From contig CANHHA010000001.1 of NCBI GenBank assembly GCA_947460825.1, positions 149,572-213,571 on the forward strand: DNA of 64,000 nucleotides. Direction: 5' to 3'. Positions 1 to 64,000 of this stretch are shown piece by piece. This DNA is from Flavobacteriales bacterium (lineage in GTDB: Bacteria > Bacteroidota > Bacteroidia > Flavobacteriales_D > Crocinitomicaceae). The first letter of the stretch is position 1. Every line of letters starts with the position of its first letter. The position numbers and the translations under genes are program-made. The notes under the pieces are model-generated. The model saw only the letters and a program-made list of their open reading frames with translations. It was not told the origin of the DNA and did no database searches.

Positions 1-39
1 CGCAACGGTTACAAAGTTGATAAGGTACAAGATGCTTAA
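1..39 (+). CDS. possible 3' end of a CDS truncated by the window edge (..RNGYKVDKVQDA*)
   Basis: Open in-frame codons from base 1 to TAA at 37-39; too short to identify. Confidence 0.3.
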   Translation, partial: RNGYKVDKVQDA

Positions 40-100
40 TCATAATTTCGCGCAAAGATAGTTCCCACAACACTATCTTTTCACATAATTAACAATTATG

Positions 101-859
101 TTAAAATAAAAGTTTTAATTCTTCACTGGATGGGTAATTAATAAGCACTCCCCTATTTTTTCCTTGAAATACAAACAAACTGCCTGCACCATAGCCATTC
201 AGGTTCAATGTGTGATGTGCTTGTTTTATTTCGTCTGTAGAACTAAGCCCCCCAATACCGGTAATGGGAATCGAAAGTTGGCGTGTAATTTCAAACAGCA
301 ACTCCTGGTCCAATCCCATAAATGTTCCGTCTCGGTCTACTGATTGAATCAGCAGCTCACCGGCTCCATAGGCTTCCATTTGTTTAGCAAATTGAAAAAT
401 ATCCGTATTCGCTGTTTTTTTTGCATTTTGGTACACAAGCTTTTGTTTTCCTAAAAAAGTACGCTTAACATCAATACAAACAACGATAGTAGATCTCCCA
501 AAACGTTGACTGGCTTCCCTTACAAAGGCTGGATTAACGGCTGCTATCGAACCTAATACGACACGTTCCGCACCTACTTCTATGAGCTGTTGAATTTGAT
601 CTATGGTTGAAATTCCACCACCAACTGAAAATGGCATGTTCGCCTCCTCTCCTATTTCTCTTACCAAATCGATTGAGATGCAGCGATTTTCAATGCTTGC
701 ATTAATGTCTAACAACAACAATTCATCTGCTTTATACTCATTAAACAAATGCACCGCATGCATCGGATCACCGATATACGTAGGCGAAGAAAACTTAATT
801 GTTTTAACAAGGCCTTGACCTTGCAATAATAAACATGGAATTATTCGTGGACGATACAT
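101..859 (-). CDS. hisF: HisF-like imidazole glycerol phosphate synthase cyclase-type subunit in a surface polysaccharide locus
   Basis: HisF-like TIM barrel motifs (PFSVGGGIST, VVLGSIA, ITGIGGLSS); overlaps hisH; polysaccharide context rather than a his operon. Confidence 0.85.
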   Translation of the reverse strand: MYRPRIIPCLLLQGQGLVKTIKFSSPTYIGDPMHAVHLFNEYKADELLLLDINASIENRCISIDLVREIGEEANMPFSVGGGISTIDQIQQLIEVGAERVVLGSIAAVNPAFVREASQRFGRSTIVVCIDVKRTFLGKQKLVYQNAKKTANTDIFQFAKQMEAYGAGELLIQSVDRDGTFMGLDQELLFEITRQLSIPITGIGGLSSTDEIKQAHHTLNLNGYGAGSLFVFQGKNRGVLINYPSSEELKLLF

Positions 860-1476
860 GAATTAATGAAATTTGAAAGAATGCCTTGACCGTTTCCATG
901 ACTTTTTTCGGGATGAAATTGGAGTCCAATCAAGTGATTACGACACAATCCAGAAACAAATTCAATCCCATACGATGTAGTACATAAGACCTCTTCCTCC
1001 ATCGCTTCAACAACCCCAAAACCATGAACAAAATACATTTCATCTGAAGCGGAAATATCGGCAAGGATTTTATGGTCATTTTTTACAGTAAGGGTGTTCC
1101 ACCCCAGGTGAGGAATTTTAATACTCGGTTCAGTGTAGGCTTGTAAGTTAATGGTCTTGCATTTAAACCAACCTAACCCTTCACAATCGCCTTCTTCACT
1201 GAAAGATGTCATCAATTGCATTCCCAGACAAATACCAAGAATAGATCTTTTTTCTTCCAGTGCAAGGTAATTCAACACCTCGATTAACTCATTGCGTTTA
1301 AGTTGCTCCATGGCTTGACCAAAATGACCGACCCCAGGTAGAATTAAATGTGTTGCAGTCAAAAGTTCCGACGCCTTGTTACTAATAGTCACGGGAATAT
1401 TATGGGACGAAACAATTCGTTTAAGGGAATGAAGATTCCCCATGCCATAATCAACAATCACAATCTTTCTATTCAT
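841..1476 (-). CDS. hisH: HisH-like glutamine amidotransferase subunit
   Basis: Class I GATase motifs VDYGMGNLHS, GICLGMQL, LQFHPEKS. Confidence 0.9.
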   Translation of the reverse strand: MNRKIVIVDYGMGNLHSLKRIVSSHNIPVTISNKASELLTATHLILPGVGHFGQAMEQLKRNELIEVLNYLALEEKRSILGICLGMQLMTSFSEEGDCEGLGWFKCKTINLQAYTEPSIKIPHLGWNTLTVKNDHKILADISASDEMYFVHGFGVVEAMEEEVLCTTSYGIEFVSGLCRNHLIGLQFHPEKSHGNGQGILSNFINSCIVHE

Positions 1477-1477
1477 G

Positions 1478-2812
1478 TTATGATTGGGAAGAAATTGATT
1501 TAATTAGGCTTGCCAAACGTTCCACCTGAATTTTTCTAGAATATTGTTCAATGTCTCGCGAATCACAGGCAATATTCCCGGTCCGCAAAAACTCTTCCTG
1601 AAGGGATGTTAATACACGCTGTAAATGTTCCGCATCGGTTACCACAATTCCCCCATTCGTTTTCCGCAATACATCTGCTTGCAGTTGAGTGTTCCCATTC
1701 GACGATTCTTCTATTGAGAAATATCTCTTTCGTAGTGCTTCAGCAACAGGATCTTGCTCAAAACACAAAATAATTTGCCTTTTAATGGCCAAGTAATCGA
1801 ATATTTTAGTGCCTAGATAGGAATAATAATTAAACAGAATCATGACATGGTGTGAAGCAAGCGTTTTAAGCAACACTTGGTTTGGCATTTTGCTGTAGGT
1901 ATTCACTGTGCCAATCAAGCTCGGGTATTTACTGCGAATAAACTCATTAATCCATGTTGTTTTATTCGTACCATAGAAGTTTGCCTCTAAGGAGATTTCA
2001 TTGTTTTTCTTGAATAAATGTAGTTGTTCTAAAAATAACTCCAGTGGATGCCATTCATAGATCGTTCCAACAAAAGCAAAACGCAGCACCTTGTTTTGCG
2101 GTGTAATATTATACACCGATGCAAGGGCATCTGGATCATATCCATTCGGGATAATCTCCATGGGTAGTTTTGGTAAAATTTCGTTGATTTTCTGCTGGAC
2201 AAATGTTGAAACGGTAGTTGCGTAAATCGACTGACTTACAATGCGTTTCTCAATCGACTTCAACCATAACTTAACAAAATATGTCCGGGTATTTTCTTTG
2301 TGATGAGACCAGGGATCTCTATAATCAGCAATCCATGGCGTGTTATATTCTTTGCTTAATTTATTTGCATAATGAAACAATACAAACGGATCTCCTGTAG
2401 CAAGAATAAGATCAACTTTGTTTGACTTCAAATATCGATTTGCGGCATGATACACTTCAATTTTTGGTCCAACCGGTATGTAAAACTGAGCGACCTCTAG
2501 GATTGCTGAATTTGCCTTACGAACAAAGCGCCACTTACGCTCCCCCTTGTTCAGTAAGATGCGATTACTCAAATTCGGATGGTAGGGACTACGAATAATT
2601 GTACCCAATTCACTTTCTTCAATGATTTCGGAAGCGCTGGTACCCGGTGCGATATAATCCAGGTGATTTCCATACGAATTACTCCACTGCCGCGTGATCA
2701 CCACCGGATCGACGCCAAATTCCCGAAAATACTTATACCAGCTGAATGGACGGAGTCCACCTACCGATACGTAGGGAGGAAAGTCGTAGGCAAGGATTAA
2801 GACGCGGATCAT
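1478..2812 (-). CDS. glycosyltransferase
   Basis: N-terminal ILAYDFPPYVSVGGLRP motif and GT-B type C-terminal region. Confidence 0.75.
   Translation of the reverse strand: MIRVLILAYDFPPYVSVGGLRPFSWYKYFREFGVDPVVITRQWSNSYGNHLDYIAPGTSASEIIEESELGTIIRSPYHPNLSNRILLNKGERKWRFVRKANSAILEVAQFYIPVGPKIEVYHAANRYLKSNKVDLILATGDPFVLFHYANKLSKEYNTPWIADYRDPWSHHKENTRTYFVKLWLKSIEKRIVSQSIYATTVSTFVQQKINEILPKLPMEIIPNGYDPDALASVYNITPQNKVLRFAFVGTIYEWHPLELFLEQLHLFKKNNEISLEANFYGTNKTTWINEFIRSKYPSLIGTVNTYSKMPNQVLLKTLASHHVMILFNYYSYLGTKIFDYLAIKRQIILCFEQDPVAEALRKRYFSIEESSNGNTQLQADVLRKTNGGIVVTDAEHLQRVLTSLQEEFLRTGNIACDSRDIEQYSRKIQVERLASLIKSISSQS
2754..2799. repeat. 46-bp direct repeat, copy 1
   Basis: agtccacctaccgatacgtagggaggaaagtcgtaggcaaggatta, identical at 4857-4902. 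Confidence 0.9.
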
Positions 2813-2815
2813 GAA

Positions 2816-3232
2816 TCAAAGATACAAAATCCCATCGTGTAGCTGCCGATAGATTTCATTCAATTGATGCATAATAACCTCTGCTGCAAAACGACTTTTT
2901 GCTGTCTCACGGATTGTTTCCGGATCATAGCTATCCAACGATTGAATCATATGAATCAACCCCTTAGCGAAGGCCTCTGGACTACATTCCGTTACTATAC
3001 CCGTGTTTTGGGTAACGATATCCCTTACCCCTCCCGAATCTGTAACAACCACGGGTTTCCCCATCGCTTGCGCTTCAGCTATGGTCAAACCAAAGGTTTC
3101 TACGTTACTCGTTGAAAGAATCGGCAATAAATGGAATGAATTGTGAGGAGGCCTATAATTAGTCGATAATCCAATGTCCCCCTTTCTGTTCCTCCATGTG
3201 TTCTTAATACTTAGAAACCTACGAACGTACAC
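2816..3232 (-). pseudogene. C-terminal fragment of a GT4-family glycosyltransferase
   Basis: [34 protein letters not shown] closely matches the C-terminal part of the full-length GT at 7002..8180; N-terminal GT domain absent. Confidence 0.75.
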
Positions 3233-3291
3233 CAGCTAGCCCCATTGAATTTCCAACCTTGAACTTAGGAAGATCTTTTTGTTGAGTATTG

Positions 3292-4767
3292 TTAATTTTT
3301 ACGTTGGTAAATCAACTGAAAAGCATGAGCACGTGCTTTTGCGATATCACTTTGCATATCGGAAAGAACGGCCAAAGCTTTAATCATGGGCGAATGGTCG
3401 AAATTATCTATCAACCAATGGGTTCTTTGGCCATAAAAATAATTCTCAGAAATTTCCGCTTTAGCCAAATCGGAATAAACATCTACCAATGCGTAAAGTT
3501 CTGTTTCATTGACTTTGTTTTTCAAGAGCAGCTCCATTAATTGTTCTTCATTGCTTACGGAAACATTTTTGGGCATAGTTAACCGGTATTGACCATAGGT
3601 TGCGCAGAGTTCTAAAAGTTGGTTTTGGAAAGCCACGTATGGATTCCAAAGTTTTTGAATACCGACTCCGTTCTGCTCAAAATCATCGTAACCTCGAATC
3701 CCTAACTCTCGCATCGGTGTATCATAATCATCTTTGGACATGATTGCATAAAAATTGAGGGAAGTAGGGATCAAGGGGTTTTTATCGTCGTACTTACTAA
3801 CCAATAGGAAATTTTCACCGGTGGACCTAAGGTCTTCTCCTGCTTTTTCTAACAGAAGTATTTTAATCTGGTCTATGTTCCTAATAACCTCAATGGACGC
3901 TGCATTGATTTGAAGCATAGCAGCTTGTTTTACCTTATCGGCTTCGCTGAGGGAAAGGCCCATTTTTTGGCGTTGGTTAAATGAATTTAACATTCTGTCG
4001 CCGCGCTTTACGTAGTTCAGGGTTTTTACATGAACCATGTTTCCATAATTCAAATCATTCGAAATAATGCGTAAACTCCGGTTATCTCTCAAAAGCAAGA
4101 AACTACCGACAAGAATCAAAACGGCTAATTTGAAGATCGAATGATTGCCGATTAAATCAATGTTTTTGCGCTTCAAATATCCATAAGCAATAATTACAAA
4201 AGGAAGTGTACCAAGACCAATAATGATCATCTCATCAGTTCCAGGCCACTTCATCAGAAAAAATAGACTGGACAAGATTGTCACGGACAACCCTAAGAAG
4301 AAAATAGAACTTGAAACTGCAATTCTAGTGAATGGTGAACCCGCAGGTAAAAACGGTGCTCCAGCAGGTTTTACCATAAAACCTTTTAGCATAGAAACTA
4401 ACGACAAAATCCCTATTCCTAAAATGATCATTTCATTGCATCCAGGCCAATGCATTGTTTTGAAGAGGAATCCAATAATCAAGACCGCCAAGGACAAATA
4501 GGAACAGAAATTAAGCCACACAGCTTGTCGCGGAGTCAATCCTAAGGCGCTTTCCTTGGGAACTTGAAATGCTGCGATACATAGGATGGTTGCGGTAGAT
4601 TGTAAACTTATTATTAACAGCGAATTCGCTCCTGGCCAGTGCATGATTTTGAACAATAAACTGATAATCGAGGTTAAAATAATTACATAATAGGCAATAT
4701 CCATTATTTGTATCCCTTTTTCGGTGCTTAAAAAATGGCCTACTGAAGTTCCTTGTTTTCTTGACAT
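3292..4767 (-). CDS. membrane protein with three GldL-like transmembrane motifs and a large C-terminal soluble region
   Basis: Repeated LLFKIMHWPGAN / LFKTMHWPGCNEMIILGIG / LFFLMKWPGTDEMIIIGLG; start set at MSRKQG (4767) rather than the ORF start at 4863. Confidence 0.65.
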   Translation of the reverse strand: MSRKQGTSVGHFLSTEKGIQIMDIAYYVIILTSIISLLFKIMHWPGANSLLIISLQSTATILCIAAFQVPKESALGLTPRQAVWLNFCSYLSLAVLIIGFLFKTMHWPGCNEMIILGIGILSLVSMLKGFMVKPAGAPFLPAGSPFTRIAVSSSIFFLGLSVTILSSLFFLMKWPGTDEMIIIGLGTLPFVIIAYGYLKRKNIDLIGNHSIFKLAVLILVGSFLLLRDNRSLRIISNDLNYGNMVHVKTLNYVKRGDRMLNSFNQRQKMGLSLSEADKVKQAAMLQINAASIEVIRNIDQIKILLLEKAGEDLRSTGENFLLVSKYDDKNPLIPTSLNFYAIMSKDDYDTPMRELGIRGYDDFEQNGVGIQKLWNPYVAFQNQLLELCATYGQYRLTMPKNVSVSNEEQLMELLLKNKVNETELYALVDVYSDLAKAEISENYFYGQRTHWLIDNFDHSPMIKALAVLSDMQSDIAKARAHAFQLIYQRKN

Positions 4768-4810
4768 AATAGTATGAATTAATACTTGTAAAAGTATTAA
4801 AAAAACTAAC

Positions 4811-4915
4811 TCAACCTTTCTTTTGAAAAATTTTAAAATTCCTCGCACGGGGCAGAAGTCCACCTACCGATACGTAGGGAGGAAAGTCGTAGGCAAGGAT
4901 TAGGATTTTTTTCAC
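4811..4915 (-). pseudogene. N-terminal remnant of a glycosyltransferase gene (VKKILILAYDFPPYVSVGGLLP...)
   Basis: Contains a 46-bp exact copy (4857-4902) of 2754-2799, which encodes the N-terminus of the GT at 1478..2812; homology then ends. Confidence 0.7.
4857..4902. repeat. 46-bp direct repeat, copy 2
   Basis: Identical to 2754-2799. Confidence 0.9.
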
Positions 4916-4986
4916 AACTCTAAAAGTAATCATTCTAAACAAACGAATTAAAACTATATCTTCGTAGATTAACGAAATCGACAGCA

Positions 4987-6096
4987 TTGAAGAAAGCACT
5001 CATTACCGGGGTCACAGGGCAAGACGGAGCATATCTCGCAGAACTCCTGCTTGAAAAAGGGTACGAAGTCCATGGAATCAAGCGAAGATCCTCTTTGTTT
5101 AATACAGAAAGGATTGATCATTTGTACAAGGATTTGCACGAAAAAAATGTGCGCTTCATTCTGCATTACGGTGATTTGTCTGATTCAATGAACATTACCC
5201 GAATTATTCAAGAAGTGCAGCCTGATGAAATTTATAATCTCGGTGCCATGTCGCATGTCAAAGTGAGTTTTGAAACACCTGAATATACAGCTGATGTCGA
5301 TGGAATAGGTACCTTGAGAATTTTAGAAGCAGTGCGCTTGTTAGGACTTGATAAAACAAGGATATATCAAGCTTCAACTTCTGAATTGTATGGTTTAGTT
5401 CAGGAAGTGCCCCAATCTGAAAAAACACCCTTCTATCCAAGAAGTCCGTATGCTGTTGCTAAGCAATATGCTTATTGGATTACGGTAAATTATAGAGAAG
5501 CATACAACATGTATGCATGCAATGGAATTCTTTTTAATCACGAGTCGCCTCGCCGCGGAGAAACTTTTGTTACGCGCAAAATCACACGTGCAGCAGCACA
5601 AATATCTCTAGGATTACAGAATTGCTTGTACCTCGGAAATCTCGATGCACAGCGTGATTGGGGACACGCCAAGGATTATGTGGAAGCGATGTGGAGAATG
5701 CTTCAACAAAATCAGCCAGAAGATTTTGTTATTGCAACAGGTGTGACTACTACTGTAAGAGAATTTGCACGTATGGCTTTTGAAGAAGCGGGAATTTATT
5801 TACGATTCGAAGGAAGTGGCGCGGACGAAATAGGTTTAGTGGAAAAACTTGATTCAAAGGTCACATGCTTGGAAATAGGGCAAGTAGTGTTAAAGGTGGA
5901 TGCAACTTATTTTAGACCAACTGAAGTGGAATTGCTTATTGGAGATCCAACGAAAGCAAAAACGAAATTAGGCTGGGAACCAAAATATGATTTGAATGCC
6001 TTAGTGAAAGAAATGATGCTTGCTGATCTTGCGTATTTTGAAAGAGAAAAATACCTCGAAGAAGGTGGTCATAAACGCTTTAGTCCGAATGAATAA
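4987..6096 (+). CDS. gmd: GDP-mannose 4,6-dehydratase
   Basis: [53 protein letters not shown]. Confidence 0.95.
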
Positions 6097-7012
6097 AACA
6101 GCCAAAATTTATGTAGCAGGTCACAACGGAATGGTAGGATCAGCAATAGTGCGCAAATTACAGCACGAGGGATACACCAATTTGTTGCTGCGTTCATCCA
6201 AAGAATTGGATTTGAGAAATCAAGAAGCAGTGAATCAGTTTTTTGAAACGGAACGACCAGAATATGTTTTTTTAGCTGCGGCAAAGGTGGGTGGAATTCA
6301 CGCGAACAATACATTTAAGGCGGATTTTATCTACGAAAACTTGATGATGGAATGTAATGTGATCCATGCGGCGTATCAAACAGGCGTTCAAAAACTGCTC
6401 TTTTTAGGCTCTTCGTGTATCTATCCAAAGTTTGCTGAACAACCCATTTCAGAAGACAGCTTGTTGACAGGAGCCTTGGAACCAACAAATGAACCTTATG
6501 CCCTAGCAAAGATCGCAGGATTAAAAATGTGTGATTACTACCGAGAGCAATATGGTTGCGATTTCATTTCGTTGATGCCAACCAATCTGTATGGACCAAA
6601 TGATAATTATGATTTACAGAATTCTCATGTGATACCGGCAATGCTGCGTAAATTTCACGAAGCAAAGGAAGCAAATAAACCCACAGTTGAACTGTGGGGA
6701 ACAGGTTCCCCACGCCGAGAGTTTTTGCATGTGGATGACTTGGCCGATGCTTGCAACTATTTCATGTTGAATCATTCAGAAGCTGGCCACATCAATATTG
6801 GCACAGGGGAAGATATTTCGATTAAAGAATTGGCTGAGATGATTCAAAATATAGTTGGCTATACAGGTGAAATCAGTTGGAATACTCAATACCCTGACGG
6901 AACACCACGAAAATTATTGAATGTGGATAAGGCAACGAAGTTGGGATGGCATCCTTCAATTTCTCTTCAAAAAGGACTAATTGATGTTTATACAAAAAAA
7001 TTCATTTGTTGA
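6089..7012 (+). CDS. fcl: GDP-L-fucose synthase
   Basis: [32 protein letters not shown] at 6089 overlaps the gmd end. Confidence 0.95.
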
Positions 7013-8180
7013 CACTTGAGTAATAACTTATTAGTCGTTGATAGATCTTCTCTGAATAGAATTTTGAAAAGGTTTTTTGTCTGATATACTCATGATCGTA
7101 CTTTGAAACATTTTGTTGTATTTGAATGAGCCCATCTGCCAGTTCGTCAATTGAATGATCAGTAATAATACCAGTTTCTGCATCAACAATATCTCTAACC
7201 CCGCCTGAGTCTGTTACAACTACGGGTTTTCCCATGGCTTGAGCCTCTGCGACTGTCAAACCGAATGTTTCCAGTTGACTGGTACTTACTAAAACATGAT
7301 GTTTTGAAATTTGCTCACGAACCTCTGCTCGACTCAATCTAGGCAAAAACAAGACAGAATTTTGAATACCAAATTGGCGAACCATTTCGGACAATCTTTC
7401 TTTTTCAGAACCTTCACCAGCAATCGTCAATTTAGAATTTGGATAAACTTTAAGCAACTCGCAACAAGCTGTTAACAAAAGATCGACGTTCTTTAAAGGA
7501 ATCAAATTGCAGATAATAATGTATAAAAACTCATCCTTTACGCAATTCTGAGTCAATGGAGACTTAAAAAAAGAAGTATCAACAACATTGGAGAGAACCT
7601 CATATCGTTGGTTAGATTCAATACAATACTGTTGCAATGTTTTTTCCAATGCAAAACGACTTACAAAAAACACATTCTGTGCAGACTGATACACCGACTT
7701 TATGATTTTTATATCTTGACGTGAATATTGTTCTGGATTGAAAATAAGCCCAGATGTATGTTCCGTATGAAAAAACGGTTTGCCAAATTTTTCACCCAAG
7801 TGCATCGCTATGAATCCACCCATAAATAGTGCATGGCTATGAATAAGATCAAAATCTGCTGCATTGATTTTATACTTTGCAAATGCTTTTATGGAAAATC
7901 TCAATAACTTTTGGTAAGCAATACCTCTAAATCCGGGTAGAGTTGGCGTAACACCAACACGAATAACATCTACTCCACTTCGCTTTGTTTTTTGACACGT
8001 ATCTTTTTGATTCAATGATTCTAAAAATGTACCCATTAAGAAGGTATGCAGCACAGTCACTCGATGACCAGCTTTAATTAACATCTGCGCCTGCTCTTCC
8101 ACGAAAGATCCATTAGTAGGATGCTGATCATCAGGATACCACGAAGCCACAATCAATATATTCAATGGTCTAGCGCTCAT
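7002..8180 (-). CDS. GT4-family glycosyltransferase
   Basis: GT4 motifs [29 protein letters not shown]. Confidence 0.85.
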
Positions 8181-9081
8181 GCATACCGATTTTCAGTTGG
8201 TTTAAAAAGATCTTTGGTAATTCTGTTACTAAATACCATGAGGGTTTATGAAACATGGCTTTTAACCAGATGTTGAGAGCAATTAAATATTGACCATTTT
8301 GACGAGTTTGATAAAGAAACATTCTATATTTTCTATCCATATAATCACGGATATCATATTTAGATATCACAGGACTCAATAGTAGTGAATAATTCTCATA
8401 CATGTGTTGTATCATACTCAGATGGTCTTTGACACGTTTCATAGATATCTTTGAATTAACACTTCGCCCAGGGTGTTCTGCCAAGACATTGGTGAAAGAT
8501 GACAGTTGATAGAATGGATAAGACATAGCTAAGCGAATCCACAGATGAGTATCTTCCCAGTAAGATTTTTTAAAGACTTCTGCAAACCTGTGTTGATCAA
8601 AACACTCGCGATGAATGCAAACACTTATAGGAGTAATGATCGTCTGCCTCAATATGTAAAGGGCGGGATGTTCGTCTGCTGAAGGGTCATAAAGAGGTTT
8701 TTTGATCAATTCACCATTGCGTTCCTCATACCCACCGGTGATTAAAAAGCTGGGGCCCGGATTCTCTTGGTCTATGAATTGAGAAAAGGATTCTAGGTGA
8801 TTAGGTAAAAAATAATCGTCACTATCCAAAAAACAAATCCATTCACCGGAGGCATGTCTCATACCATTATTTCGAGCAGCACTTCTTTCAGCATTGTCTT
8901 GATAAAGATACCTTACTCGATCATCAAGAAAAGATTCAACAATTTCCTTTGTATTGTCGGTAGAACCGTCGTCAACAACTATTAGTTGCCAGTTCGTATA
9001 GTTCTGATCTATAACACTATTAATTGTTTTAGATATTAATTGGGCACGATTATATGTTGGTAATATAATAGAAAAAGTCAT
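8170..9081 (-). CDS. GT2-family glycosyltransferase
   Basis: FSIILPTYNRAQLISKTINSVIDQNY, VVDDGSTDNT, FLDSDDY. Confidence 0.9.
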   Translation of the reverse strand: MTFSIILPTYNRAQLISKTINSVIDQNYTNWQLIVVDDGSTDNTKEIVESFLDDRVRYLYQDNAERSAARNNGMRHASGEWICFLDSDDYFLPNHLESFSQFIDQENPGPSFLITGGYEERNGELIKKPLYDPSADEHPALYILRQTIITPISVCIHRECFDQHRFAEVFKKSYWEDTHLWIRLAMSYPFYQLSSFTNVLAEHPGRSVNSKISMKRVKDHLSMIQHMYENYSLLLSPVISKYDIRDYMDRKYRMFLYQTRQNGQYLIALNIWLKAMFHKPSWYLVTELPKIFLNQLKIGMHER

Positions 9082-9175
9082 TTTTAAAGCTTCATATTAA
9101 TTGTTATTCACGATTAGAAAGCTATTTAATATTTTCAAATATTTGTTGATTACAAATTACTAGGCGGCTTAGTTG

Positions 9176-9871
9176 TTAATATAGAATTGAAGTCGAATTG
9201 TCCTTTTCAATAAATGTTTTATAATCAAAGCGTCTTAAATAATCAATAATATTTTGATGTTCATTATATGTAATATGGGCATGCTCAAAATGGATAATCT
9301 TAGGCTTTACGATATTAAAATCAATAGAACAAATCAAATTATTTTCATATCCTTCTACATCAATCAATAAAAGATCAAAATCTAAAAGCTCATGTTTTTT
9401 ACAAATATTTTCCAACGTGTCGCATGGAACCTGAATCGTTTCAATTGAATTGATATAATTTGACCTTGATAAGATACCTTTATGGGGTGTTACAGTGCTG
9501 AATAATTTATTAGAATCTAAACTTGGGTCATTACTGAAAGAAAGTGAAATTTCACCTTTAAAATCGGCAATTGCCATGTTTTCAAAAATGAGATTATCTC
9601 TGTCAATATAGTTTTTCCGTAAAAGTTTATTAACTTTCGGCTCAGGTTCAATTAATACTCCATTCCAATTATATTTTTTAACGAATTCATGAATTGGATC
9701 ACAACTAATTCCATCATTCTCACCTATTTGTATAAATTTGAGTTTAGGTTCTTTTTTACAAATTTTATTAATAAGCAAATCAAAGAATTCACCATCCTTT
9801 TTAAATTTTTCACCTAAATACATATGTAATCTCCAGGAGAAAGGGATCATTTTTTTAATAACGTTTATCAT
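9176..9871 (-). CDS. FkbM-family methyltransferase
   Basis: FIQIGENDGISCDP, LLIDVEGYE. Confidence 0.8.
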   Translation of the reverse strand: MINVIKKMIPFSWRLHMYLGEKFKKDGEFFDLLINKICKKEPKLKFIQIGENDGISCDPIHEFVKKYNWNGVLIEPEPKVNKLLRKNYIDRDNLIFENMAIADFKGEISLSFSNDPSLDSNKLFSTVTPHKGILSRSNYINSIETIQVPCDTLENICKKHELLDFDLLLIDVEGYENNLICSIDFNIVKPKIIHFEHAHITYNEHQNIIDYLRRFDYKTFIEKDNSTSILY

Positions 9872-9881
9872 TCGTAGTTTT

Positions 9882-10820
9882 TTAAATGTATTTTTTTATT
9901 GATTCTTTGATTTTGTTGTCTTTAACAAATAGAAAATCAGTTACTTCATTTATTGATTCAATATCATTAACAGAATTTAGCTTATTTAAAAGTTTGCCGC
10001 TCCACCTATCAGAAAACAAAGCAAAACATTGGTAATTGAAATCTTTTAAAGTATTAAAAATTACATTGAAGTTTTTTGATTTATCATTAATTTCAATTAT
10101 TAAAGTTGGTGACAATGATTCAATAACATTAATTGCTCCACTTATCATCTCCTTTTCATGTCCCTCAATATCAACTTTAATAAAAATATCTTTTGTTGTA
10201 ATTCCATTTTCTTTTATGAATGAATCGAGTGTTATTGTTTCAATAGAAAGAGATTTAATAAATTCCGTTTCTAAATTATCATTGATTGAACTTTTATAGC
10301 TTGAAGAATCAATATTAAATGTTACGTGTCCATTTTTGTTTGATATTCCCTTTCGAATTATTTGGTAATTGTTGTAATTATTTAATTTACAGCGAGACTC
10401 ATTAATATCGCTTACTTCATTATTTGGTTCAAACATATAAGTTTGTTGACCATTAGATAATGCTAACAAAGATCGCATACCCAAATTTGCTCCAATGTCT
10501 ATGTAAAGACAGTCTTTTCCAATTGCTTTTAGGATTTCATTTTCAACAATTGCGATGCCAGGTGAATACCATTTATAGTCCAAAGCGAACTGAAGAGTTT
10601 TATAATCGTCCGGATTAATTTTGGTCTTGATAATTTTGCCGTTTCTCAATTTTATTTTCCAATCAATTTTTTTTCGAGGAATTTTAACATATTGATGTAA
10701 CACATTTATTACTCGTGGACCTGATCTTTCATAAATGAAGTTGTAAAGTTTGATCATGTAAGGCAAATAGAGCGAGATCGAAATGATGCTACATGTCAAT
10801 TTTAATAGTTGTTTTTTCAT
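9882..10820 (-). CDS. FkbM-family methyltransferase
   Basis: CLYIDIGANLGMRSLLAL, IFIKVDIEGHEKEMI. Confidence 0.85.
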   Translation of the reverse strand: MKKQLLKLTCSIISISLYLPYMIKLYNFIYERSGPRVINVLHQYVKIPRKKIDWKIKLRNGKIIKTKINPDDYKTLQFALDYKWYSPGIAIVENEILKAIGKDCLYIDIGANLGMRSLLALSNGQQTYMFEPNNEVSDINESRCKLNNYNNYQIIRKGISNKNGHVTFNIDSSSYKSSINDNLETEFIKSLSIETITLDSFIKENGITTKDIFIKVDIEGHEKEMISGAINVIESLSPTLIIEINDKSKNFNVIFNTLKDFNYQCFALFSDRWSGKLLNKLNSVNDIESINEVTDFLFVKDNKIKESIKKYI

Positions 10821-11746
10821 TTGTTGGTGTTATACCTAAGTGGTTTTGAATAAGAATTGAACAGAACATTCATATAGTATTTTGTTGCGCCAAAATAAGC
10901 CTTAAAACTGAGCCAATAGTCTTTTTTGTAGGATTTATCCATAAATGGAAGCAGGAAGAAATTACTTGAAAAATTTAAGCAATTGAGCCAGAAAAATAGG
11001 ATGACCCCTAAAGTACCTCTCGCTTTCAAAAATAATAGACAATTACTAATGTTTCTTTGGGTATTAGTTTTTAGTTTATTCGATTGAGTGGCTTCACCAA
11101 TATGAAGTACTTGGATATCACTATAAAATGAAATACAGAAACCTCTTTTAATAGCTCGATGACAAAGTTCTATTTCTTCTGCGTATAAAAAAAAATCTTC
11201 ATCGAAGAAAATATCCTCTTGTAGCATTGATTTTGAAAGAATCATACATGATCCATGAACAGCTTTTACAGTTTCTAAAGGGGGAGGTAAAATACGTAAT
11301 TTATCGATAATCAGGTTTTGCCTAAGTATTTGGCGAAAAGACGCATACTCACTGTAGAAGGAATTTGAGTTTTTCCCATTAGAATCTATTAACTGAACCC
11401 CAGCAATAGCTGGTTCGTCTTTATCATGGTTAAATCGATGGTACAGATCAATTAACTTATTAGAATCTATTATTGAGTCTGGGTTTAAAAGGAGAATGGT
11501 TTCATATTGTGCTATCTTGAAAGCACGGTTATTTGCCTTTCCGAATCCTACGTTGTATTCATTTGAGATCCAGATTATTGTCGGATATATTTTTTTAACA
11601 CGAGTTTGATCATCTGAATTTGAACCATTGTCTGAAATAATTACTTCGTAAGGGAAATCGTAATCAGCATGTAAAAAATGGCCAATACACTGCAGAATCA
11701 GATCAACAGACCAATAGTTTACAATAACAATACTCAATCCTTTCAT
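10817..11746 (-). CDS. GT2-family (rhamnosyltransferase-like) glycosyltransferase
   Basis: LSIVIVNYWSVDLI, SDNGSNSDD, LLLNPDS, FFLYAEEIELCHRA. Confidence 0.85.
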   Translation of the reverse strand: MKGLSIVIVNYWSVDLILQCIGHFLHADYDFPYEVIISDNGSNSDDQTRVKKIYPTIIWISNEYNVGFGKANNRAFKIAQYETILLLNPDSIIDSNKLIDLYHRFNHDKDEPAIAGVQLIDSNGKNSNSFYSEYASFRQILRQNLIIDKLRILPPPLETVKAVHGSCMILSKSMLQEDIFFDEDFFLYAEEIELCHRAIKRGFCISFYSDIQVLHIGEATQSNKLKTNTQRNISNCLLFLKARGTLGVILFFWLNCLNFSSNFFLLPFMDKSYKKDYWLSFKAYFGATKYYMNVLFNSYSKPLRYNTNK

Positions 11747-12672
11747 TATTTAAGTATAATGGACTTAATAAATTTGTAAGCATAATGGCGATCAATTTTC
11801 CACAACTTAAGGTGAATTCTAATAGCTTCATTTAAGCTCACCTCCTTCCGAAAATAATTACAGTATTTAAAGATGAGTCTATCGCTGAGTATTCTTTTTT
11901 TATCGGGATAAAAATTAATTAAGTAAATATAAAGATTTATGTTTTCAAAAAAAGTAGCCAATTGTTTACTTTTTTGTTTCCGCACGGTATTTTCATGAAT
12001 TCTAAAATTATTCATAAGGGCTGGCGTGAAGTATACGTCACCTTTTTGAGCTAGTAGAATCCAGAAATACCAATCACCATAGAGCTTAAAATCAAGAATT
12101 GAATTTATGTAATTGTTTCTAAGAGCGCTTTTTCTGAACAGAACTGCACTTGCGTTTGGAATGTTATTTTCGGCAAGTAATAATTCTTGTATAAACTCAC
12201 CTCCTTTTAAAACAAATTCACTCGAAAACCGCTGATCCTGAGCAATATTTGGTAATGAGGTATAGTTTAAATAGTTTGTTCTTTTGCCATTTTCATCAAT
12301 TATTTTAGATCCACAATAACCAAGAACTACATTTTCATGATTCAGCATTTTCTGAATCATCGTTTGTAGGAAGTCTTCTTCTGCAGCATCATCACTTTCA
12401 GCAATCCATATAAAATCTCCTGAACATTTGTCAATGCCTTTCAACCATTGCTTGAACGTTGATCCAGAATTAATATCATTAGTTATAATACCTTTTACTT
12501 TAGGATTATTACTAAATAAATTGATCGTGTTTAAGCTGTCATCCGTTGATTTATCATCCAAAATTATTACTTCGATATTTGAGTAGGATTGATTCAAAAT
12601 TGAATTAATCCGATCAATAAGAAATTTTGAATGGTTATAATTCGGCAGTATAACAGAAACTAATGGGGTCAT
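11746..12672 (-). CDS. GT2-family glycosyltransferase
   Basis: VSVILPNYNHSKFLIDRINSILNQSY, ILDDKSTDDS, WIAESDD. Confidence 0.88.
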   Translation of the reverse strand: MTPLVSVILPNYNHSKFLIDRINSILNQSYSNIEVIILDDKSTDDSLNTINLFSNNPKVKGIITNDINSGSTFKQWLKGIDKCSGDFIWIAESDDAAEEDFLQTMIQKMLNHENVVLGYCGSKIIDENGKRTNYLNYTSLPNIAQDQRFSSEFVLKGGEFIQELLLAENNIPNASAVLFRKSALRNNYINSILDFKLYGDWYFWILLAQKGDVYFTPALMNNFRIHENTVRKQKSKQLATFFENINLYIYLINFYPDKKRILSDRLIFKYCNYFRKEVSLNEAIRIHLKLWKIDRHYAYKFIKSIILK

Positions 12673-13385
12673 TTTATAAAAAATTTACTAATCATGTAGT
12701 GGAACTTCACTTTAATAGTTCTCTTCCTTAATTCTTTTTTGATGATTTTTTGGATATTCTTTAGAAACATAGTGTCTGTAGCTGCACTTACTCCGTTTTC
12801 GTTGTAACATGCTATGATCTGATCGACGAATTTAGAGGCATACTTATCCATCCATTTTAAATTGAATTCCCAGTCGGCATATAACTTATAATCTGTGTTG
12901 AAATAACCAATTTCTTGAAATAGATTTCGATTGTAAAAAATAGCTTGATGACAAATGTTCTTATAGCTAAGTCTAAATAAGTTGAAATCTCTGTCGTATT
13001 CGAGTCTGGAATTTTGAAATTTTACTTTGCCATATACTACCATCAACTCTTGATGATCTTTTATGGAGTTATAAACATGTTGTAATACAGAATTTGTATA
13101 AAAATAATCATCAGAGCCGGTGAAGTAAATCCAATCTCCAGTGGCTTCAACTATTCCTTTATTCATTCCATCATAAATACCGTCATCCTTTTTTCTAAAA
13201 TATTTTATTCGAGAATCTGAAAGAAAGTTCTCAATTAATAATTGGGTTAAATCAACACTTTCACTGTCCATTATAATTAATTCCCAATTTGTATACGTTT
13301 GATCAAGGACGCCACGAATTGTCCGCTCAATAGTTTTTTCTCCATTGAAAACAGGTAGAATAATGCTAAATAATGGATCAGTCAT
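12669..13385 (-). CDS. GT2-family glycosyltransferase
   Basis: FSIILPVFNGEKTIERTIRGVLDQTY, DDGIYDGMNKGI, FTGSDDYF. Confidence 0.9.
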   Translation of the reverse strand: MTDPLFSIILPVFNGEKTIERTIRGVLDQTYTNWELIIMDSESVDLTQLLIENFLSDSRIKYFRKKDDGIYDGMNKGIVEATGDWIYFTGSDDYFYTNSVLQHVYNSIKDHQELMVVYGKVKFQNSRLEYDRDFNLFRLSYKNICHQAIFYNRNLFQEIGYFNTDYKLYADWEFNLKWMDKYASKFVDQIIACYNENGVSAATDTMFLKNIQKIIKKELRKRTIKVKFHYMISKFFIK

Positions 13386-14329
13386 AAATTGAAATTAAAA
13401 AAACTCTTTTTTGGGCATTGAATTATTTGTAGGATTTCATTTTCATGACGATTCCAATTTTCTCTAATTTCAAATGATTTTGCAATAGAATTTTCTTGTA
13501 TTTTTTTAAAATCGATTTCTAAACTTATATTTAAGCTTGCGTCAGCGTTAAGTAAAAAACCGTTTATTTCATGTGTCACATATTCATTGAATGTAGGGAA
13601 ATTAAATCCAATTAATATTTTTCCTTTTGACATTGCCTCGAGAAACGACATTCCTATTCCTTCAAATTTGCGAGGGGCGAGATAAAAAGTACATTTTTCT
13701 ATTAATAACAAATAATCTTGTTGATTTTCGATCCAATTTGATACGAATACCGAAAATGTCTGATTTTCAATTTCATCATTTGATATCTGTAAAATATTCT
13801 CAGGATTATGTATCACTAATCGATCAACATTTAATTTTTGGCAAATAGCTTTCAAATCGGTCCAGTTAATATCCCCGTTTCGAGACCAGAAAAACAGCGA
13901 TTTTTCATCGTCAATTTTGTTAGATTCTATATTTAAAGGGGGCATATATTGAAAAAAATATAGATTTTTAAAACCAATTTTCAACATTTCGTCGTATAAT
14001 TTTCTGCAAAAACAAATAACTTTCAATTTTTTTATTTCATTTTTCAGGTAATATTTTTTTGTTATTAAATAATCGTCGTACATAGGAAAGAAGGTAACAT
14101 TATTGCACTTAATTTTTTTTAAAAATCCATATGGGAAGTTTTGCCAAAAACAAATGAAATCAGGGTTTATATTATTTATAGTTCCAATCAGATAACTTTT
14201 ATCATCTTTAAATTGATCAAAATAAATAAGAATAATCTCGTGCTTTAAACTTAATAAATTCTTTATAAAGTTACTTGAACCAGTTTTTTCATGAAATGGA
14301 TGATCAACGAAAACTATTTTGCTTTTCAT
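13382..14329 (-). CDS. glycosyltransferase (GT-B type)
   Basis: C-terminal GIGMSFLEAMSKGKILIGFNFPTFNEYVTHEINGFL. Confidence 0.7.
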   Translation of the reverse strand: MKSKIVFVDHPFHEKTGSSNFIKNLLSLKHEIILIYFDQFKDDKSYLIGTINNINPDFICFWQNFPYGFLKKIKCNNVTFFPMYDDYLITKKYYLKNEIKKLKVICFCRKLYDEMLKIGFKNLYFFQYMPPLNIESNKIDDEKSLFFWSRNGDINWTDLKAICQKLNVDRLVIHNPENILQISNDEIENQTFSVFVSNWIENQQDYLLLIEKCTFYLAPRKFEGIGMSFLEAMSKGKILIGFNFPTFNEYVTHEINGFLLNADASLNISLEIDFKKIQENSIAKSFEIRENWNRHENEILQIIQCPKKSFFNFNL

Positions 14330-14346
14330 AAGTCCATTAATATTGT

Positions 14347-15294
14347 TTATTTAGATTGGATCAAATTTCTATTAAGTTTTAAAGCTACTTTCCATTCGGC
14401 TCTGAAGATTTTAAAAAACCTAGAAGTGTAAGGTTTAAATAGAAATAGAATTTTCATTCTACGAAAACTATTTAAGCAATTGTATTCAGCTGTTGGTTTA
14501 ATGCGCTTATAAAATTCAAATTGTAAATCTTTTATGTCATTATCAAACCTGTTTTTTAACTCACTATTGATCAATGAATACATTTTCAAACGATTTAAAT
14601 ACAGGTTAAAGTTTTCTTTATGTTGAATCGTATTGCTGATGCCCCCTCGGTGTAATCTATATACGCTCATTTTTTCAGGAATACATATAAAATCGCCATT
14701 ACCTGACATCAATGCCAGTATTGGAAGATCACCACAAATTGACTCTTTCCAAATCCTAGTATTAAAATTGAGCAACTCTTTTTTGAAGACGATACTCCCA
14801 GTTGGAAACCATTGATTTATAACTTCACGAAATGTATGTTTTGTTTTATTTACTGTATAAATGAAGTTTATTAGCGTTCCTGTATCATTAAGGGACCAAG
14901 CATCGTGAACACATAGAGAAGAATTGGAATTTGCTTCAAGTAAGTCAACTTGTTTTTGAAGTTTTAATGGATCCGTCCAATAATCATCACCTTCGCAAAG
15001 TGCAATGTATTTCCCCTTTGCCTGTTCAATAGCCCAAATAAAATTAGGCATCATGCCTTTATTGCGCTCATGTTGCGTATACTTTATCCAATGCCCCTTC
15101 GGGTGTGTTTCGATGTAGGTTTTAACAATTTGGGATGTTTGATCTGGCGAACAATCATCTGCAATAATTAATTCAACAGGGAAATCGACCTCTTGCATCA
15201 ATACCCCTTCGATTGCTTCCGCAATAAAAGCTTCGTGCATGTAGGTAATCATGATGACACTTACCAAGGGCGTATTTTCAGCTATTTTTCTCAC
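14347..15294 (-). CDS. GT2-family glycosyltransferase
   Basis: VSVIMITYMHEAFIAEAIEGVLMQ, IADDCSPDQT, CEGDDYWTDP. Confidence 0.9.
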   Translation of the reverse strand: MRKIAENTPLVSVIMITYMHEAFIAEAIEGVLMQEVDFPVELIIADDCSPDQTSQIVKTYIETHPKGHWIKYTQHERNKGMMPNFIWAIEQAKGKYIALCEGDDYWTDPLKLQKQVDLLEANSNSSLCVHDAWSLNDTGTLINFIYTVNKTKHTFREVINQWFPTGSIVFKKELLNFNTRIWKESICGDLPILALMSGNGDFICIPEKMSVYRLHRGGISNTIQHKENFNLYLNRLKMYSLINSELKNRFDNDIKDLQFEFYKRIKPTAEYNCLNSFRRMKILFLFKPYTSRFFKIFRAEWKVALKLNRNLIQSK

Positions 15295-15944
15295 TTTGCT
15301 GGCACCCCTTTAACTGTAACTCCCGCTGGGACATCTTTTGTCACCACCGCCCCTGCCCCAATGATGGCCTTATCACCAATGGTTATGCCGGGAAGGATTA
15401 CTGAACCTGTGCCTATGAAACACCCATTTCCGATATTTACATTTCCTGAAATATGCACGCCAGGGCAAATCTCAGAAAATGAACCAATTTTTACATCATG
15501 ACCAATGGTGCAATTCAAATTAATCAAAACCCCTTTTGAGATATAGATATCATTTGTCAAAACACTTCCGGTCATTATGCATACTCCTTCTTCGACCATG
15601 TTATTAAAAGAACCAACCGACGCCTTTGGACTTATCAATGTCTCTAATCGTCCCCCCAAAGCGATGAATTGATTTGATAGTTGTTTTCGTAAGATCGGGT
15701 TTCCTATCCCCAATGCGAATAAGTTGGATTGTCCGTTGAAATGAGCTGTAACTTCCTTTTCAGTTTTTAAAATAGGGAACTTTCCAAAAAGTAGTCCCGG
15801 TAATTGAGTCGAAACATTGTCAAAAAACACCAAATTTTCTGTGTGCCCCAATTGGTGGCATACTTCAAGCAATTCCTTGGCAAAGCCTCCAGCACCTATA
15901 ATGACCATTGATTCTAAATTAAAAATTATTAATAATCGAGGCAA
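15291..15944 (-). CDS. NeuD/PglD-type sugar O-acyltransferase (left-handed beta-helix)
   Basis: VIIGAGGFAKELLEV plus hexapeptide repeats IGNGCFIGTGSVILPGITIGDKAIIGAGAVV. Confidence 0.88.
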   Translation of the reverse strand: MPRLLIIFNLESMVIIGAGGFAKELLEVCHQLGHTENLVFFDNVSTQLPGLLFGKFPILKTEKEVTAHFNGQSNLFALGIGNPILRKQLSNQFIALGGRLETLISPKASVGSFNNMVEEGVCIMTGSVLTNDIYISKGVLINLNCTIGHDVKIGSFSEICPGVHISGNVNIGNGCFIGTGSVILPGITIGDKAIIGAGAVVTKDVPAGVTVKGVPAK

Positions 15945-16995
15945 TGCCCTTTACTTCATTTTCACTCAACCCATAAAATAACGGTAAACATAAAATCCGT
16001 GAAGAGACATCCGAAGCAATCTCACAGGTGCTTTGCGGAACATACGGTAACTGGGTAAGTGATGGATAAAAGTACCTGCGTGGAAATACCTCAGCAGTTT
16101 GTAACGATTTTTGCACTTCCATTAATTGATTTTCAGATTCAAGCAGCACTGGATAATATGCTGTATTCCAATTGGTTTCTTTTCTAATATTAATACGTAT
16201 TAGCGAGTCTAATTTCAAGTATTCAGTATACCACGATACCACTCGGCTTCGTTCCTCCAAGATCTCCTGCATATGCGGTAAAACCGCCAAACCCATGGCC
16301 GCCTGCAATTCACTCATCTTCCCATTGATTCCAAGTCCATGAAATCCTAAAGGACCATCATGGCCAAAGTTATGACTGTAATATAGCTGATTAAACAAGG
16401 CGGGATCTTTACAGAAAATCGCGCCTCCCTCTCCGGTATGGAACAATTTCGTGGCGTGAAAACTGCAGGTAGTTACATCCCCATATTCAAAAATACTTTT
16501 CCCTTTGTAGTTAACTCCGAACGCATGTGCACCGTCATATATTACCTTCAGGTTATGCTTCTTGGCAATTCGTTCTATTTCTTCTACGTTACACGGATTT
16601 CCAAACACGTGAGTCGCTAAAATACACGTAGTTTTTTCTGTAATCGCTGCTTCAATTTTGGTTTCATCAATGGTTAGGCATTCCGGGTGAATATCCACAA
16701 ACACGGGCGTACATCCTTCCCAAACAATCGCAGAGGTTGTCGCGACATACGAGAATGGTGTGGTAATGACTTCTCCGCCCTTCGCCAAACACTTCAATGC
16801 GATTTGCAAGGGAATCGTCCCGTTGTTCATGAGGATAATTTTCGCGTCTTCGAGATGGAGATACTCCGTGAGTTTAGCCTCTAATTCCAGAACCAAGGCT
16901 CCCCGATTCGTCAACCAACCGTTATTGTAGGCCCGTTGCACTTGAGCCGTGTATTCCTCCAAGGGCGGTAAAAACGATTTGGTTACGGGAATCAT
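15919..16995 (-). CDS. DegT/DnrJ/EryC1/StrS aminotransferase
   Basis: ITTPFSYVATTSAIVWEGCTPVFVDI, YDGAHAFGV, SFHATKLFHTGEGGAIF. Confidence 0.92.
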   Translation of the reverse strand: MIPVTKSFLPPLEEYTAQVQRAYNNGWLTNRGALVLELEAKLTEYLHLEDAKIILMNNGTIPLQIALKCLAKGGEVITTPFSYVATTSAIVWEGCTPVFVDIHPECLTIDETKIEAAITEKTTCILATHVFGNPCNVEEIERIAKKHNLKVIYDGAHAFGVNYKGKSIFEYGDVTTCSFHATKLFHTGEGGAIFCKDPALFNQLYYSHNFGHDGPLGFHGLGINGKMSELQAAMGLAVLPHMQEILEERSRVVSWYTEYLKLDSLIRINIRKETNWNTAYYPVLLESENQLMEVQKSLQTAEVFPRRYFYPSLTQLPYVPQSTCEIASDVSSRILCLPLFYGLSENEVKGIASIINNF

Positions 16996-18251
16996 GCGTT
17001 AATTTTAAAATCAATATTCGGTCGAACAAATCCCGGGAATTTACCATGCCAATTGGTGTTTTCTCGTTCTTCCTCCACCTCAAACGTTAATACCTCGTCA
17101 AAGTTAAAAAGCGGCTTTGCCGTATCTTGGACCAGCATGAAAGATACATAGAATACTCCTGTATTTAATAATTCTTTTGGAATCACACATCGTGCATGAT
17201 GAAGACCGACACCAAGCGTAGGCGGTGGTAATTGGGTAATTACATTGAACACACATTCTCCTGTTGCTGCAAAGAGGTGTAGGCTAAGATTAGCGACTAA
17301 GTCTTCTACATAATTCCAAAAACTTATGTTTATTTCAAGGGAGCTTTTTACCGTAATCATTGGTTTACCGTCTTCACGTATCGGTTTAAGCGCTATCGAT
17401 TTCAAGCGTGTAAATTCATTCCCTGGTGCCTCATGTTCTTCGTAGGAACGACCCCAGTCTGCTTTATTTCGGTTATTAAGATACGTTTCTATTACGTGGG
17501 AAGGGCTGCCTTCAGAAACAATAGTGCCATGCTCCAAGAGCAGGGCACGAGAACACAGATTCTTCACCGCTTCCATGTTGTGACTAACAAAAAGCACTGT
17601 TCTTCCTGCACTGGCCACATCCTTCATTTTCCCGATGCATTTTTTTTGAAAATCTACATCCCCCACTGCCAACACTTCGTCTACAATTAAAATCTCTGGT
17701 TCAAGATGAGCCGCTACAGCGAAGGCTAAACGAACATACATCCCTGAGGAATAGCGTTTAACGGGTGTATCAATGTATTTTTCAACGCCACTGAAGGAAA
17801 CGATTTCATCAAATTTTCTAGCAATCTCTTTTTTAGTCATCCCCAAAATGGCTCCATTCAAGTAAATGTTTTCCCTTCCTGTCAGCTCAGGATTAAACCC
17901 TGTTCCAACCTCTAACAAGGAGGCTACTCGTCCATTTAGCGTTATTCTTCCTTTAGTTGGCGAAGTCACCTTAGAAAGGATTTTTAACAAGGAACTCTTC
18001 CCTGCCCCATTGCGTCCGATAATACCCAGTACTTCCCCTTGATTTACAGCGAAATTAATGTCTTCCAGTGCCCATACAAAATCACCTTTCCCTTTCGTCG
18101 TTCGATCGTTTGTTTCAATGATTACCTCATACGGATCTGCCTTTCCTCTGATCTTATACCACCAGCGATTTACATCCTGAATTAAGGACCCAGTGCCTAC
18201 TTGCCCCAGTCGATATTGTTTAGATAAATGTTCTACCTTGATTACCTCCAT
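16992..18251 (-). CDS. wzt: polysaccharide ABC transporter ATP-binding protein with C-terminal extension
   Basis: Walker A GIIGRNGAGKSSLLK, YSSGMYVRLAFAVAAHLEPEILIVDEVLAVGD; ~170 aa C-terminal domain. Confidence 0.9.
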   Translation of the reverse strand: MEVIKVEHLSKQYRLGQVGTGSLIQDVNRWWYKIRGKADPYEVIIETNDRTTKGKGDFVWALEDINFAVNQGEVLGIIGRNGAGKSSLLKILSKVTSPTKGRITLNGRVASLLEVGTGFNPELTGRENIYLNGAILGMTKKEIARKFDEIVSFSGVEKYIDTPVKRYSSGMYVRLAFAVAAHLEPEILIVDEVLAVGDVDFQKKCIGKMKDVASAGRTVLFVSHNMEAVKNLCSRALLLEHGTIVSEGSPSHVIETYLNNRNKADWGRSYEEHEAPGNEFTRLKSIALKPIREDGKPMITVKSSLEINISFWNYVEDLVANLSLHLFAATGECVFNVITQLPPPTLGVGLHHARCVIPKELLNTGVFYVSFMLVQDTAKPLFNFDEVLTFEVEEERENTNWHGKFPGFVRPNIDFKINA

Positions 18252-18259
18252 ACTTCCAA

Positions 18260-19108
18260 CTATACGGTATCCATAAAGGACTGTTCAATGCGATTAAAAA
18301 CCAAAATTCCTAAGACCAAAACAACCAAGGTAAAACCAGCGGTATAAAGTAACCCATATACGTCGAATTGACCTATACCATAGATTGAATAACGCACATT
18401 CTCAAGAATTGAAGTCAAGGGATTGTAAGCTAAGGCGTCACGAATTCTACCGCTTGTAAAAGATAAGGGATAAATGACCGGCGTTGCATACATTAACAAC
18501 TGAACACCAAACGTAAGTAGAAAACTTAAATCCCGATATTTTGTGGTTAAGGCAGAAAATAAGATACCAAGACCCAAGCCTAAGAATCCCATGAGCATTA
18601 CGTAAAAAGGAAACAAAACAATGGTCCAATCCATGGAAATCTGTTGTGTCCCGCTCATGCTAAACATACCAATTAATATACTAAGAATTACCAGTTGTAT
18701 TAATAATTTGAATAACCCAGAAATTACAATGGAAATTGGAACGGTTAAGCGCGGGAAATAAACCTTTCCGAATAAATTTGAATTGGCAATGAAGGTCCCT
18801 GATGTTTTAGTAAAACACTCGGAAAAATATCCCCATATGGTTAATCCGGTGAAATAAAATAAAAATTGATGCACACCCTGTGTAGGAATTGAAGCAATCA
18901 TTCCAAAAACAACATAAAACATGAAGGACGTAAGTACGGGTTGAATTATAAACCAAAGGGGACCGAGAATGGTTTGTTTATATTGTGCAACAAAATCTCT
19001 TCGAACAAACAACAGAATTAAATCTCTATATCCCCACAATTCATGCAAGCGAACATCAAACATGCCTCGCTTAGGGGTAATCACCTCGACTTTACGCAAC
19101 GATTCCAT
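18260..19108 (-). CDS. wzm: polysaccharide ABC transporter permease
   Basis: RRDFVAQYKQTILGPLWFIIQPVLTSFMFYVVFG; adjacent to wzt. Confidence 0.92.
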   Translation of the reverse strand: MESLRKVEVITPKRGMFDVRLHELWGYRDLILLFVRRDFVAQYKQTILGPLWFIIQPVLTSFMFYVVFGMIASIPTQGVHQFLFYFTGLTIWGYFSECFTKTSGTFIANSNLFGKVYFPRLTVPISIVISGLFKLLIQLVILSILIGMFSMSGTQQISMDWTIVLFPFYVMLMGFLGLGLGILFSALTTKYRDLSFLLTFGVQLLMYATPVIYPLSFTSGRIRDALAYNPLTSILENVRYSIYGIGQFDVYGLLYTAGFTLVVLVLGILVFNRIEQSFMDTV

Positions 19109-19279
19109 CTACCAATCTCCTAAATGTATGAAGGCAAAGGTACGCTTTATAAAACAACATGTACCGAAGCCCTTGGGTATTCGAAGAAATGCTACCGTTC
19201 AACGAGTAAATATTCAATATGGTTGAAGATGTATTCAAATGAAACGAACACATGCTAAATATTTCTTATTTTTGGAAGG

Positions 19280-22200
19280 ATGCATCGAATGTTTCACCTT
19301 AGACTCCTACAAATTATTCTGATATGTTCATCAGGATTAGGAAGCTATTTTGCGCAACCTTTGAGTGGTATTTTACCCAAAAACCAGTCAAATCTTAGCA
19401 CCTTCAACGTATCCTTTCAATGGAACAACTCCCCAAACGCTGTAAATTATCGGGTTCAGTTTGCGAGCAACAATACCTTTAGTAGTAATTATACGCAATC
19501 TCCGCTTACTAACCTCACCTCTTGGAGTTCATTCGTTCCTACTCAAGGGACCTATTATTGGCGTATAAAAGCATACACAGCGAATGATTCCACCTGCTCA
19601 CCAACGTACACGTTCACGTATTTTACCCCATCTAATTTAAATTCCACCAGTTTATGGTTGAAAGCGGATGCTGGCGTTACCCCGGATGCAAGTAATAAAG
19701 TTCAACAATGGGCTGACTTGAGCGCGAACTCGCATGTGATGAGTCAAAACCTGGCAGCAAAAAGGCCCACTGTAGTAAATAATTCAGTCAATGGTTATCC
19801 AAGCATTAGTTTTGCTGGAGCTCAAGTACTAAGTGGTGGAGACATTTTGGACCTCGGTTTTAACTCGAGAGCCATGTTTGTCATTGGAAAAATGGCTGCC
19901 TCAAATCAAACGTTGCTCGCTAAATCAAGAGCAGCAAATGCTACTTTTCGCTATGCACTCCTCAAGGACGTAACCTCTACAGCCTTCCTATTTCAAAGCG
20001 ACAACAATACCAGTAATTATTCTGCTTTTAATACCACTAATTTTGCCTTGTATAATGCGTTTGTAAATCGAACTACTGCCAAGAATCACCTGGATGTGAA
20101 TAATTCTTCGTTAGGCATAAGTTCTTTTAATAGCAATCTACTCTTTGAATCTAACTTTCGTTTTTTAATCGGTGCATATAACAATGCAAATGACGATGGC
20201 GAACTCCTTTTTTTAAACGGGAATATTTGTGAGATAATTTTTGCCGACACCAACGATTCCTTGGATATTCAAAAAATCAAGAACTATTTAAAATTCAAAT
20301 ATACGCCTGTATTTAATTTAGGGAGTGACATTGCAATAAGCAATGGATTTTGTCCACAATCCTTAACTGCACCTGCCGGTTTTTCAAACTATCAATGGAG
20401 TACCGGCGCAACAACCGCTAGCATTTCAGTAAATCAATCTGGAACTTATTGGGTTTCAGCCAATGATGCCTTTGGATTCAAATGGTCCGACACTCTTTTT
20501 GTAAAATTCCCTACGATTGCTCCCCCTCCAAGCACGTCGATTTGCTCTAACAGTTCTGTTTTATGGAATACTGGATTAGGTGCTGGATTTACCCACCTGT
20601 GGAATACCGGATCCACTGCAAATCAACTAACGATAACTCAAGGCGGAACCTACAGCGTACAAATTACAGGAGCAGGTGGTTGTCCATCAGTTCTTCAACA
20701 AAACACATTTAGCATAGATACCTACCCATTGACTGCGTCGCTAGGCATCGATACCTCCTTGTGCATTGGAAATGTTGTTTCGTTGCAGCAAGGGGCACAG
20801 CAAACAACATCCTATGCATGGAACAACGGGACCACGGGAATCACCTTCCCTATTACTAACGGAGGAATGGCTGTTATTTCGTTAACCTCAACGAATGTTA
20901 ATGGATGTGTTGCGCAAGACACGATACTGGTCAACGTGAACGGTACCGCTCCAACGATAAACGTATCGCTTCCAATGACCAATTGCACAAATAGCTTATT
21001 TCAAGGTTCAAATCAATCCAGCGTTCCGTTGCCTGCTGCGATCACAAGTCAGGTATGGAGCTTTTCAAACGGAATTCAATTAAATGGAAACACCGTTCAA
21101 ACGACCTTCCCTACCACAGGATGGATCTATGGCTCAATCGAGGTCACGGCAAGCGATAATTGCAGTTCGTTAGATACCTTCTCCTTTTATGTTCATGTGC
21201 CTCCAACCTTAAACATACAACACAGCGGATCATGCAATAATGAGCTTATCTTATTTCAAGCAACGGACCTAAGCGGAAATCCACTAAGTACCTATGCTTG
21301 GGATTATCTTGGAGGTTTTGTAGATACAGACTCCATTGGAAGCCACCTGTTTAGTCAAGCCGGATTGAATCAAATTGCCTTAGTGGCACAAAACACTTAT
21401 GGATGCGCAGATACAGCAGCATATTCATTCAACGTGTTGGCAGCACCGAGCTCTATTTTCACCATTAACATTAGCTGTGAAGAAACCTTGATTTATCCGT
21501 TAAACTCGAGCATTGGAAACGATACAACTGGAATTCAATCCGTGCTGTGGGATTTTGGAAACAATACAACGTCTGCGGCATTTACTCCTTCCTATGCCTA
21601 CTCGTCGGAGGGATCGTATTCGATGTCTTTAATCTGTTATGCCGGCAATGGATGTACCGATTCGAGTTCACAAGTGGTCACAATTCATCCGATGCCCGAG
21701 TTAAATTGGAACCTAGCACCTGCCTGTAAAGACAATCCAACAGTTTTTACAAGCACAAGCACCATTTCAAGCGGAACCATCGATAGCACCTCATGGTTGG
21801 TTAATTTACAATACCCAATTGAGGGTATTCAAGGACAATATTCCTTTACCACCTTGGGGATTCAGTTTTTAACACTTTCCGCAGTTTCTAACATGGGCTG
21901 CCAAGCCGACACCTTAATTCAGGTCAATGTAAATCCGGAACTAAGCAGCAGTTTTGTGTATGAACCAGCAATTTGCATCGCAGGTGACGAGTTAACCCTG
22001 TCCTCCACCGCTAATGGTTCAAATACCATCGATTGGGTGATCAATGGCGTTTCGTATGAGGACACGATCTCGTTGAATTATCTGATTCCGGATTCATTAA
22101 TTGGCGGGGATCTATTTGTCTACAGCATAACGAGTAACTTGTATGGGTGTTCGGATACTACCCTGACAGTTATCCCAATCAATGAACCCCTATTGGAATT

Positions 22201-22780
22201 AGCCCTTAATCAAGTATATCTTGGGAGTCAGAATTCCCAGTCCATCATAGGATGTTCAATACAAAACGAAGGAACCGTGTCCATTGTAGGTGGAATTCTT
22301 ACCTTATCTGTATCTGGAATCCCTCGACTAAGCGGAACGCTAAACGACACCATTCTTCCGGGAGATTCGTACTATTATATTTTTGAAAACAGCCCGAATT
22401 TAGCGGGGTTATCTCAAAACAATACGGTTGATTTTGTGTGTGTTAGTGCAGACTTGACTGGATTTCATTTCATGGAGGAACAGAATTTATCAAACAACTA
22501 TGCGTGTTTATTAATCGAGGAGGGAACATTTTCTCTGGGTGCCCTCTCCCCTAACCCTGTAACGAATCAGAGTGATTTCCCCCTTATCCTTACAGAAAAA
22601 ACACCAGTCACTGTTGAGGTATTCGATGTGCTTGGGAATTTGTGCACGCGTTCAGAAAACACCCTGGAAGCAGGAACACATATCTTATCGGTGCTCATGA
22701 ACGATAAAGCCGCAGGAGTCTATTTCTTGCGAGTACGTGTAGGATCCGAACATAAAATTTTACAATTCATTAAAATTTAG
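19280..22780 (+). CDS. large secreted PKD-type protein with T9SS type A-like C-terminal sorting domain
   Basis: Signal peptide; PKD-like repeats; C-term SLGALSPNPVTNQS...VYFLRVRVGSEHKILQFIKI. Confidence 0.85.
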   Translation: MHRMFHLRLLQIILICSSGLGSYFAQPLSGILPKNQSNLSTFNVSFQWNNSPNAVNYRVQFASNNTFSSNYTQSPLTNLTSWSSFVPTQGTYYWRIKAYTANDSTCSPTYTFTYFTPSNLNSTSLWLKADAGVTPDASNKVQQWADLSANSHVMSQNLAAKRPTVVNNSVNGYPSISFAGAQVLSGGDILDLGFNSRAMFVIGKMAASNQTLLAKSRAANATFRYALLKDVTSTAFLFQSDNNTSNYSAFNTTNFALYNAFVNRTTAKNHLDVNNSSLGISSFNSNLLFESNFRFLIGAYNNANDDGELLFLNGNICEIIFADTNDSLDIQKIKNYLKFKYTPVFNLGSDIAISNGFCPQSLTAPAGFSNYQWSTGATTASISVNQSGTYWVSANDAFGFKWSDTLFVKFPTIAPPPSTSICSNSSVLWNTGLGAGFTHLWNTGSTANQLTITQGGTYSVQITGAGGCPSVLQQNTFSIDTYPLTASLGIDTSLCIGNVVSLQQGAQQTTSYAWNNGTTGITFPITNGGMAVISLTSTNVNGCVAQDTILVNVNGTAPTINVSLPMTNCTNSLFQGSNQSSVPLPAAITSQVWSFSNGIQLNGNTVQTTFPTTGWIYGSIEVTASDNCSSLDTFSFYVHVPPTLNIQHSGSCNNELILFQATDLSGNPLSTYAWDYLGGFVDTDSIGSHLFSQAGLNQIALVAQNTYGCADTAAYSFNVLAAPSSIFTINISCEETLIYPLNSSIGNDTTGIQSVLWDFGNNTTSAAFTPSYAYSSEGSYSMSLICYAGNGCTDSSSQVVTIHPMPELNWNLAPACKDNPTVFTSTSTISSGTIDSTSWLVNLQYPIEGIQGQYSFTTLGIQFLTLSAVSNMGCQADTLIQVNVNPELSSSFVYEPAICIAGDELTLSSTANGSNTIDWVINGVSYEDTISLNYLIPDSLIGGDLFVYSITSNLYGCSDTTLTVIPINEPLLELALNQVYLGSQNSQSIIGCSIQNEGTVSIVGGILTLSVSGIPRLSGTLNDTILPGDSYYYIFENSPNLAGLSQNNTVDFVCVSADLTGFHFMEEQNLSNNYACLLIEEGTFSLGALSPNPVTNQSDFPLILTEKTPVTVEVFDVLGNLCTRSENTLEAGTHILSVLMNDKAAGVYFLRVRVGSEHKILQFIKI

Positions 22781-22829
22781 TGCGGTTTTTTTGGCACAAT
22801 GTGTGATATTTGCACTGTAAAATAAACCC

Positions 22830-23474
22830 ATGAAAATTATCTTATTAATCTCCGTGTTATTCATTTCGCTCTCGCAATTCCACGGCCAAACGGAATTAAG
22901 CAAGTCCCAGAAAATCCTAAACAAGCTTTCAAAAAAAATGAAAGGCTTAAAGTCTTTTTACATGGAATATAGCGCCAACATTAAGAATGAAGAATTGAAT
23001 CAAAACGATGATTATTCAGGAAAAGGATGGGTTAAAAACAACAAATACTACGCTACCTATGCAGACAATGTCATCTTGTGTAACGGACTTAAAACATGGA
23101 CCATCATCGCCAAAGACAAAGAGGTGTATGAAAGTGATAATTCGGAGGACGAAGATGGGATAAATCCAAAAAAACTCATGACCATTTGGGAAACTGGGTT
23201 CAAGAATAAATTCATTAAAGAAGATAAACTGAGTGGTGAAACGGTTGATGTTATTGATTTGTATCCAAAAAATCCAAAGACGGCAGACTATAATACCATT
23301 GTCATTTACATCTCGAAATCTAAAAATGAATTGAAAAAAGCAGTCATGAAATCGAATGATGGTTCAGTAATGACCTATTCTGTGACCAAATTCACCTCGA
23401 ATCCTGAAATTAAGGATACTAAATTTGCATTTGACAAGAAAAACTATCCGGGGTATAAAGTGATCAAGAACTAA
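22830..23474 (+). CDS. LolA-like outer membrane lipoprotein carrier
   Basis: Signal peptide; LNKLSKKMKGLKSFYMEYSANI, GKGWVKNNKYYATYADNVILCNGLKTWTI. Confidence 0.75.
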   Translation: MKIILLISVLFISLSQFHGQTELSKSQKILNKLSKKMKGLKSFYMEYSANIKNEELNQNDDYSGKGWVKNNKYYATYADNVILCNGLKTWTIIAKDKEVYESDNSEDEDGINPKKLMTIWETGFKNKFIKEDKLSGETVDVIDLYPKNPKTADYNTIVIYISKSKNELKKAVMKSNDGSVMTYSVTKFTSNPEIKDTKFAFDKKNYPGYKVIKN

Positions 23475-23923
23475 CGTTTCAAGGCTCGATCCATTTCGCG
23501 TTGGTCATCTTTCATTTTCAGGTCGTGCCGTTTATCATGTAATTTTTTACCGACCGCACACGCAATTTCAATTTTCACCCAGCCTTTATCTGACAGGAAC
23601 AGTTTAAGAGCAATAAGGGTATTTCCCTTCACTTTTAGAAATTTCTCAATTCGATTGATTTCTTTTTTATTCAAAAGTAACTTGCGATCTGCTCTAGGCT
23701 TGTGGTTATAAAAGGTTCCGTTTTCGTATTCATTCACAAACATATTACGAACCCATACTTCTCCTTCATGAAAAATGCCATACGCTTCTAAAATACTGGC
23801 TTTTCCGTTGCGTATACTTTTAATTTCAGTACCTGACAATACAATTCCGGCAAGAAATGAATCCTCCAAATGATATTCAAAGCGGGCGCGCTTATTTCGT
23901 ATATTTAATTGTGGGCTTGCCAT
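23471..23923 (-). CDS. smpB: SsrA-binding protein SmpB
   Basis: NKRARFEYHLEDSFLAGIVLSGTEIKSIRNGKASI, KLHDKRHDLKMKDDQREMDRALKR. Confidence 0.95.
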   Translation of the reverse strand: MASPQLNIRNKRARFEYHLEDSFLAGIVLSGTEIKSIRNGKASILEAYGIFHEGEVWVRNMFVNEYENGTFYNHKPRADRKLLLNKKEINRIEKFLKVKGNTLIALKLFLSDKGWVKIEIACAVGKKLHDKRHDLKMKDDQREMDRALKR

Positions 23924-23969
23924 GCGACAAAAATACGCAAAGCGAACTGAAAATAACTACTTTTGTTAC

Positions 23970-24581
23970 ATGCAAATTCCCTCTAAATACCTAGAACAAG
24001 CCACGGAGCAATTGGCTACCTTGCCTGGAATTGGGAAGCGGACCGCATTGCGTTTAGCACTGAATTTACACCGTAGGGATGGCGATGAGATCAAGACGTT
24101 TGTGGAAGCCCTCATACAACTCAAAACAGAAACCTTTGCCTGCATTCAATGCGGAAACATTTCAGATACCGAAACGTGTTCCATTTGTGCCAATGAACGG
24201 CGTGCCAACGATATCATTTGTGTGGTTGAAGACGTGCGCGACATCATGGCGATTGAGAGCACCGAAACATTTAAGGGCAGATACCATGTGCTTGGCGGCG
24301 TAATCTCTCCAATGGATGGCATTGGACCGCAAGCGTTAAACATTGATGCACTGGTGGAGCGCTCAAAAAACGCCCTAATTACAGAGGTTATCTTTGCGTT
24401 AAGTCCGACCATGGAAGGCGATACTACCAACTTTTATTTATTCAAACGTATTGATCGCGAGGGCTTAATTATCACTACCTTATCTCGTGGCGTTTCGGTT
24501 GGATCTGAATTACAATACGCCGATGAAATTACATTGGGAAGATCCCTTCAACAACGTCAGATATTTAAATTGAACGTTTAA
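23970..24581 (+). CDS. recR: recombination protein RecR
   Basis: LATLPGIGKRTALRLALNL, C4 zinc motif, ICVVEDVRDIMAIE; ATG at 23970. Confidence 0.95.
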   Translation: MQIPSKYLEQATEQLATLPGIGKRTALRLALNLHRRDGDEIKTFVEALIQLKTETFACIQCGNISDTETCSICANERRANDIICVVEDVRDIMAIESTETFKGRYHVLGGVISPMDGIGPQALNIDALVERSKNALITEVIFALSPTMEGDTTNFYLFKRIDREGLIITTLSRGVSVGSELQYADEITLGRSLQQRQIFKLNV

Positions 24582-25299
24582 GCCAACGCAGTACAACCAC
24601 GTATTTGAAAAAACGACCTCCGATTCCAAGTGCAACACCTACCGCAATCCAACAGTAGATATTAGACACAAGGTAATCCGTGGACTGGGTAAAAAAATAC
24701 CTTAGAAGATCGGTCAAAAGCAATCCCGCAACGATGGCAATCCATGTGGGATATTCTGTAGCTAACACGCGTACTCCATCAAATGAATTTTTAGCTGGGA
24801 TAAAAGAAAACGGATTCACATAAAAAACCGGGGTTCGCTTGCTCCATTCTGTATATAAATCACCAAATTTCTCTCTTAAAAAATTGGATTCTACGCGAAT
24901 AAGCATGGTAAAAAAACCCATAGAGAATACAATCGTACCGAGAAAAAAAATTAGATTATTCAGTGGAATAATCACCCCAATCCAAATCAAGAAACTTCCA
25001 AGATATAAGGGATGTTGAGTAATCGAATACGGCCCTGTCGTATTCAATGTCTGAGCCACTTGTTCATGTCGATTTCTACCCGAGGTATGGGGCGCTTTAA
25101 ATCCTACAACTATTACCCGAAGTATTAGGCCTATCGATATAAAGCAAATGGATGAGACCTTCATTAGGATTGAAAATTCCCTGGGGAAAAGCTCCATTTG
25201 AAAACCAAACGCTAAGGGTAATAATACGGCTAGAAAAACAAAGGGCAACTGGCCCCTAAACCTAAAAAAAAATGCACCAAGGGATTGAAAACGAGGCAT
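24565..25299 (-). CDS. membrane methyltransferase of isoprenylcysteine carboxyl methyltransferase type
   Basis: TTGPYSITQHPLYLGSFLIWIGV...ESNFLREKFGDLYTEW. Confidence 0.75.
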   Translation of the reverse strand: MPRFQSLGAFFFRFRGQLPFVFLAVLLPLAFGFQMELFPREFSILMKVSSICFISIGLILRVIVVGFKAPHTSGRNRHEQVAQTLNTTGPYSITQHPLYLGSFLIWIGVIIPLNNLIFFLGTIVFSMGFFTMLIRVESNFLREKFGDLYTEWSKRTPVFYVNPFSFIPAKNSFDGVRVLATEYPTWIAIVAGLLLTDLLRYFFTQSTDYLVSNIYCWIAVGVALGIGGRFFKYVVVLRWLKRSI

Positions 25300-25366
25300 T
25301 GAACGATTGATAATTAATTTGTACCTTGCAAGGTAAAACCAAAGATACTACGCTTTTCTTAACCCT

Positions 25367-25750
25367 ATGAAAGAAAAATTTCAAATTGAGCAACTGCTCA
25401 AAACATCGCCAAAAATTTTGGATGCCAAACTTACGAGTGCGGAAGGGTTAAGTGAATGGTTTGCTGATGACGTGAATATACGGGACGGGAAATACTTCTT
25501 TCTGTGGGACGGTTATGAGGAAGAAGCGTTCTTACTGAGCCACAAAGCCAATCAACACATTCGTTTTCAATGGCAATCAGACATCGATGAGGCCCTTGAC
25601 ACCTATTTTGAGCTTGCTTTTTCGCTAGACCCAATGACCCAAGCCATCATCCTTATCGTTACTGATTTCGCTGAAGCTGAAGAAAAAGACAGCAGCATCT
25701 TAATGTGGGAACAACAACTTCAAAAACTACGGCGGCTTATCGGTGCATAA
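25367..25750 (+). CDS. START-like domain protein
   Basis: LLKTSPKILDAKLTSAEGLSEWFADDVNIRDGKYFFLWDG. Confidence 0.7.
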   Translation: MKEKFQIEQLLKTSPKILDAKLTSAEGLSEWFADDVNIRDGKYFFLWDGYEEEAFLLSHKANQHIRFQWQSDIDEALDTYFELAFSLDPMTQAIILIVTDFAEAEEKDSSILMWEQQLQKLRRLIGA

Positions 25751-25789
25751 TTATTCGATTAGTAGCCCTATTTTTGTAAAAAATTTGTT

Positions 25790-27250
25790 TTGAAACGCTT
25801 ATACCTATTCAGTATTCGGTCGTTCATTGGCCCCTTCATTGTTACCTTGGTCATTTCCATGTTCATTTTGATTATGCAATTTTTTTGGGTTTACATCGAC
25901 GACCTCATGGGTAAAGGATTGAGCATTTGGGTTATCCTTGAACTACTTTTTTATGTTTCAGCGAGTTTAATTCCATTGGCTCTGCCACTGGCAATTTTAC
26001 TATCGTCGTTAATGACCTTTGGCAACATGTCGGAAAACAATGAATTAACCGCATTAAAATCGAACGGCTTTTCCCTCCTTAAAATTATGCGACCATTAAC
26101 GGTTGTTGTTTTGCTACTTTCAGGGTTCACCTTTTATTTTGCGAATTATGTCATTCCTGTTGCCAACTTAAAATGGCACTCGCTCATTTATGACATTCAG
26201 AACACCAAACTTTCATCGCTTATTGTTCCGGGAGTTTATACCACTGAAATTGATGGATATGCCATCAAGATAAACAAGGGAAAAGATAGCAGCTTCAACA
26301 ACATAACCATTCACGATCATACGGAACCCAATGTATTAAAAACAGTCAAGGCAAAACAGGCAAGAATTTATCGATCAACCAGCGGTAACTATTTGTTTTT
26401 TGACCTAAAAAACGGAGCAATTTATGAAGAATTAGAACTTGAAAATGGCGAGATTGGGCCCAATGGAATGCCTTTATTGGGAAAGATCAGCTCCCACCCC
26501 GACCGCATTTCAACGTTTGAACGTGCCACCTACAAAATGAATGTCACGGGAATCAGTTTAAAACGTTCCGATGAGGATATTTTCCAAGATAAATATGAAA
26601 TGATGAATGTGTTTCAAATTGGTCGTGCAACGGATTCACTGAAACGAAGAAGAAACGGGTTAGACAGTACCTTTCTTGCTAGCATCAAAGGAAGCTTTGC
26701 CTCCTTTCATGTGATTAACAACCAGCTAAAAACGATGCCAATTACAGATCCTAGCTTAAAGGACCCCCCCGTCATCTACAGAACCTATAAAAGCCTGAAG
26801 CGCTCAGAACGGAAAGAACTCATTCCGGATGTACTCACAAAACTATATCAAATCAACGAAAACGTGCGGAATCAGTCCACCTTTATGGAGACCCTTAATC
26901 ACGAAGAAGATCAGTTTTGGATTGAATTCCATCGAAAATTCGCTCTAACCTATGCGATTATTGTGTTATTTTTTGTTGGGGCTCCGCTTGGGGCCTTGGT
27001 AAAAAAAGGTGGATTCGGTGCTCCTGTGGTGATCGCAGCATTTATTTTCATGGTTTATTTCATAATTCTAAGCATTGGAGACAATTTAGCAGACACCTAC
27101 GTAATTGCCCCTTGGCTAGGCATGTGGCTTTCCGGGTTATTTTTTACTCCAATTGCCATGTTAGTAACCTATACCGCGAATAACGACGTTCCCATAGCGA
27201 GCATAGAAACTTGGAAAATGTGGACAAAACGAATGATAAGACGCGGATGA
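25790..27250 (+). CDS. LptF/LptG-family (YjgP/YjgQ) permease
   Basis: RSFIGPFIVTLVISMFILIMQFFWVYIDDLMGKGL; ALPLAILLSSLMTFGNMSENNELTALKSNGFSL. Confidence 0.9.
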   Translation: MKRLYLFSIRSFIGPFIVTLVISMFILIMQFFWVYIDDLMGKGLSIWVILELLFYVSASLIPLALPLAILLSSLMTFGNMSENNELTALKSNGFSLLKIMRPLTVVVLLLSGFTFYFANYVIPVANLKWHSLIYDIQNTKLSSLIVPGVYTTEIDGYAIKINKGKDSSFNNITIHDHTEPNVLKTVKAKQARIYRSTSGNYLFFDLKNGAIYEELELENGEIGPNGMPLLGKISSHPDRISTFERATYKMNVTGISLKRSDEDIFQDKYEMMNVFQIGRATDSLKRRRNGLDSTFLASIKGSFASFHVINNQLKTMPITDPSLKDPPVIYRTYKSLKRSERKELIPDVLTKLYQINENVRNQSTFMETLNHEEDQFWIEFHRKFALTYAIIVLFFVGAPLGALVKKGGFGAPVVIAAFIFMVYFIILSIGDNLADTYVIAPWLGMWLSGLFFTPIAMLVTYTANNDVPIASIETWKMWTKRMIRRG

Positions 27251-28398
27251 AACGCTTACTCTACATCAGCCAAAAACCACATCATCCCATAATCGATGGT
27301 GGAAGTCAAGCCATTGCCTCTTTTTTCCATGGACTCCTTCAATGCCGAGACGTCGCACTTACCTATGCGCCGATTTGTACGAAAAAACATCCCGGAGATT
27401 TTTCAGCCGTAGATCACGCCATTCAACTTATACCACTGCGGATCGATACATCCATAACCATGAAAGTACTGCGTTATGCCGTGTCTGCTCCGATGAATGT
27501 GCTCAGATACAGTACCTCTGAAGCCATGTCCACCCTCTACTCTCGAGACTCCATTCAACAATTTGACGTGGTCATTTGTGACGGTTTTTATGCTCTTACC
27601 ATTGTGCCTAAATCTTGGTTTGCATCAAAACGAATCATTTACCGATCACACAACCTCGAACATGAACATTGGAAACAGCGCGCGCAGTTTATGCCTTGGT
27701 ATCTGCGTTGGTTTTACAAACGAATTAGCAGGCAAATGAAGCGCTTAGAGCAATCTTTAGTGGGTGCAGCTCATGCTGTACTCAGTATTTCACACGAGGA
27801 AACGCTTACGTTGCGGAATTGGAATGTAAATACGCACACCTGTTATCCAGTTTTGAAGACCAAAGATGAACTCATCAAGGATAAAGCCAGCGAACCGTGT
27901 GTGGGATTTATTGGAAACTTCGATTGGTTTCCAAATGTGGATGCCGTGAATAAATTCATTGATGAAATTTGGCCATTAATTATCGCTAAACACCCTTCTG
28001 CAACACTAGAAATCGCAGGTCGGGGGTCTGAAATCTTTAACCATCCACAACATCGCATCAAAGGCCTTGGCTTCGTCGATTCCCTAGAAAATTATTATCA
28101 GCGACAACGGATCATGGTTAGTCCCTTAACGTATGGGACAGGGTTAAATATGAAAGTCATAGAAGCGTTATTGTATGGAAAAGTGATTGTAACAAGCGGG
28201 ATCAGCGTCCGTGGATTCGAAGATAAAACACCCTTTTTAATCGCTGATACACCTCAGGAATTTGCTGATTTCGTGCTAGCGCTATTGGGCAATTCGGACC
28301 AGAGAGAGACGCTTGAATCGGACATATCCGCCTATATCAATACTACCTTTGATGCAGAGACTTTTAAGACTCAACTAGAACAACGCATACATGGATAA
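27247..28398 (+). CDS. glycosyltransferase
   Basis: GT4-like VSPLTYGTGLNMKVIEALLYGKVIVTSGISVRGF; start MKRLLYISQK at 27247. Confidence 0.8.
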   Translation: MKRLLYISQKPHHPIIDGGSQAIASFFHGLLQCRDVALTYAPICTKKHPGDFSAVDHAIQLIPLRIDTSITMKVLRYAVSAPMNVLRYSTSEAMSTLYSRDSIQQFDVVICDGFYALTIVPKSWFASKRIIYRSHNLEHEHWKQRAQFMPWYLRWFYKRISRQMKRLEQSLVGAAHAVLSISHEETLTLRNWNVNTHTCYPVLKTKDELIKDKASEPCVGFIGNFDWFPNVDAVNKFIDEIWPLIIAKHPSATLEIAGRGSEIFNHPQHRIKGLGFVDSLENYYQRQRIMVSPLTYGTGLNMKVIEALLYGKVIVTSGISVRGFEDKTPFLIADTPQEFADFVLALLGNSDQRETLESDISAYINTTFDAETFKTQLEQRIHG

Positions 28399-29569
28399 GC
28401 GACCTACCCTCCTTTTCATGACATCTCGATTTCCATATCCGCTAGAAAAAGGAGATAAATTACGCGCTTACCATTTAATCAAAGGCCTAAGCAAAACCCA
28501 TCAAATTCACTTGTTCGCCTTGAGCTCTGAATCTATTGATGCCTCGTGGATCAACGAACTGTCTCCGTATGTAGTATCCATTCAGCACTTCCATCTGAAT
28601 AAATTTGCACAATGGTTTCGATTAATTGGATGCTTATTTACGAATCAACCCTTTCAATTGGCGTATTTCACCTCTTATCAATTAAAACGAACCCTTAAAA
28701 AATCAATTTCAACCCTTTCTCCCGATCATATCTTTTGTCAGATGATCCGCCCAGCAGAGTACGTAAAAAATTATCATCGGTGTAACAAAACCATTGATTA
28801 CATGGATGCCTTATCCGTTGGTATGGAGCGAAGGGCTCAAAAAGCTCCGTGGTATACTCGGTGGATATTCAACATGGAAGCTGCACGACTTAAAGAATAT
28901 GAACAGCGTATTTTTAATTATTTTGAATTTCAAACGATGATAAGTCATCAGGATGTTCACTACATTGCTCATCCGGACCAACGCAAAATACGTGTAATTC
29001 CAAACGGTATTGATACGGAGTATTTCCACCCAATGAAAGACATTCAAGCCAGTTTTGATTTAGTGTTTGTAGGGAATTTATCCTACGCGCCAAATATTGA
29101 TGCGATGCGTTGGTTTGCAGAGCACCTACTAACGAAGCGACCAACATGGACCTTACTGATTGCGGGTGCAAATCCTTCACCAGCGTTCGTTCAGTCTTTA
29201 AAAAAATACCCAAACATTACAATCGAAGGGTGGCAGGAAGATATTCGCAGGGCCTATGCTAGAGGAAAGATATTTGTTGCTCCGATGCAGATAGGTACAG
29301 GCATGCAAAACAAACTCCTTGAAGCCATGGCTATGGGAATTCCATGCCTCACCACACCCTTGGCCAGTGAAGCCCTAGAAATAGTTCCGGGACGAGACCT
29401 GTGGGTAGGGAATAATGCAGAAGCCATGGAGGAACACATTGTGTATTTACTCGATAATCCAGAAGAAGCGGAGGCACTTGGAGATCAAGGAAGAAAAACG
29501 GTGCGGGAGATTTATGGTTGGGGACGTGCGGTGAACGCACTAGATGGCTTGATTACTCCCCGGCATTAA
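28391..29569 (+). CDS. sugar transferase (GT4, Stp1/HreP-like)
   Basis: RFPYPLEKGDKLRAYHLIKGLS; VAPMQIGTGMQNKLLEAMAMGIPCLTT. Confidence 0.82.
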   Translation: MDKRPTLLFMTSRFPYPLEKGDKLRAYHLIKGLSKTHQIHLFALSSESIDASWINELSPYVVSIQHFHLNKFAQWFRLIGCLFTNQPFQLAYFTSYQLKRTLKKSISTLSPDHIFCQMIRPAEYVKNYHRCNKTIDYMDALSVGMERRAQKAPWYTRWIFNMEAARLKEYEQRIFNYFEFQTMISHQDVHYIAHPDQRKIRVIPNGIDTEYFHPMKDIQASFDLVFVGNLSYAPNIDAMRWFAEHLLTKRPTWTLLIAGANPSPAFVQSLKKYPNITIEGWQEDIRRAYARGKIFVAPMQIGTGMQNKLLEAMAMGIPCLTTPLASEALEIVPGRDLWVGNNAEAMEEHIVYLLDNPEEAEALGDQGRKTVREIYGWGRAVNALDGLITPRH

Positions 29570-30263
29570 AGCGTTTGAAATGCTCGTATTTATCCTTGAT
29601 ATACGTGATTAATTCAAGTTCTGATGCCGTCTTTAAGAAATCGTCGTCTAGATTCAAAAACAGCATAAACGAATCGAAATCTGCTTCGGGTAAATCAATA
29701 ATGTCATAAGCGACATATAATCTCAAAAGTTCTTGCACCACTTTGCGTTGATCATCGCGATAAACTTGTGCTGCAATCCAACGTTTGTTTTGCTCTTTTT
29801 TAGAAAAGGCTTGATAAAGGGCTGTAATGGGACTTTCAAGAATATTTATTCCGGAAACCATTCGTGTATCAACCATGGCTAGGGCTGCACGCTCCTCTTT
29901 AATTTGTTCCAAGGTTTTTAACGGTTTCACCACAACTTCTGCCACTTCTTGAGGGAGGCGATCGATGTAAGCGAGCACATTGCATTGGCAATTGGAATCT
30001 GGTGTTACCTTAAACTCATAAATTGGATATTGTTTAACCGAGAGTGCAATGCGTTCGTTTGCCAAGGCATATACAGAAAAGGAACCACTGGGTTGACCAA
30101 AACTGGCCTTGCCACTGCTGCGATTCACGACCATTAGGTTATAAAAGCTTTGCGGTCGCAATGAATCTATGACACGACCTCGAATCAATACCTTATTGCA
30201 TTGTCCTTGTACAAAAAAGGAAATAAACAAGGTGCCTAAAAGAAATATGCTACAGTTTTTCAA
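29553..30263 (-). CDS. secreted protein with carboxypeptidase-regulatory-like N-terminal domain
   Basis: Signal peptide; VLIRGRVIDSLRPQSFYNLMVVNRSSGKASFGQPSGSFSVYA. Confidence 0.6.
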   Translation of the reverse strand: MKNCSIFLLGTLFISFFVQGQCNKVLIRGRVIDSLRPQSFYNLMVVNRSSGKASFGQPSGSFSVYALANERIALSVKQYPIYEFKVTPDSNCQCNVLAYIDRLPQEVAEVVVKPLKTLEQIKEERAALAMVDTRMVSGINILESPITALYQAFSKKEQNKRWIAAQVYRDDQRKVVQELLRLYVAYDIIDLPEADFDSFMLFLNLDDDFLKTASELELITYIKDKYEHFKRFNAGE

Positions 30264-31185
30264 AATACCAATTAAAATCGAGGGTCAACAACAAGTAAAT
30301 GGGCAAGGCAAATAACACAATCCAGGCCAAAAACAGGAATACCTTCGCGAGTAGACTTAAATCTTGTGTGATTGGAGGAATCAACAAATCGCTCACATGC
30401 GCAGCTAGGTTAGAATTTCCCTCTTCAGTATAGGCATCTAGTTCAGCCAATACAGGTTTATCTTTGATGAGTACCTGTTTAATCATGTGGTAATCCCGAT
30501 TAGATAACTCCTCGTAGGTAACAATGTAATTTACATGTAATTCATTTAAGTCCTTCCTCAATTGATAGTTCTTTTGCATGGCGCGAACTCGAATCCCCAT
30601 GAGAAATCCAAAACCGGCAACTAACCAATCTTTCATTAAAAGTCCGAGGATAATTAATGCTAATGAAGAGATTAAGGCAAAAATCATTAAATATAAATCC
30701 CGTTGGCGAATGACAAGTAACTTCAGGATTTGACCACCATCTAAGGGATCGATAGGTAATAAATTGATCGCATTAACAAAAATGAAAATAAAGGAAAGCA
30801 GCAAGAGCCAATCCCACTGATAAACGCCGCTCAGGTAAAGACCTACAGACCCTAGAATTATCCCCGGAAACGGGCCAAAAATAACCACCAATAAACTCTC
30901 TTTTTGGGAATAACGATCTTTGCTTCCTTGAACAAAGGCCCCCATTAAGGGAATAAAAAGCATTCTAACATTTTCATAATTAAAGCGTTTCATCTGGCTA
31001 AAATGACCAAATTCATGCACGAGAAGTACTAAGACCAAAAAAAATACAAAATCTGCCCGGTCACTGTAAATACTCAAGAAAACTGCAATAAACAAGACAA
31101 TTGTAAATACGGTCAAGCCCCAATTGCTTTTAACTACTTGCTTGTGAAGATGTGGTTTTTCGGGGTACAATTCAAATTCTACCAT
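30250..31185 (-). CDS. M50-family site-2 protease-like membrane protein
   Basis: LVLLVHEFGHFSQMKRF (HExxH) and NLLPIDPLDGGQIL. Confidence 0.85.
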   Translation of the reverse strand: MVEFELYPEKPHLHKQVVKSNWGLTVFTIVLFIAVFLSIYSDRADFVFFLVLVLLVHEFGHFSQMKRFNYENVRMLFIPLMGAFVQGSKDRYSQKESLLVVIFGPFPGIILGSVGLYLSGVYQWDWLLLLSFIFIFVNAINLLPIDPLDGGQILKLLVIRQRDLYLMIFALISSLALIILGLLMKDWLVAGFGFLMGIRVRAMQKNYQLRKDLNELHVNYIVTYEELSNRDYHMIKQVLIKDKPVLAELDAYTEEGNSNLAAHVSDLLIPPITQDLSLLAKVFLFLAWIVLFALPIYLLLTLDFNWYFEKL

Positions 31186-31188
31186 TGA

Positions 31189-32520
31189 CTAGCGCATGTT
31201 TTTCATTTGTCCCATCATGTTGGCCATATTTCGGGGGTTACTCATCATCTTCATCATCTTACGCATGTCCTCAAACTGCTTAATGAGCTTATTTACATCT
31301 TGTATGGTGGTACCACTTCCACTGGCTATTCTCGCCTTTCTGGAAGGATTTAAAATAGCCGGCATTGATCGTTCTTTCGGGGTCATGGAGCGAATAATGG
31401 CTTCCACTCCTTTGAACGCATCATCAGGAACATCTACTTCTTTCATGGCCTTAGACATCCCAGGAATCATCCCCATAAGGTCTTTTACATTCCCCATCTT
31501 TTTAATTTGTTCCAGTTGCCCTAAGAAATCATTAAAATCAAACTGATCTTTCATGATTTTCTTTTGCAAACGTCTTGCCTCCTCCTCATTAAACTGCTCT
31601 TGAGCCCGCTCCACTAAAGAAACAACGTCGCCCATCCCAAGAATTCGATCTGCCATCCTAGACGGATAAAACACATCCAAGGCATCCATTTTCTCGCCTG
31701 TACCAACAAATTTTATGGGCTTGTTAACGATGGACTTGATCGATAAGGCGGCACCGCCGCGTGTATCACCGTCTAGCTTTGTTAATACGACTCCATCGAA
31801 GTTGATTCGGTCGTTAAATGCTTTTGCGGTATTTACAGCATCTTGTCCGGTCATGGAATCCACTACGAACAGGGTTTCTGAAGGCTGAATCGCTGCTTTT
31901 ACTTGCGCAATTTCATCCATCATCGCTTCATCAACAGCCAAACGCCCCGCGGTATCTACGATAACTACATTAAAGCCTTTTGAACGCGCATGATTAAGTG
32001 CTTTGGTAGCAATGTTCACCGGACTTTTTTCTTCCCGGTCAGAAAACACCTCAATACCTAATTGCTCGCCGAGTACATGCAATTGATCAATCGCTGCCGG
32101 ACGATAGACATCGCAGGCTACGAGTAGTACATTTTTACCTTTTTTTGATTTTAAGTAGCTTCCGAGCTTTCCGGTAAATGTTGTTTTACCAGAACCTTGA
32201 AGACCCGACATGAGAATGACAGCAGGAGCTCCTTTTAAATTGATCTCTGACTCATTCCCTCCCATTAATTCCACCAATTCCTCATGACAAATCTTAATCA
32301 TGAGTTGTCCTGGAGAAACCGCGGTTAACACATCCCTTCCTAGGGCTTTTTCTTTAACCGTATTGGTAAATTGTTTGGCTGTATTAAAGTTGACATCGGC
32401 ATCTAGTAAAGCACGACGAACCTCTTTCAAGGTTTCAGCGACATTAATTTCTGTAATTTGACCTTGACCTTTCAGAACTTTGAACGCACGTTCAAATTTA
32501 TCCGTTAAATTTTCAAACAT
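31189..32520 (-). CDS. ffh: signal recognition particle protein Ffh
   Basis: GLQGSGKTTFTGKL, DTAGRLAVDEAMMDE, methionine-rich M domain. Confidence 0.97.
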   Translation of the reverse strand: MFENLTDKFERAFKVLKGQGQITEINVAETLKEVRRALLDADVNFNTAKQFTNTVKEKALGRDVLTAVSPGQLMIKICHEELVELMGGNESEINLKGAPAVILMSGLQGSGKTTFTGKLGSYLKSKKGKNVLLVACDVYRPAAIDQLHVLGEQLGIEVFSDREEKSPVNIATKALNHARSKGFNVVIVDTAGRLAVDEAMMDEIAQVKAAIQPSETLFVVDSMTGQDAVNTAKAFNDRINFDGVVLTKLDGDTRGGAALSIKSIVNKPIKFVGTGEKMDALDVFYPSRMADRILGMGDVVSLVERAQEQFNEEEARRLQKKIMKDQFDFNDFLGQLEQIKKMGNVKDLMGMIPGMSKAMKEVDVPDDAFKGVEAIIRSMTPKERSMPAILNPSRKARIASGSGTTIQDVNKLIKQFEDMRKMMKMMSNPRNMANMMGQMKNMR

Positions 32521-32574
32521 ATGCTTTTGCTATTGAAGCTACAAAAGTAAGGAAATGTATGCATAATTGGAAGG

Positions 32575-34530
32575 TTATTCACCTACTAATCTCGGTTTAG
32601 CTAATTTCGAGTGGGTCCTACCGTAGCTAAAATAAATGATCAACCCAAGTGCCAACCAGATTGAGAAATACAACCAGTTTTCAGCTTTAATCTCACTCAT
32701 CATATACAAACAACTCAATAAGCCAAGCAATGGAATCATCGACAGATTTTTAAGGAAACTCATAATGGTGATAAAAATCGTAAACAAAATAAAAATCCAA
32801 CGCGGTATTTTATGTGCAAAGTGCTTGAACCCATAGTTATAGAAATGAGATTTCGGCAAATTCAGAAACTTCAAATCCTCTACCAAGGCTTTTGTTCCGT
32901 GAAGTTCATAATAAGCATCTACATTCCGCTTTGAAAACGTGAAGGAAGCATTCTTATCCTGAATAAGGTGATTTTTTAGGGACATAATTTGATTTGGATT
33001 CATGCCCTCGATCATTTCTGCCTTGGTTTTCAAGGACTCTTTATTCGTTATGAAATCTATCGTTTGCCGCTGAAATGCGGTAAAAAAGAATACCAATGTC
33101 CCAATAAGCAATACCGGCATAATGTATTTTCCATTCAAATAGGGAGTTCTGAATTTCCCGCGCGGAATATCCGTTCTGTGCTGCAGCATGAGCACACCGC
33201 CACACACTAGCACAAATGCAAATAAGGTACCAATGCTACAAAGATCTGTAACCATGGTTAAATTCATGAAAAGTGCAGGTACCGCAACCACAAAACCAAC
33301 TACGATGGTGGCAAAGGAAGGGGTCTTGTATTTTGGGTGAACCTTTGCAAATCGACTTGGTAACAACCCATCACGGCTCATACTCATCCAAATCCTTGGC
33401 TGTCCCATTTGAAAAACTAAAAGCACTGAAGCCATCGCAACTACTGCACTTACCGAAATAATTCCACTGAGATAGGGCAGGTTGATCTCAGTAAACACAA
33501 AGGATAATGGTTCACCTACGCGCAAGGTTTTGTAAGAGACAATACCGGTTAACACTAACGCAATGGCAATGTATAAAATCGTACAGATGATAATCGCCCA
33601 CATCATCCCGCGGGGTAAATCGCGTTGTGGATCTTCGCACTCCTCAGCGGTTGTTGATATAGCATCAAACCCAATGTAGGCAAAGAACACCGCCGATACG
33701 CCTTTCAAAACACCGCCAATCCCCTTTGGAGCAAAGGGATTCCAATTGGAAACATCGATGTAAAACACCCCCACTCCAATCACCAATAAAATAACGGCTA
33801 ATTTGATAATTACCATAGCATTCGATGCGTTTCGACTCTCTTTAATTCCTCGATAAACTAAAGCCGTAATTAAAATGATAATGAATAAAGCAGGCAAGTC
33901 TAAAATCACATGAAAGCCTAAAAACGTAGGACTTAGCTCGTAAGCACTGTAAGCGGTTTGTATTCCTTCAGGAATGTCTGTCAATGATTTCCCGGATTCC
34001 AATAAGGTCATTGCTTGCTGATGGCCTTTAAACGCTGAGAAATAATCCATTTGAGACCACAAGGGAATATGAATTCCATCAATTCCCAATCCTGAAATTT
34101 TGATGTTACTGAGCATGTCGGTGAAATAATCAGACCATGAAATAGCTACTGTAATGTTACCAATCGCATATTCCATAATCAAAGCCCAGCCTATGATCCA
34201 GGCAATAATCTCACCAAAGGCGACGTAAGAATACGTGTATGCACTACCGGAAACAGGCACAATTGATGCAAATTCAGCATAGGCAAAAGCCGCAAATCCA
34301 CAGGCAATTGCGGTGAATAAAAACAAGAAAATAACGGCAGGACCCGCCTGATAACTTGCCTCTCCGATGGTAGAAAAAATCCCTGCCCCAATAATCGCTG
34401 CTATACCAAATGCAGTTAAATCCCTTACCTTCAGGTGCTTTCCAAGCGCCCCATGTCCATCCGCTAATTGATTTGCTTCAAGTTGTTTGAGAATATCTGG
34501 TATTTGTTTTCTTCGAAATAAAGTGCGCAT
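32575..34530 (-). CDS. APC-family amino acid permease with extended loops
   Basis: LTAFGIAAIIGAGIFSTIGEASYQAGPAVIFLF; FFAYIGFDAISTTAEECEDPQRDLPRGM. Confidence 0.92.
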   Translation of the reverse strand: MRTLFRRKQIPDILKQLEANQLADGHGALGKHLKVRDLTAFGIAAIIGAGIFSTIGEASYQAGPAVIFLFLFTAIACGFAAFAYAEFASIVPVSGSAYTYSYVAFGEIIAWIIGWALIMEYAIGNITVAISWSDYFTDMLSNIKISGLGIDGIHIPLWSQMDYFSAFKGHQQAMTLLESGKSLTDIPEGIQTAYSAYELSPTFLGFHVILDLPALFIIILITALVYRGIKESRNASNAMVIIKLAVILLVIGVGVFYIDVSNWNPFAPKGIGGVLKGVSAVFFAYIGFDAISTTAEECEDPQRDLPRGMMWAIIICTILYIAIALVLTGIVSYKTLRVGEPLSFVFTEINLPYLSGIISVSAVVAMASVLLVFQMGQPRIWMSMSRDGLLPSRFAKVHPKYKTPSFATIVVGFVVAVPALFMNLTMVTDLCSIGTLFAFVLVCGGVLMLQHRTDIPRGKFRTPYLNGKYIMPVLLIGTLVFFFTAFQRQTIDFITNKESLKTKAEMIEGMNPNQIMSLKNHLIQDKNASFTFSKRNVDAYYELHGTKALVEDLKFLNLPKSHFYNYGFKHFAHKIPRWIFILFTIFITIMSFLKNLSMIPLLGLLSCLYMMSEIKAENWLYFSIWLALGLIIYFSYGRTHSKLAKPRLVGE

Positions 34531-34605
34531 AGTATGAATTGAACCCCTAAAATAGAAATATTTTTAAGATGAACCCTTTTTACCCACAAGTGTTACCTTT
34601 GTATC

Positions 34606-37377
34606 GTGTCAAGATTCATCGAAATAAAAGGGGCAGCGGCGAATAATTTAAAACAAATTGATGCGCAGATTCCACATGGAAAAATCACCGTAATTACGGG
34701 GGTTTCAGGTTCTGGAAAATCAACCCTAGCGTTCGACACGCTATATGCGGAGGGACAACGACGTTTTATTGAATCCATGTCTTCTTACGCGCGGCAATTT
34801 CTAGGTAAATTGGAAAAACCGAAGGTTGATTACATCAAAGGTCTTTCCCCTGCGATTGCTATTCAGCAGAAAGTAATTTCCTCTAACCCGAGATCTACGG
34901 TGGGAACAACTACAGAGATTTATGACTTTTTAAAATTACTCTTCGCTCGAGAAGGAAAAACCTACTCTCCCGTTTCGAATCAAGAAGTGGTAAAAGATAC
35001 GCCATCAAGCATTTTAAACGCGATTCTTTCTCCCGAAGACTCCTCCTTTGCTGTGCTTTCACCCATTAAAGTAAATCCAAAACGAAGCACTTCTGAAGAA
35101 TTGCAAATAATTGCTAATGAGGGATTTATTCGAATCTATGTAAACAAAAAGATTACTTTAATTTCAGACATCTCTGAACTCGAGCCTTGCGAAGAAATCA
35201 CCGTTGTCATTGATCGATTCAAAACCACTCAATTAACCGAGCAAGAACAAGCGCAATTAATTGACTCCATTCAAATGGCCTTTGCTAAAAACGGTGGGAC
35301 CTGCGGGATACTGAACATGGCGAACCAAGAAATTACTTGGTTCAACAACCGATTCGAACGCGACGGCATGACCTTTCAGGAACCAAGTTTGCATTTCTTT
35401 ACCTTCAACAATCCCTTCGGTGCGTGTAAAACGTGTGAAGGTTTCGGAAGTGTGTTAGGCATTGATCCGAACTTAGTAATTCCTGATCCAAACTTAAGTA
35501 TTTATGAAGGCGCCATTTATCCTTGGAAAGGTGAGGTAATGGGTGAATACCTGCAGCAATTATTGGTTCAAGCACACAAATTTGAATTCCCGGTGCACAA
35601 AGCGTATCGGTTGTTAACGAGTGCTCAGCAAGAATTACTGTGGGAAGGAAACACTTATTTTACAGGACTTCGAGCGTTTTTTAAATTCATTGAAAGTCAA
35701 ACCTATAAAATTCAATACCGTGTGATGCTTTCCCGGTATAGAGGAAAGACCCAATGCCAAGAATGTCAGGGTACGCGACTCAGAGGCGATGCTGGTTATG
35801 TTAAATTCTATGGTAAATCACTCCAAGAGGTTGTCCTTATGCCGGTGAGTAAATTGCAAGGATTTTTTGAAGAAGCACAAGCGTCCATACCAACAAACAA
35901 TGTACTTAAACGGCTACTCCCGGAAATCATTCAACGCATTCGATTCTTGAATGAAGTCGGTCTGGGCTACCTTACCCTGAATCGTTCTACCAATACCTTG
36001 TCCGGCGGAGAATCTCAACGAATTCATTTGGCAACCTCCTTAGGCTCAAGCCTTGTGGGCTCCACCTATGTGTTGGATGAGCCATCGATTGGACTTCATC
36101 CAAGAGACACTAAAAACCTAATCCGCGTATTAAATTCTTTGAAGGAAATTGGAAATACGCTCGTGATCGTGGAGCATGAAGAAGAAGTTATTAAAGCCGC
36201 AGATCACCTGATTGATATAGGTCCTTACGCCGGAGAAAACGGGGGGACCGTTGTATTTCAAGGTAATTTAAGCGCATTTAAAAAGAATAAGGGCTTGACA
36301 GCGAACTATTTTAATGGTACAACGCGTATCCAAAGTCCCAGTGTTCGCCGAAAAGCGAGTTATTCCATTACCTTAAGCAATGCCAATTTGCACAATCTTA
36401 AAGAGGTTCACATTGAAATCCCGCTTCGCCAATTGGTTTGTATATCCGGGGTGTCCGGCTCTGGAAAATCTACGCTCCTTAAAACCTTATGCTATCCGGC
36501 GATAAAGCAAGCGTTATTTGATGCTAAAAACACCTTGTACCGTGGGTGTACCTTATCCGGAGATATTAATAAAATCAAGGAGATTGAACTCATTGATCAA
36601 AATCCGATTGGAAAAAGCTCACGAAGCAATCCGATTACCTACCTTAAAATCTTTGATGAAATCCGCGACCTCTATGCACGGCAGCCTTTAGCTAAAAATC
36701 GGAACTATAAACCCGGTTTCTTTAGCTTTAACGTGGAAGGCGGACGCTGTGATGCCTGTGATGGCGAAGGACTGGTAACCATTGGCATGCAATTCATGGC
36801 GGATATTCAATTGAAATGCGATACCTGTCAAGGAACTCGATTCAAGGAAGAAACCTTGGAAATTGTATATCGCCAAAAATCTATAGCCGATTTATTGGAA
36901 ATGACCTTAGACGATCTTTCTTCTTTTTTTCATGAAAGTTCCGATAAGAAAGAAAAGCATATCGCTTCCATGATACAACCCTTGCTGGACGTAGGCTTGG
37001 GGTATTTAAGAGCTGGTCAAGCCTCCAGCACACTTTCGGGCGGTGAAGCGCAACGCATCAAACTCGCATCGTTTTTGGCGAAAGGAAACAATCAAGCTCC
37101 TACCCTCTTTTTATTTGACGAACCCTCCACTGGACTTCACTATTACGACATTGAAAAACTGTTGCAATCCTTGCAGGCTTTGATCGCAAACGGACATAGT
37201 ATCGTTGTGATTGAACACAATTTAGACATTATTAAAACCGCAGACCATGTGATCGATATTGGTCCGGAAGGTGGTGAAGGCGGTGGAAAGATTGTATTTA
37301 CAGGAACTCCGGAGGACTTGGTGAACCAAACGGACAACTATACCGGAATTGCCCTTGCAGAAAAAGGCCTGAATTAG
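34606..37377 (+). CDS. uvrA: excinuclease ABC subunit A
   Basis: Two ABC ATPase modules with GVSGSGKSTL, LSGGESQRIHLA / LSGGEAQRIKLA and two CxxC zinc modules. Confidence 0.95.
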   Translation: MSRFIEIKGAAANNLKQIDAQIPHGKITVITGVSGSGKSTLAFDTLYAEGQRRFIESMSSYARQFLGKLEKPKVDYIKGLSPAIAIQQKVISSNPRSTVGTTTEIYDFLKLLFAREGKTYSPVSNQEVVKDTPSSILNAILSPEDSSFAVLSPIKVNPKRSTSEELQIIANEGFIRIYVNKKITLISDISELEPCEEITVVIDRFKTTQLTEQEQAQLIDSIQMAFAKNGGTCGILNMANQEITWFNNRFERDGMTFQEPSLHFFTFNNPFGACKTCEGFGSVLGIDPNLVIPDPNLSIYEGAIYPWKGEVMGEYLQQLLVQAHKFEFPVHKAYRLLTSAQQELLWEGNTYFTGLRAFFKFIESQTYKIQYRVMLSRYRGKTQCQECQGTRLRGDAGYVKFYGKSLQEVVLMPVSKLQGFFEEAQASIPTNNVLKRLLPEIIQRIRFLNEVGLGYLTLNRSTNTLSGGESQRIHLATSLGSSLVGSTYVLDEPSIGLHPRDTKNLIRVLNSLKEIGNTLVIVEHEEEVIKAADHLIDIGPYAGENGGTVVFQGNLSAFKKNKGLTANYFNGTTRIQSPSVRRKASYSITLSNANLHNLKEVHIEIPLRQLVCISGVSGSGKSTLLKTLCYPAIKQALFDAKNTLYRGCTLSGDINKIKEIELIDQNPIGKSSRSNPITYLKIFDEIRDLYARQPLAKNRNYKPGFFSFNVEGGRCDACDGEGLVTIGMQFMADIQLKCDTCQGTRFKEETLEIVYRQKSIADLLEMTLDDLSSFFHESSDKKEKHIASMIQPLLDVGLGYLRAGQASSTLSGGEAQRIKLASFLAKGNNQAPTLFLFDEPSTGLHYYDIEKLLQSLQALIANGHSIVVIEHNLDIIKTADHVIDIGPEGGEGGGKIVFTGTPEDLVNQTDNYTGIALAEKGLN

Positions 37378-37381
37378 GGAA

Positions 37382-37858
37382 ATGAAAGCTAGAAACTTTG
37401 AGGAAAGAGATACAGAAGCCTGTCTGAGAATTTTTGACGGTAATTGTCCACCCTATTTTGCTACCGAAGAGCGCACTGCCTTTGAACATTGGTTAGTATG
37501 CCAAGGAAAAACGTTGAAAAACGCATACAAGAACACAAGCTTGGAAACGTATCGCGTGATTGAACATGAAGGGGGTGAACTTTTGGGATGTGGCGGCTAT
37601 TACTTGAACTTAGATCAAACGGAAGCCCGATTTGCATGGGGAATGATTCGAAGGGAACTGCAGCATCAAGGAATCGGAAGATACCTTTCAATGCAGCGCA
37701 TAGAAGAAATCAAAGTCAACTATCCGTTGGCAGAAATTACCTTAGCTACAAGTCAACACACCGTTCCGTTTTATGCCCAACTTGGGTTTGAAGTATTGGA
37801 CATCATTCCATCGGGATTCGCTCCGAAGCTAGACAAATATGAAATGAAATGGAAGTGA
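37382..37858 (+). CDS. GNAT-family N-acetyltransferase
   Basis: MIRRELQHQGIGRYLSMQRIEEI, TVPFYAQLGFEVL. Confidence 0.85.
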   Translation: MKARNFEERDTEACLRIFDGNCPPYFATEERTAFEHWLVCQGKTLKNAYKNTSLETYRVIEHEGGELLGCGGYYLNLDQTEARFAWGMIRRELQHQGIGRYLSMQRIEEIKVNYPLAEITLATSQHTVPFYAQLGFEVLDIIPSGFAPKLDKYEMKWK

Positions 37859-37884
37859 AATTGAACCGATCTTAAGTTAACCTG

Positions 37885-37892
37885 TATCTTTG
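37885..37892 (+). promoter_or_regulatory. candidate Bacteroidota -7 box TATCTTTG upstream of 37915
   Basis: Matches TAnnTTTG, 23 nt before the ATG. Confidence 0.4.
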
Positions 37893-37914
37893 GGTGAACT
37901 CAAAATAACATAAC

Positions 37915-38619
37915 ATGAAATCACAGCAATCCATCCTTGCAATCCTTTGTATTTCCCTTTTTTATTCGATTCATTATGGTCAAACGAAACCTACAGAAGA
38001 AATCCCCTACATTGAAGTCAATGGCTATGCGGAGAAGGAAGTAATTCCAAATGAAATTTACATCGGAATCACCTTACGAGAGCGGATGGAAAACAAAGAA
38101 AAGGTCACCATTGAAGCGCAAGAAAAACTACTGCGAGAAGCGCTTACTACCTTAAGCATTCCGATCTCGAACCTCTCTGTTGCTGATGCCAATGCCGACT
38201 ATGTGAAAGTGAGCTGGCAGAAACGTGATGTACTCACGAAAAAGGAATATCAATTAAAAGTTGGAAACGCCACAACCGTTGGCAAGGTATTCCAAGAATT
38301 AGAAAAAATGAAAATCCAAGATGGTTACATCGATCATGTGAGTCATTCTGCCATGGATAGCTTAAGAAAGCAAGTGCGAATTGAAGCAATCAAAGCGGCT
38401 AAAGAGAAATCAGATTATTTGCTTAATGCCATTGGACAAGAAACAGGAAAAGCATTGATTGTAAGTGAATCGGAAAACAGCTCCATAACACGACAAGACA
38501 TTGCACGCATGAAAATTAGCGGTAATGTTCTATTTGAGTCTGTAGATAAAGAAGCTGAGATTGAATTTCAGAAGATAAAGTTAAGTTATTCGATTTACAC
38601 GAAGTTTTCTATAAAATAG
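37915..38619 (+). CDS. SIMPL-domain (DUF541) protein
   Basis: Signal peptide; IEVNGYAEKEVIPNEIYIGITLRER. Confidence 0.8.
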   Translation: MKSQQSILAILCISLFYSIHYGQTKPTEEIPYIEVNGYAEKEVIPNEIYIGITLRERMENKEKVTIEAQEKLLREALTTLSIPISNLSVADANADYVKVSWQKRDVLTKKEYQLKVGNATTVGKVFQELEKMKIQDGYIDHVSHSAMDSLRKQVRIEAIKAAKEKSDYLLNAIGQETGKALIVSESENSSITRQDIARMKISGNVLFESVDKEAEIEFQKIKLSYSIYTKFSIK

Positions 38620-38623
38620 CCCG

Positions 38624-39358
38624 ATGAAATGCGTGAATTATGTGGCCAATTGCCTTGCATTCGCGTTGGTAATTCGATGTAGCCCATCACCTGAAAACAC
38701 CAAAACCACGCTGGAAAAACCAGCATTCAAGCAGCATAAAAACAGGACCACGCATCAACACGTAGCGCTCAAAAAGCAAGAACCGAATAAAGACAAGAAA
38801 CTCGCTGAAGTGCACGTTGACATCCGAAGGTACTCTACCTTATCGTATCGTCATATCGTTGGCTACGACACCTTGAATAGTCAATTATCCATCTGCAAGA
38901 ATGTGTTCACATTTTTTGTGGAGAATCCAGACGTAAGTACAATAACGCGATTCAGAAAGGACGGATTTCCTATAGAATTCTGGAGCACCAACATGTGTTC
39001 TTTTTACGGAGTTCCTTCCAACCAGGTGAAGTATTTTATCAAAAAAGCGAATAGGCTCGGATACCGACGCGTGGGCTACGATGCCGAACTTTTTAGCGAA
39101 ACAGACAGCACACGATTTATTGCTTCAAACCGATTCAATGTTCATTTTGATCGGCGCACGGCACAAGAAGACATGAACCACGTGCTTCAAGAAATTAAGG
39201 GCATTCGCCTTGAAGGCGGCAGTTTGGATTACTCCTTCTTAGTATCAGTTACATCGTATGAATTGCCAATAATTCTAGAAAAATTTAAGCAACTCAACAA
39301 TCATCGACTGGTGCGCTTTGTGGAATTTATTCCTGAAGCTTGCGGGGCGATGTATTAG
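38624..39358 (+). CDS. hypothetical protein
   Basis: Long ORF downstream of the SIMPL gene, N-terminal hydrophobic segment. Confidence 0.55.
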   Translation: MKCVNYVANCLAFALVIRCSPSPENTKTTLEKPAFKQHKNRTTHQHVALKKQEPNKDKKLAEVHVDIRRYSTLSYRHIVGYDTLNSQLSICKNVFTFFVENPDVSTITRFRKDGFPIEFWSTNMCSFYGVPSNQVKYFIKKANRLGYRRVGYDAELFSETDSTRFIASNRFNVHFDRRTAQEDMNHVLQEIKGIRLEGGSLDYSFLVSVTSYELPIILEKFKQLNNHRLVRFVEFIPEACGAMY

Positions 39359-39386
39359 TTCACTATCTTTACATAAATTATTCAAT

Positions 39387-39836
39387 ATGAAACACCTACT
39401 TCCTTTATTCGCCCTTATTGCATTAGCAACGGCATGTAAAAAGAATGAAACAAAAACTTATACCATCGGTGAAGAAGGTTTTGGAGGAATTGTCATCGAA
39501 TTGGATGAGACGAACCAGCACGGATTAGTGGTCGCCAAAACGGATCAAGTTACCTTTGCCATGCACAAAAATTGGAATGATTCTAAAGCCACTGTTGAAG
39601 CCTACACAGCAGGTGGAGAAGGCTGGAGACTTCCTACAAAAACAGAATTGGAATTGATTTACAGCACCAAAGCTTCCTTGAGTGGGTTCGATAACAGAGA
39701 TTATTGGTCTTCTACCCCCGGAACAGGTACTGCTTGGTCCAAATACTTCGGAAGCACCATGGGAGGATTTACTTCCAGTCCGTGGAAAGCCCTTTCCAAT
39801 TGCACCTTGTGCTCTAGAGGCGTAAAGGAATTTTAA
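39387..39836 (+). CDS. lipoprotein-like protein with DUF1566-like domain
   Basis: Lipobox-like LALATAC; GWRLPTKTELELIYSTK...YWSSTP. Confidence 0.7.
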   Translation: MKHLLPLFALIALATACKKNETKTYTIGEEGFGGIVIELDETNQHGLVVAKTDQVTFAMHKNWNDSKATVEAYTAGGEGWRLPTKTELELIYSTKASLSGFDNRDYWSSTPGTGTAWSKYFGSTMGGFTSSPWKALSNCTLCSRGVKEF

Positions 39837-39972
39837 GTATTACCGCATTTTCATAAATTTTTATCGCACAAAGGCCGAATTAATCGTTTAAATAAACGAA
39901 TTCGATAACCCTATAAATCAATTCGATACCTTCTTGGGTTTATTTGATAATACCTTTGACAAAATTCAATAA

Positions 39973-42288
<2,316 letters not shown>

Positions 42289-42313
42289 AAGGTTGATTTA
42301 AATAATCAAAAGA

Positions 42314-42343
42314 AAAGCCTCCTGCTCGCGGGAGGCTTTTTTC
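42314..42343. terminator. rho-independent terminator (bidirectional-looking)
   Basis: aaagcctcc-tgctcgcg-ggaggcttttttt just after katG. Confidence 0.8.
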
Positions 42344-42499
42344 ATATTAGCGTTTTACAAAAGGACTTAATCTCATCGCGTACCGAGCGGAATGCGTTCA
42401 TAAGCTCTTCTTCGGTACCCCTTGCTTTCGCAGGATCTGGGAAATTGTGATGAATGCGCTTCACCGCACCGGGAAACACAGGACATTGCTCGCTGGCGT
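42342..42499 (-). pseudogene. displaced 3' fragment of arsC
   Basis: 42355-42499 is 143/145 identical to 43861-44005 (3' end of intact arsC); encodes ..[33 protein letters not shown]. Confidence 0.9.
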
Positions 42500-42593
42500 A
42501 TTTATGCGAAGCAAAAGAAATTCCTTTAACAACAAATGTTTATGAGGTGGGCGAAGCCCGCCAATTGCGAGTAAAGTTTTAGCAGTAGTTATT

Positions 42594-43577
42594 CTATTTC
42601 TCACCCGTTTCATTGTCAAATAGTTCGTGCAATTTTTGTTGTAAAAGTTTCTTATCTGGCAGTTGCGTTTTATATTCTGAAACCATTGTCGGGGAAAGGC
42701 TTCTGCTTAATGAATATTCAACTACTTCACTGTCTTTGTCCTTGCAGAGCAACACTCCAATGCTCGGATTTTCATTTGGTTTTCTTACGTCTCTGTCCAA
42801 AGCTTCTAGATAAAAGTTAAGCTGTCCCAAGTGTTCGGGTTTAAACTTGTCGGCTTTAAGCTCAAACGCGACAAGACATTGAAGTCCACGATGGTAGAAT
42901 AGCAAGTCAAGATAAAAGTCACTGTTACCAACTGGCAGCTTATACTCTTCTCCTATAAACAAAAAGTCTTTACCAAGTTCAAGAATGAAGTTTTTCATTT
43001 GCCCTACAAGTCCATGTTGCAAGTCACTCTCACTGTGTGGATCAGGTAGATTCAGAAACTCAAATACATACCTGTCTTTAAACGTATTTGTCAGGTCGTG
43101 TTTACTTTCTCTCAACGCTGCCGAGAGTTTTGAGTTTCCAATCATTGTCCGCTCGAACAGGCTCGCAGAAATTTGTCGATCAAGTTCTCTGAAACTATAG
43201 TTATCCTGTTTAGCAAGCTTCAAATAAAACTCCCTTTCTTCAATAGTCTTACACCTTGAAAATATTGCCAAATTATGTGACCAACTAATTTCTCTCAACA
43301 GTGTTGAGAGTTTTGGAAAGTCAACGTAAGTTTCGTAAAACTGCTTCATTCTCCACATATTTTTGTCGGAGAAGCCTTTTATTTCTGGTTCTTGTTTCTG
43401 TATGAAATTAGCTAATTCTGTAACCACAGAGTCACCCCATTCTGACTGTTCTATCTTCTTGCTGATATGCTCTCCAATAGCCCAATAGAGGTTTATTAGT
43501 TCAGTGTTTACTGCTTTTATTGCATTAGTCCGAGATTGTTTTATTAGCTGAATTATGTCCGTAAATCGATTCTCCAT
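42594..43577 (-). CDS. DUF1016/YhcG-type PDDEXK nuclease-family protein
   Basis: INLYWAIGEHISKKIEQSEWGDSVVTELA; FLFIGEEYKLPVGNSDFYLDLLFYHRGLQCLVAFELKADKFKPEHLGQLNFYLEALD. Confidence 0.92.
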   Translation of the reverse strand: MENRFTDIIQLIKQSRTNAIKAVNTELINLYWAIGEHISKKIEQSEWGDSVVTELANFIQKQEPEIKGFSDKNMWRMKQFYETYVDFPKLSTLLREISWSHNLAIFSRCKTIEEREFYLKLAKQDNYSFRELDRQISASLFERTMIGNSKLSAALRESKHDLTNTFKDRYVFEFLNLPDPHSESDLQHGLVGQMKNFILELGKDFLFIGEEYKLPVGNSDFYLDLLFYHRGLQCLVAFELKADKFKPEHLGQLNFYLEALDRDVRKPNENPSIGVLLCKDKDSEVVEYSLSRSLSPTMVSEYKTQLPDKKLLQQKLHELFDNETGEK

Positions 43578-43823
43578 TCTTTAATTCTATCTATACAAAT
43601 TCATTATTTTCTTAAAGTGTTTCTCTTTTGTTTTAGTTTTCTGCCATAACAGCTAACTATTATATAACTAAAAAACTTGAAACAGGTAAATAGCTTAGCT
43701 TCATTTTATAGAGGCAAACAGTATATACTAAAATAATATTTTTAATGAAACGCAAGCCCCAACTCGTTACTTGAAATAACCTATAATTCCCACCATTTGA
43801 GAACTAGGAATGACCTTATGTTC

Positions 43824-43847
43824 GTCTTCAGTAACAGAAGACCTTTT
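43824..43847 (+). terminator. possible hairpin terminator
   Basis: gtcttc-agtaaca-gaagac followed by cttttt. Confidence 0.45.
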
Positions 43848-44246
43848 TCATATCAAGGATTTACAAAAGGACTTAATCTCATCGCGTACCGAGCGGAATG
43901 CGTTCATAAGCTCTTCTTCAGTACCCCTTGCTTTCGCCGGATCTGGGAAATTGTGATGAATGCGCTTCACCGCACCGGGAAACACAGGACATTGCTCGCT
44001 GGCGTGGTCGCACACCGTAAAAACTAAATCAAAGGGAATGTGCACGTATTCATCCACATGATTGGAGGTATGCATGGAAATGTCGATTCCATCTTCTGCC
44101 ATCACTGCAATCGCGCGCGGATTAACCCCATGCGTTTCAATACCCGCGCTATACACGGTGGCAACAGCCCCGTGAAAATGACGAAGATATCCTTCGGCCA
44201 ACTGACTTCTACAGCTATTCCCTGTACACAACACTAAAATATTCAT
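43848..44246 (-). CDS. arsC: arsenate reductase (low-molecular-weight phosphatase fold)
   Basis: [36 protein letters not shown]. Confidence 0.92.
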   Translation of the reverse strand: MNILVLCTGNSCRSQLAEGYLRHFHGAVATVYSAGIETHGVNPRAIAVMAEDGIDISMHTSNHVDEYVHIPFDLVFTVCDHASEQCPVFPGAVKRIHHNFPDPAKARGTEEELMNAFRSVRDEIKSFCKSLI

Positions 44247-45277
44247 GACTTACTAAATTTATTCTTCAATGCTAAACTGGCTTTAACCAAGAGAATTAAC
44301 GCCGGCACCTCCACTAATGGTCCGATCACCCCGGCAAAGGCTTGTCCTGAATTCAGACCAAATACACCGATGGAAACGGCAATGGCCAACTCGAAATTAT
44401 TTCCAGCAGCAGTGAACGCTACGGTGGCGGTGTCTTTGTAGGAAGAACCCAAGGCTTTGGCTACAAAAAACATGAGGAAGAACATGACCAAAAAGAATAT
44501 TACCAGCGGAAGCGCTACCCGAAGTACATCCAAAGGTAAGGTGGCAATGAGTTTTCCTTTTAAACTGAACATAACCACAATGGTAAAGAGTAAGGCCATC
44601 AAGGTAATAGGAGAAATTTTCGGGAGGAACTTATGTTGAAACCAATCTTGTCCGAATTTCGGAATTAACAGCGCCCTACTCAACATTGCTGCTGCAAATG
44701 GAATTCCTAAATAAATTCCAACCGTTTTCGCAATCTCAAGCATGCTGATGTCCATAGTTATCGCATTGAATCCGAACAGGGGAAGCATAATCTCTAGATA
44801 GAAATACGCATAGAAACTGAAGAAAAGCACCTGCAATAGGCTGTTTATCCCTACTAAGCCAGCCACCAACTCCCGATTGCCTCCGGCGAGGTCATTCCAA
44901 ACAATCACCATGGCAATGCACGGCGCCAGACCAATTACAATTAACCCCGTCAAATATTCAGGGTCTTTTGGGAGAAAGGTAATTGCCAATAAAAACATTA
45001 AAAAGGGACCCACAATCCATGTGATAAAAAGGGACGAAAACAACAAGCGTTTATTACTCAAAGTAGCAGGAACTTTCGCGAAATCCACCTTGGTTAAGGG
45101 GGGATACATCATAAGGATGAGCCCAATGGCCAGGGGAACATTCGTAGTACCGATGGCAACATTCGACAATAACCCTTCTACATTGGGAATTATATTTCCA
45201 AGTAGGACCCCCACTCCCATGGCTAAAAAAATCCAAAGGGTTAAAAAGCGATCCAAGAATTTAAGGCGTGTATTCAT
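44243..45277 (-). CDS. arsB: ACR3-family arsenite efflux transporter
   Basis: Ten-TM-type protein; LVIGLAPCIAMVIVWNDLAGGN, FTAAGNNFELAIAVSIGVFGLNSGQAFAGVIGPLVEVPALI. Confidence 0.93.
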   Translation of the reverse strand: MNTRLKFLDRFLTLWIFLAMGVGVLLGNIIPNVEGLLSNVAIGTTNVPLAIGLILMMYPPLTKVDFAKVPATLSNKRLLFSSLFITWIVGPFLMFLLAITFLPKDPEYLTGLIVIGLAPCIAMVIVWNDLAGGNRELVAGLVGINSLLQVLFFSFYAYFYLEIMLPLFGFNAITMDISMLEIAKTVGIYLGIPFAAAMLSRALLIPKFGQDWFQHKFLPKISPITLMALLFTIVVMFSLKGKLIATLPLDVLRVALPLVIFFLVMFFLMFFVAKALGSSYKDTATVAFTAAGNNFELAIAVSIGVFGLNSGQAFAGVIGPLVEVPALILLVKASLALKNKFSKS

Positions 45278-45289
45278 AAAACCAAGGAA

Positions 45290-45733
45290 TTAACAGCAAC
45301 CACTATTTGGGGTACAACTTGGTTTAGGCAATTCTGCTGAAGGAATACCACAATGATCTGGTGCTAAACACTCAGTAAACAACGGAGTTAAATTGAAGAC
45401 ACCCTCAGAAAATGAAATGCCATAACGTTCAATGGTTTGTCCTTGAAATTCTATTTCAACCGGCTCATCGGTCAGACCGTAATCTAGCTCCCCTTTTTTT
45501 ATAATTCCCAACCACTTTAACGATGTAAGACGGTGGTCGATATCATTTGCCACCCAGAGCTGAAAGGTGATTTTTCGTTCTACGCGCGCCACTCCACCGC
45601 AATCAATAAAGTTTTTACTGATTAAAGCCAATTCAGTGACATGGAAATGGGCAGGAACTAAGGTTCCGTTAGGAAGCATCAGTTTAATGTGAGTAACTTC
45701 CTTTAAGGTAGATTTGAATTCAGACAGTTTCAT
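45290..45733 (-). CDS. ars-operon conserved protein (DUF6428-like) with Cys-rich tail
   Basis: Between arsR and the ACR3 gene; tail CLAPDHCGIPSAELPKPSCTPNSGCC. Confidence 0.65.
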   Translation of the reverse strand: MKLSEFKSTLKEVTHIKLMLPNGTLVPAHFHVTELALISKNFIDCGGVARVERKITFQLWVANDIDHRLTSLKWLGIIKKGELDYGLTDEPVEIEFQGQTIERYGISFSEGVFNLTPLFTECLAPDHCGIPSAELPKPSCTPNSGCC

Positions 45734-46055
45734 CGCAACATGTTTTTGGAATGGATAATTTAATGGAATTAATCAGGGTAAGCATCGTTTCAAGGTGTTC
45801 GTCAGACAAACAATAACACACGGAGGTGCCCGAAATTTGCCCGTTGATTATTCCTGCATTTTTTAGCTCTTGTAAATGCCTCGAAATACTGGCCTGAGCT
45901 AGTGGAAGTTCGTCTACGATATCCCCGCAAATACACGTTCCCTTTTGCAGCAAATAAGATACAATCGACAAACGCGCCGGATGACCTAAGGCTTTAAACA
46001 CCTCCGACAGTGAAAGTACACTCAGCGAATAAGCATCTATTTTTGTAACACCCAT
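45720..46055 (-). CDS. arsR: ArsR-family transcriptional regulator
   Basis: LGHPARLSIVSYLLQKGTCICGDIVDELPLAQASISRHLQELKNAGII. Confidence 0.93.
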   Translation of the reverse strand: MGVTKIDAYSLSVLSLSEVFKALGHPARLSIVSYLLQKGTCICGDIVDELPLAQASISRHLQELKNAGIINGQISGTSVCYCLSDEHLETMLTLINSIKLSIPKTCCDETV

Positions 46056-46067
46056 GATTAACTATAT

Positions 46068-46083
46068 ATCGCAATATTACGAT
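46068..46083. promoter_or_regulatory. candidate ArsR operator
   Basis: ATCGCAATATTACGAT, imperfect palindrome (14/16), 12 bp upstream of the arsR ATG. Confidence 0.5.
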
Positions 46084-46121
46084 TAATAATTGAGGGGCAT
46101 TTATTTTTTCTATTTTTACCT

Positions 46122-46451
46122 ATGATTATTTCCATCACAGGCTTAAGGCCTAAGTCTATTCTGCATAGCATTCCCTTTTGGTTTCGGGCAATCCCTTCGT
46201 TTAATCAGGCTAAAAATGCGCCGGGCAATCAGTTCTGTGAGGTAAAACGAATACAAGGCATACAACATACCTTAACCGCATGGAACGACATGGGAACCTT
46301 GCGTGCGTTTGTAGGTTCAGGGCCTCATTTAAACGCTGTAAAATCTTTTCGAAAAATAGCCACGGGAAGCACCTATCATTATGAAAGTGACACCATTCCT
46401 ACGTGGGAAGAAGCGCGACGTTTGTGGGAAGCAAATTATAAGGAGTATTAA
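46122..46451 (+). CDS. DUF3291-like (monooxygenase-like) hypothetical protein
   Basis: HTLTAWNDMGTLRAFVGSGPHLNAVKSFRKIA. Confidence 0.6.
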   Translation: MIISITGLRPKSILHSIPFWFRAIPSFNQAKNAPGNQFCEVKRIQGIQHTLTAWNDMGTLRAFVGSGPHLNAVKSFRKIATGSTYHYESDTIPTWEEARRLWEANYKEY

Positions 46452-46500
46452 AATTCACAGGGTGCGGAATGAATTCCACACCCTGTTAATAAAACGCTGT

Positions 46501-49431
46501 CTACTCTTTTATCACTTTATACACCCCTTGCTGGCCGTTAACGCTAATTCGCAATGAATAAACACCTGCACTCAAGGCTTGGGTATTTAGGGTTGTTTTA
46601 CCCAATCCCTTACCGTTTTGCACCAAGCGACCGCGCGCATCAAGCAATTCAAACTGAAAGGCATTCGCGATATCAATCGTTAAGGTGCCTTGCATTGGAT
46701 TTGGGTACACTGAGGCATTAATCGTCGATTCCCCTACTCCAGCACCGCACTGATTCACAATAATGTTTGCTGAAACCACCGTTTCACACGTCCCGTCAGA
46801 AACAACACAACTGTATTGCGATGTGGCACCGGGCGTTACCGTAATACTTGCCGTATTTCCCAAGACAGATGGCCCATCATACCACGTGTAGGTGTTTCCT
46901 CCGCCCGCGGTAATTGTTGCTGTTTCTCCAACACAAATGGTTGTTCCTGGTGTAATGGTGGCTATAAGTTCGGTTGAACCTGAAATCGCTCGCGTATAGG
47001 TTTGTACACAGCCGCTTCCCGAGGTCCGAATACGAGCCACATAGGTTCCTGCTGGAAGATTACCAAAGGTTGGCGAGGCCTGATAGTTGACTCCATCAAG
47101 ACTATATTCATAGGTTGGTGGAACTCCACCCGTAGGGCTTGTAAATACAATGGTCCCGTTGTTTTGTCCGCAGGTACTATTTGTTTTTGTGCAGGTTGCT
47201 GCAGGTTTGGCATTAACGACTATCGGTAAATAAATTCCCGCAGTTCGACAAGAACCATCAGCAAATAAATAGATGCGTCGATTAGCCACTTGATTAAACG
47301 TAAAGGTATTTGCTGCGGTATTGTGGGTAGAAATAACGGTAGTAAAGGGATCGTCGGTAATGTACCATAAATAGCTATTGGTATTGGTAGATCCCGAACC
47401 ATTCACTGTAATTTGTCCTCCGGTACAGATTGCGGATTCAGAAAATGTAAAATTGGCAACAGGATTTGGTCCATTCGAGGTAAGCACATCCATCCAAAGG
47501 CTAGTCATGATGGTTGGATTAATATCCGTTGTTGGATGCCACGTTCCCGTGGTATTAGTCAAGCCCCCGTAATAACATTTTAAGGTACTTAAGCCACTGG
47601 CATTGGTTCCATTTCGCTGATTTATGTCAACACACATGAACGTTACCGTGTCTTGCGGAGAGCCATAAAACAACTCAAAAGTCACCCAGAAGTTTCCAGT
47701 TACGGTAGGTGGATTGGTGAAATCAAATTCGTTGTAAAACCCTGCGTCCATATCAGCAATCAGTAAGGTATCTGTAACTAATACCGTCCCAGGATTTCCG
47801 GCATTGTCTTGCTGAACACGGATTTTCACGAGGCCATTTCCAGAGGAATTCACGGCCTTAATGATTGGCATGCGAAGCCTTCTCACTTGTGTTGAAGCTG
47901 GCGCCGTATATCGGTCCGCATATTGATGAATCAACGAGGTATTTGTTGAAGAAAAGCGGCCAGAACCCGGAAGGAAACCCCAACCGGTAGACCAATTGTA
48001 ATACGCGTAGTCTTCTGTAATTGGATTATAATTTCTAAGGGTATCACACGCTGTGCCCGGCGCAGCTCCAACTACCTGCACATGGGCGGTTTTCGTCTCG
48101 GTATCAGACCCGAACGCATTGGTAGCGGTAAGCGAAACCGTGTAGGTTCCCACCGCATTAAATACGGCACTTGGGTTTTGGTTATTGCTGTTCGCAGCAC
48201 CCCCTCCAAAATTCCACGTCCATGAGGTTGGAACATTCGTTGACGCATCAAAAAAGTTAACGGAGCCTCCCACAGGAATAATAATTGGATTTGAAATATC
48301 TGCTGTAAAATCAGCCACCGGAGGTGTATTGGTAGGGTCACAACCCGGAGAAAGCAACAAGGAAGCGCGGGCACCAGTGAGGGTATTGAGCATGTAATTT
48401 GCTTGCGCCTGTGAAAACATTACCGTGCAATTGCTGTAATCCATATAGTTCTCGTATTGCGTTTGCGTAGAACCACAAGTCATTTGATTTCCAGAACATG
48501 ATCCGGAGTAATTAAACGAGGGACCGATGGTGTTTGGTGTATCGTTAAAACCGTCATCTAAGGCACAGCTACCCGAACCACCCCACGTATGATCAAGTCC
48601 CAAATAATGTCCGATTTCATGCGTAAGCACATTGTCGTTATTCATTCCAATGTTATAATCTAAAACAATTCCATCAATGGAAGCACCTGGCAACATGTTA
48701 TTGGTTGGACGATAGGCATAGCCCGCCGTTCCGGAATTCGCACCATTGGAAATATCGCATATCCAAACATTCAGGTACTTATTTCTATCCCAAATCTGAG
48801 AACCTCCCGTAGCAGAAGCTTTCATCTTATTCTCTTCTCCGCCGTTATGATTGTAATAATCTTCATTGGTCGAGACACGAATAACCCCTTGCTCCGCTAG
48901 GGGAACGCCTGCGGCATCCTTGGTGGCTAAACAGAAATTGATATTCACATCGGCAGGAACAAAACCAAAATTTGTTCGTGCGTTCGCTGCATCTTGATTC
49001 ATGAGTTGAAAATCCTCTTGGATGTCATTGAATACTTGCATAATGAGTGCATTCGACACATTCTCTGCCGGATTATTTGGATTATGTACCACATGAAAAA
49101 TAACCGAAATGGTATTAATCCCAGGTGTTTTCTCAGGTTTGTAAGGTTTAGTTTTTGCGGCTTCTTCTAAGTACGATTGATTGAACTCTGCCCATTTCCC
49201 GATTTCCTCGTAATATTTCTTAGTCAATTCATGCGAGGCACAGGAATGCTGGTTCAATCCATGATTTCTTGGAGCTAGGGGCTTGTCAATGTTTGGTGTA
49301 ATTGCCGTTATGCTGATTGATTTTTTGGTACTGTTTGGCAAAGAATTGACGGGGCCAGGTTGTATGTTTTGCGCATTGATTCCGATAGAAGTTAGGGCAA
49401 AAAATAAGGCAGAAAGGTATATTTTTCTCAT
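46501..49431 (-). CDS. secreted M43-like zinc metalloprotease with PKD domain and T9SS C-terminal sorting domain
   Basis: VLTHEIGHYLGLDHTWGG; PKD region; C-term VYPNPMQGTLTIDI...GVYSLRISVNGQQGVYKVIKE. Confidence 0.9.
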   Translation of the reverse strand: MRKIYLSALFFALTSIGINAQNIQPGPVNSLPNSTKKSISITAITPNIDKPLAPRNHGLNQHSCASHELTKKYYEEIGKWAEFNQSYLEEAAKTKPYKPEKTPGINTISVIFHVVHNPNNPAENVSNALIMQVFNDIQEDFQLMNQDAANARTNFGFVPADVNINFCLATKDAAGVPLAEQGVIRVSTNEDYYNHNGGEENKMKASATGGSQIWDRNKYLNVWICDISNGANSGTAGYAYRPTNNMLPGASIDGIVLDYNIGMNNDNVLTHEIGHYLGLDHTWGGSGSCALDDGFNDTPNTIGPSFNYSGSCSGNQMTCGSTQTQYENYMDYSNCTVMFSQAQANYMLNTLTGARASLLLSPGCDPTNTPPVADFTADISNPIIIPVGGSVNFFDASTNVPTSWTWNFGGGAANSNNQNPSAVFNAVGTYTVSLTATNAFGSDTETKTAHVQVVGAAPGTACDTLRNYNPITEDYAYYNWSTGWGFLPGSGRFSSTNTSLIHQYADRYTAPASTQVRRLRMPIIKAVNSSGNGLVKIRVQQDNAGNPGTVLVTDTLLIADMDAGFYNEFDFTNPPTVTGNFWVTFELFYGSPQDTVTFMCVDINQRNGTNASGLSTLKCYYGGLTNTTGTWHPTTDINPTIMTSLWMDVLTSNGPNPVANFTFSESAICTGGQITVNGSGSTNTNSYLWYITDDPFTTVISTHNTAANTFTFNQVANRRIYLFADGSCRTAGIYLPIVVNAKPAATCTKTNSTCGQNNGTIVFTSPTGGVPPTYEYSLDGVNYQASPTFGNLPAGTYVARIRTSGSGCVQTYTRAISGSTELIATITPGTTICVGETATITAGGGNTYTWYDGPSVLGNTASITVTPGATSQYSCVVSDGTCETVVSANIIVNQCGAGVGESTINASVYPNPMQGTLTIDIANAFQFELLDARGRLVQNGKGLGKTTLNTQALSAGVYSLRISVNGQQGVYKVIKE

Positions 49432-49520
49432 GGTAGAAGGTGTTTTAGTTCCGTGAATTTACAAAATAAAACAGGTAAAAAATAGATTCAACTAATTTTG
49501 TTTTGTTATAACTTAGCCAA

Positions 49521-51122
49521 ATGAAAGACAACATTGAATGGATCAGAAATAACAAGACGAATAAGTCCACTGCATTTTCAAGCGAAGAGAAGAAAGCGTT
49601 AAACTTGGAAGGACTTCTTCCGTACAAGCAAACCACACAAGAACTTCAAGAACAGCGTGTGATCCAAAATCTTGAACGAAAACCGAACGATATTGAACGA
49701 TACTTGTATTTATCGGCCTTACAAGCTCGAAATGAACGCCTTTTTTATCGTGTAGTCATCAATAATATTGAACGGCTACTCCCAATTATTTATACCCCTA
49801 CAGTTGGAGAAGCATGTAAAGCGTTTTCTCATGTTTACACCGAAGCTAAAGGATTTTATATTACCCCGGAAGATAAGGGCAACATCTTTAATATACTGGG
49901 TAATTGGCCAGAGGAAGCAATAAAAGTAATTGTTGTAACGGATGGTGAGCGAATTCTAGGCTTAGGGGACCTTGGAGCCAATGGCATGGGGATTCCAATT
50001 GGGAAACTCATTCTGTATGCCGCTTGTGGAGGAATACATCCATCTGCGTGCCTACCGGTAATGATTGATGTAGGCACAAATAATGAAGAATTGCGTAACG
50101 ACCCCCTCTACTTAGGGCTTCCTAAATCACGCCTTGGAGGTCAAGAATACCTTGACTTTATGGATGAATTCATGGAGGCAGTTACCAAAAGATTCCCGGG
50201 AGTTTTAGTACAATTTGAAGATTTCTTGACGCCCAATGCGTTCGCATTGCTGGATCGTTATCAATTTAAGTATCGGTGTTTTAATGATGACATTCAAGGA
50301 ACAGCTGCAGTTGCCTTAGCTGGCCTCATGTGTTCAACCCGAATTACAGAAATTCCTCTTCAAGAAAACCGGTTTCTTTTCCTAGGTGGTGGCTCTGCGG
50401 CAACTGGAATTGCCGATTTGTTAGTTAAAGGACTTATGCTAAATGGCTTAACGGAGGAACAGGCCTATAATCAAATCGCCATGTGCGATATTCATGGACT
50501 CATTGTCAGCGAACGAACGGACTTACAAGCCCATAACCTACCCTATGCTAAGAACCAATCGGGATTGAGTTTTTTAGAAACAATCCAGCAATTTAAACCA
50601 ACGGCCTTGATCGGTGCAACCGGCGCAGGCGGTGCGTTTACCAAAGAAATCATTGAAGCCATGTCATCCATCAATAATTGTCCGGTGATATTTGCCCTAT
50701 CAAACCCGACATCTAAAGCTGAATGTACTGCCGAGCAAGCGTACACGTGGAGTAAAGGAAAAGCTATTTTTGTAAGTGGTAGTCCGTTTTCGAATGTGAC
50801 GTTTGAGGGAAAAACCTTTGATCCGGGGCAAGGAAACAACGCCTACATTTTTCCAGGATTAGGGCTGGGTATTGTAGCGGCTCAGATTGAACATGTAAAT
50901 GATGAACTATTAATTACTGCCGCGCATGCACTTGCTCAATTGGTAGAGGTAGAAGATTTAGCCAAGGGCTCACTTTACCCGCCAATCCATGAAATACGTG
51001 AAGTATCTATTGAAATCGCCAAAGCGGTAATGAAAAATGCAATAGGCCAAGGTCTTACAGGAATTAAAGAAACCGAAATCGAAGGACTAATCAAGCAAGA
51101 GCTTTACGATCCGACGTACTAG
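49521..51122 (+). CDS. maeA: NAD-dependent malic enzyme
   Basis: LLPIIYTPTVGEACK; DGERILGLGDLGANGMGIPIGKL; CFNDDIQGTAAVALAG. Confidence 0.95.
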   Translation: MKDNIEWIRNNKTNKSTAFSSEEKKALNLEGLLPYKQTTQELQEQRVIQNLERKPNDIERYLYLSALQARNERLFYRVVINNIERLLPIIYTPTVGEACKAFSHVYTEAKGFYITPEDKGNIFNILGNWPEEAIKVIVVTDGERILGLGDLGANGMGIPIGKLILYAACGGIHPSACLPVMIDVGTNNEELRNDPLYLGLPKSRLGGQEYLDFMDEFMEAVTKRFPGVLVQFEDFLTPNAFALLDRYQFKYRCFNDDIQGTAAVALAGLMCSTRITEIPLQENRFLFLGGGSAATGIADLLVKGLMLNGLTEEQAYNQIAMCDIHGLIVSERTDLQAHNLPYAKNQSGLSFLETIQQFKPTALIGATGAGGAFTKEIIEAMSSINNCPVIFALSNPTSKAECTAEQAYTWSKGKAIFVSGSPFSNVTFEGKTFDPGQGNNAYIFPGLGLGIVAAQIEHVNDELLITAAHALAQLVEVEDLAKGSLYPPIHEIREVSIEIAKAVMKNAIGQGLTGIKETEIEGLIKQELYDPTY

Positions 51123-51784
51123 ACTTTCAAGTTCCCCATCCCGCCATCTACGGCTAACACTTGTCCTGTAATCCAAGCACTTTCTTCACCGAGCAGAAAG
51201 GTTATTGCGTTGGCCAAATCAGTCGTATTCCCCAATCGTTTTAGTGGGTGCCGTTGTGCTCCTGCCTCAATTTTCTCTGGTGTGTTTGTCAGTTTTTCTG
51301 CCATCGGAGTTTGGGTAAGCGACGGTGCAACCACATTCACGCGAATTTTTGGTGCCCATTCCGCAGCCAAAGACCTTGCGAATCCCTCAACAGCTGCTTT
51401 TACAGAAGCGACTGAGGCATGAAATGGCATTCCTGTAGTTGCAGCAACACTGGAAATCAGGACAACACTTGATCCCTCATTTAAATTCGACTGATACGTT
51501 TTCAACACATTCACTGCTCCTAATACATGAATATTAAAATCCGACTGGAAATCTTCTAATTTCAGGGACCGAAACGGTTTCAAGTTGATTGATCCGGGAA
51601 AGTATACGATGCCATCAAAGCGGTCATCAATAGCAGGTAAAGCGCTCAAATAGTCTGTCAGTTCATAATCCGAAAAGGATTCAACTCTAGAAAGTTGAGT
51701 AACCTCATACCCCTTGTCGAGTAAGGTAGATTTTGTCGTTTGAGCGATCGCCGATGAAGCACCGACCAGTAAGAAATGTTTCAT
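51119..51784 (-). CDS. short-chain dehydrogenase/reductase
   Basis: N-terminal GASSAIAQ; SSVAATTGMPFHASVASVKAAVEGFARSLAAEWAPKIRVNVVAPS. Confidence 0.88.
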   Translation of the reverse strand: MKHFLLVGASSAIAQTTKSTLLDKGYEVTQLSRVESFSDYELTDYLSALPAIDDRFDGIVYFPGSINLKPFRSLKLEDFQSDFNIHVLGAVNVLKTYQSNLNEGSSVVLISSVAATTGMPFHASVASVKAAVEGFARSLAAEWAPKIRVNVVAPSLTQTPMAEKLTNTPEKIEAGAQRHPLKRLGNTTDLANAITFLLGEESAWITGQVLAVDGGMGNLKV

Positions 51785-51817
51785 GCAGAATAAACACCAA
51801 AGGCATTTAGATGTTCA

Positions 51818-53395
51818 CTAATGACCATCAGAGACCACAACTTTTTCTTTCTTTTTATAACGAATGAGATATACGACTGGAAAGATGATAAGCACCATCA
51901 ATCCCACCATAAAAAAACCATGATCATAACTCACCAAGGCCTGTTGTTTAAATAGCATGCCTTCCAGCGATTGATTCGCCAAGGCCTCCGCTTGGTCCAT
52001 AGAAAAGCCGCGCGCTAAAAAATTCTGCTTGATCATTGAAATACGCTCTGCGGTTTGTTGGGAATAATCCGTTACATACCCGAGCATTGAACCTCGGACC
52101 TGTGCGTTTTTTTGCGTTAAAAAAAGATTAATCAAGGCAATTCCCACCGCACCCCCTAATTGTCGAACTGCATTTGAAAGACCAACGGCCTGACCAATAT
52201 CTCTAGGATTTAACCCAGCCACAGACAGCGTAATGATTGGAGACATCATGCAAGCCATTCCGATGCCGCGCAGCACAAATGGAAAGTAAAAATCCCCTTG
52301 CGATGACGTTGGCGAAGAAAAGGACAACATCATTAAAAACACAACGGTTAGTCCTGCGCCGGTCCAAATAATTGTTTTTGGATTCACCCCATTACCTAAC
52401 ATTTTACCCACTATGGGCATAGTAATCGCAGAAAACAATGCCCCCGGAATCATAAACATACCGGTTTGAGTTGCGGTCCAACCCAGTGAAATTTGAACGA
52501 ATAAGGGAAAAATAAACACGGAACCAAAGAGAATCAAGCCCAATAGAAAATTCAAGACACTTCCCAATACCAGGTTATAATTTTTATAGAGCCTCAAATT
52601 TACTGCCGCATAGTCAATACTCAACGAACGCTTAACCAAGAGCACAAATCCCAAAATGGCAAGAAAGATAAAGAACACGATTTCCGAACTATCAAACCAA
52701 TCCTTCGAATTTCCTTCTTCTAAAACGAATTGTAAACTACCTACCCCAAGAACTAAAAACAAAATTCCCCAGTAATCGATGCGCTTGGGTTTAACTGCAG
52801 AAGGATCATTGGTAACGAATGAATACGAAAGAAAAGCCGCGATAATTCCGATCGGTACATTCACAAAGAAAATCCAGTGCCAACTGAAATTGTCCGTGAT
52901 TAATCCACCAATGGTGGGTCCAAACGTAGGTCCCATGATGATTCCCATTCCAAAAATCGCATTCGCCATTCCTATTTTTTCTGGAGGAAAGGCTCCCATG
53001 ATAATGGTTTGTGCATTGGAAAGCAATCCTCCTCCACCTAATCCTTGAATAAATCGCCAAAACACCAAGGTCCATAAGCTGGTTGACATACCACACATGA
53101 GGGACGAAAAAGTGAAGATGATAACGGACGTGGTGAAATATGCTTTTCTTCCAAAGTAGTTGGAAAGCATCCCTGTCAGTGGGATAATAATCACATTAGA
53201 AATGCCATATGCCGTAACCACCCAAGCAATTTCTGTGGTGGTTGCTCCAATGCTACCCGAAATTTCTCGCAGCGACACATTCACTACGGTTGCATCAATT
53301 AATTCAAGTAAGGCACACGTGATCGCGGTAAGTACCAAAATCACACGGGCAGCTCCTTGCGGATAGCTTAAGGCAGGGGCAGTCAGTTGACTCAT
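51818..53395 (-). CDS. DHA2-family (EmrB-type) MFS transporter
   Basis: LLELIDATVVNVSLREISGSIGATTTEIAWVVTAYGISNVIIIPLTGMLS. Confidence 0.92.
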   Translation of the reverse strand: MSQLTAPALSYPQGAARVILVLTAITCALLELIDATVVNVSLREISGSIGATTTEIAWVVTAYGISNVIIIPLTGMLSNYFGRKAYFTTSVIIFTFSSLMCGMSTSLWTLVFWRFIQGLGGGGLLSNAQTIIMGAFPPEKIGMANAIFGMGIIMGPTFGPTIGGLITDNFSWHWIFFVNVPIGIIAAFLSYSFVTNDPSAVKPKRIDYWGILFLVLGVGSLQFVLEEGNSKDWFDSSEIVFFIFLAILGFVLLVKRSLSIDYAAVNLRLYKNYNLVLGSVLNFLLGLILFGSVFIFPLFVQISLGWTATQTGMFMIPGALFSAITMPIVGKMLGNGVNPKTIIWTGAGLTVVFLMMLSFSSPTSSQGDFYFPFVLRGIGMACMMSPIITLSVAGLNPRDIGQAVGLSNAVRQLGGAVGIALINLFLTQKNAQVRGSMLGYVTDYSQQTAERISMIKQNFLARGFSMDQAEALANQSLEGMLFKQQALVSYDHGFFMVGLMVLIIFPVVYLIRYKKKEKVVVSDGH

Positions 53396-53396
53396 C

Positions 53397-54482
53397 TTAT
53401 TTTACCGAAACAGAAACAAATGCACTTAAACCAGGCAACAACAAGGCACGTTGCTCAGCTGTCAATCCAATTAGTTTAATTTTCACAGGCACGCGTTGAA
53501 CGATTTTCACAAAATTACCAGTTGAGTTATCAGGAGGTAATAAGGAGAACTTTGCACCCGTTGCTCCGATATAAGAATCCACCTTACCGGTTATGCTCAA
53601 CGAAGGATACGCATCAAGTTTAACTGCTACGGATTGATTCATTTTAATATGTTCAATTTGTGTTTCTTTGAAATTTGCAGTAACCCACAAGGTGGTATTA
53701 TCAATGGCGGAACAAACCGGTGTACCAACCGTAACAAACTGACCTTGATCAACGCTACGCTTGGAGACAAGACCATCACATGGTGCCTTAACAATGGTAT
53801 ACCCCAATTGTGTTTTAGCCAACGACAACTCCGCACTGCGTTGCTTCACCAAGGCCTCCGCTAATGCAATCATAGATTTTTGTCCTGTAGCCTGGGATTT
53901 CACCCCTGCACTTTGGGCAGATGAAGCCTTATATTGGTTTGTAGCTGCTTTAAATTGTGCTTCGGCCACGGCTAATTCAGCTTCGATGGCATCAAGTTCT
54001 GCTTTGGTGGCTGCCTTTGACGCATACATGTTTTTGATTCGTTTGTAATCCTCCTTGATTTTATTCATTCGAGTTTTCGCTACATCAATATTTTGAGCTG
54101 TCGTTTCGCTAGAAAGAAATGCGGCAGAGGCATTCAAATCGCCCGCATCCGCGTTATTCTTCACGGCGACTAAATTAGCCTTCGCATTTTCCAAGGCTGC
54201 ATCGGCTTGAAGCACACGCGCTTGAAACTCATCGTCATTAATGATTAATAAGGTATCCCCTTTCTTCACCATGGTATTATCGGTAAACCGAACTTCCTTC
54301 ACATAACCCGACACGCTGGTACGAATCGGAATGATATCGGCATCAATCTGTGCATTATCCGTGGTTTCAAATCCTTTAGAACGGATGTAAAAAAATACGC
54401 CGACAATCAAGGCCAATCCAAGTATGCTACCGATAATTAAAAGTCGTTTCCGTTTTCCTGTTTTTTTCGTTGAATCTTCCAT
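53397..54482 (-). CDS. HlyD/EmrA-type membrane fusion protein
   Basis: TDNAQIDADIIPIRTSVSGYVKEVRFTDNTMVKKGDTLLIIND; TIVKAPCDGLVSKRSVDQGQFV. Confidence 0.93.
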   Translation of the reverse strand: MEDSTKKTGKRKRLLIIGSILGLALIVGVFFYIRSKGFETTDNAQIDADIIPIRTSVSGYVKEVRFTDNTMVKKGDTLLIINDDEFQARVLQADAALENAKANLVAVKNNADAGDLNASAAFLSSETTAQNIDVAKTRMNKIKEDYKRIKNMYASKAATKAELDAIEAELAVAEAQFKAATNQYKASSAQSAGVKSQATGQKSMIALAEALVKQRSAELSLAKTQLGYTIVKAPCDGLVSKRSVDQGQFVTVGTPVCSAIDNTTLWVTANFKETQIEHIKMNQSVAVKLDAYPSLSITGKVDSYIGATGAKFSLLPPDNSTGNFVKIVQRVPVKIKLIGLTAEQRALLLPGLSAFVSVSVK

Positions 54483-54483
54483 T

Positions 54484-55746
54484 TTAAAAATTTATTAATC
54501 CCATTGTTATATTATAATTCGACCACGCACTGATTCTTTTAATTTCATGAACTTTTGCATTCAAGCGTGCAGCCATTTCATCATTTAATTGGATTAGATA
54601 AACTGTTGCAGTGATTTTTCCATTGGCCAATTGGGCCGCGGATACCGCAGATATTTCTCCTTTTTTAGCCATTATCAATGCATCTAATTTCATCAATTGA
54701 TCTAAGGCGCTGAGCTGGGAAGAATAGGTCGATAGTGTAATCTCGATGTTCTTATTAAGCTGATCACGCTGGATTTCTAACATCTTCTTATTTAAATCAA
54801 AGGATCGCTGTTCCCGTCCTAAGCCATAAAGGGTTGAGATATTCCAACGTAGTGAAACATTACCCGAGCCAAAAAATCGAAGCTCTTGGTTAATGAAATT
54901 TGGTCCGGGTCGACCATAATTACCTACTGCACCCACATACAATTTAGGAAGCGCCACATTCGTCGCAAGCTTGTAACGCTCGTCCAATAAAGATTCTTGC
55001 ATTAACAAAAGCTTGGTTTCCGGACGCATAATACTCATAACGATTGAAGACCCACCCGCAGGAATTAAACTCAAGGTAGTTTTGGGGGTAATTTCTTTTC
55101 CTGTCATTAAGGTTAAGGAAGCGCAAAGACCGTTCAAATTCTCGGTGGCTTCAATGAGGTTTTGTTGTGTTTTCAATAATTCGACTTCAATCTCATCCAA
55201 ATTTGTTTGTAACATTAATCCATTCGAAACTGCCGCGGCAACGCTGGTAGAACGTTGCATTAAATTATCCTTGAACAACTCAAGCATTGAAATATTCTCT
55301 TTAGCCAACAACATGGCCATGTAGATTTGATTTACGCGGTCAGCTGTCTTGTATAATTCTACGGTGTTTTTCTGAATTTCAATCTCCGTGGAAAGCGCTT
55401 CTAGGCGTTGTTGTCTTTTTCCGATTCCACCATCAAATACAAGTTGCTCCATCGACAAGGACCCTAAATACGCATCATGCGGGAAGTTTGTAGTGAATCC
55501 CGGGATATTAAACTGAACCACCTCTGACTGATAGGTAGCCGACGCATTCAGATTTAGTTTAGGTAACCATGCTTCGCGAATGGCCGATACCTTAATTGCT
55601 TGCTGCGTCTTGTATAATTCCGACTGCTTGTAGATAGGGAAATTTCGTTTAGTCCATTGAATGCATGAATCCAACGAAATAGATGTTTCTTGAGCGAAAT
55701 AAAAATTTAAACTAAAAAACAAAAACAAATAAGTTAAAAACTTCAT
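54484..55746 (-). CDS. TolC-family outer membrane efflux protein
   Basis: Signal peptide, long coiled-coil regions, operon with HlyD and DHA2 genes. Confidence 0.88.
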   Translation of the reverse strand: MKFLTYLFLFFSLNFYFAQETSISLDSCIQWTKRNFPIYKQSELYKTQQAIKVSAIREAWLPKLNLNASATYQSEVVQFNIPGFTTNFPHDAYLGSLSMEQLVFDGGIGKRQQRLEALSTEIEIQKNTVELYKTADRVNQIYMAMLLAKENISMLELFKDNLMQRSTSVAAAVSNGLMLQTNLDEIEVELLKTQQNLIEATENLNGLCASLTLMTGKEITPKTTLSLIPAGGSSIVMSIMRPETKLLLMQESLLDERYKLATNVALPKLYVGAVGNYGRPGPNFINQELRFFGSGNVSLRWNISTLYGLGREQRSFDLNKKMLEIQRDQLNKNIEITLSTYSSQLSALDQLMKLDALIMAKKGEISAVSAAQLANGKITATVYLIQLNDEMAARLNAKVHEIKRISAWSNYNITMGLINF

Positions 55747-56358
55747 TTACAAGGGTTTAATTTTGTGATTAATAAACTCGTGAATGGAAGTTCGAAAGTA
55801 AATCTCCTGTTCGACTCCCCACATTGTATCGTTTTTAGCGGCCACCACCTTAAAAATCGGACGAGCCACAAATGGATAGGTGCACAAGGATACAAGATTA
55901 ACAAAAAACAACATCGCGTTGATAAACTGAATTTCTCCACGTTGGATTCCTTGATTAATCACTGCGATCAACGATGGATTTTCTTTAATGTGACTATTTA
56001 CTTTTTCCTCAAATAAGGCTTGGTTTAGACTTACCTCTTTTATGAGAAAGATTGCCATTTGAGGATATTCTGTAAGAAAATCAATAAACCGGTCTGCATA
56101 GGAATGAATACGGTCAATTATCGGTAGGGAATCATCCTGCAACACTTCCATATTCTGAAAATACCGAGAAAGCGCATTTTCGAATACCCGATCAAACAAC
56201 CGTTCTTTATTCCGAAAATAGTAGTGCAAGAGGGCTTTATTGATTCCTGCGCGGTCCGCAATTTGCTGCATTCTAGCGCCATACAAGCCGAATTCCATAA
56301 ACACGACTTTAGCCGCATCCAAGATAACTTCTTCAGTTTTGGAATCTTTTAACTTCAT
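55747..56358 (-). CDS. TetR-family regulator
   Basis: VILDAAKVVFMEFGLYGARMQQIADRAGINKALLHYYFRNKERLFDRVF. Confidence 0.93.
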   Translation of the reverse strand: MKLKDSKTEEVILDAAKVVFMEFGLYGARMQQIADRAGINKALLHYYFRNKERLFDRVFENALSRYFQNMEVLQDDSLPIIDRIHSYADRFIDFLTEYPQMAIFLIKEVSLNQALFEEKVNSHIKENPSLIAVINQGIQRGEIQFINAMLFFVNLVSLCTYPFVARPIFKVVAAKNDTMWGVEQEIYFRTSIHEFINHKIKPL

Positions 56359-56361
56359 GGT

Positions 56362-56377
56362 TTAACCAAATGGTTAA
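56362..56377. promoter_or_regulatory. candidate TetR operator
   Basis: TTAACCA-AA-TGGTTAA, palindrome with 2-nt centre, 3 bp upstream of the TetR start codon. Confidence 0.55.
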
Positions 56378-56395
56378 CAAAAGTAAAAAAATAAT

Positions 56396-57566
56396 CGCAG
56401 ACTTCGATACGTAAGCCACGGCTTACTACTCAGCCTGCTTAATTACACCGTGGACTGAGTGGTCCGCCCTGGCGGAATGTATCGAAGGCCACATCACCAT
56501 AACCGCAGGCTTCGATACACTGCGTTACTCAGCCTGCTGAAGACCCGTGGACTGAGTGGTCCGCTGTGGCGGATTGTATCGAAGGCCACATCAAAATAAT
56601 CGCAGACTTCGATACGTAAGCCACGGCTTACTACTCAGCCTGCTTTTACCTCCCGTGGACTGAGTGGTCCGCCCTGGCGGAGTGTATCGAAGGCCACATC
56701 ATCATAATCGCAGGCTTCGATACATATGCCACGGCATACTACTCAGCCTGCTTGTATGTGCTAGGCAATAATTTAAGAACCTTTCGTTGTTCTCTATCCA
56801 AAAGTATTTATGGCGGGATTCATGTATATTCTCAAATGTGCAAACGGAACGTTTTACGTTGGGAGTACAAAGAATTTAATAAGAAGAATTCAAGAACATG
56901 AAACTGGAAATGGAGCTAATCACACGAAGCGTTATGGTCCAGTTGAGCTAGTTTACTTTGAAATATACCAACGGATTGATTTTGCTTATTACCGGGAAAA
57001 ACAAATACAGGGTTGGACTAGAAAAAAGAAACAAGCCCTAATTGATGGAGAATATCCAAACTTAAAATATGCTGCTAAGAAAATCTTTAGAGCCAACTCA
57101 ATAAATCTCCCTGTGGACTGAGTGGTCCGCCCTGGCGGAGTGTATCAAAGGCCACATAACCATATCGCAGGCTTCGATACGTATGCCACGGCATAATACT
57201 CAGCCTGCTTTTACCTCCCGTGGACTGAGTGGTCCGCCCTGGCGGAATGTATCGAAGGCCACATAACCATATCGCAGGCTTCGATACGTATGCCACGGCA
57301 TAATACTCAGCCTGCTTTTACCTCCCGTGGACTGAGTGACCCGAAGGGTTATATCGAAGGCCACATCATCACATCGCAGGCTTCGATATGCTTCGCACTC
57401 AGCCTGCTTTTACCTCCCCGTGGACTGAGTGACCCGAAGGGTTGTATCGAAGGCCACAACATCACATCGCAGGCTTCGATACGTAAGCCACGGCTTACTA
57501 CTCAGCCTGCTTTTACCTCCCGTGGACTGAGTGGTTCGCTGTGGCGGAGTGTAACGAAGGCCACAT
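56396..57566. repeat. array of eight ~90-100 bp structured repeats; unit 4 split by a GIY-YIG gene
   Basis: Units at 56396, 56504, 56601, 56709 (left half; right half 57113-57157), 57166, 57273, 57375, 57468. Consensus left half GCAGGCTTCGATAC-hairpin-ACTCAGCCTGC, right half GTGGACTGAGTG-hairpin-GTATCGAAGGCCAC. Confidence 0.95.
56810..57121 (+). CDS. GIY-YIG nuclease-family protein embedded in the repeat array
   Basis: MYILKCANGTFYVGSTKNLIRRIQEHETGNGANHTKRYGPVELVYFE; last codons GTG GAC TGA lie in the right half of a repeat unit. Confidence 0.93.
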   Translation: MAGFMYILKCANGTFYVGSTKNLIRRIQEHETGNGANHTKRYGPVELVYFEIYQRIDFAYYREKQIQGWTRKKKQALIDGEYPNLKYAAKKIFRANSINLPVD

Positions 57567-57572
57567 ATAGAA

Positions 57573-58193
57573 TTAATTCGAATTTGATTGAATATATTGA
57601 ACCCAAGCCCCTTGATATTCCTTGGCCAAGGCTGGTGTTAATTCAATCCCTACAGAAGCAAAGGATTCTCCAGTCATCCAATTTAGAATCCACGAGGCTC
57701 GCCCTGCTATGGTGAAAATATCCTCTTGCATCCCTCCTCCATGCCCATAAAATTTCATCTCACCAGTTCGAATTCGATCCCAAATGATTAAATCGGCGGT
57801 ATTTACCAAGCCAATTTTAGTTTTATTCGACAACCTGCAAATTAAATGCGGAAACACCTCATAGGGATGCGCGAAACACCATGTTTTTGCAGCACATAAT
57901 CTCCAAAACTCCTTTTCCGTTTCGATGATTTCTAGCACACTATTTAAAGAAAATCCGAAGGTATCATTCGAACTATAAAACTTATATTCATGCTGTTCTT
58001 CAATCCAAGCGGATGGCTTTTTGAACGTTTGAGGTAACGAATAGCTCGTTCGAAGGGAATCTTGGTGATTGAAATATAGAAAGGTATCGGCTACAGGTTT
58101 CCAAAAATCGATGGATTCAACGGTGATTTCTTGCTGAGCCGATAACCGAGTCGCAAGAAGAATAAATATACCTACGAATCGAATTTTAATCAT
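57573..58193 (-). CDS. hypothetical secreted protein
   Basis: N-terminal signal peptide MIKIRFVGIFILLATRLSAQQ. Confidence 0.6.
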   Translation of the reverse strand: MIKIRFVGIFILLATRLSAQQEITVESIDFWKPVADTFLYFNHQDSLRTSYSLPQTFKKPSAWIEEQHEYKFYSSNDTFGFSLNSVLEIIETEKEFWRLCAAKTWCFAHPYEVFPHLICRLSNKTKIGLVNTADLIIWDRIRTGEMKFYGHGGGMQEDIFTIAGRASWILNWMTGESFASVGIELTPALAKEYQGAWVQYIQSNSN

Positions 58194-60106
58194 TGTTTAG
58201 CCCGCTGAATAATCTCATCCACCACCCCAGGATCTAGTAAGGTACTTGTATCTCCGAGGTTTGAAACCTCCCCTTCAGCAATCTTCCGTAAAATTCTACG
58301 CATGATTTTACCGCTTCGCGTTTTTGGTAAACCCGGCACCACCAAGATGCGGTCAGGCTTCGCAATGGGACCAATTTCTTTCGATACTGTGGAGAGTACC
58401 TCAGATTGAATTACATGGGGATCAAAGGAACCACCATCCAAAATCACGTATGCAAAAATTCCTTGTCCTTTGATTTCGTGTGGATAACCCACCACCGCAC
58501 TTTCAATGACGCGGTCATGCATATTGATTGCATTTTCCACTTCCGCCGTTCCAATACGATGACCACTCACATTCAATACGTCGTCCACCCTACCCGTAAT
58601 TCTATACATACCCTCCGCATCACGCATGCACCCATCCCCTGTGAAATATTTCTCTGCGTACACCGAAAAATACGTCTGACGACAACGCTCATGGTCGTTA
58701 TACGTGGTTCGAATCATTCCAGGCCATGGGAATTTTATACATAAATTTCCATTGACATCATTTCCTTGTATTTCTTCTCCTTGATCATCTACCAAACAGG
58801 GTTGGATGCCAGGCAAAGGCAAGGTCGCATAGCAAGGTTTGGCGGGAGTTACACCGGCTAAATTTGAGATCATGATACCTCCTGTTTCTGTTTGCCACCA
58901 CGTATCTACAATCGGACACTTATTTTTTCCGATGTTATCGTCATACCAATGCCACGCCTCCTCATTGATGGGCTCACCCACCGAACCGAGCACCTTCAAG
59001 GAACTCAAATCCTTTCCTTCAATGAAATCCGTACCGAATCCCATTAAACTACGAATGGCTGTAGGCGCCGTATAAAGTATGTCTACCTTATGTTTTGCAA
59101 CGACATCCCAAAATCGGCCGGCATCGGGCCATGTAGGCACCCCTTCAAACATTAACGAGGTTGCTCCAGCACTCAAGGGACCATAAATGATGTAACTATG
59201 TCCGGTTATCCAACCAATATCTGCCGTACAAAAATGCACTTGTCCGGGTTGATATTGAAACACATTCACGAAGGTATAATTGGCCCAAACCATATACCCC
59301 GCTGTCGTATGCACTACGCCTTTCGGTTTGCCCGTAGAGCCCGATGTATAAAGAATAAACAACGGATCTTCAGCTTCCATGGCTTCTGCGGGTACATTCC
59401 AATTCCCTTCGTTTGCTACCCGATCCATTTCGTTATGCCACCAAAAATCTCGTCCTGCCTGCATGGCACATGCCGTTTTCGTACGCTCATAAACGATCAC
59501 AGTTGCTACGGAATTGCTAGTTTTCAAAGCCTCATCCACGACCGCTTTTAAAGGAATATCCTTTGCACCCCGGTAGGCTCCATCGCAGGTTACGATGCAG
59601 GTTGCGCCGGCATCCGCGACACGATCCGCTATGGCTTGCGCAGAAAATCCACCAAAAATAATGGAATGAATTGCTCCAATGCGAGCGCAGGCCAAGGTGG
59701 CAATGGCTAATTCTGGAATCATTCCCATGTAGAGGCATACGCGGTCGCCTTTTTGCACCCCATGGTTGAGCAGTACCCGCGCGAATTGATTCACTAAGTG
59801 GTGGAGTTCCGTGTAGGAAATGGCACGAGAGGCTTCCTCCGGATTATTGGATTCCCAAAGAATTGCTGTCGTATTGCCCTGGGTAGCCAAATGACGGTCT
59901 AGGCAATTTTCTGTAATGTTGAGTTGCGCTCCATCAAACCAGCGTACATCGGGGTCGGAAAAATTCCAGTGAAGGACCTTATCCCATGGTTTTTTCCATT
60001 GGAAATTCGCAGCGATGGATGCCCAAAAAGATTCGGGATTATCTATGCTATGTTGATAGGCGTCCTGGTATTGTTGAAAGGTCTGAAGTTGGTATGGATA
60101 TGACAT
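58190..60106 (-). CDS. acs: acetyl-CoA synthetase
   Basis: FILYTSGSTGKPKGVVHTTAGYM; DTWWQTETGGIMISN; PKTRSGKIMRRILRKIA. Confidence 0.96.
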   Translation of the reverse strand: MSYPYQLQTFQQYQDAYQHSIDNPESFWASIAANFQWKKPWDKVLHWNFSDPDVRWFDGAQLNITENCLDRHLATQGNTTAILWESNNPEEASRAISYTELHHLVNQFARVLLNHGVQKGDRVCLYMGMIPELAIATLACARIGAIHSIIFGGFSAQAIADRVADAGATCIVTCDGAYRGAKDIPLKAVVDEALKTSNSVATVIVYERTKTACAMQAGRDFWWHNEMDRVANEGNWNVPAEAMEAEDPLFILYTSGSTGKPKGVVHTTAGYMVWANYTFVNVFQYQPGQVHFCTADIGWITGHSYIIYGPLSAGATSLMFEGVPTWPDAGRFWDVVAKHKVDILYTAPTAIRSLMGFGTDFIEGKDLSSLKVLGSVGEPINEEAWHWYDDNIGKNKCPIVDTWWQTETGGIMISNLAGVTPAKPCYATLPLPGIQPCLVDDQGEEIQGNDVNGNLCIKFPWPGMIRTTYNDHERCRQTYFSVYAEKYFTGDGCMRDAEGMYRITGRVDDVLNVSGHRIGTAEVENAINMHDRVIESAVVGYPHEIKGQGIFAYVILDGGSFDPHVIQSEVLSTVSKEIGPIAKPDRILVVPGLPKTRSGKIMRRILRKIAEGEVSNLGDTSTLLDPGVVDEIIQRAKQ

Positions 60107-60218
60107 AAAAAGGTACTTAGTTTTCCTAAAATTAATTAAATCAGTTCAAACAATGTTATAACCCACTCAAAAGCGCGTAACTTTGTACCAGTTGCTGTAG
60201 CGAAGCAATACGTTCTTT

Positions 60219-60618
60219 GGGGTCGACATTGGATTTGACAGCGATAGCGGCAGTCAGGTGTCAGCATGCAGAGGGTTGTGGTGAACCTCTTTAATATCTT
60301 GTCACAAACAATAAATGACAATACGTCATACGCACTTGCTGCTTAATTAACGGAATGTTAGTTGGCTTAATTCAACTGAAGCACAGTAGGTTGAACAAGT
60401 ACCTTCGGTAGGCGACGGCCCGTTTCGCTTACCAATCGAAGGTTCATCCCATCGGGCTGGTAAACGTGAGGCTACTAAGCGGTTACGAGAATTCAGTGGC
60501 TAAGTCCGAGACCGGGTGTTCCTGTCCAATTTCGGATCGAAAAATCAATCAGGAAATAAGCATGTAGAAAGCTTGAGTTCCCATTGTTTGGACGAGGGTT
60601 CGAACCCCTCCGACTCCA
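60219..60618 (+). ncRNA. ssrA: transfer-messenger RNA (tmRNA)
   Basis: 5' GGGGTCGacattggattTGAC and 3' GAGGGTTCGAACCCCTCCGACTCC: acceptor pairing GGGGUCG/CGACUCC; tag ORF ending ..NTSYALAA*. Confidence 0.93.
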
Positions 60619-62140
60619 CTCCACAGGAAAGCACGCCAAAATCGGTGTGCTTTTCTTTTTTGCCCCCTCCAGAAGTCTTGTCAGCGTTGAGTATCAGAGA
60701 AACCACCCGATTCATTTCGAGGGTTCGAACTGAATTTTTCTCATATACCATCTTCCGAGGAAATATCGAACCAATTATACGTTGCTTTGTTGCTGTATCT
60801 CTTTGTATGTATAGGTTTTCGATGTTTGAAAGCAGTTCGATACACCCATCAATTTTGGATTCAATATTTAGTAAAGTGTTACTTAATTTATTCAATTCTC
60901 TTGTTGAATTTGTGATAGATGTTTCGATTTCGATTTTAATTTCTTTGTATTCTGTAGACGTAATTTCGCCATCGAGCATAAGTCCACGAGCATTTGTCGA
61001 GCGAAGATTTTGCTTCGTAATTTCTTTTTGAATTTTATCAATTTCTGTTTTGCTATCTTGGTTGTTCTTCTTCATTTTACCTTTGATGATAGCACCTAAT
61101 AATTGAAGTCGTTTTGCTTTGAATTTCAGTTCGCTCAATAGGTTAACAAAAGCACTATTTACCACTTCTGCTTTTTGTCTTTCTTTACAACCATTCGAAC
61201 AGTGATAATAAGGGTAATAATCACCTCTCCTTCCTCTTGAGGAAGATGCGGTAAGTGTCAAACCACATTGAGGACAAATTAAATGTCCACGCAAAGGGAA
61301 TTCGTCACGAAGCAATTTGAAAGTTTTAGGAACTTTTCTTTTACGACCTTCAAGAATATCTTGACAAGCGAAAAACACATTCTCATCAATAATTCCTTCA
61401 TGCTGTCCGTTGACCCATTCTTCAGGTTCATTCTTATGAGCAGGGACACAAATTTGTCCAATGTAAACTTTATTGCGAAGCATTTTCCAGAAAGCATTTT
61501 TACTGCTTTTCAAGCCCTTTTGATTCATTTTCTTTCGTAAATCGTCTATACTATAAAGTCCAGTAGAAAAATCTTCAAATGCTTGTTTAACTAGTCGCTC
61601 AGTATCACCGCCTTCAGGAGAAATAATTGGCCGATTGGATTCATTGCGTTTGTTTTTATAACCTATTGGACAACCACCAAGCCAGCGACCTTCTTTCTTT
61701 CCCCTTCTCATTCCATTAAAGATATTAAGGGCTCTGCGATCGTTGTCAACTTCAGGAGTTGTAAGGTAGATTGCGAGCATTACCTTTTGCTCAGGAATCT
61801 CTAAGTCTAAAGGCTGTTCCATTGCCCTTGCTTCCACATTCAATTTTTTAAGTTTCGCTATTTCAGCGTATGCTTCAGTGGCATTACGAGAAAAACGATC
61901 CCATTTTAAAAAGTAGATATAGTTAACCGAATTTTTATTTGCTTTTAGGAAGGCCATTATTTTCTTCCATTCAGGTCGATCAAAAGATTTACCACTTTCA
62001 TCATCGTGGTAAAATCCTACAACGTCAATATTTTTGTTCTCACAGTACTTATACAGTTTTTCTTTTTGATCAGTTGGACTGTATCCGTTGTTCTGCTCGT
62101 CCGTTGACACCCTTGTGTAAATAATCGCTCTTTCGTTCAT
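60545..62140 (-). CDS. large serine recombinase
   Basis: AIIYTRVSTDEQNNGYSPTDQ resolvase N-terminus, recombinase domain, C4 zinc ribbon CPQCGLTL..CSNGC; annotated C-terminus reads antisense through the ssrA 3' end (SEGFEPSSKQWELKLST). Confidence 0.92.
   Translation of the reverse strand: MNERAIIYTRVSTDEQNNGYSPTDQKEKLYKYCENKNIDVVGFYHDDESGKSFDRPEWKKIMAFLKANKNSVNYIYFLKWDRFSRNATEAYAEIAKLKKLNVEARAMEQPLDLEIPEQKVMLAIYLTTPEVDNDRRALNIFNGMRRGKKEGRWLGGCPIGYKNKRNESNRPIISPEGGDTERLVKQAFEDFSTGLYSIDDLRKKMNQKGLKSSKNAFWKMLRNKVYIGQICVPAHKNEPEEWVNGQHEGIIDENVFFACQDILEGRKRKVPKTFKLLRDEFPLRGHLICPQCGLTLTASSSRGRRGDYYPYYHCSNGCKERQKAEVVNSAFVNLLSELKFKAKRLQLLGAIIKGKMKKNNQDSKTEIDKIQKEITKQNLRSTNARGLMLDGEITSTEYKEIKIEIETSITNSTRELNKLSNTLLNIESKIDGCIELLSNIENLYIQRDTATKQRIIGSIFPRKMVYEKNSVRTLEMNRVVSLILNADKTSGGGKKEKHTDFGVLSCGVESEGFEPSSKQWELKLSTCLFPD
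60627..60660 (+). terminator. ssrA terminator hairpin
   Basis: aaagcac-gcc-aaaatc-ggt-gtgctttt followed by T-rich run. Confidence 0.65.
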
Positions 62141-62309
62141 TGTTTTTCTTTTTTCTAATTTTTTTCACTGGTAGTTCTGAGAAATCAGTCGATTCTATGA
62201 TTAGTTCGGCAAACACCGAAAGCCAATCTCTCATTTCCAAAATTTCATTATCTGTCAATCCATCTGCTTCTTTGGATAGTATTTCTTTACATTGTTTTAG
62301 TGTTAACAT
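62070..62309 (-). CDS. small hypothetical protein overlapping the recombinase start
   Basis: 79 aa ORF directly upstream; 71 bp overlap with the recombinase. Confidence 0.6.
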   Translation of the reverse strand: MLTLKQCKEILSKEADGLTDNEILEMRDWLSVFAELIIESTDFSELPVKKIRKKKNNERKSDYLHKGVNGRAEQRIQSN

Positions 62310-62384
62310 TGAGTTGCTAAATGCAACTAAAAGCCATTTCTTTGGGTTTTAATTTGTGTTTACTTTAGAGCCGAATATCGGGTC

Positions 62385-63332
62385 TTAAATCCTTGTTTTG
62401 TTTTTAAAATATAGATTCTTGTCATTGCGGAATTTAATTGTCACTTCAGAATATTCGTTTAAGCCCAAAATCCGTTTAACTTCCTTTGCTTTTTGATCTA
62501 AAATATTCCCATCCTTTTCAATTTCAATAATTATTGTTTCCTTCTTACTTTCCAATTTAATGGTTATTTCCTTAAAGTCTCTTTTGCGAATTGCCTCTAT
62601 TACCTTCATCTCTTTTAGGTCAAGAAGATTTATTGACACGGCAGTTTTTTCCGTTTTAGCATCATCAAGAAATTCTTCGATAATACTTCTTACTGGAATG
62701 AACAAGCATGGCTTTTCAAAATAAGGTTCAACAAACGATTCGAATTCGGCCATGGTTTTAATTGAAAAATAGCCTACGTCATATTCATCTTCTCCTTTAG
62801 ATAATGTAATATATCCTTTATCATTTTTAAGAAGCAATCCCATAACTAGATTTCCAATAAGGGTTTGATAAATCTCGAATTCTTCTGGTGAACTATTAAT
62901 TTCTTCCTCGACCAAATCCAGAGCCCGAATAATTTCGCTGATTTTCTCTTCACTGAAGTTACTCTCACGCAGAAACTCAATATAGTCGTCTTTCTCAGTA
63001 ATGAGGATGTCCATGTAATTTGAAAACAGTTTTTCTTTGGTTTCCTTAATTTTCTCAAAAGGAACACCATAATCTCGCAGAATTACAATAATCTTAATCC
63101 ATAAGTATTCAATAAGGTTTATTTTAATCCAACCTTTTTTAGATTCATCAACTCCAAAACTTTCAATCAAACCAGATTTTTTCCAATAGAAATAAGTTCT
63201 TGCTGGAACACCTGTCATAGATAAATTCATTATTGGTTCATAGAGTTTAGGATAGACTTTTTCAATCGCTTGGAGAGTAAATCCATGATCATTAATTATC
63301 TGTTCTAATTCTTTTAAATTATCATTACTCAT
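62385..63332 (-). CDS. MerR-like HTH regulator with large C-terminal domain
   Basis: GVPARTYFYWKKSGLIESFGVDESKKGWIKINLIEYLWIKII resembles a MerR-type winged helix. Confidence 0.55.
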   Translation of the reverse strand: MSNDNLKELEQIINDHGFTLQAIEKVYPKLYEPIMNLSMTGVPARTYFYWKKSGLIESFGVDESKKGWIKINLIEYLWIKIIVILRDYGVPFEKIKETKEKLFSNYMDILITEKDDYIEFLRESNFSEEKISEIIRALDLVEEEINSSPEEFEIYQTLIGNLVMGLLLKNDKGYITLSKGEDEYDVGYFSIKTMAEFESFVEPYFEKPCLFIPVRSIIEEFLDDAKTEKTAVSINLLDLKEMKVIEAIRKRDFKEITIKLESKKETIIIEIEKDGNILDQKAKEVKRILGLNEYSEVTIKFRNDKNLYFKNKTRI

Positions 63333-63353
63333 ATATTTTTATTTAAACATCGC

Positions 63354-63383
63354 ACAAATATACATTTTATTTTGTATGTTTGT
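63354..63383. promoter_or_regulatory. inverted repeat overlapping divergent -7 boxes
   Basis: ACAAATATACA-ttttattt-TGTATGTTTGT (10/11 arm match); contains TATGTTTG (+) and TATATTTG (-). Confidence 0.6.
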
Positions 63384-63386
63384 CGA

Positions 63387-63863
63387 ATGAAAGCAAAAAA
63401 TTTATTAAAAGCAAAAATTGAAAGGCTATATCGGATGGACAAAGAATCCGATCGCTACCGTGTTTGTCTTAATGATGGAGCAGAATTTATGGCCAATGAC
63501 AGAAGAGAGAAACATTGTTGCCCTGAATGTGCTGATGAATATAGCAACGAAAAGAAAAGATTAGCCAAATTAGAAGAGCAACAAAGTCTAATCGAAACAG
63601 AGGAAGTTTTGAACGAAATTATTGAACAAATTAATAATGAAGAAAAAAACCTTAAGATTTTAGATCAATTTCATTTGAAAGCCAATGGCTCAAAATTTAA
63701 TATGGATTATTTATCTTCCATTGGATTCGATTTTTTTTCTTACAATGGAAAAGGTGAACTTTTCAATATTGATCCGCAACTTAATTGCCATTTTATCCAA
63801 ATTGGAAGTTACAGACTTTACAGGGTCGAATTTTCAGAAGTATTAATTAAAAAAATCATATAA
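63387..63863 (+). CDS. hypothetical protein with short zinc-ribbon-like motif
   Basis: YRVCLNDGAEFMANDRREKHCCPECADEY; start codon uncertain (63372, 63387 or 63435). Confidence 0.55.
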   Translation: MKAKNLLKAKIERLYRMDKESDRYRVCLNDGAEFMANDRREKHCCPECADEYSNEKKRLAKLEEQQSLIETEEVLNEIIEQINNEEKNLKILDQFHLKANGSKFNMDYLSSIGFDFFSYNGKGELFNIDPQLNCHFIQIGSYRLYRVEFSEVLIKKII

Positions 63864-63874
63864 ATCAATTTACA

Positions 63875-64000
63875 ATGTTAAACTACAACACTATAAACGA
63901 TCTTTTCGGTGCTCCATTAAATACAGTTGGAAGACCTAACGTCCCATTCAAACTGAAAACTTGGCATGTTGTCGGTGGTCTAGTTGTTGCATACGTTTTA
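63875..64000 (+). CDS. 5' part of a CDS truncated by the window end
   Basis: ATG at 63875, open to the end (MLNYNTINDLFGAPLNTVGRPNVPFKLKTWHVVGGLVVAYVL). Confidence 0.5.
   Translation, partial: MLNYNTINDLFGAPLNTVGRPNVPFKLKTWHVVGGLVVAYVL

Follow-up and report, generated by a model that had tools for sequence, protein, structure and literature searches.

The window, i.e. the whole 64,000-nucleotide stretch of DNA that was analysed, contains an array of short bulged hairpins that encloses a gene for a small GIY-YIG nuclease. We consider it likely that hairpins and nuclease form a two-part system resembling REP/RAYT, with the GIY-YIG protein as its dedicated nuclease, although cleavage, binding and transposition were not shown. 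The clade to which this protein belongs probably supplies the partner enzyme hitherto missing for several very common bacterial repeat families. On balance, and with considerably less assurance, we also incline to the view that these elements represent a new class of bacterial mobile element, in which two widespread superfamilies of hairpin repeats, TTCGA/CTCAG and CGTC, owe their dispersal to dedicated GIY-YIG nucleases that make a hydrolytic nick and leave the copying to the host, in place of the covalent Y1/HUH chemistry of RAYTs. To our knowledge, the GIY-YIG fold has not been known to drive transposition of hairpin repeats. The association offers a concrete and testable enzyme for two sets of repeats, the CGTC REPs and a further widespread family of hairpins. 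If it is confirmed, a large class of small "GIY-YIG nuclease family" proteins would gain a function, and the dispersal of repeats without a transposase would turn into an experimental question. The original prediction, that an autonomous version carrying a GIY-YIG gene and a non-autonomous repeat share the same ends in a REP/RAYT-like manner, is supported by the evidence below, although movement itself was not shown.

Hairpin array and embedded gene at 56397-57564

Positions 56397-57564 of the window hold eight A (left) and eight B (right) bulged hairpins on the plus strand, with A and B strictly alternating. A hairpin 1 (GCAGAC-TTCGATAC-GTAAGC..GCTTAC-TACTCAG-CCTGC, 56397-56438) is followed by B hairpin 1 (GTGGACTGAGTG..hairpin..GTATCGAAGGCCAC, 56450-56492), and units 2 and 3 consist of A hairpins at 56505-56537 and 56602-56643 with B hairpins at 56547-56589 and 56655-56697, respectively. 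The fourth unit bears the gene, with A hairpin 4 (56710-56751) as its left end and B hairpin 4 (57113-57155) as its right end. Then come A and B hairpins 5 (57167-57208 and 57220-57262), 6 (57274-57315 and 57327-57364, the latter with the short apex ACCCGAAGGGTT), 7 (57376-57407, also with a short apex, and 57420-57457) and 8 (57469-57510 and 57522-57564). In seven units, 9-12 nt (TTTTACCTCCC, TTAATTACACC or TGAAGACCC) separate A from B, and the B-A spacers measure 11-12 nt; in the fourth unit, the A-B spacer extends to 361 bp and holds the GIY-YIG gene (56810-57121, plus strand). The hairpin listing bore out the original prediction of eight tandem units with left and right halves and the gene in unit 4, coordinates included. 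The gene had further been placed in a spacer of about 360 bp between the two halves, and this was right in size, except that the ORF runs 9 nt into the B half (GTGGACTGA), which contains its stop codon (TGA, 57119-57121). All eight matches of the exact B pattern in the whole 2.66-Mb draft genome fall in this array, one in each B hairpin, and the reversed control gave none, indicating that the array is not due to chance. A CRISPR-like array was ruled out, since the units are palindromic and the spacers near-constant at 9-12 nt.

The ORF encodes 103 aa, and PF01541 GIY-YIG was the sole Pfam match of the protein (E=3.8e-18). A profile search placed it in the same single-domain family as the UPF0213 proteins PDB 1zg2 and 1ywl (E=1.4e-20), so that the family assignment is based on Pfam and PDB sequence matches. 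The solved proteins 1zg2 and 1ywl are listed as hypothetical, and we know of no repeat association or function for them. Residues Y6, Y16, G18, R26, H30 and E63 were invariant in 27 aligned sequences of the clade; the invariance of these active-site residues fits a working enzyme. The window gene is the only clade member in its genome. A phage origin was rejected, because the nuclease had no PHROG match and its phage tblastn matches were weak and partial (<60% identity, <80% of query covered). GIY-YIG genes of other families were also seen, one with an in-frame stop in the window genome (L224, G000:C11:1633-1833), and others in G142 and G083 as nearly identical tandem copies spaced by about 300 bp (L192, L194).

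A congener, G132, has its own array of nine A and ten B hairpins, where the gene for an identical protein also lies in a 361-bp A-B spacer. The apical hairpin sequences and the unit order differ between the two arrays, which indicates that array units turned over and the gene-bearing unit stayed. As a separate observation, G132 carries a gene for a 2040-aa repeat-rich secreted protein between a TetR gene and the array (L051 6929-13243), which is absent from the window genome (compare window 56385-56396), and the array edge is therefore one end of a 6.3-kb indel.

The repeat is a short bulged hairpin. Its outer stem is followed by a TC bulge that does not vary (CT-TC-GA...TC-AG) and by an apical stem that varies freely, and folding placed the invariant 2-nt bulge between CT/AG and GA/TC pairs. 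Repeats tend toward inverted pairs about 10 nt apart, and TTCGAGNNCCTCAG, TTCGACTNCGCTCAG and TTCGACARGCTCAG are the simplest subtypes. In 22 aligned 42-nt copies from Bacteroidota, Kapabacteria and Chlorobiota, which are related to one another and were selected for a single length, 89.9% of cells were paired versus 72.9% when shuffled, double-change cells numbered 48 versus 20, and the covariation score was 0.376 versus 0.104 (0 of 500 shuffles as high); the covariation was lost when partners were slid by 1-3 columns. The outer arms formed at least five of six pairs in 120 of 315 distinct motif copies near clade genes, versus 18 with the arms shuffled. These results showed that both stems of the repeat covary.

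Pattern matches and fetched stretches showed the core TTCGATAC-apical hairpin-ACTCAG dispersed elsewhere in the window genome with other outer stems (e.g. GCGCACCC/GGGTGCG and AGCGGCCC/GGACCGCT), frequently in inverted pairs. The outer stem and apex of the array subtype are unlike most dispersed copies of the same genome, which counts against the two-part system. Dispersed hairpins of the same core also flank a RhuM-Fic protein gene in this genome (L045 1152-2171, G000:C15) and, by eye, a Fic-like gene (L046, G000:C15:47100-50300), as if hairpin pairs were able to enclose other small cargo genes.

The position of the gene could also be explained if the repeats existed for unrelated reasons and a selfish GIY-YIG homing gene had inserted into its own recognition site, the A-B spacer, cutting empty A-B pairs so that recombination copies the gene in. 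GIY-YIG is a classic homing nuclease fold, insertion exactly within the A-B spacer would destroy the site, and NCBIfam gave a weak match of the nuclease to group I intron endonucleases, under cut-off; however, the gene occupies just one of eight A-B spacers in the window and one of nine in G132 despite the adjoining empty pairs, and both the dispersed cognate single hairpins without the gene and the conserved hairpin structure are left unexplained. Free-standing and intron GIY-YIG homing endonucleases resemble the window system in nuclease superfamily and in being selfish genes inside a site, whereas the window gene has no intron and no added DNA-binding domain and is flanked by hairpins that are also dispersed gene-free. 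The defining feature of homing endonucleases, an intron, intein or fixed conserved target site, was not met by the clade genes. We therefore regard homing as an unlikely explanation.

Presence and absence at orthologous sites

Empty sites in related genomes, which the original prediction had proposed to look for, were found both between sufB and sufC in Azospirillum and upstream of pyrG in the window's genus. Azospirillum lipoferum 4B has a REP dimer, a GIY-YIG gene and a second REP dimer between sufB and sufC, and the same interval is without the insert in A. ramasamyi, A. oryzae and Azospirillum sp. B510, with flanks 95-97% identical. Upstream of pyrG, gene and hairpins were found in three genomes and were missing from three relatives, and two of the carriers are distinguished, to the left, by a single spacer-plus-B-hairpin unit. 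No target-site duplication was cleanly readable at the pyrG or suf empty sites, where the intergenic sequence is too diverged. These results showed that gene and hairpins are present or absent at orthologous sites.

Such sites bear on a second explanation, that a resident structure-specific nuclease trims or resolves cruciforms or hairpins and is selected near them, without mobilisation. SLX1 and ANKLE1 are structure-specific GIY-YIG enzymes in eukaryotes, branch-specific nucleases occur among GIY-YIG enzymes, and, judging from the sequence, long-range pairing of A TTCGATAC with B GTATCGAA and of A ACTCAG with B CTGAGT could also turn a unit into a four-way junction. This explanation nevertheless seems to us very unlikely, since the gene is patchy, being present or absent together with its hairpins, and its position is not conserved, as clade genes occupy varied intergenic sites between hairpins; a mobile unit fits better than a housekeeping gene.

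Clade-specific association of nuclease genes with hairpins

Clade genes proved widespread in a search across the bacterial family. Within 400 bp of 62 of these genes, the motif occurred at 1.64/kb, and the remainder of these regions had 0.054/kb (30-fold local enrichment), and a reversed-pattern control was about flat around the same genes (0.03 near versus 0.017 beyond). The flanking intergenic gaps contained the motif at 32 of 59 clade genes, on both sides in 15, versus 23 of 635 control ORFs with none on both sides. No upstream/downstream orientation bias of motifs around clade genes was found in the intergenic gaps. A separate scan of public genomes found the strict motif at 61 of 80 clade loci, which came from Bacteroidota, Chlorobiota, Kapabacteria, Ignavibacteria, Calditrichia, Fibrobacter, Kuenenia, Leptospiraceae and Melainabacteria (phyla including Fibrobacterota and Planctomycetota). 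Many of the remaining loci had variant hairpins by eye, which were left out of this count, e.g. TTCGGCTACGCTCAG or, in one nuclease subclade (L102-L110), the related but distinct core TCTCGATAC..ACTCGAACTGAC, likewise recognised only by eye. Inverted repeats between the upstream and downstream sides of the genes reached 34 nt at the 80 loci, versus 13 nt in shifted controls. The motif was found at only one of 24 genes of other GIY-YIG families in the same genomes. All these results showed that the association is clade-specific and extends across many phyla, so the expectation that homologues would be repeatedly nested between hairpins holds for the clade and not for other GIY-YIG families.

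The repeats also matched the nuclease in type. Repeat subtype clusters on the protein tree, itself poorly resolved, with 32 changes versus a shuffled mean of 44.1 (0 of 200 as low). Where the nuclease was flanked by TTCGAGNNCCTCAG, further copies away from the gene (1-25) were present in 14 of 14 genomes, versus dispersed TTCGAGNNCCTCAG copies in three of 14 genomes whose nuclease was flanked by another subtype (p=1.3e-5), and the same kind of test for the TTCGACTNCGCTCAG subtype gave p=0.017; species relatedness was uncorrected in these tests. The flanking subtype thus predicts the dispersed subtype (p=1e-5). Repeats per Mb were modestly more numerous in genomes with the gene than in those without it (median 19.7 versus 12.3, p=0.001, phylogeny uncorrected), and the modest size of this difference counts against the two-part system. 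Repeat copy number had been expected to track the gene, and this was seen for subtype, more weakly for gene presence alone. Three congeners (G075, G148 and G175) have the window's repeat subtype in 5-15 copies with no detectable clade gene. Repeats equally abundant in genomes lacking the gene had been named as a refutation, which partly applies here; the observation fits repeats that can outlive their nuclease.

The weakest alternative, that the hairpins are transcription terminators or RNA stabilisers which pile up with a small gene in permissive intergenic regions, can draw on a report in which REP-like hairpins often lie between genes and are plausibly transcribed (PMC3733652), but it is already strongly disfavoured and to us scarcely credible, because intergenic motif density was 3.66/kb beside clade genes versus 0.27/kb at control ORFs, other small GIY-YIG genes are without the motif, and repeat type matches nuclease clade.

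Proposed mechanism and relation to known repeats

For the two-part system with a GIY-YIG nuclease, which we prefer, the autonomous form would be an A-B pair with the nuclease gene in its spacer, and gene-less pairs and dispersed single hairpins would be its non-autonomous copies. The enzyme is inferred to recognise the hairpin once single-stranded or supercoiled DNA has extruded it, and it may nick at the conserved bulge or close to it. GIY-YIG enzymes act by hydrolysis of DNA and, unlike Y1/HUH enzymes, which rejoin DNA through a covalent intermediate, are not known to us to form one; for this reason, new copies would probably arise from a nick that primes replication or recombination by the host, and such host copying may also drive array growth and turnover. 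The present evidence fits an enzyme that moves the repeats as well as one that merely processes them.

The window system has in common with GTAG REP/RAYT (TnpA-REP), REPINs and REPtrons short imperfect hairpins in inverted pairs and clusters, dispersed intergenic copies and one cognate gene flanked by repeats. Its protein has what membership of the GIY-YIG superfamily requires, a GIY-YIG domain with conserved catalytic residues. The REP/RAYT enzyme, in contrast, is a Y1/HUH tyrosine transposase of the IS200/IS605 type, whereas that of the window is a GIY-YIG nuclease with PF01541 only; REP/RAYT repeats are GTAG-tagged, whereas the window-type core TTCGA..CTCAG conserves the internal bulge CT-TC-GA/TC-AG instead, and no GTAG tag was found in aligned copies from Bacteroidota, Chlorobiota and Kapabacteria. 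The window system therefore works like REP/RAYT and is not a member of it, having neither a Y1/HUH transposase nor a GTAG tag. No report linking GIY-YIG to REPs was found in the open-access literature, preprints and most subscription papers being outside our coverage.

CGTC REPs occur in five phyla, apparently without a dedicated transposase, and their spread was left open (Di Nocera et al. 2013, PMC3733652). They are likewise hairpins in inverted dimers, but have a CGTC tag, an AT start (8-9 bp stem) and a CCA tail, and the window repeats, without all three, were rejected as CGTC REPs on sequence. A sister GIY-YIG clade, however, is flanked by exactly these repeats. Related genes of Proteobacteria were found by tblastn into plasmid-collection records, among which those of Methylobacterium and Sphingomonas have hairpins of the TTCGA..CTCAG type on their flanks. 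Canonical CGTC REPs, e.g. CGTCATTCCCGCGCAGGCGGGAATCCA, flank the sister-clade genes with a REKxLKKWxRxWK-like signature, which come from Aeromonas, Neisseria, Rhizobium, Sinorhizobium, Azospirillum, Neorhizobium, Shinella and Photobacterium. In a convenience sample of 15 sister-clade loci, at least one CGTC REP was present at 11, and the other four had hairpin variants by eye. There were 31 copies within 500 bp of the sister-clade genes (18.6 kb in total) versus 18 in 114 kb farther out, and the pattern gave 0 matches in reversed sequence. The window protein and the Azospirillum protein share 44% identity over 82 residues. On plasmid p1 of Planktothrix agardhii (L277), a GIY-YIG gene with TGTCATTCTGAG-type hairpins adjoins the DISARM gene drmA.
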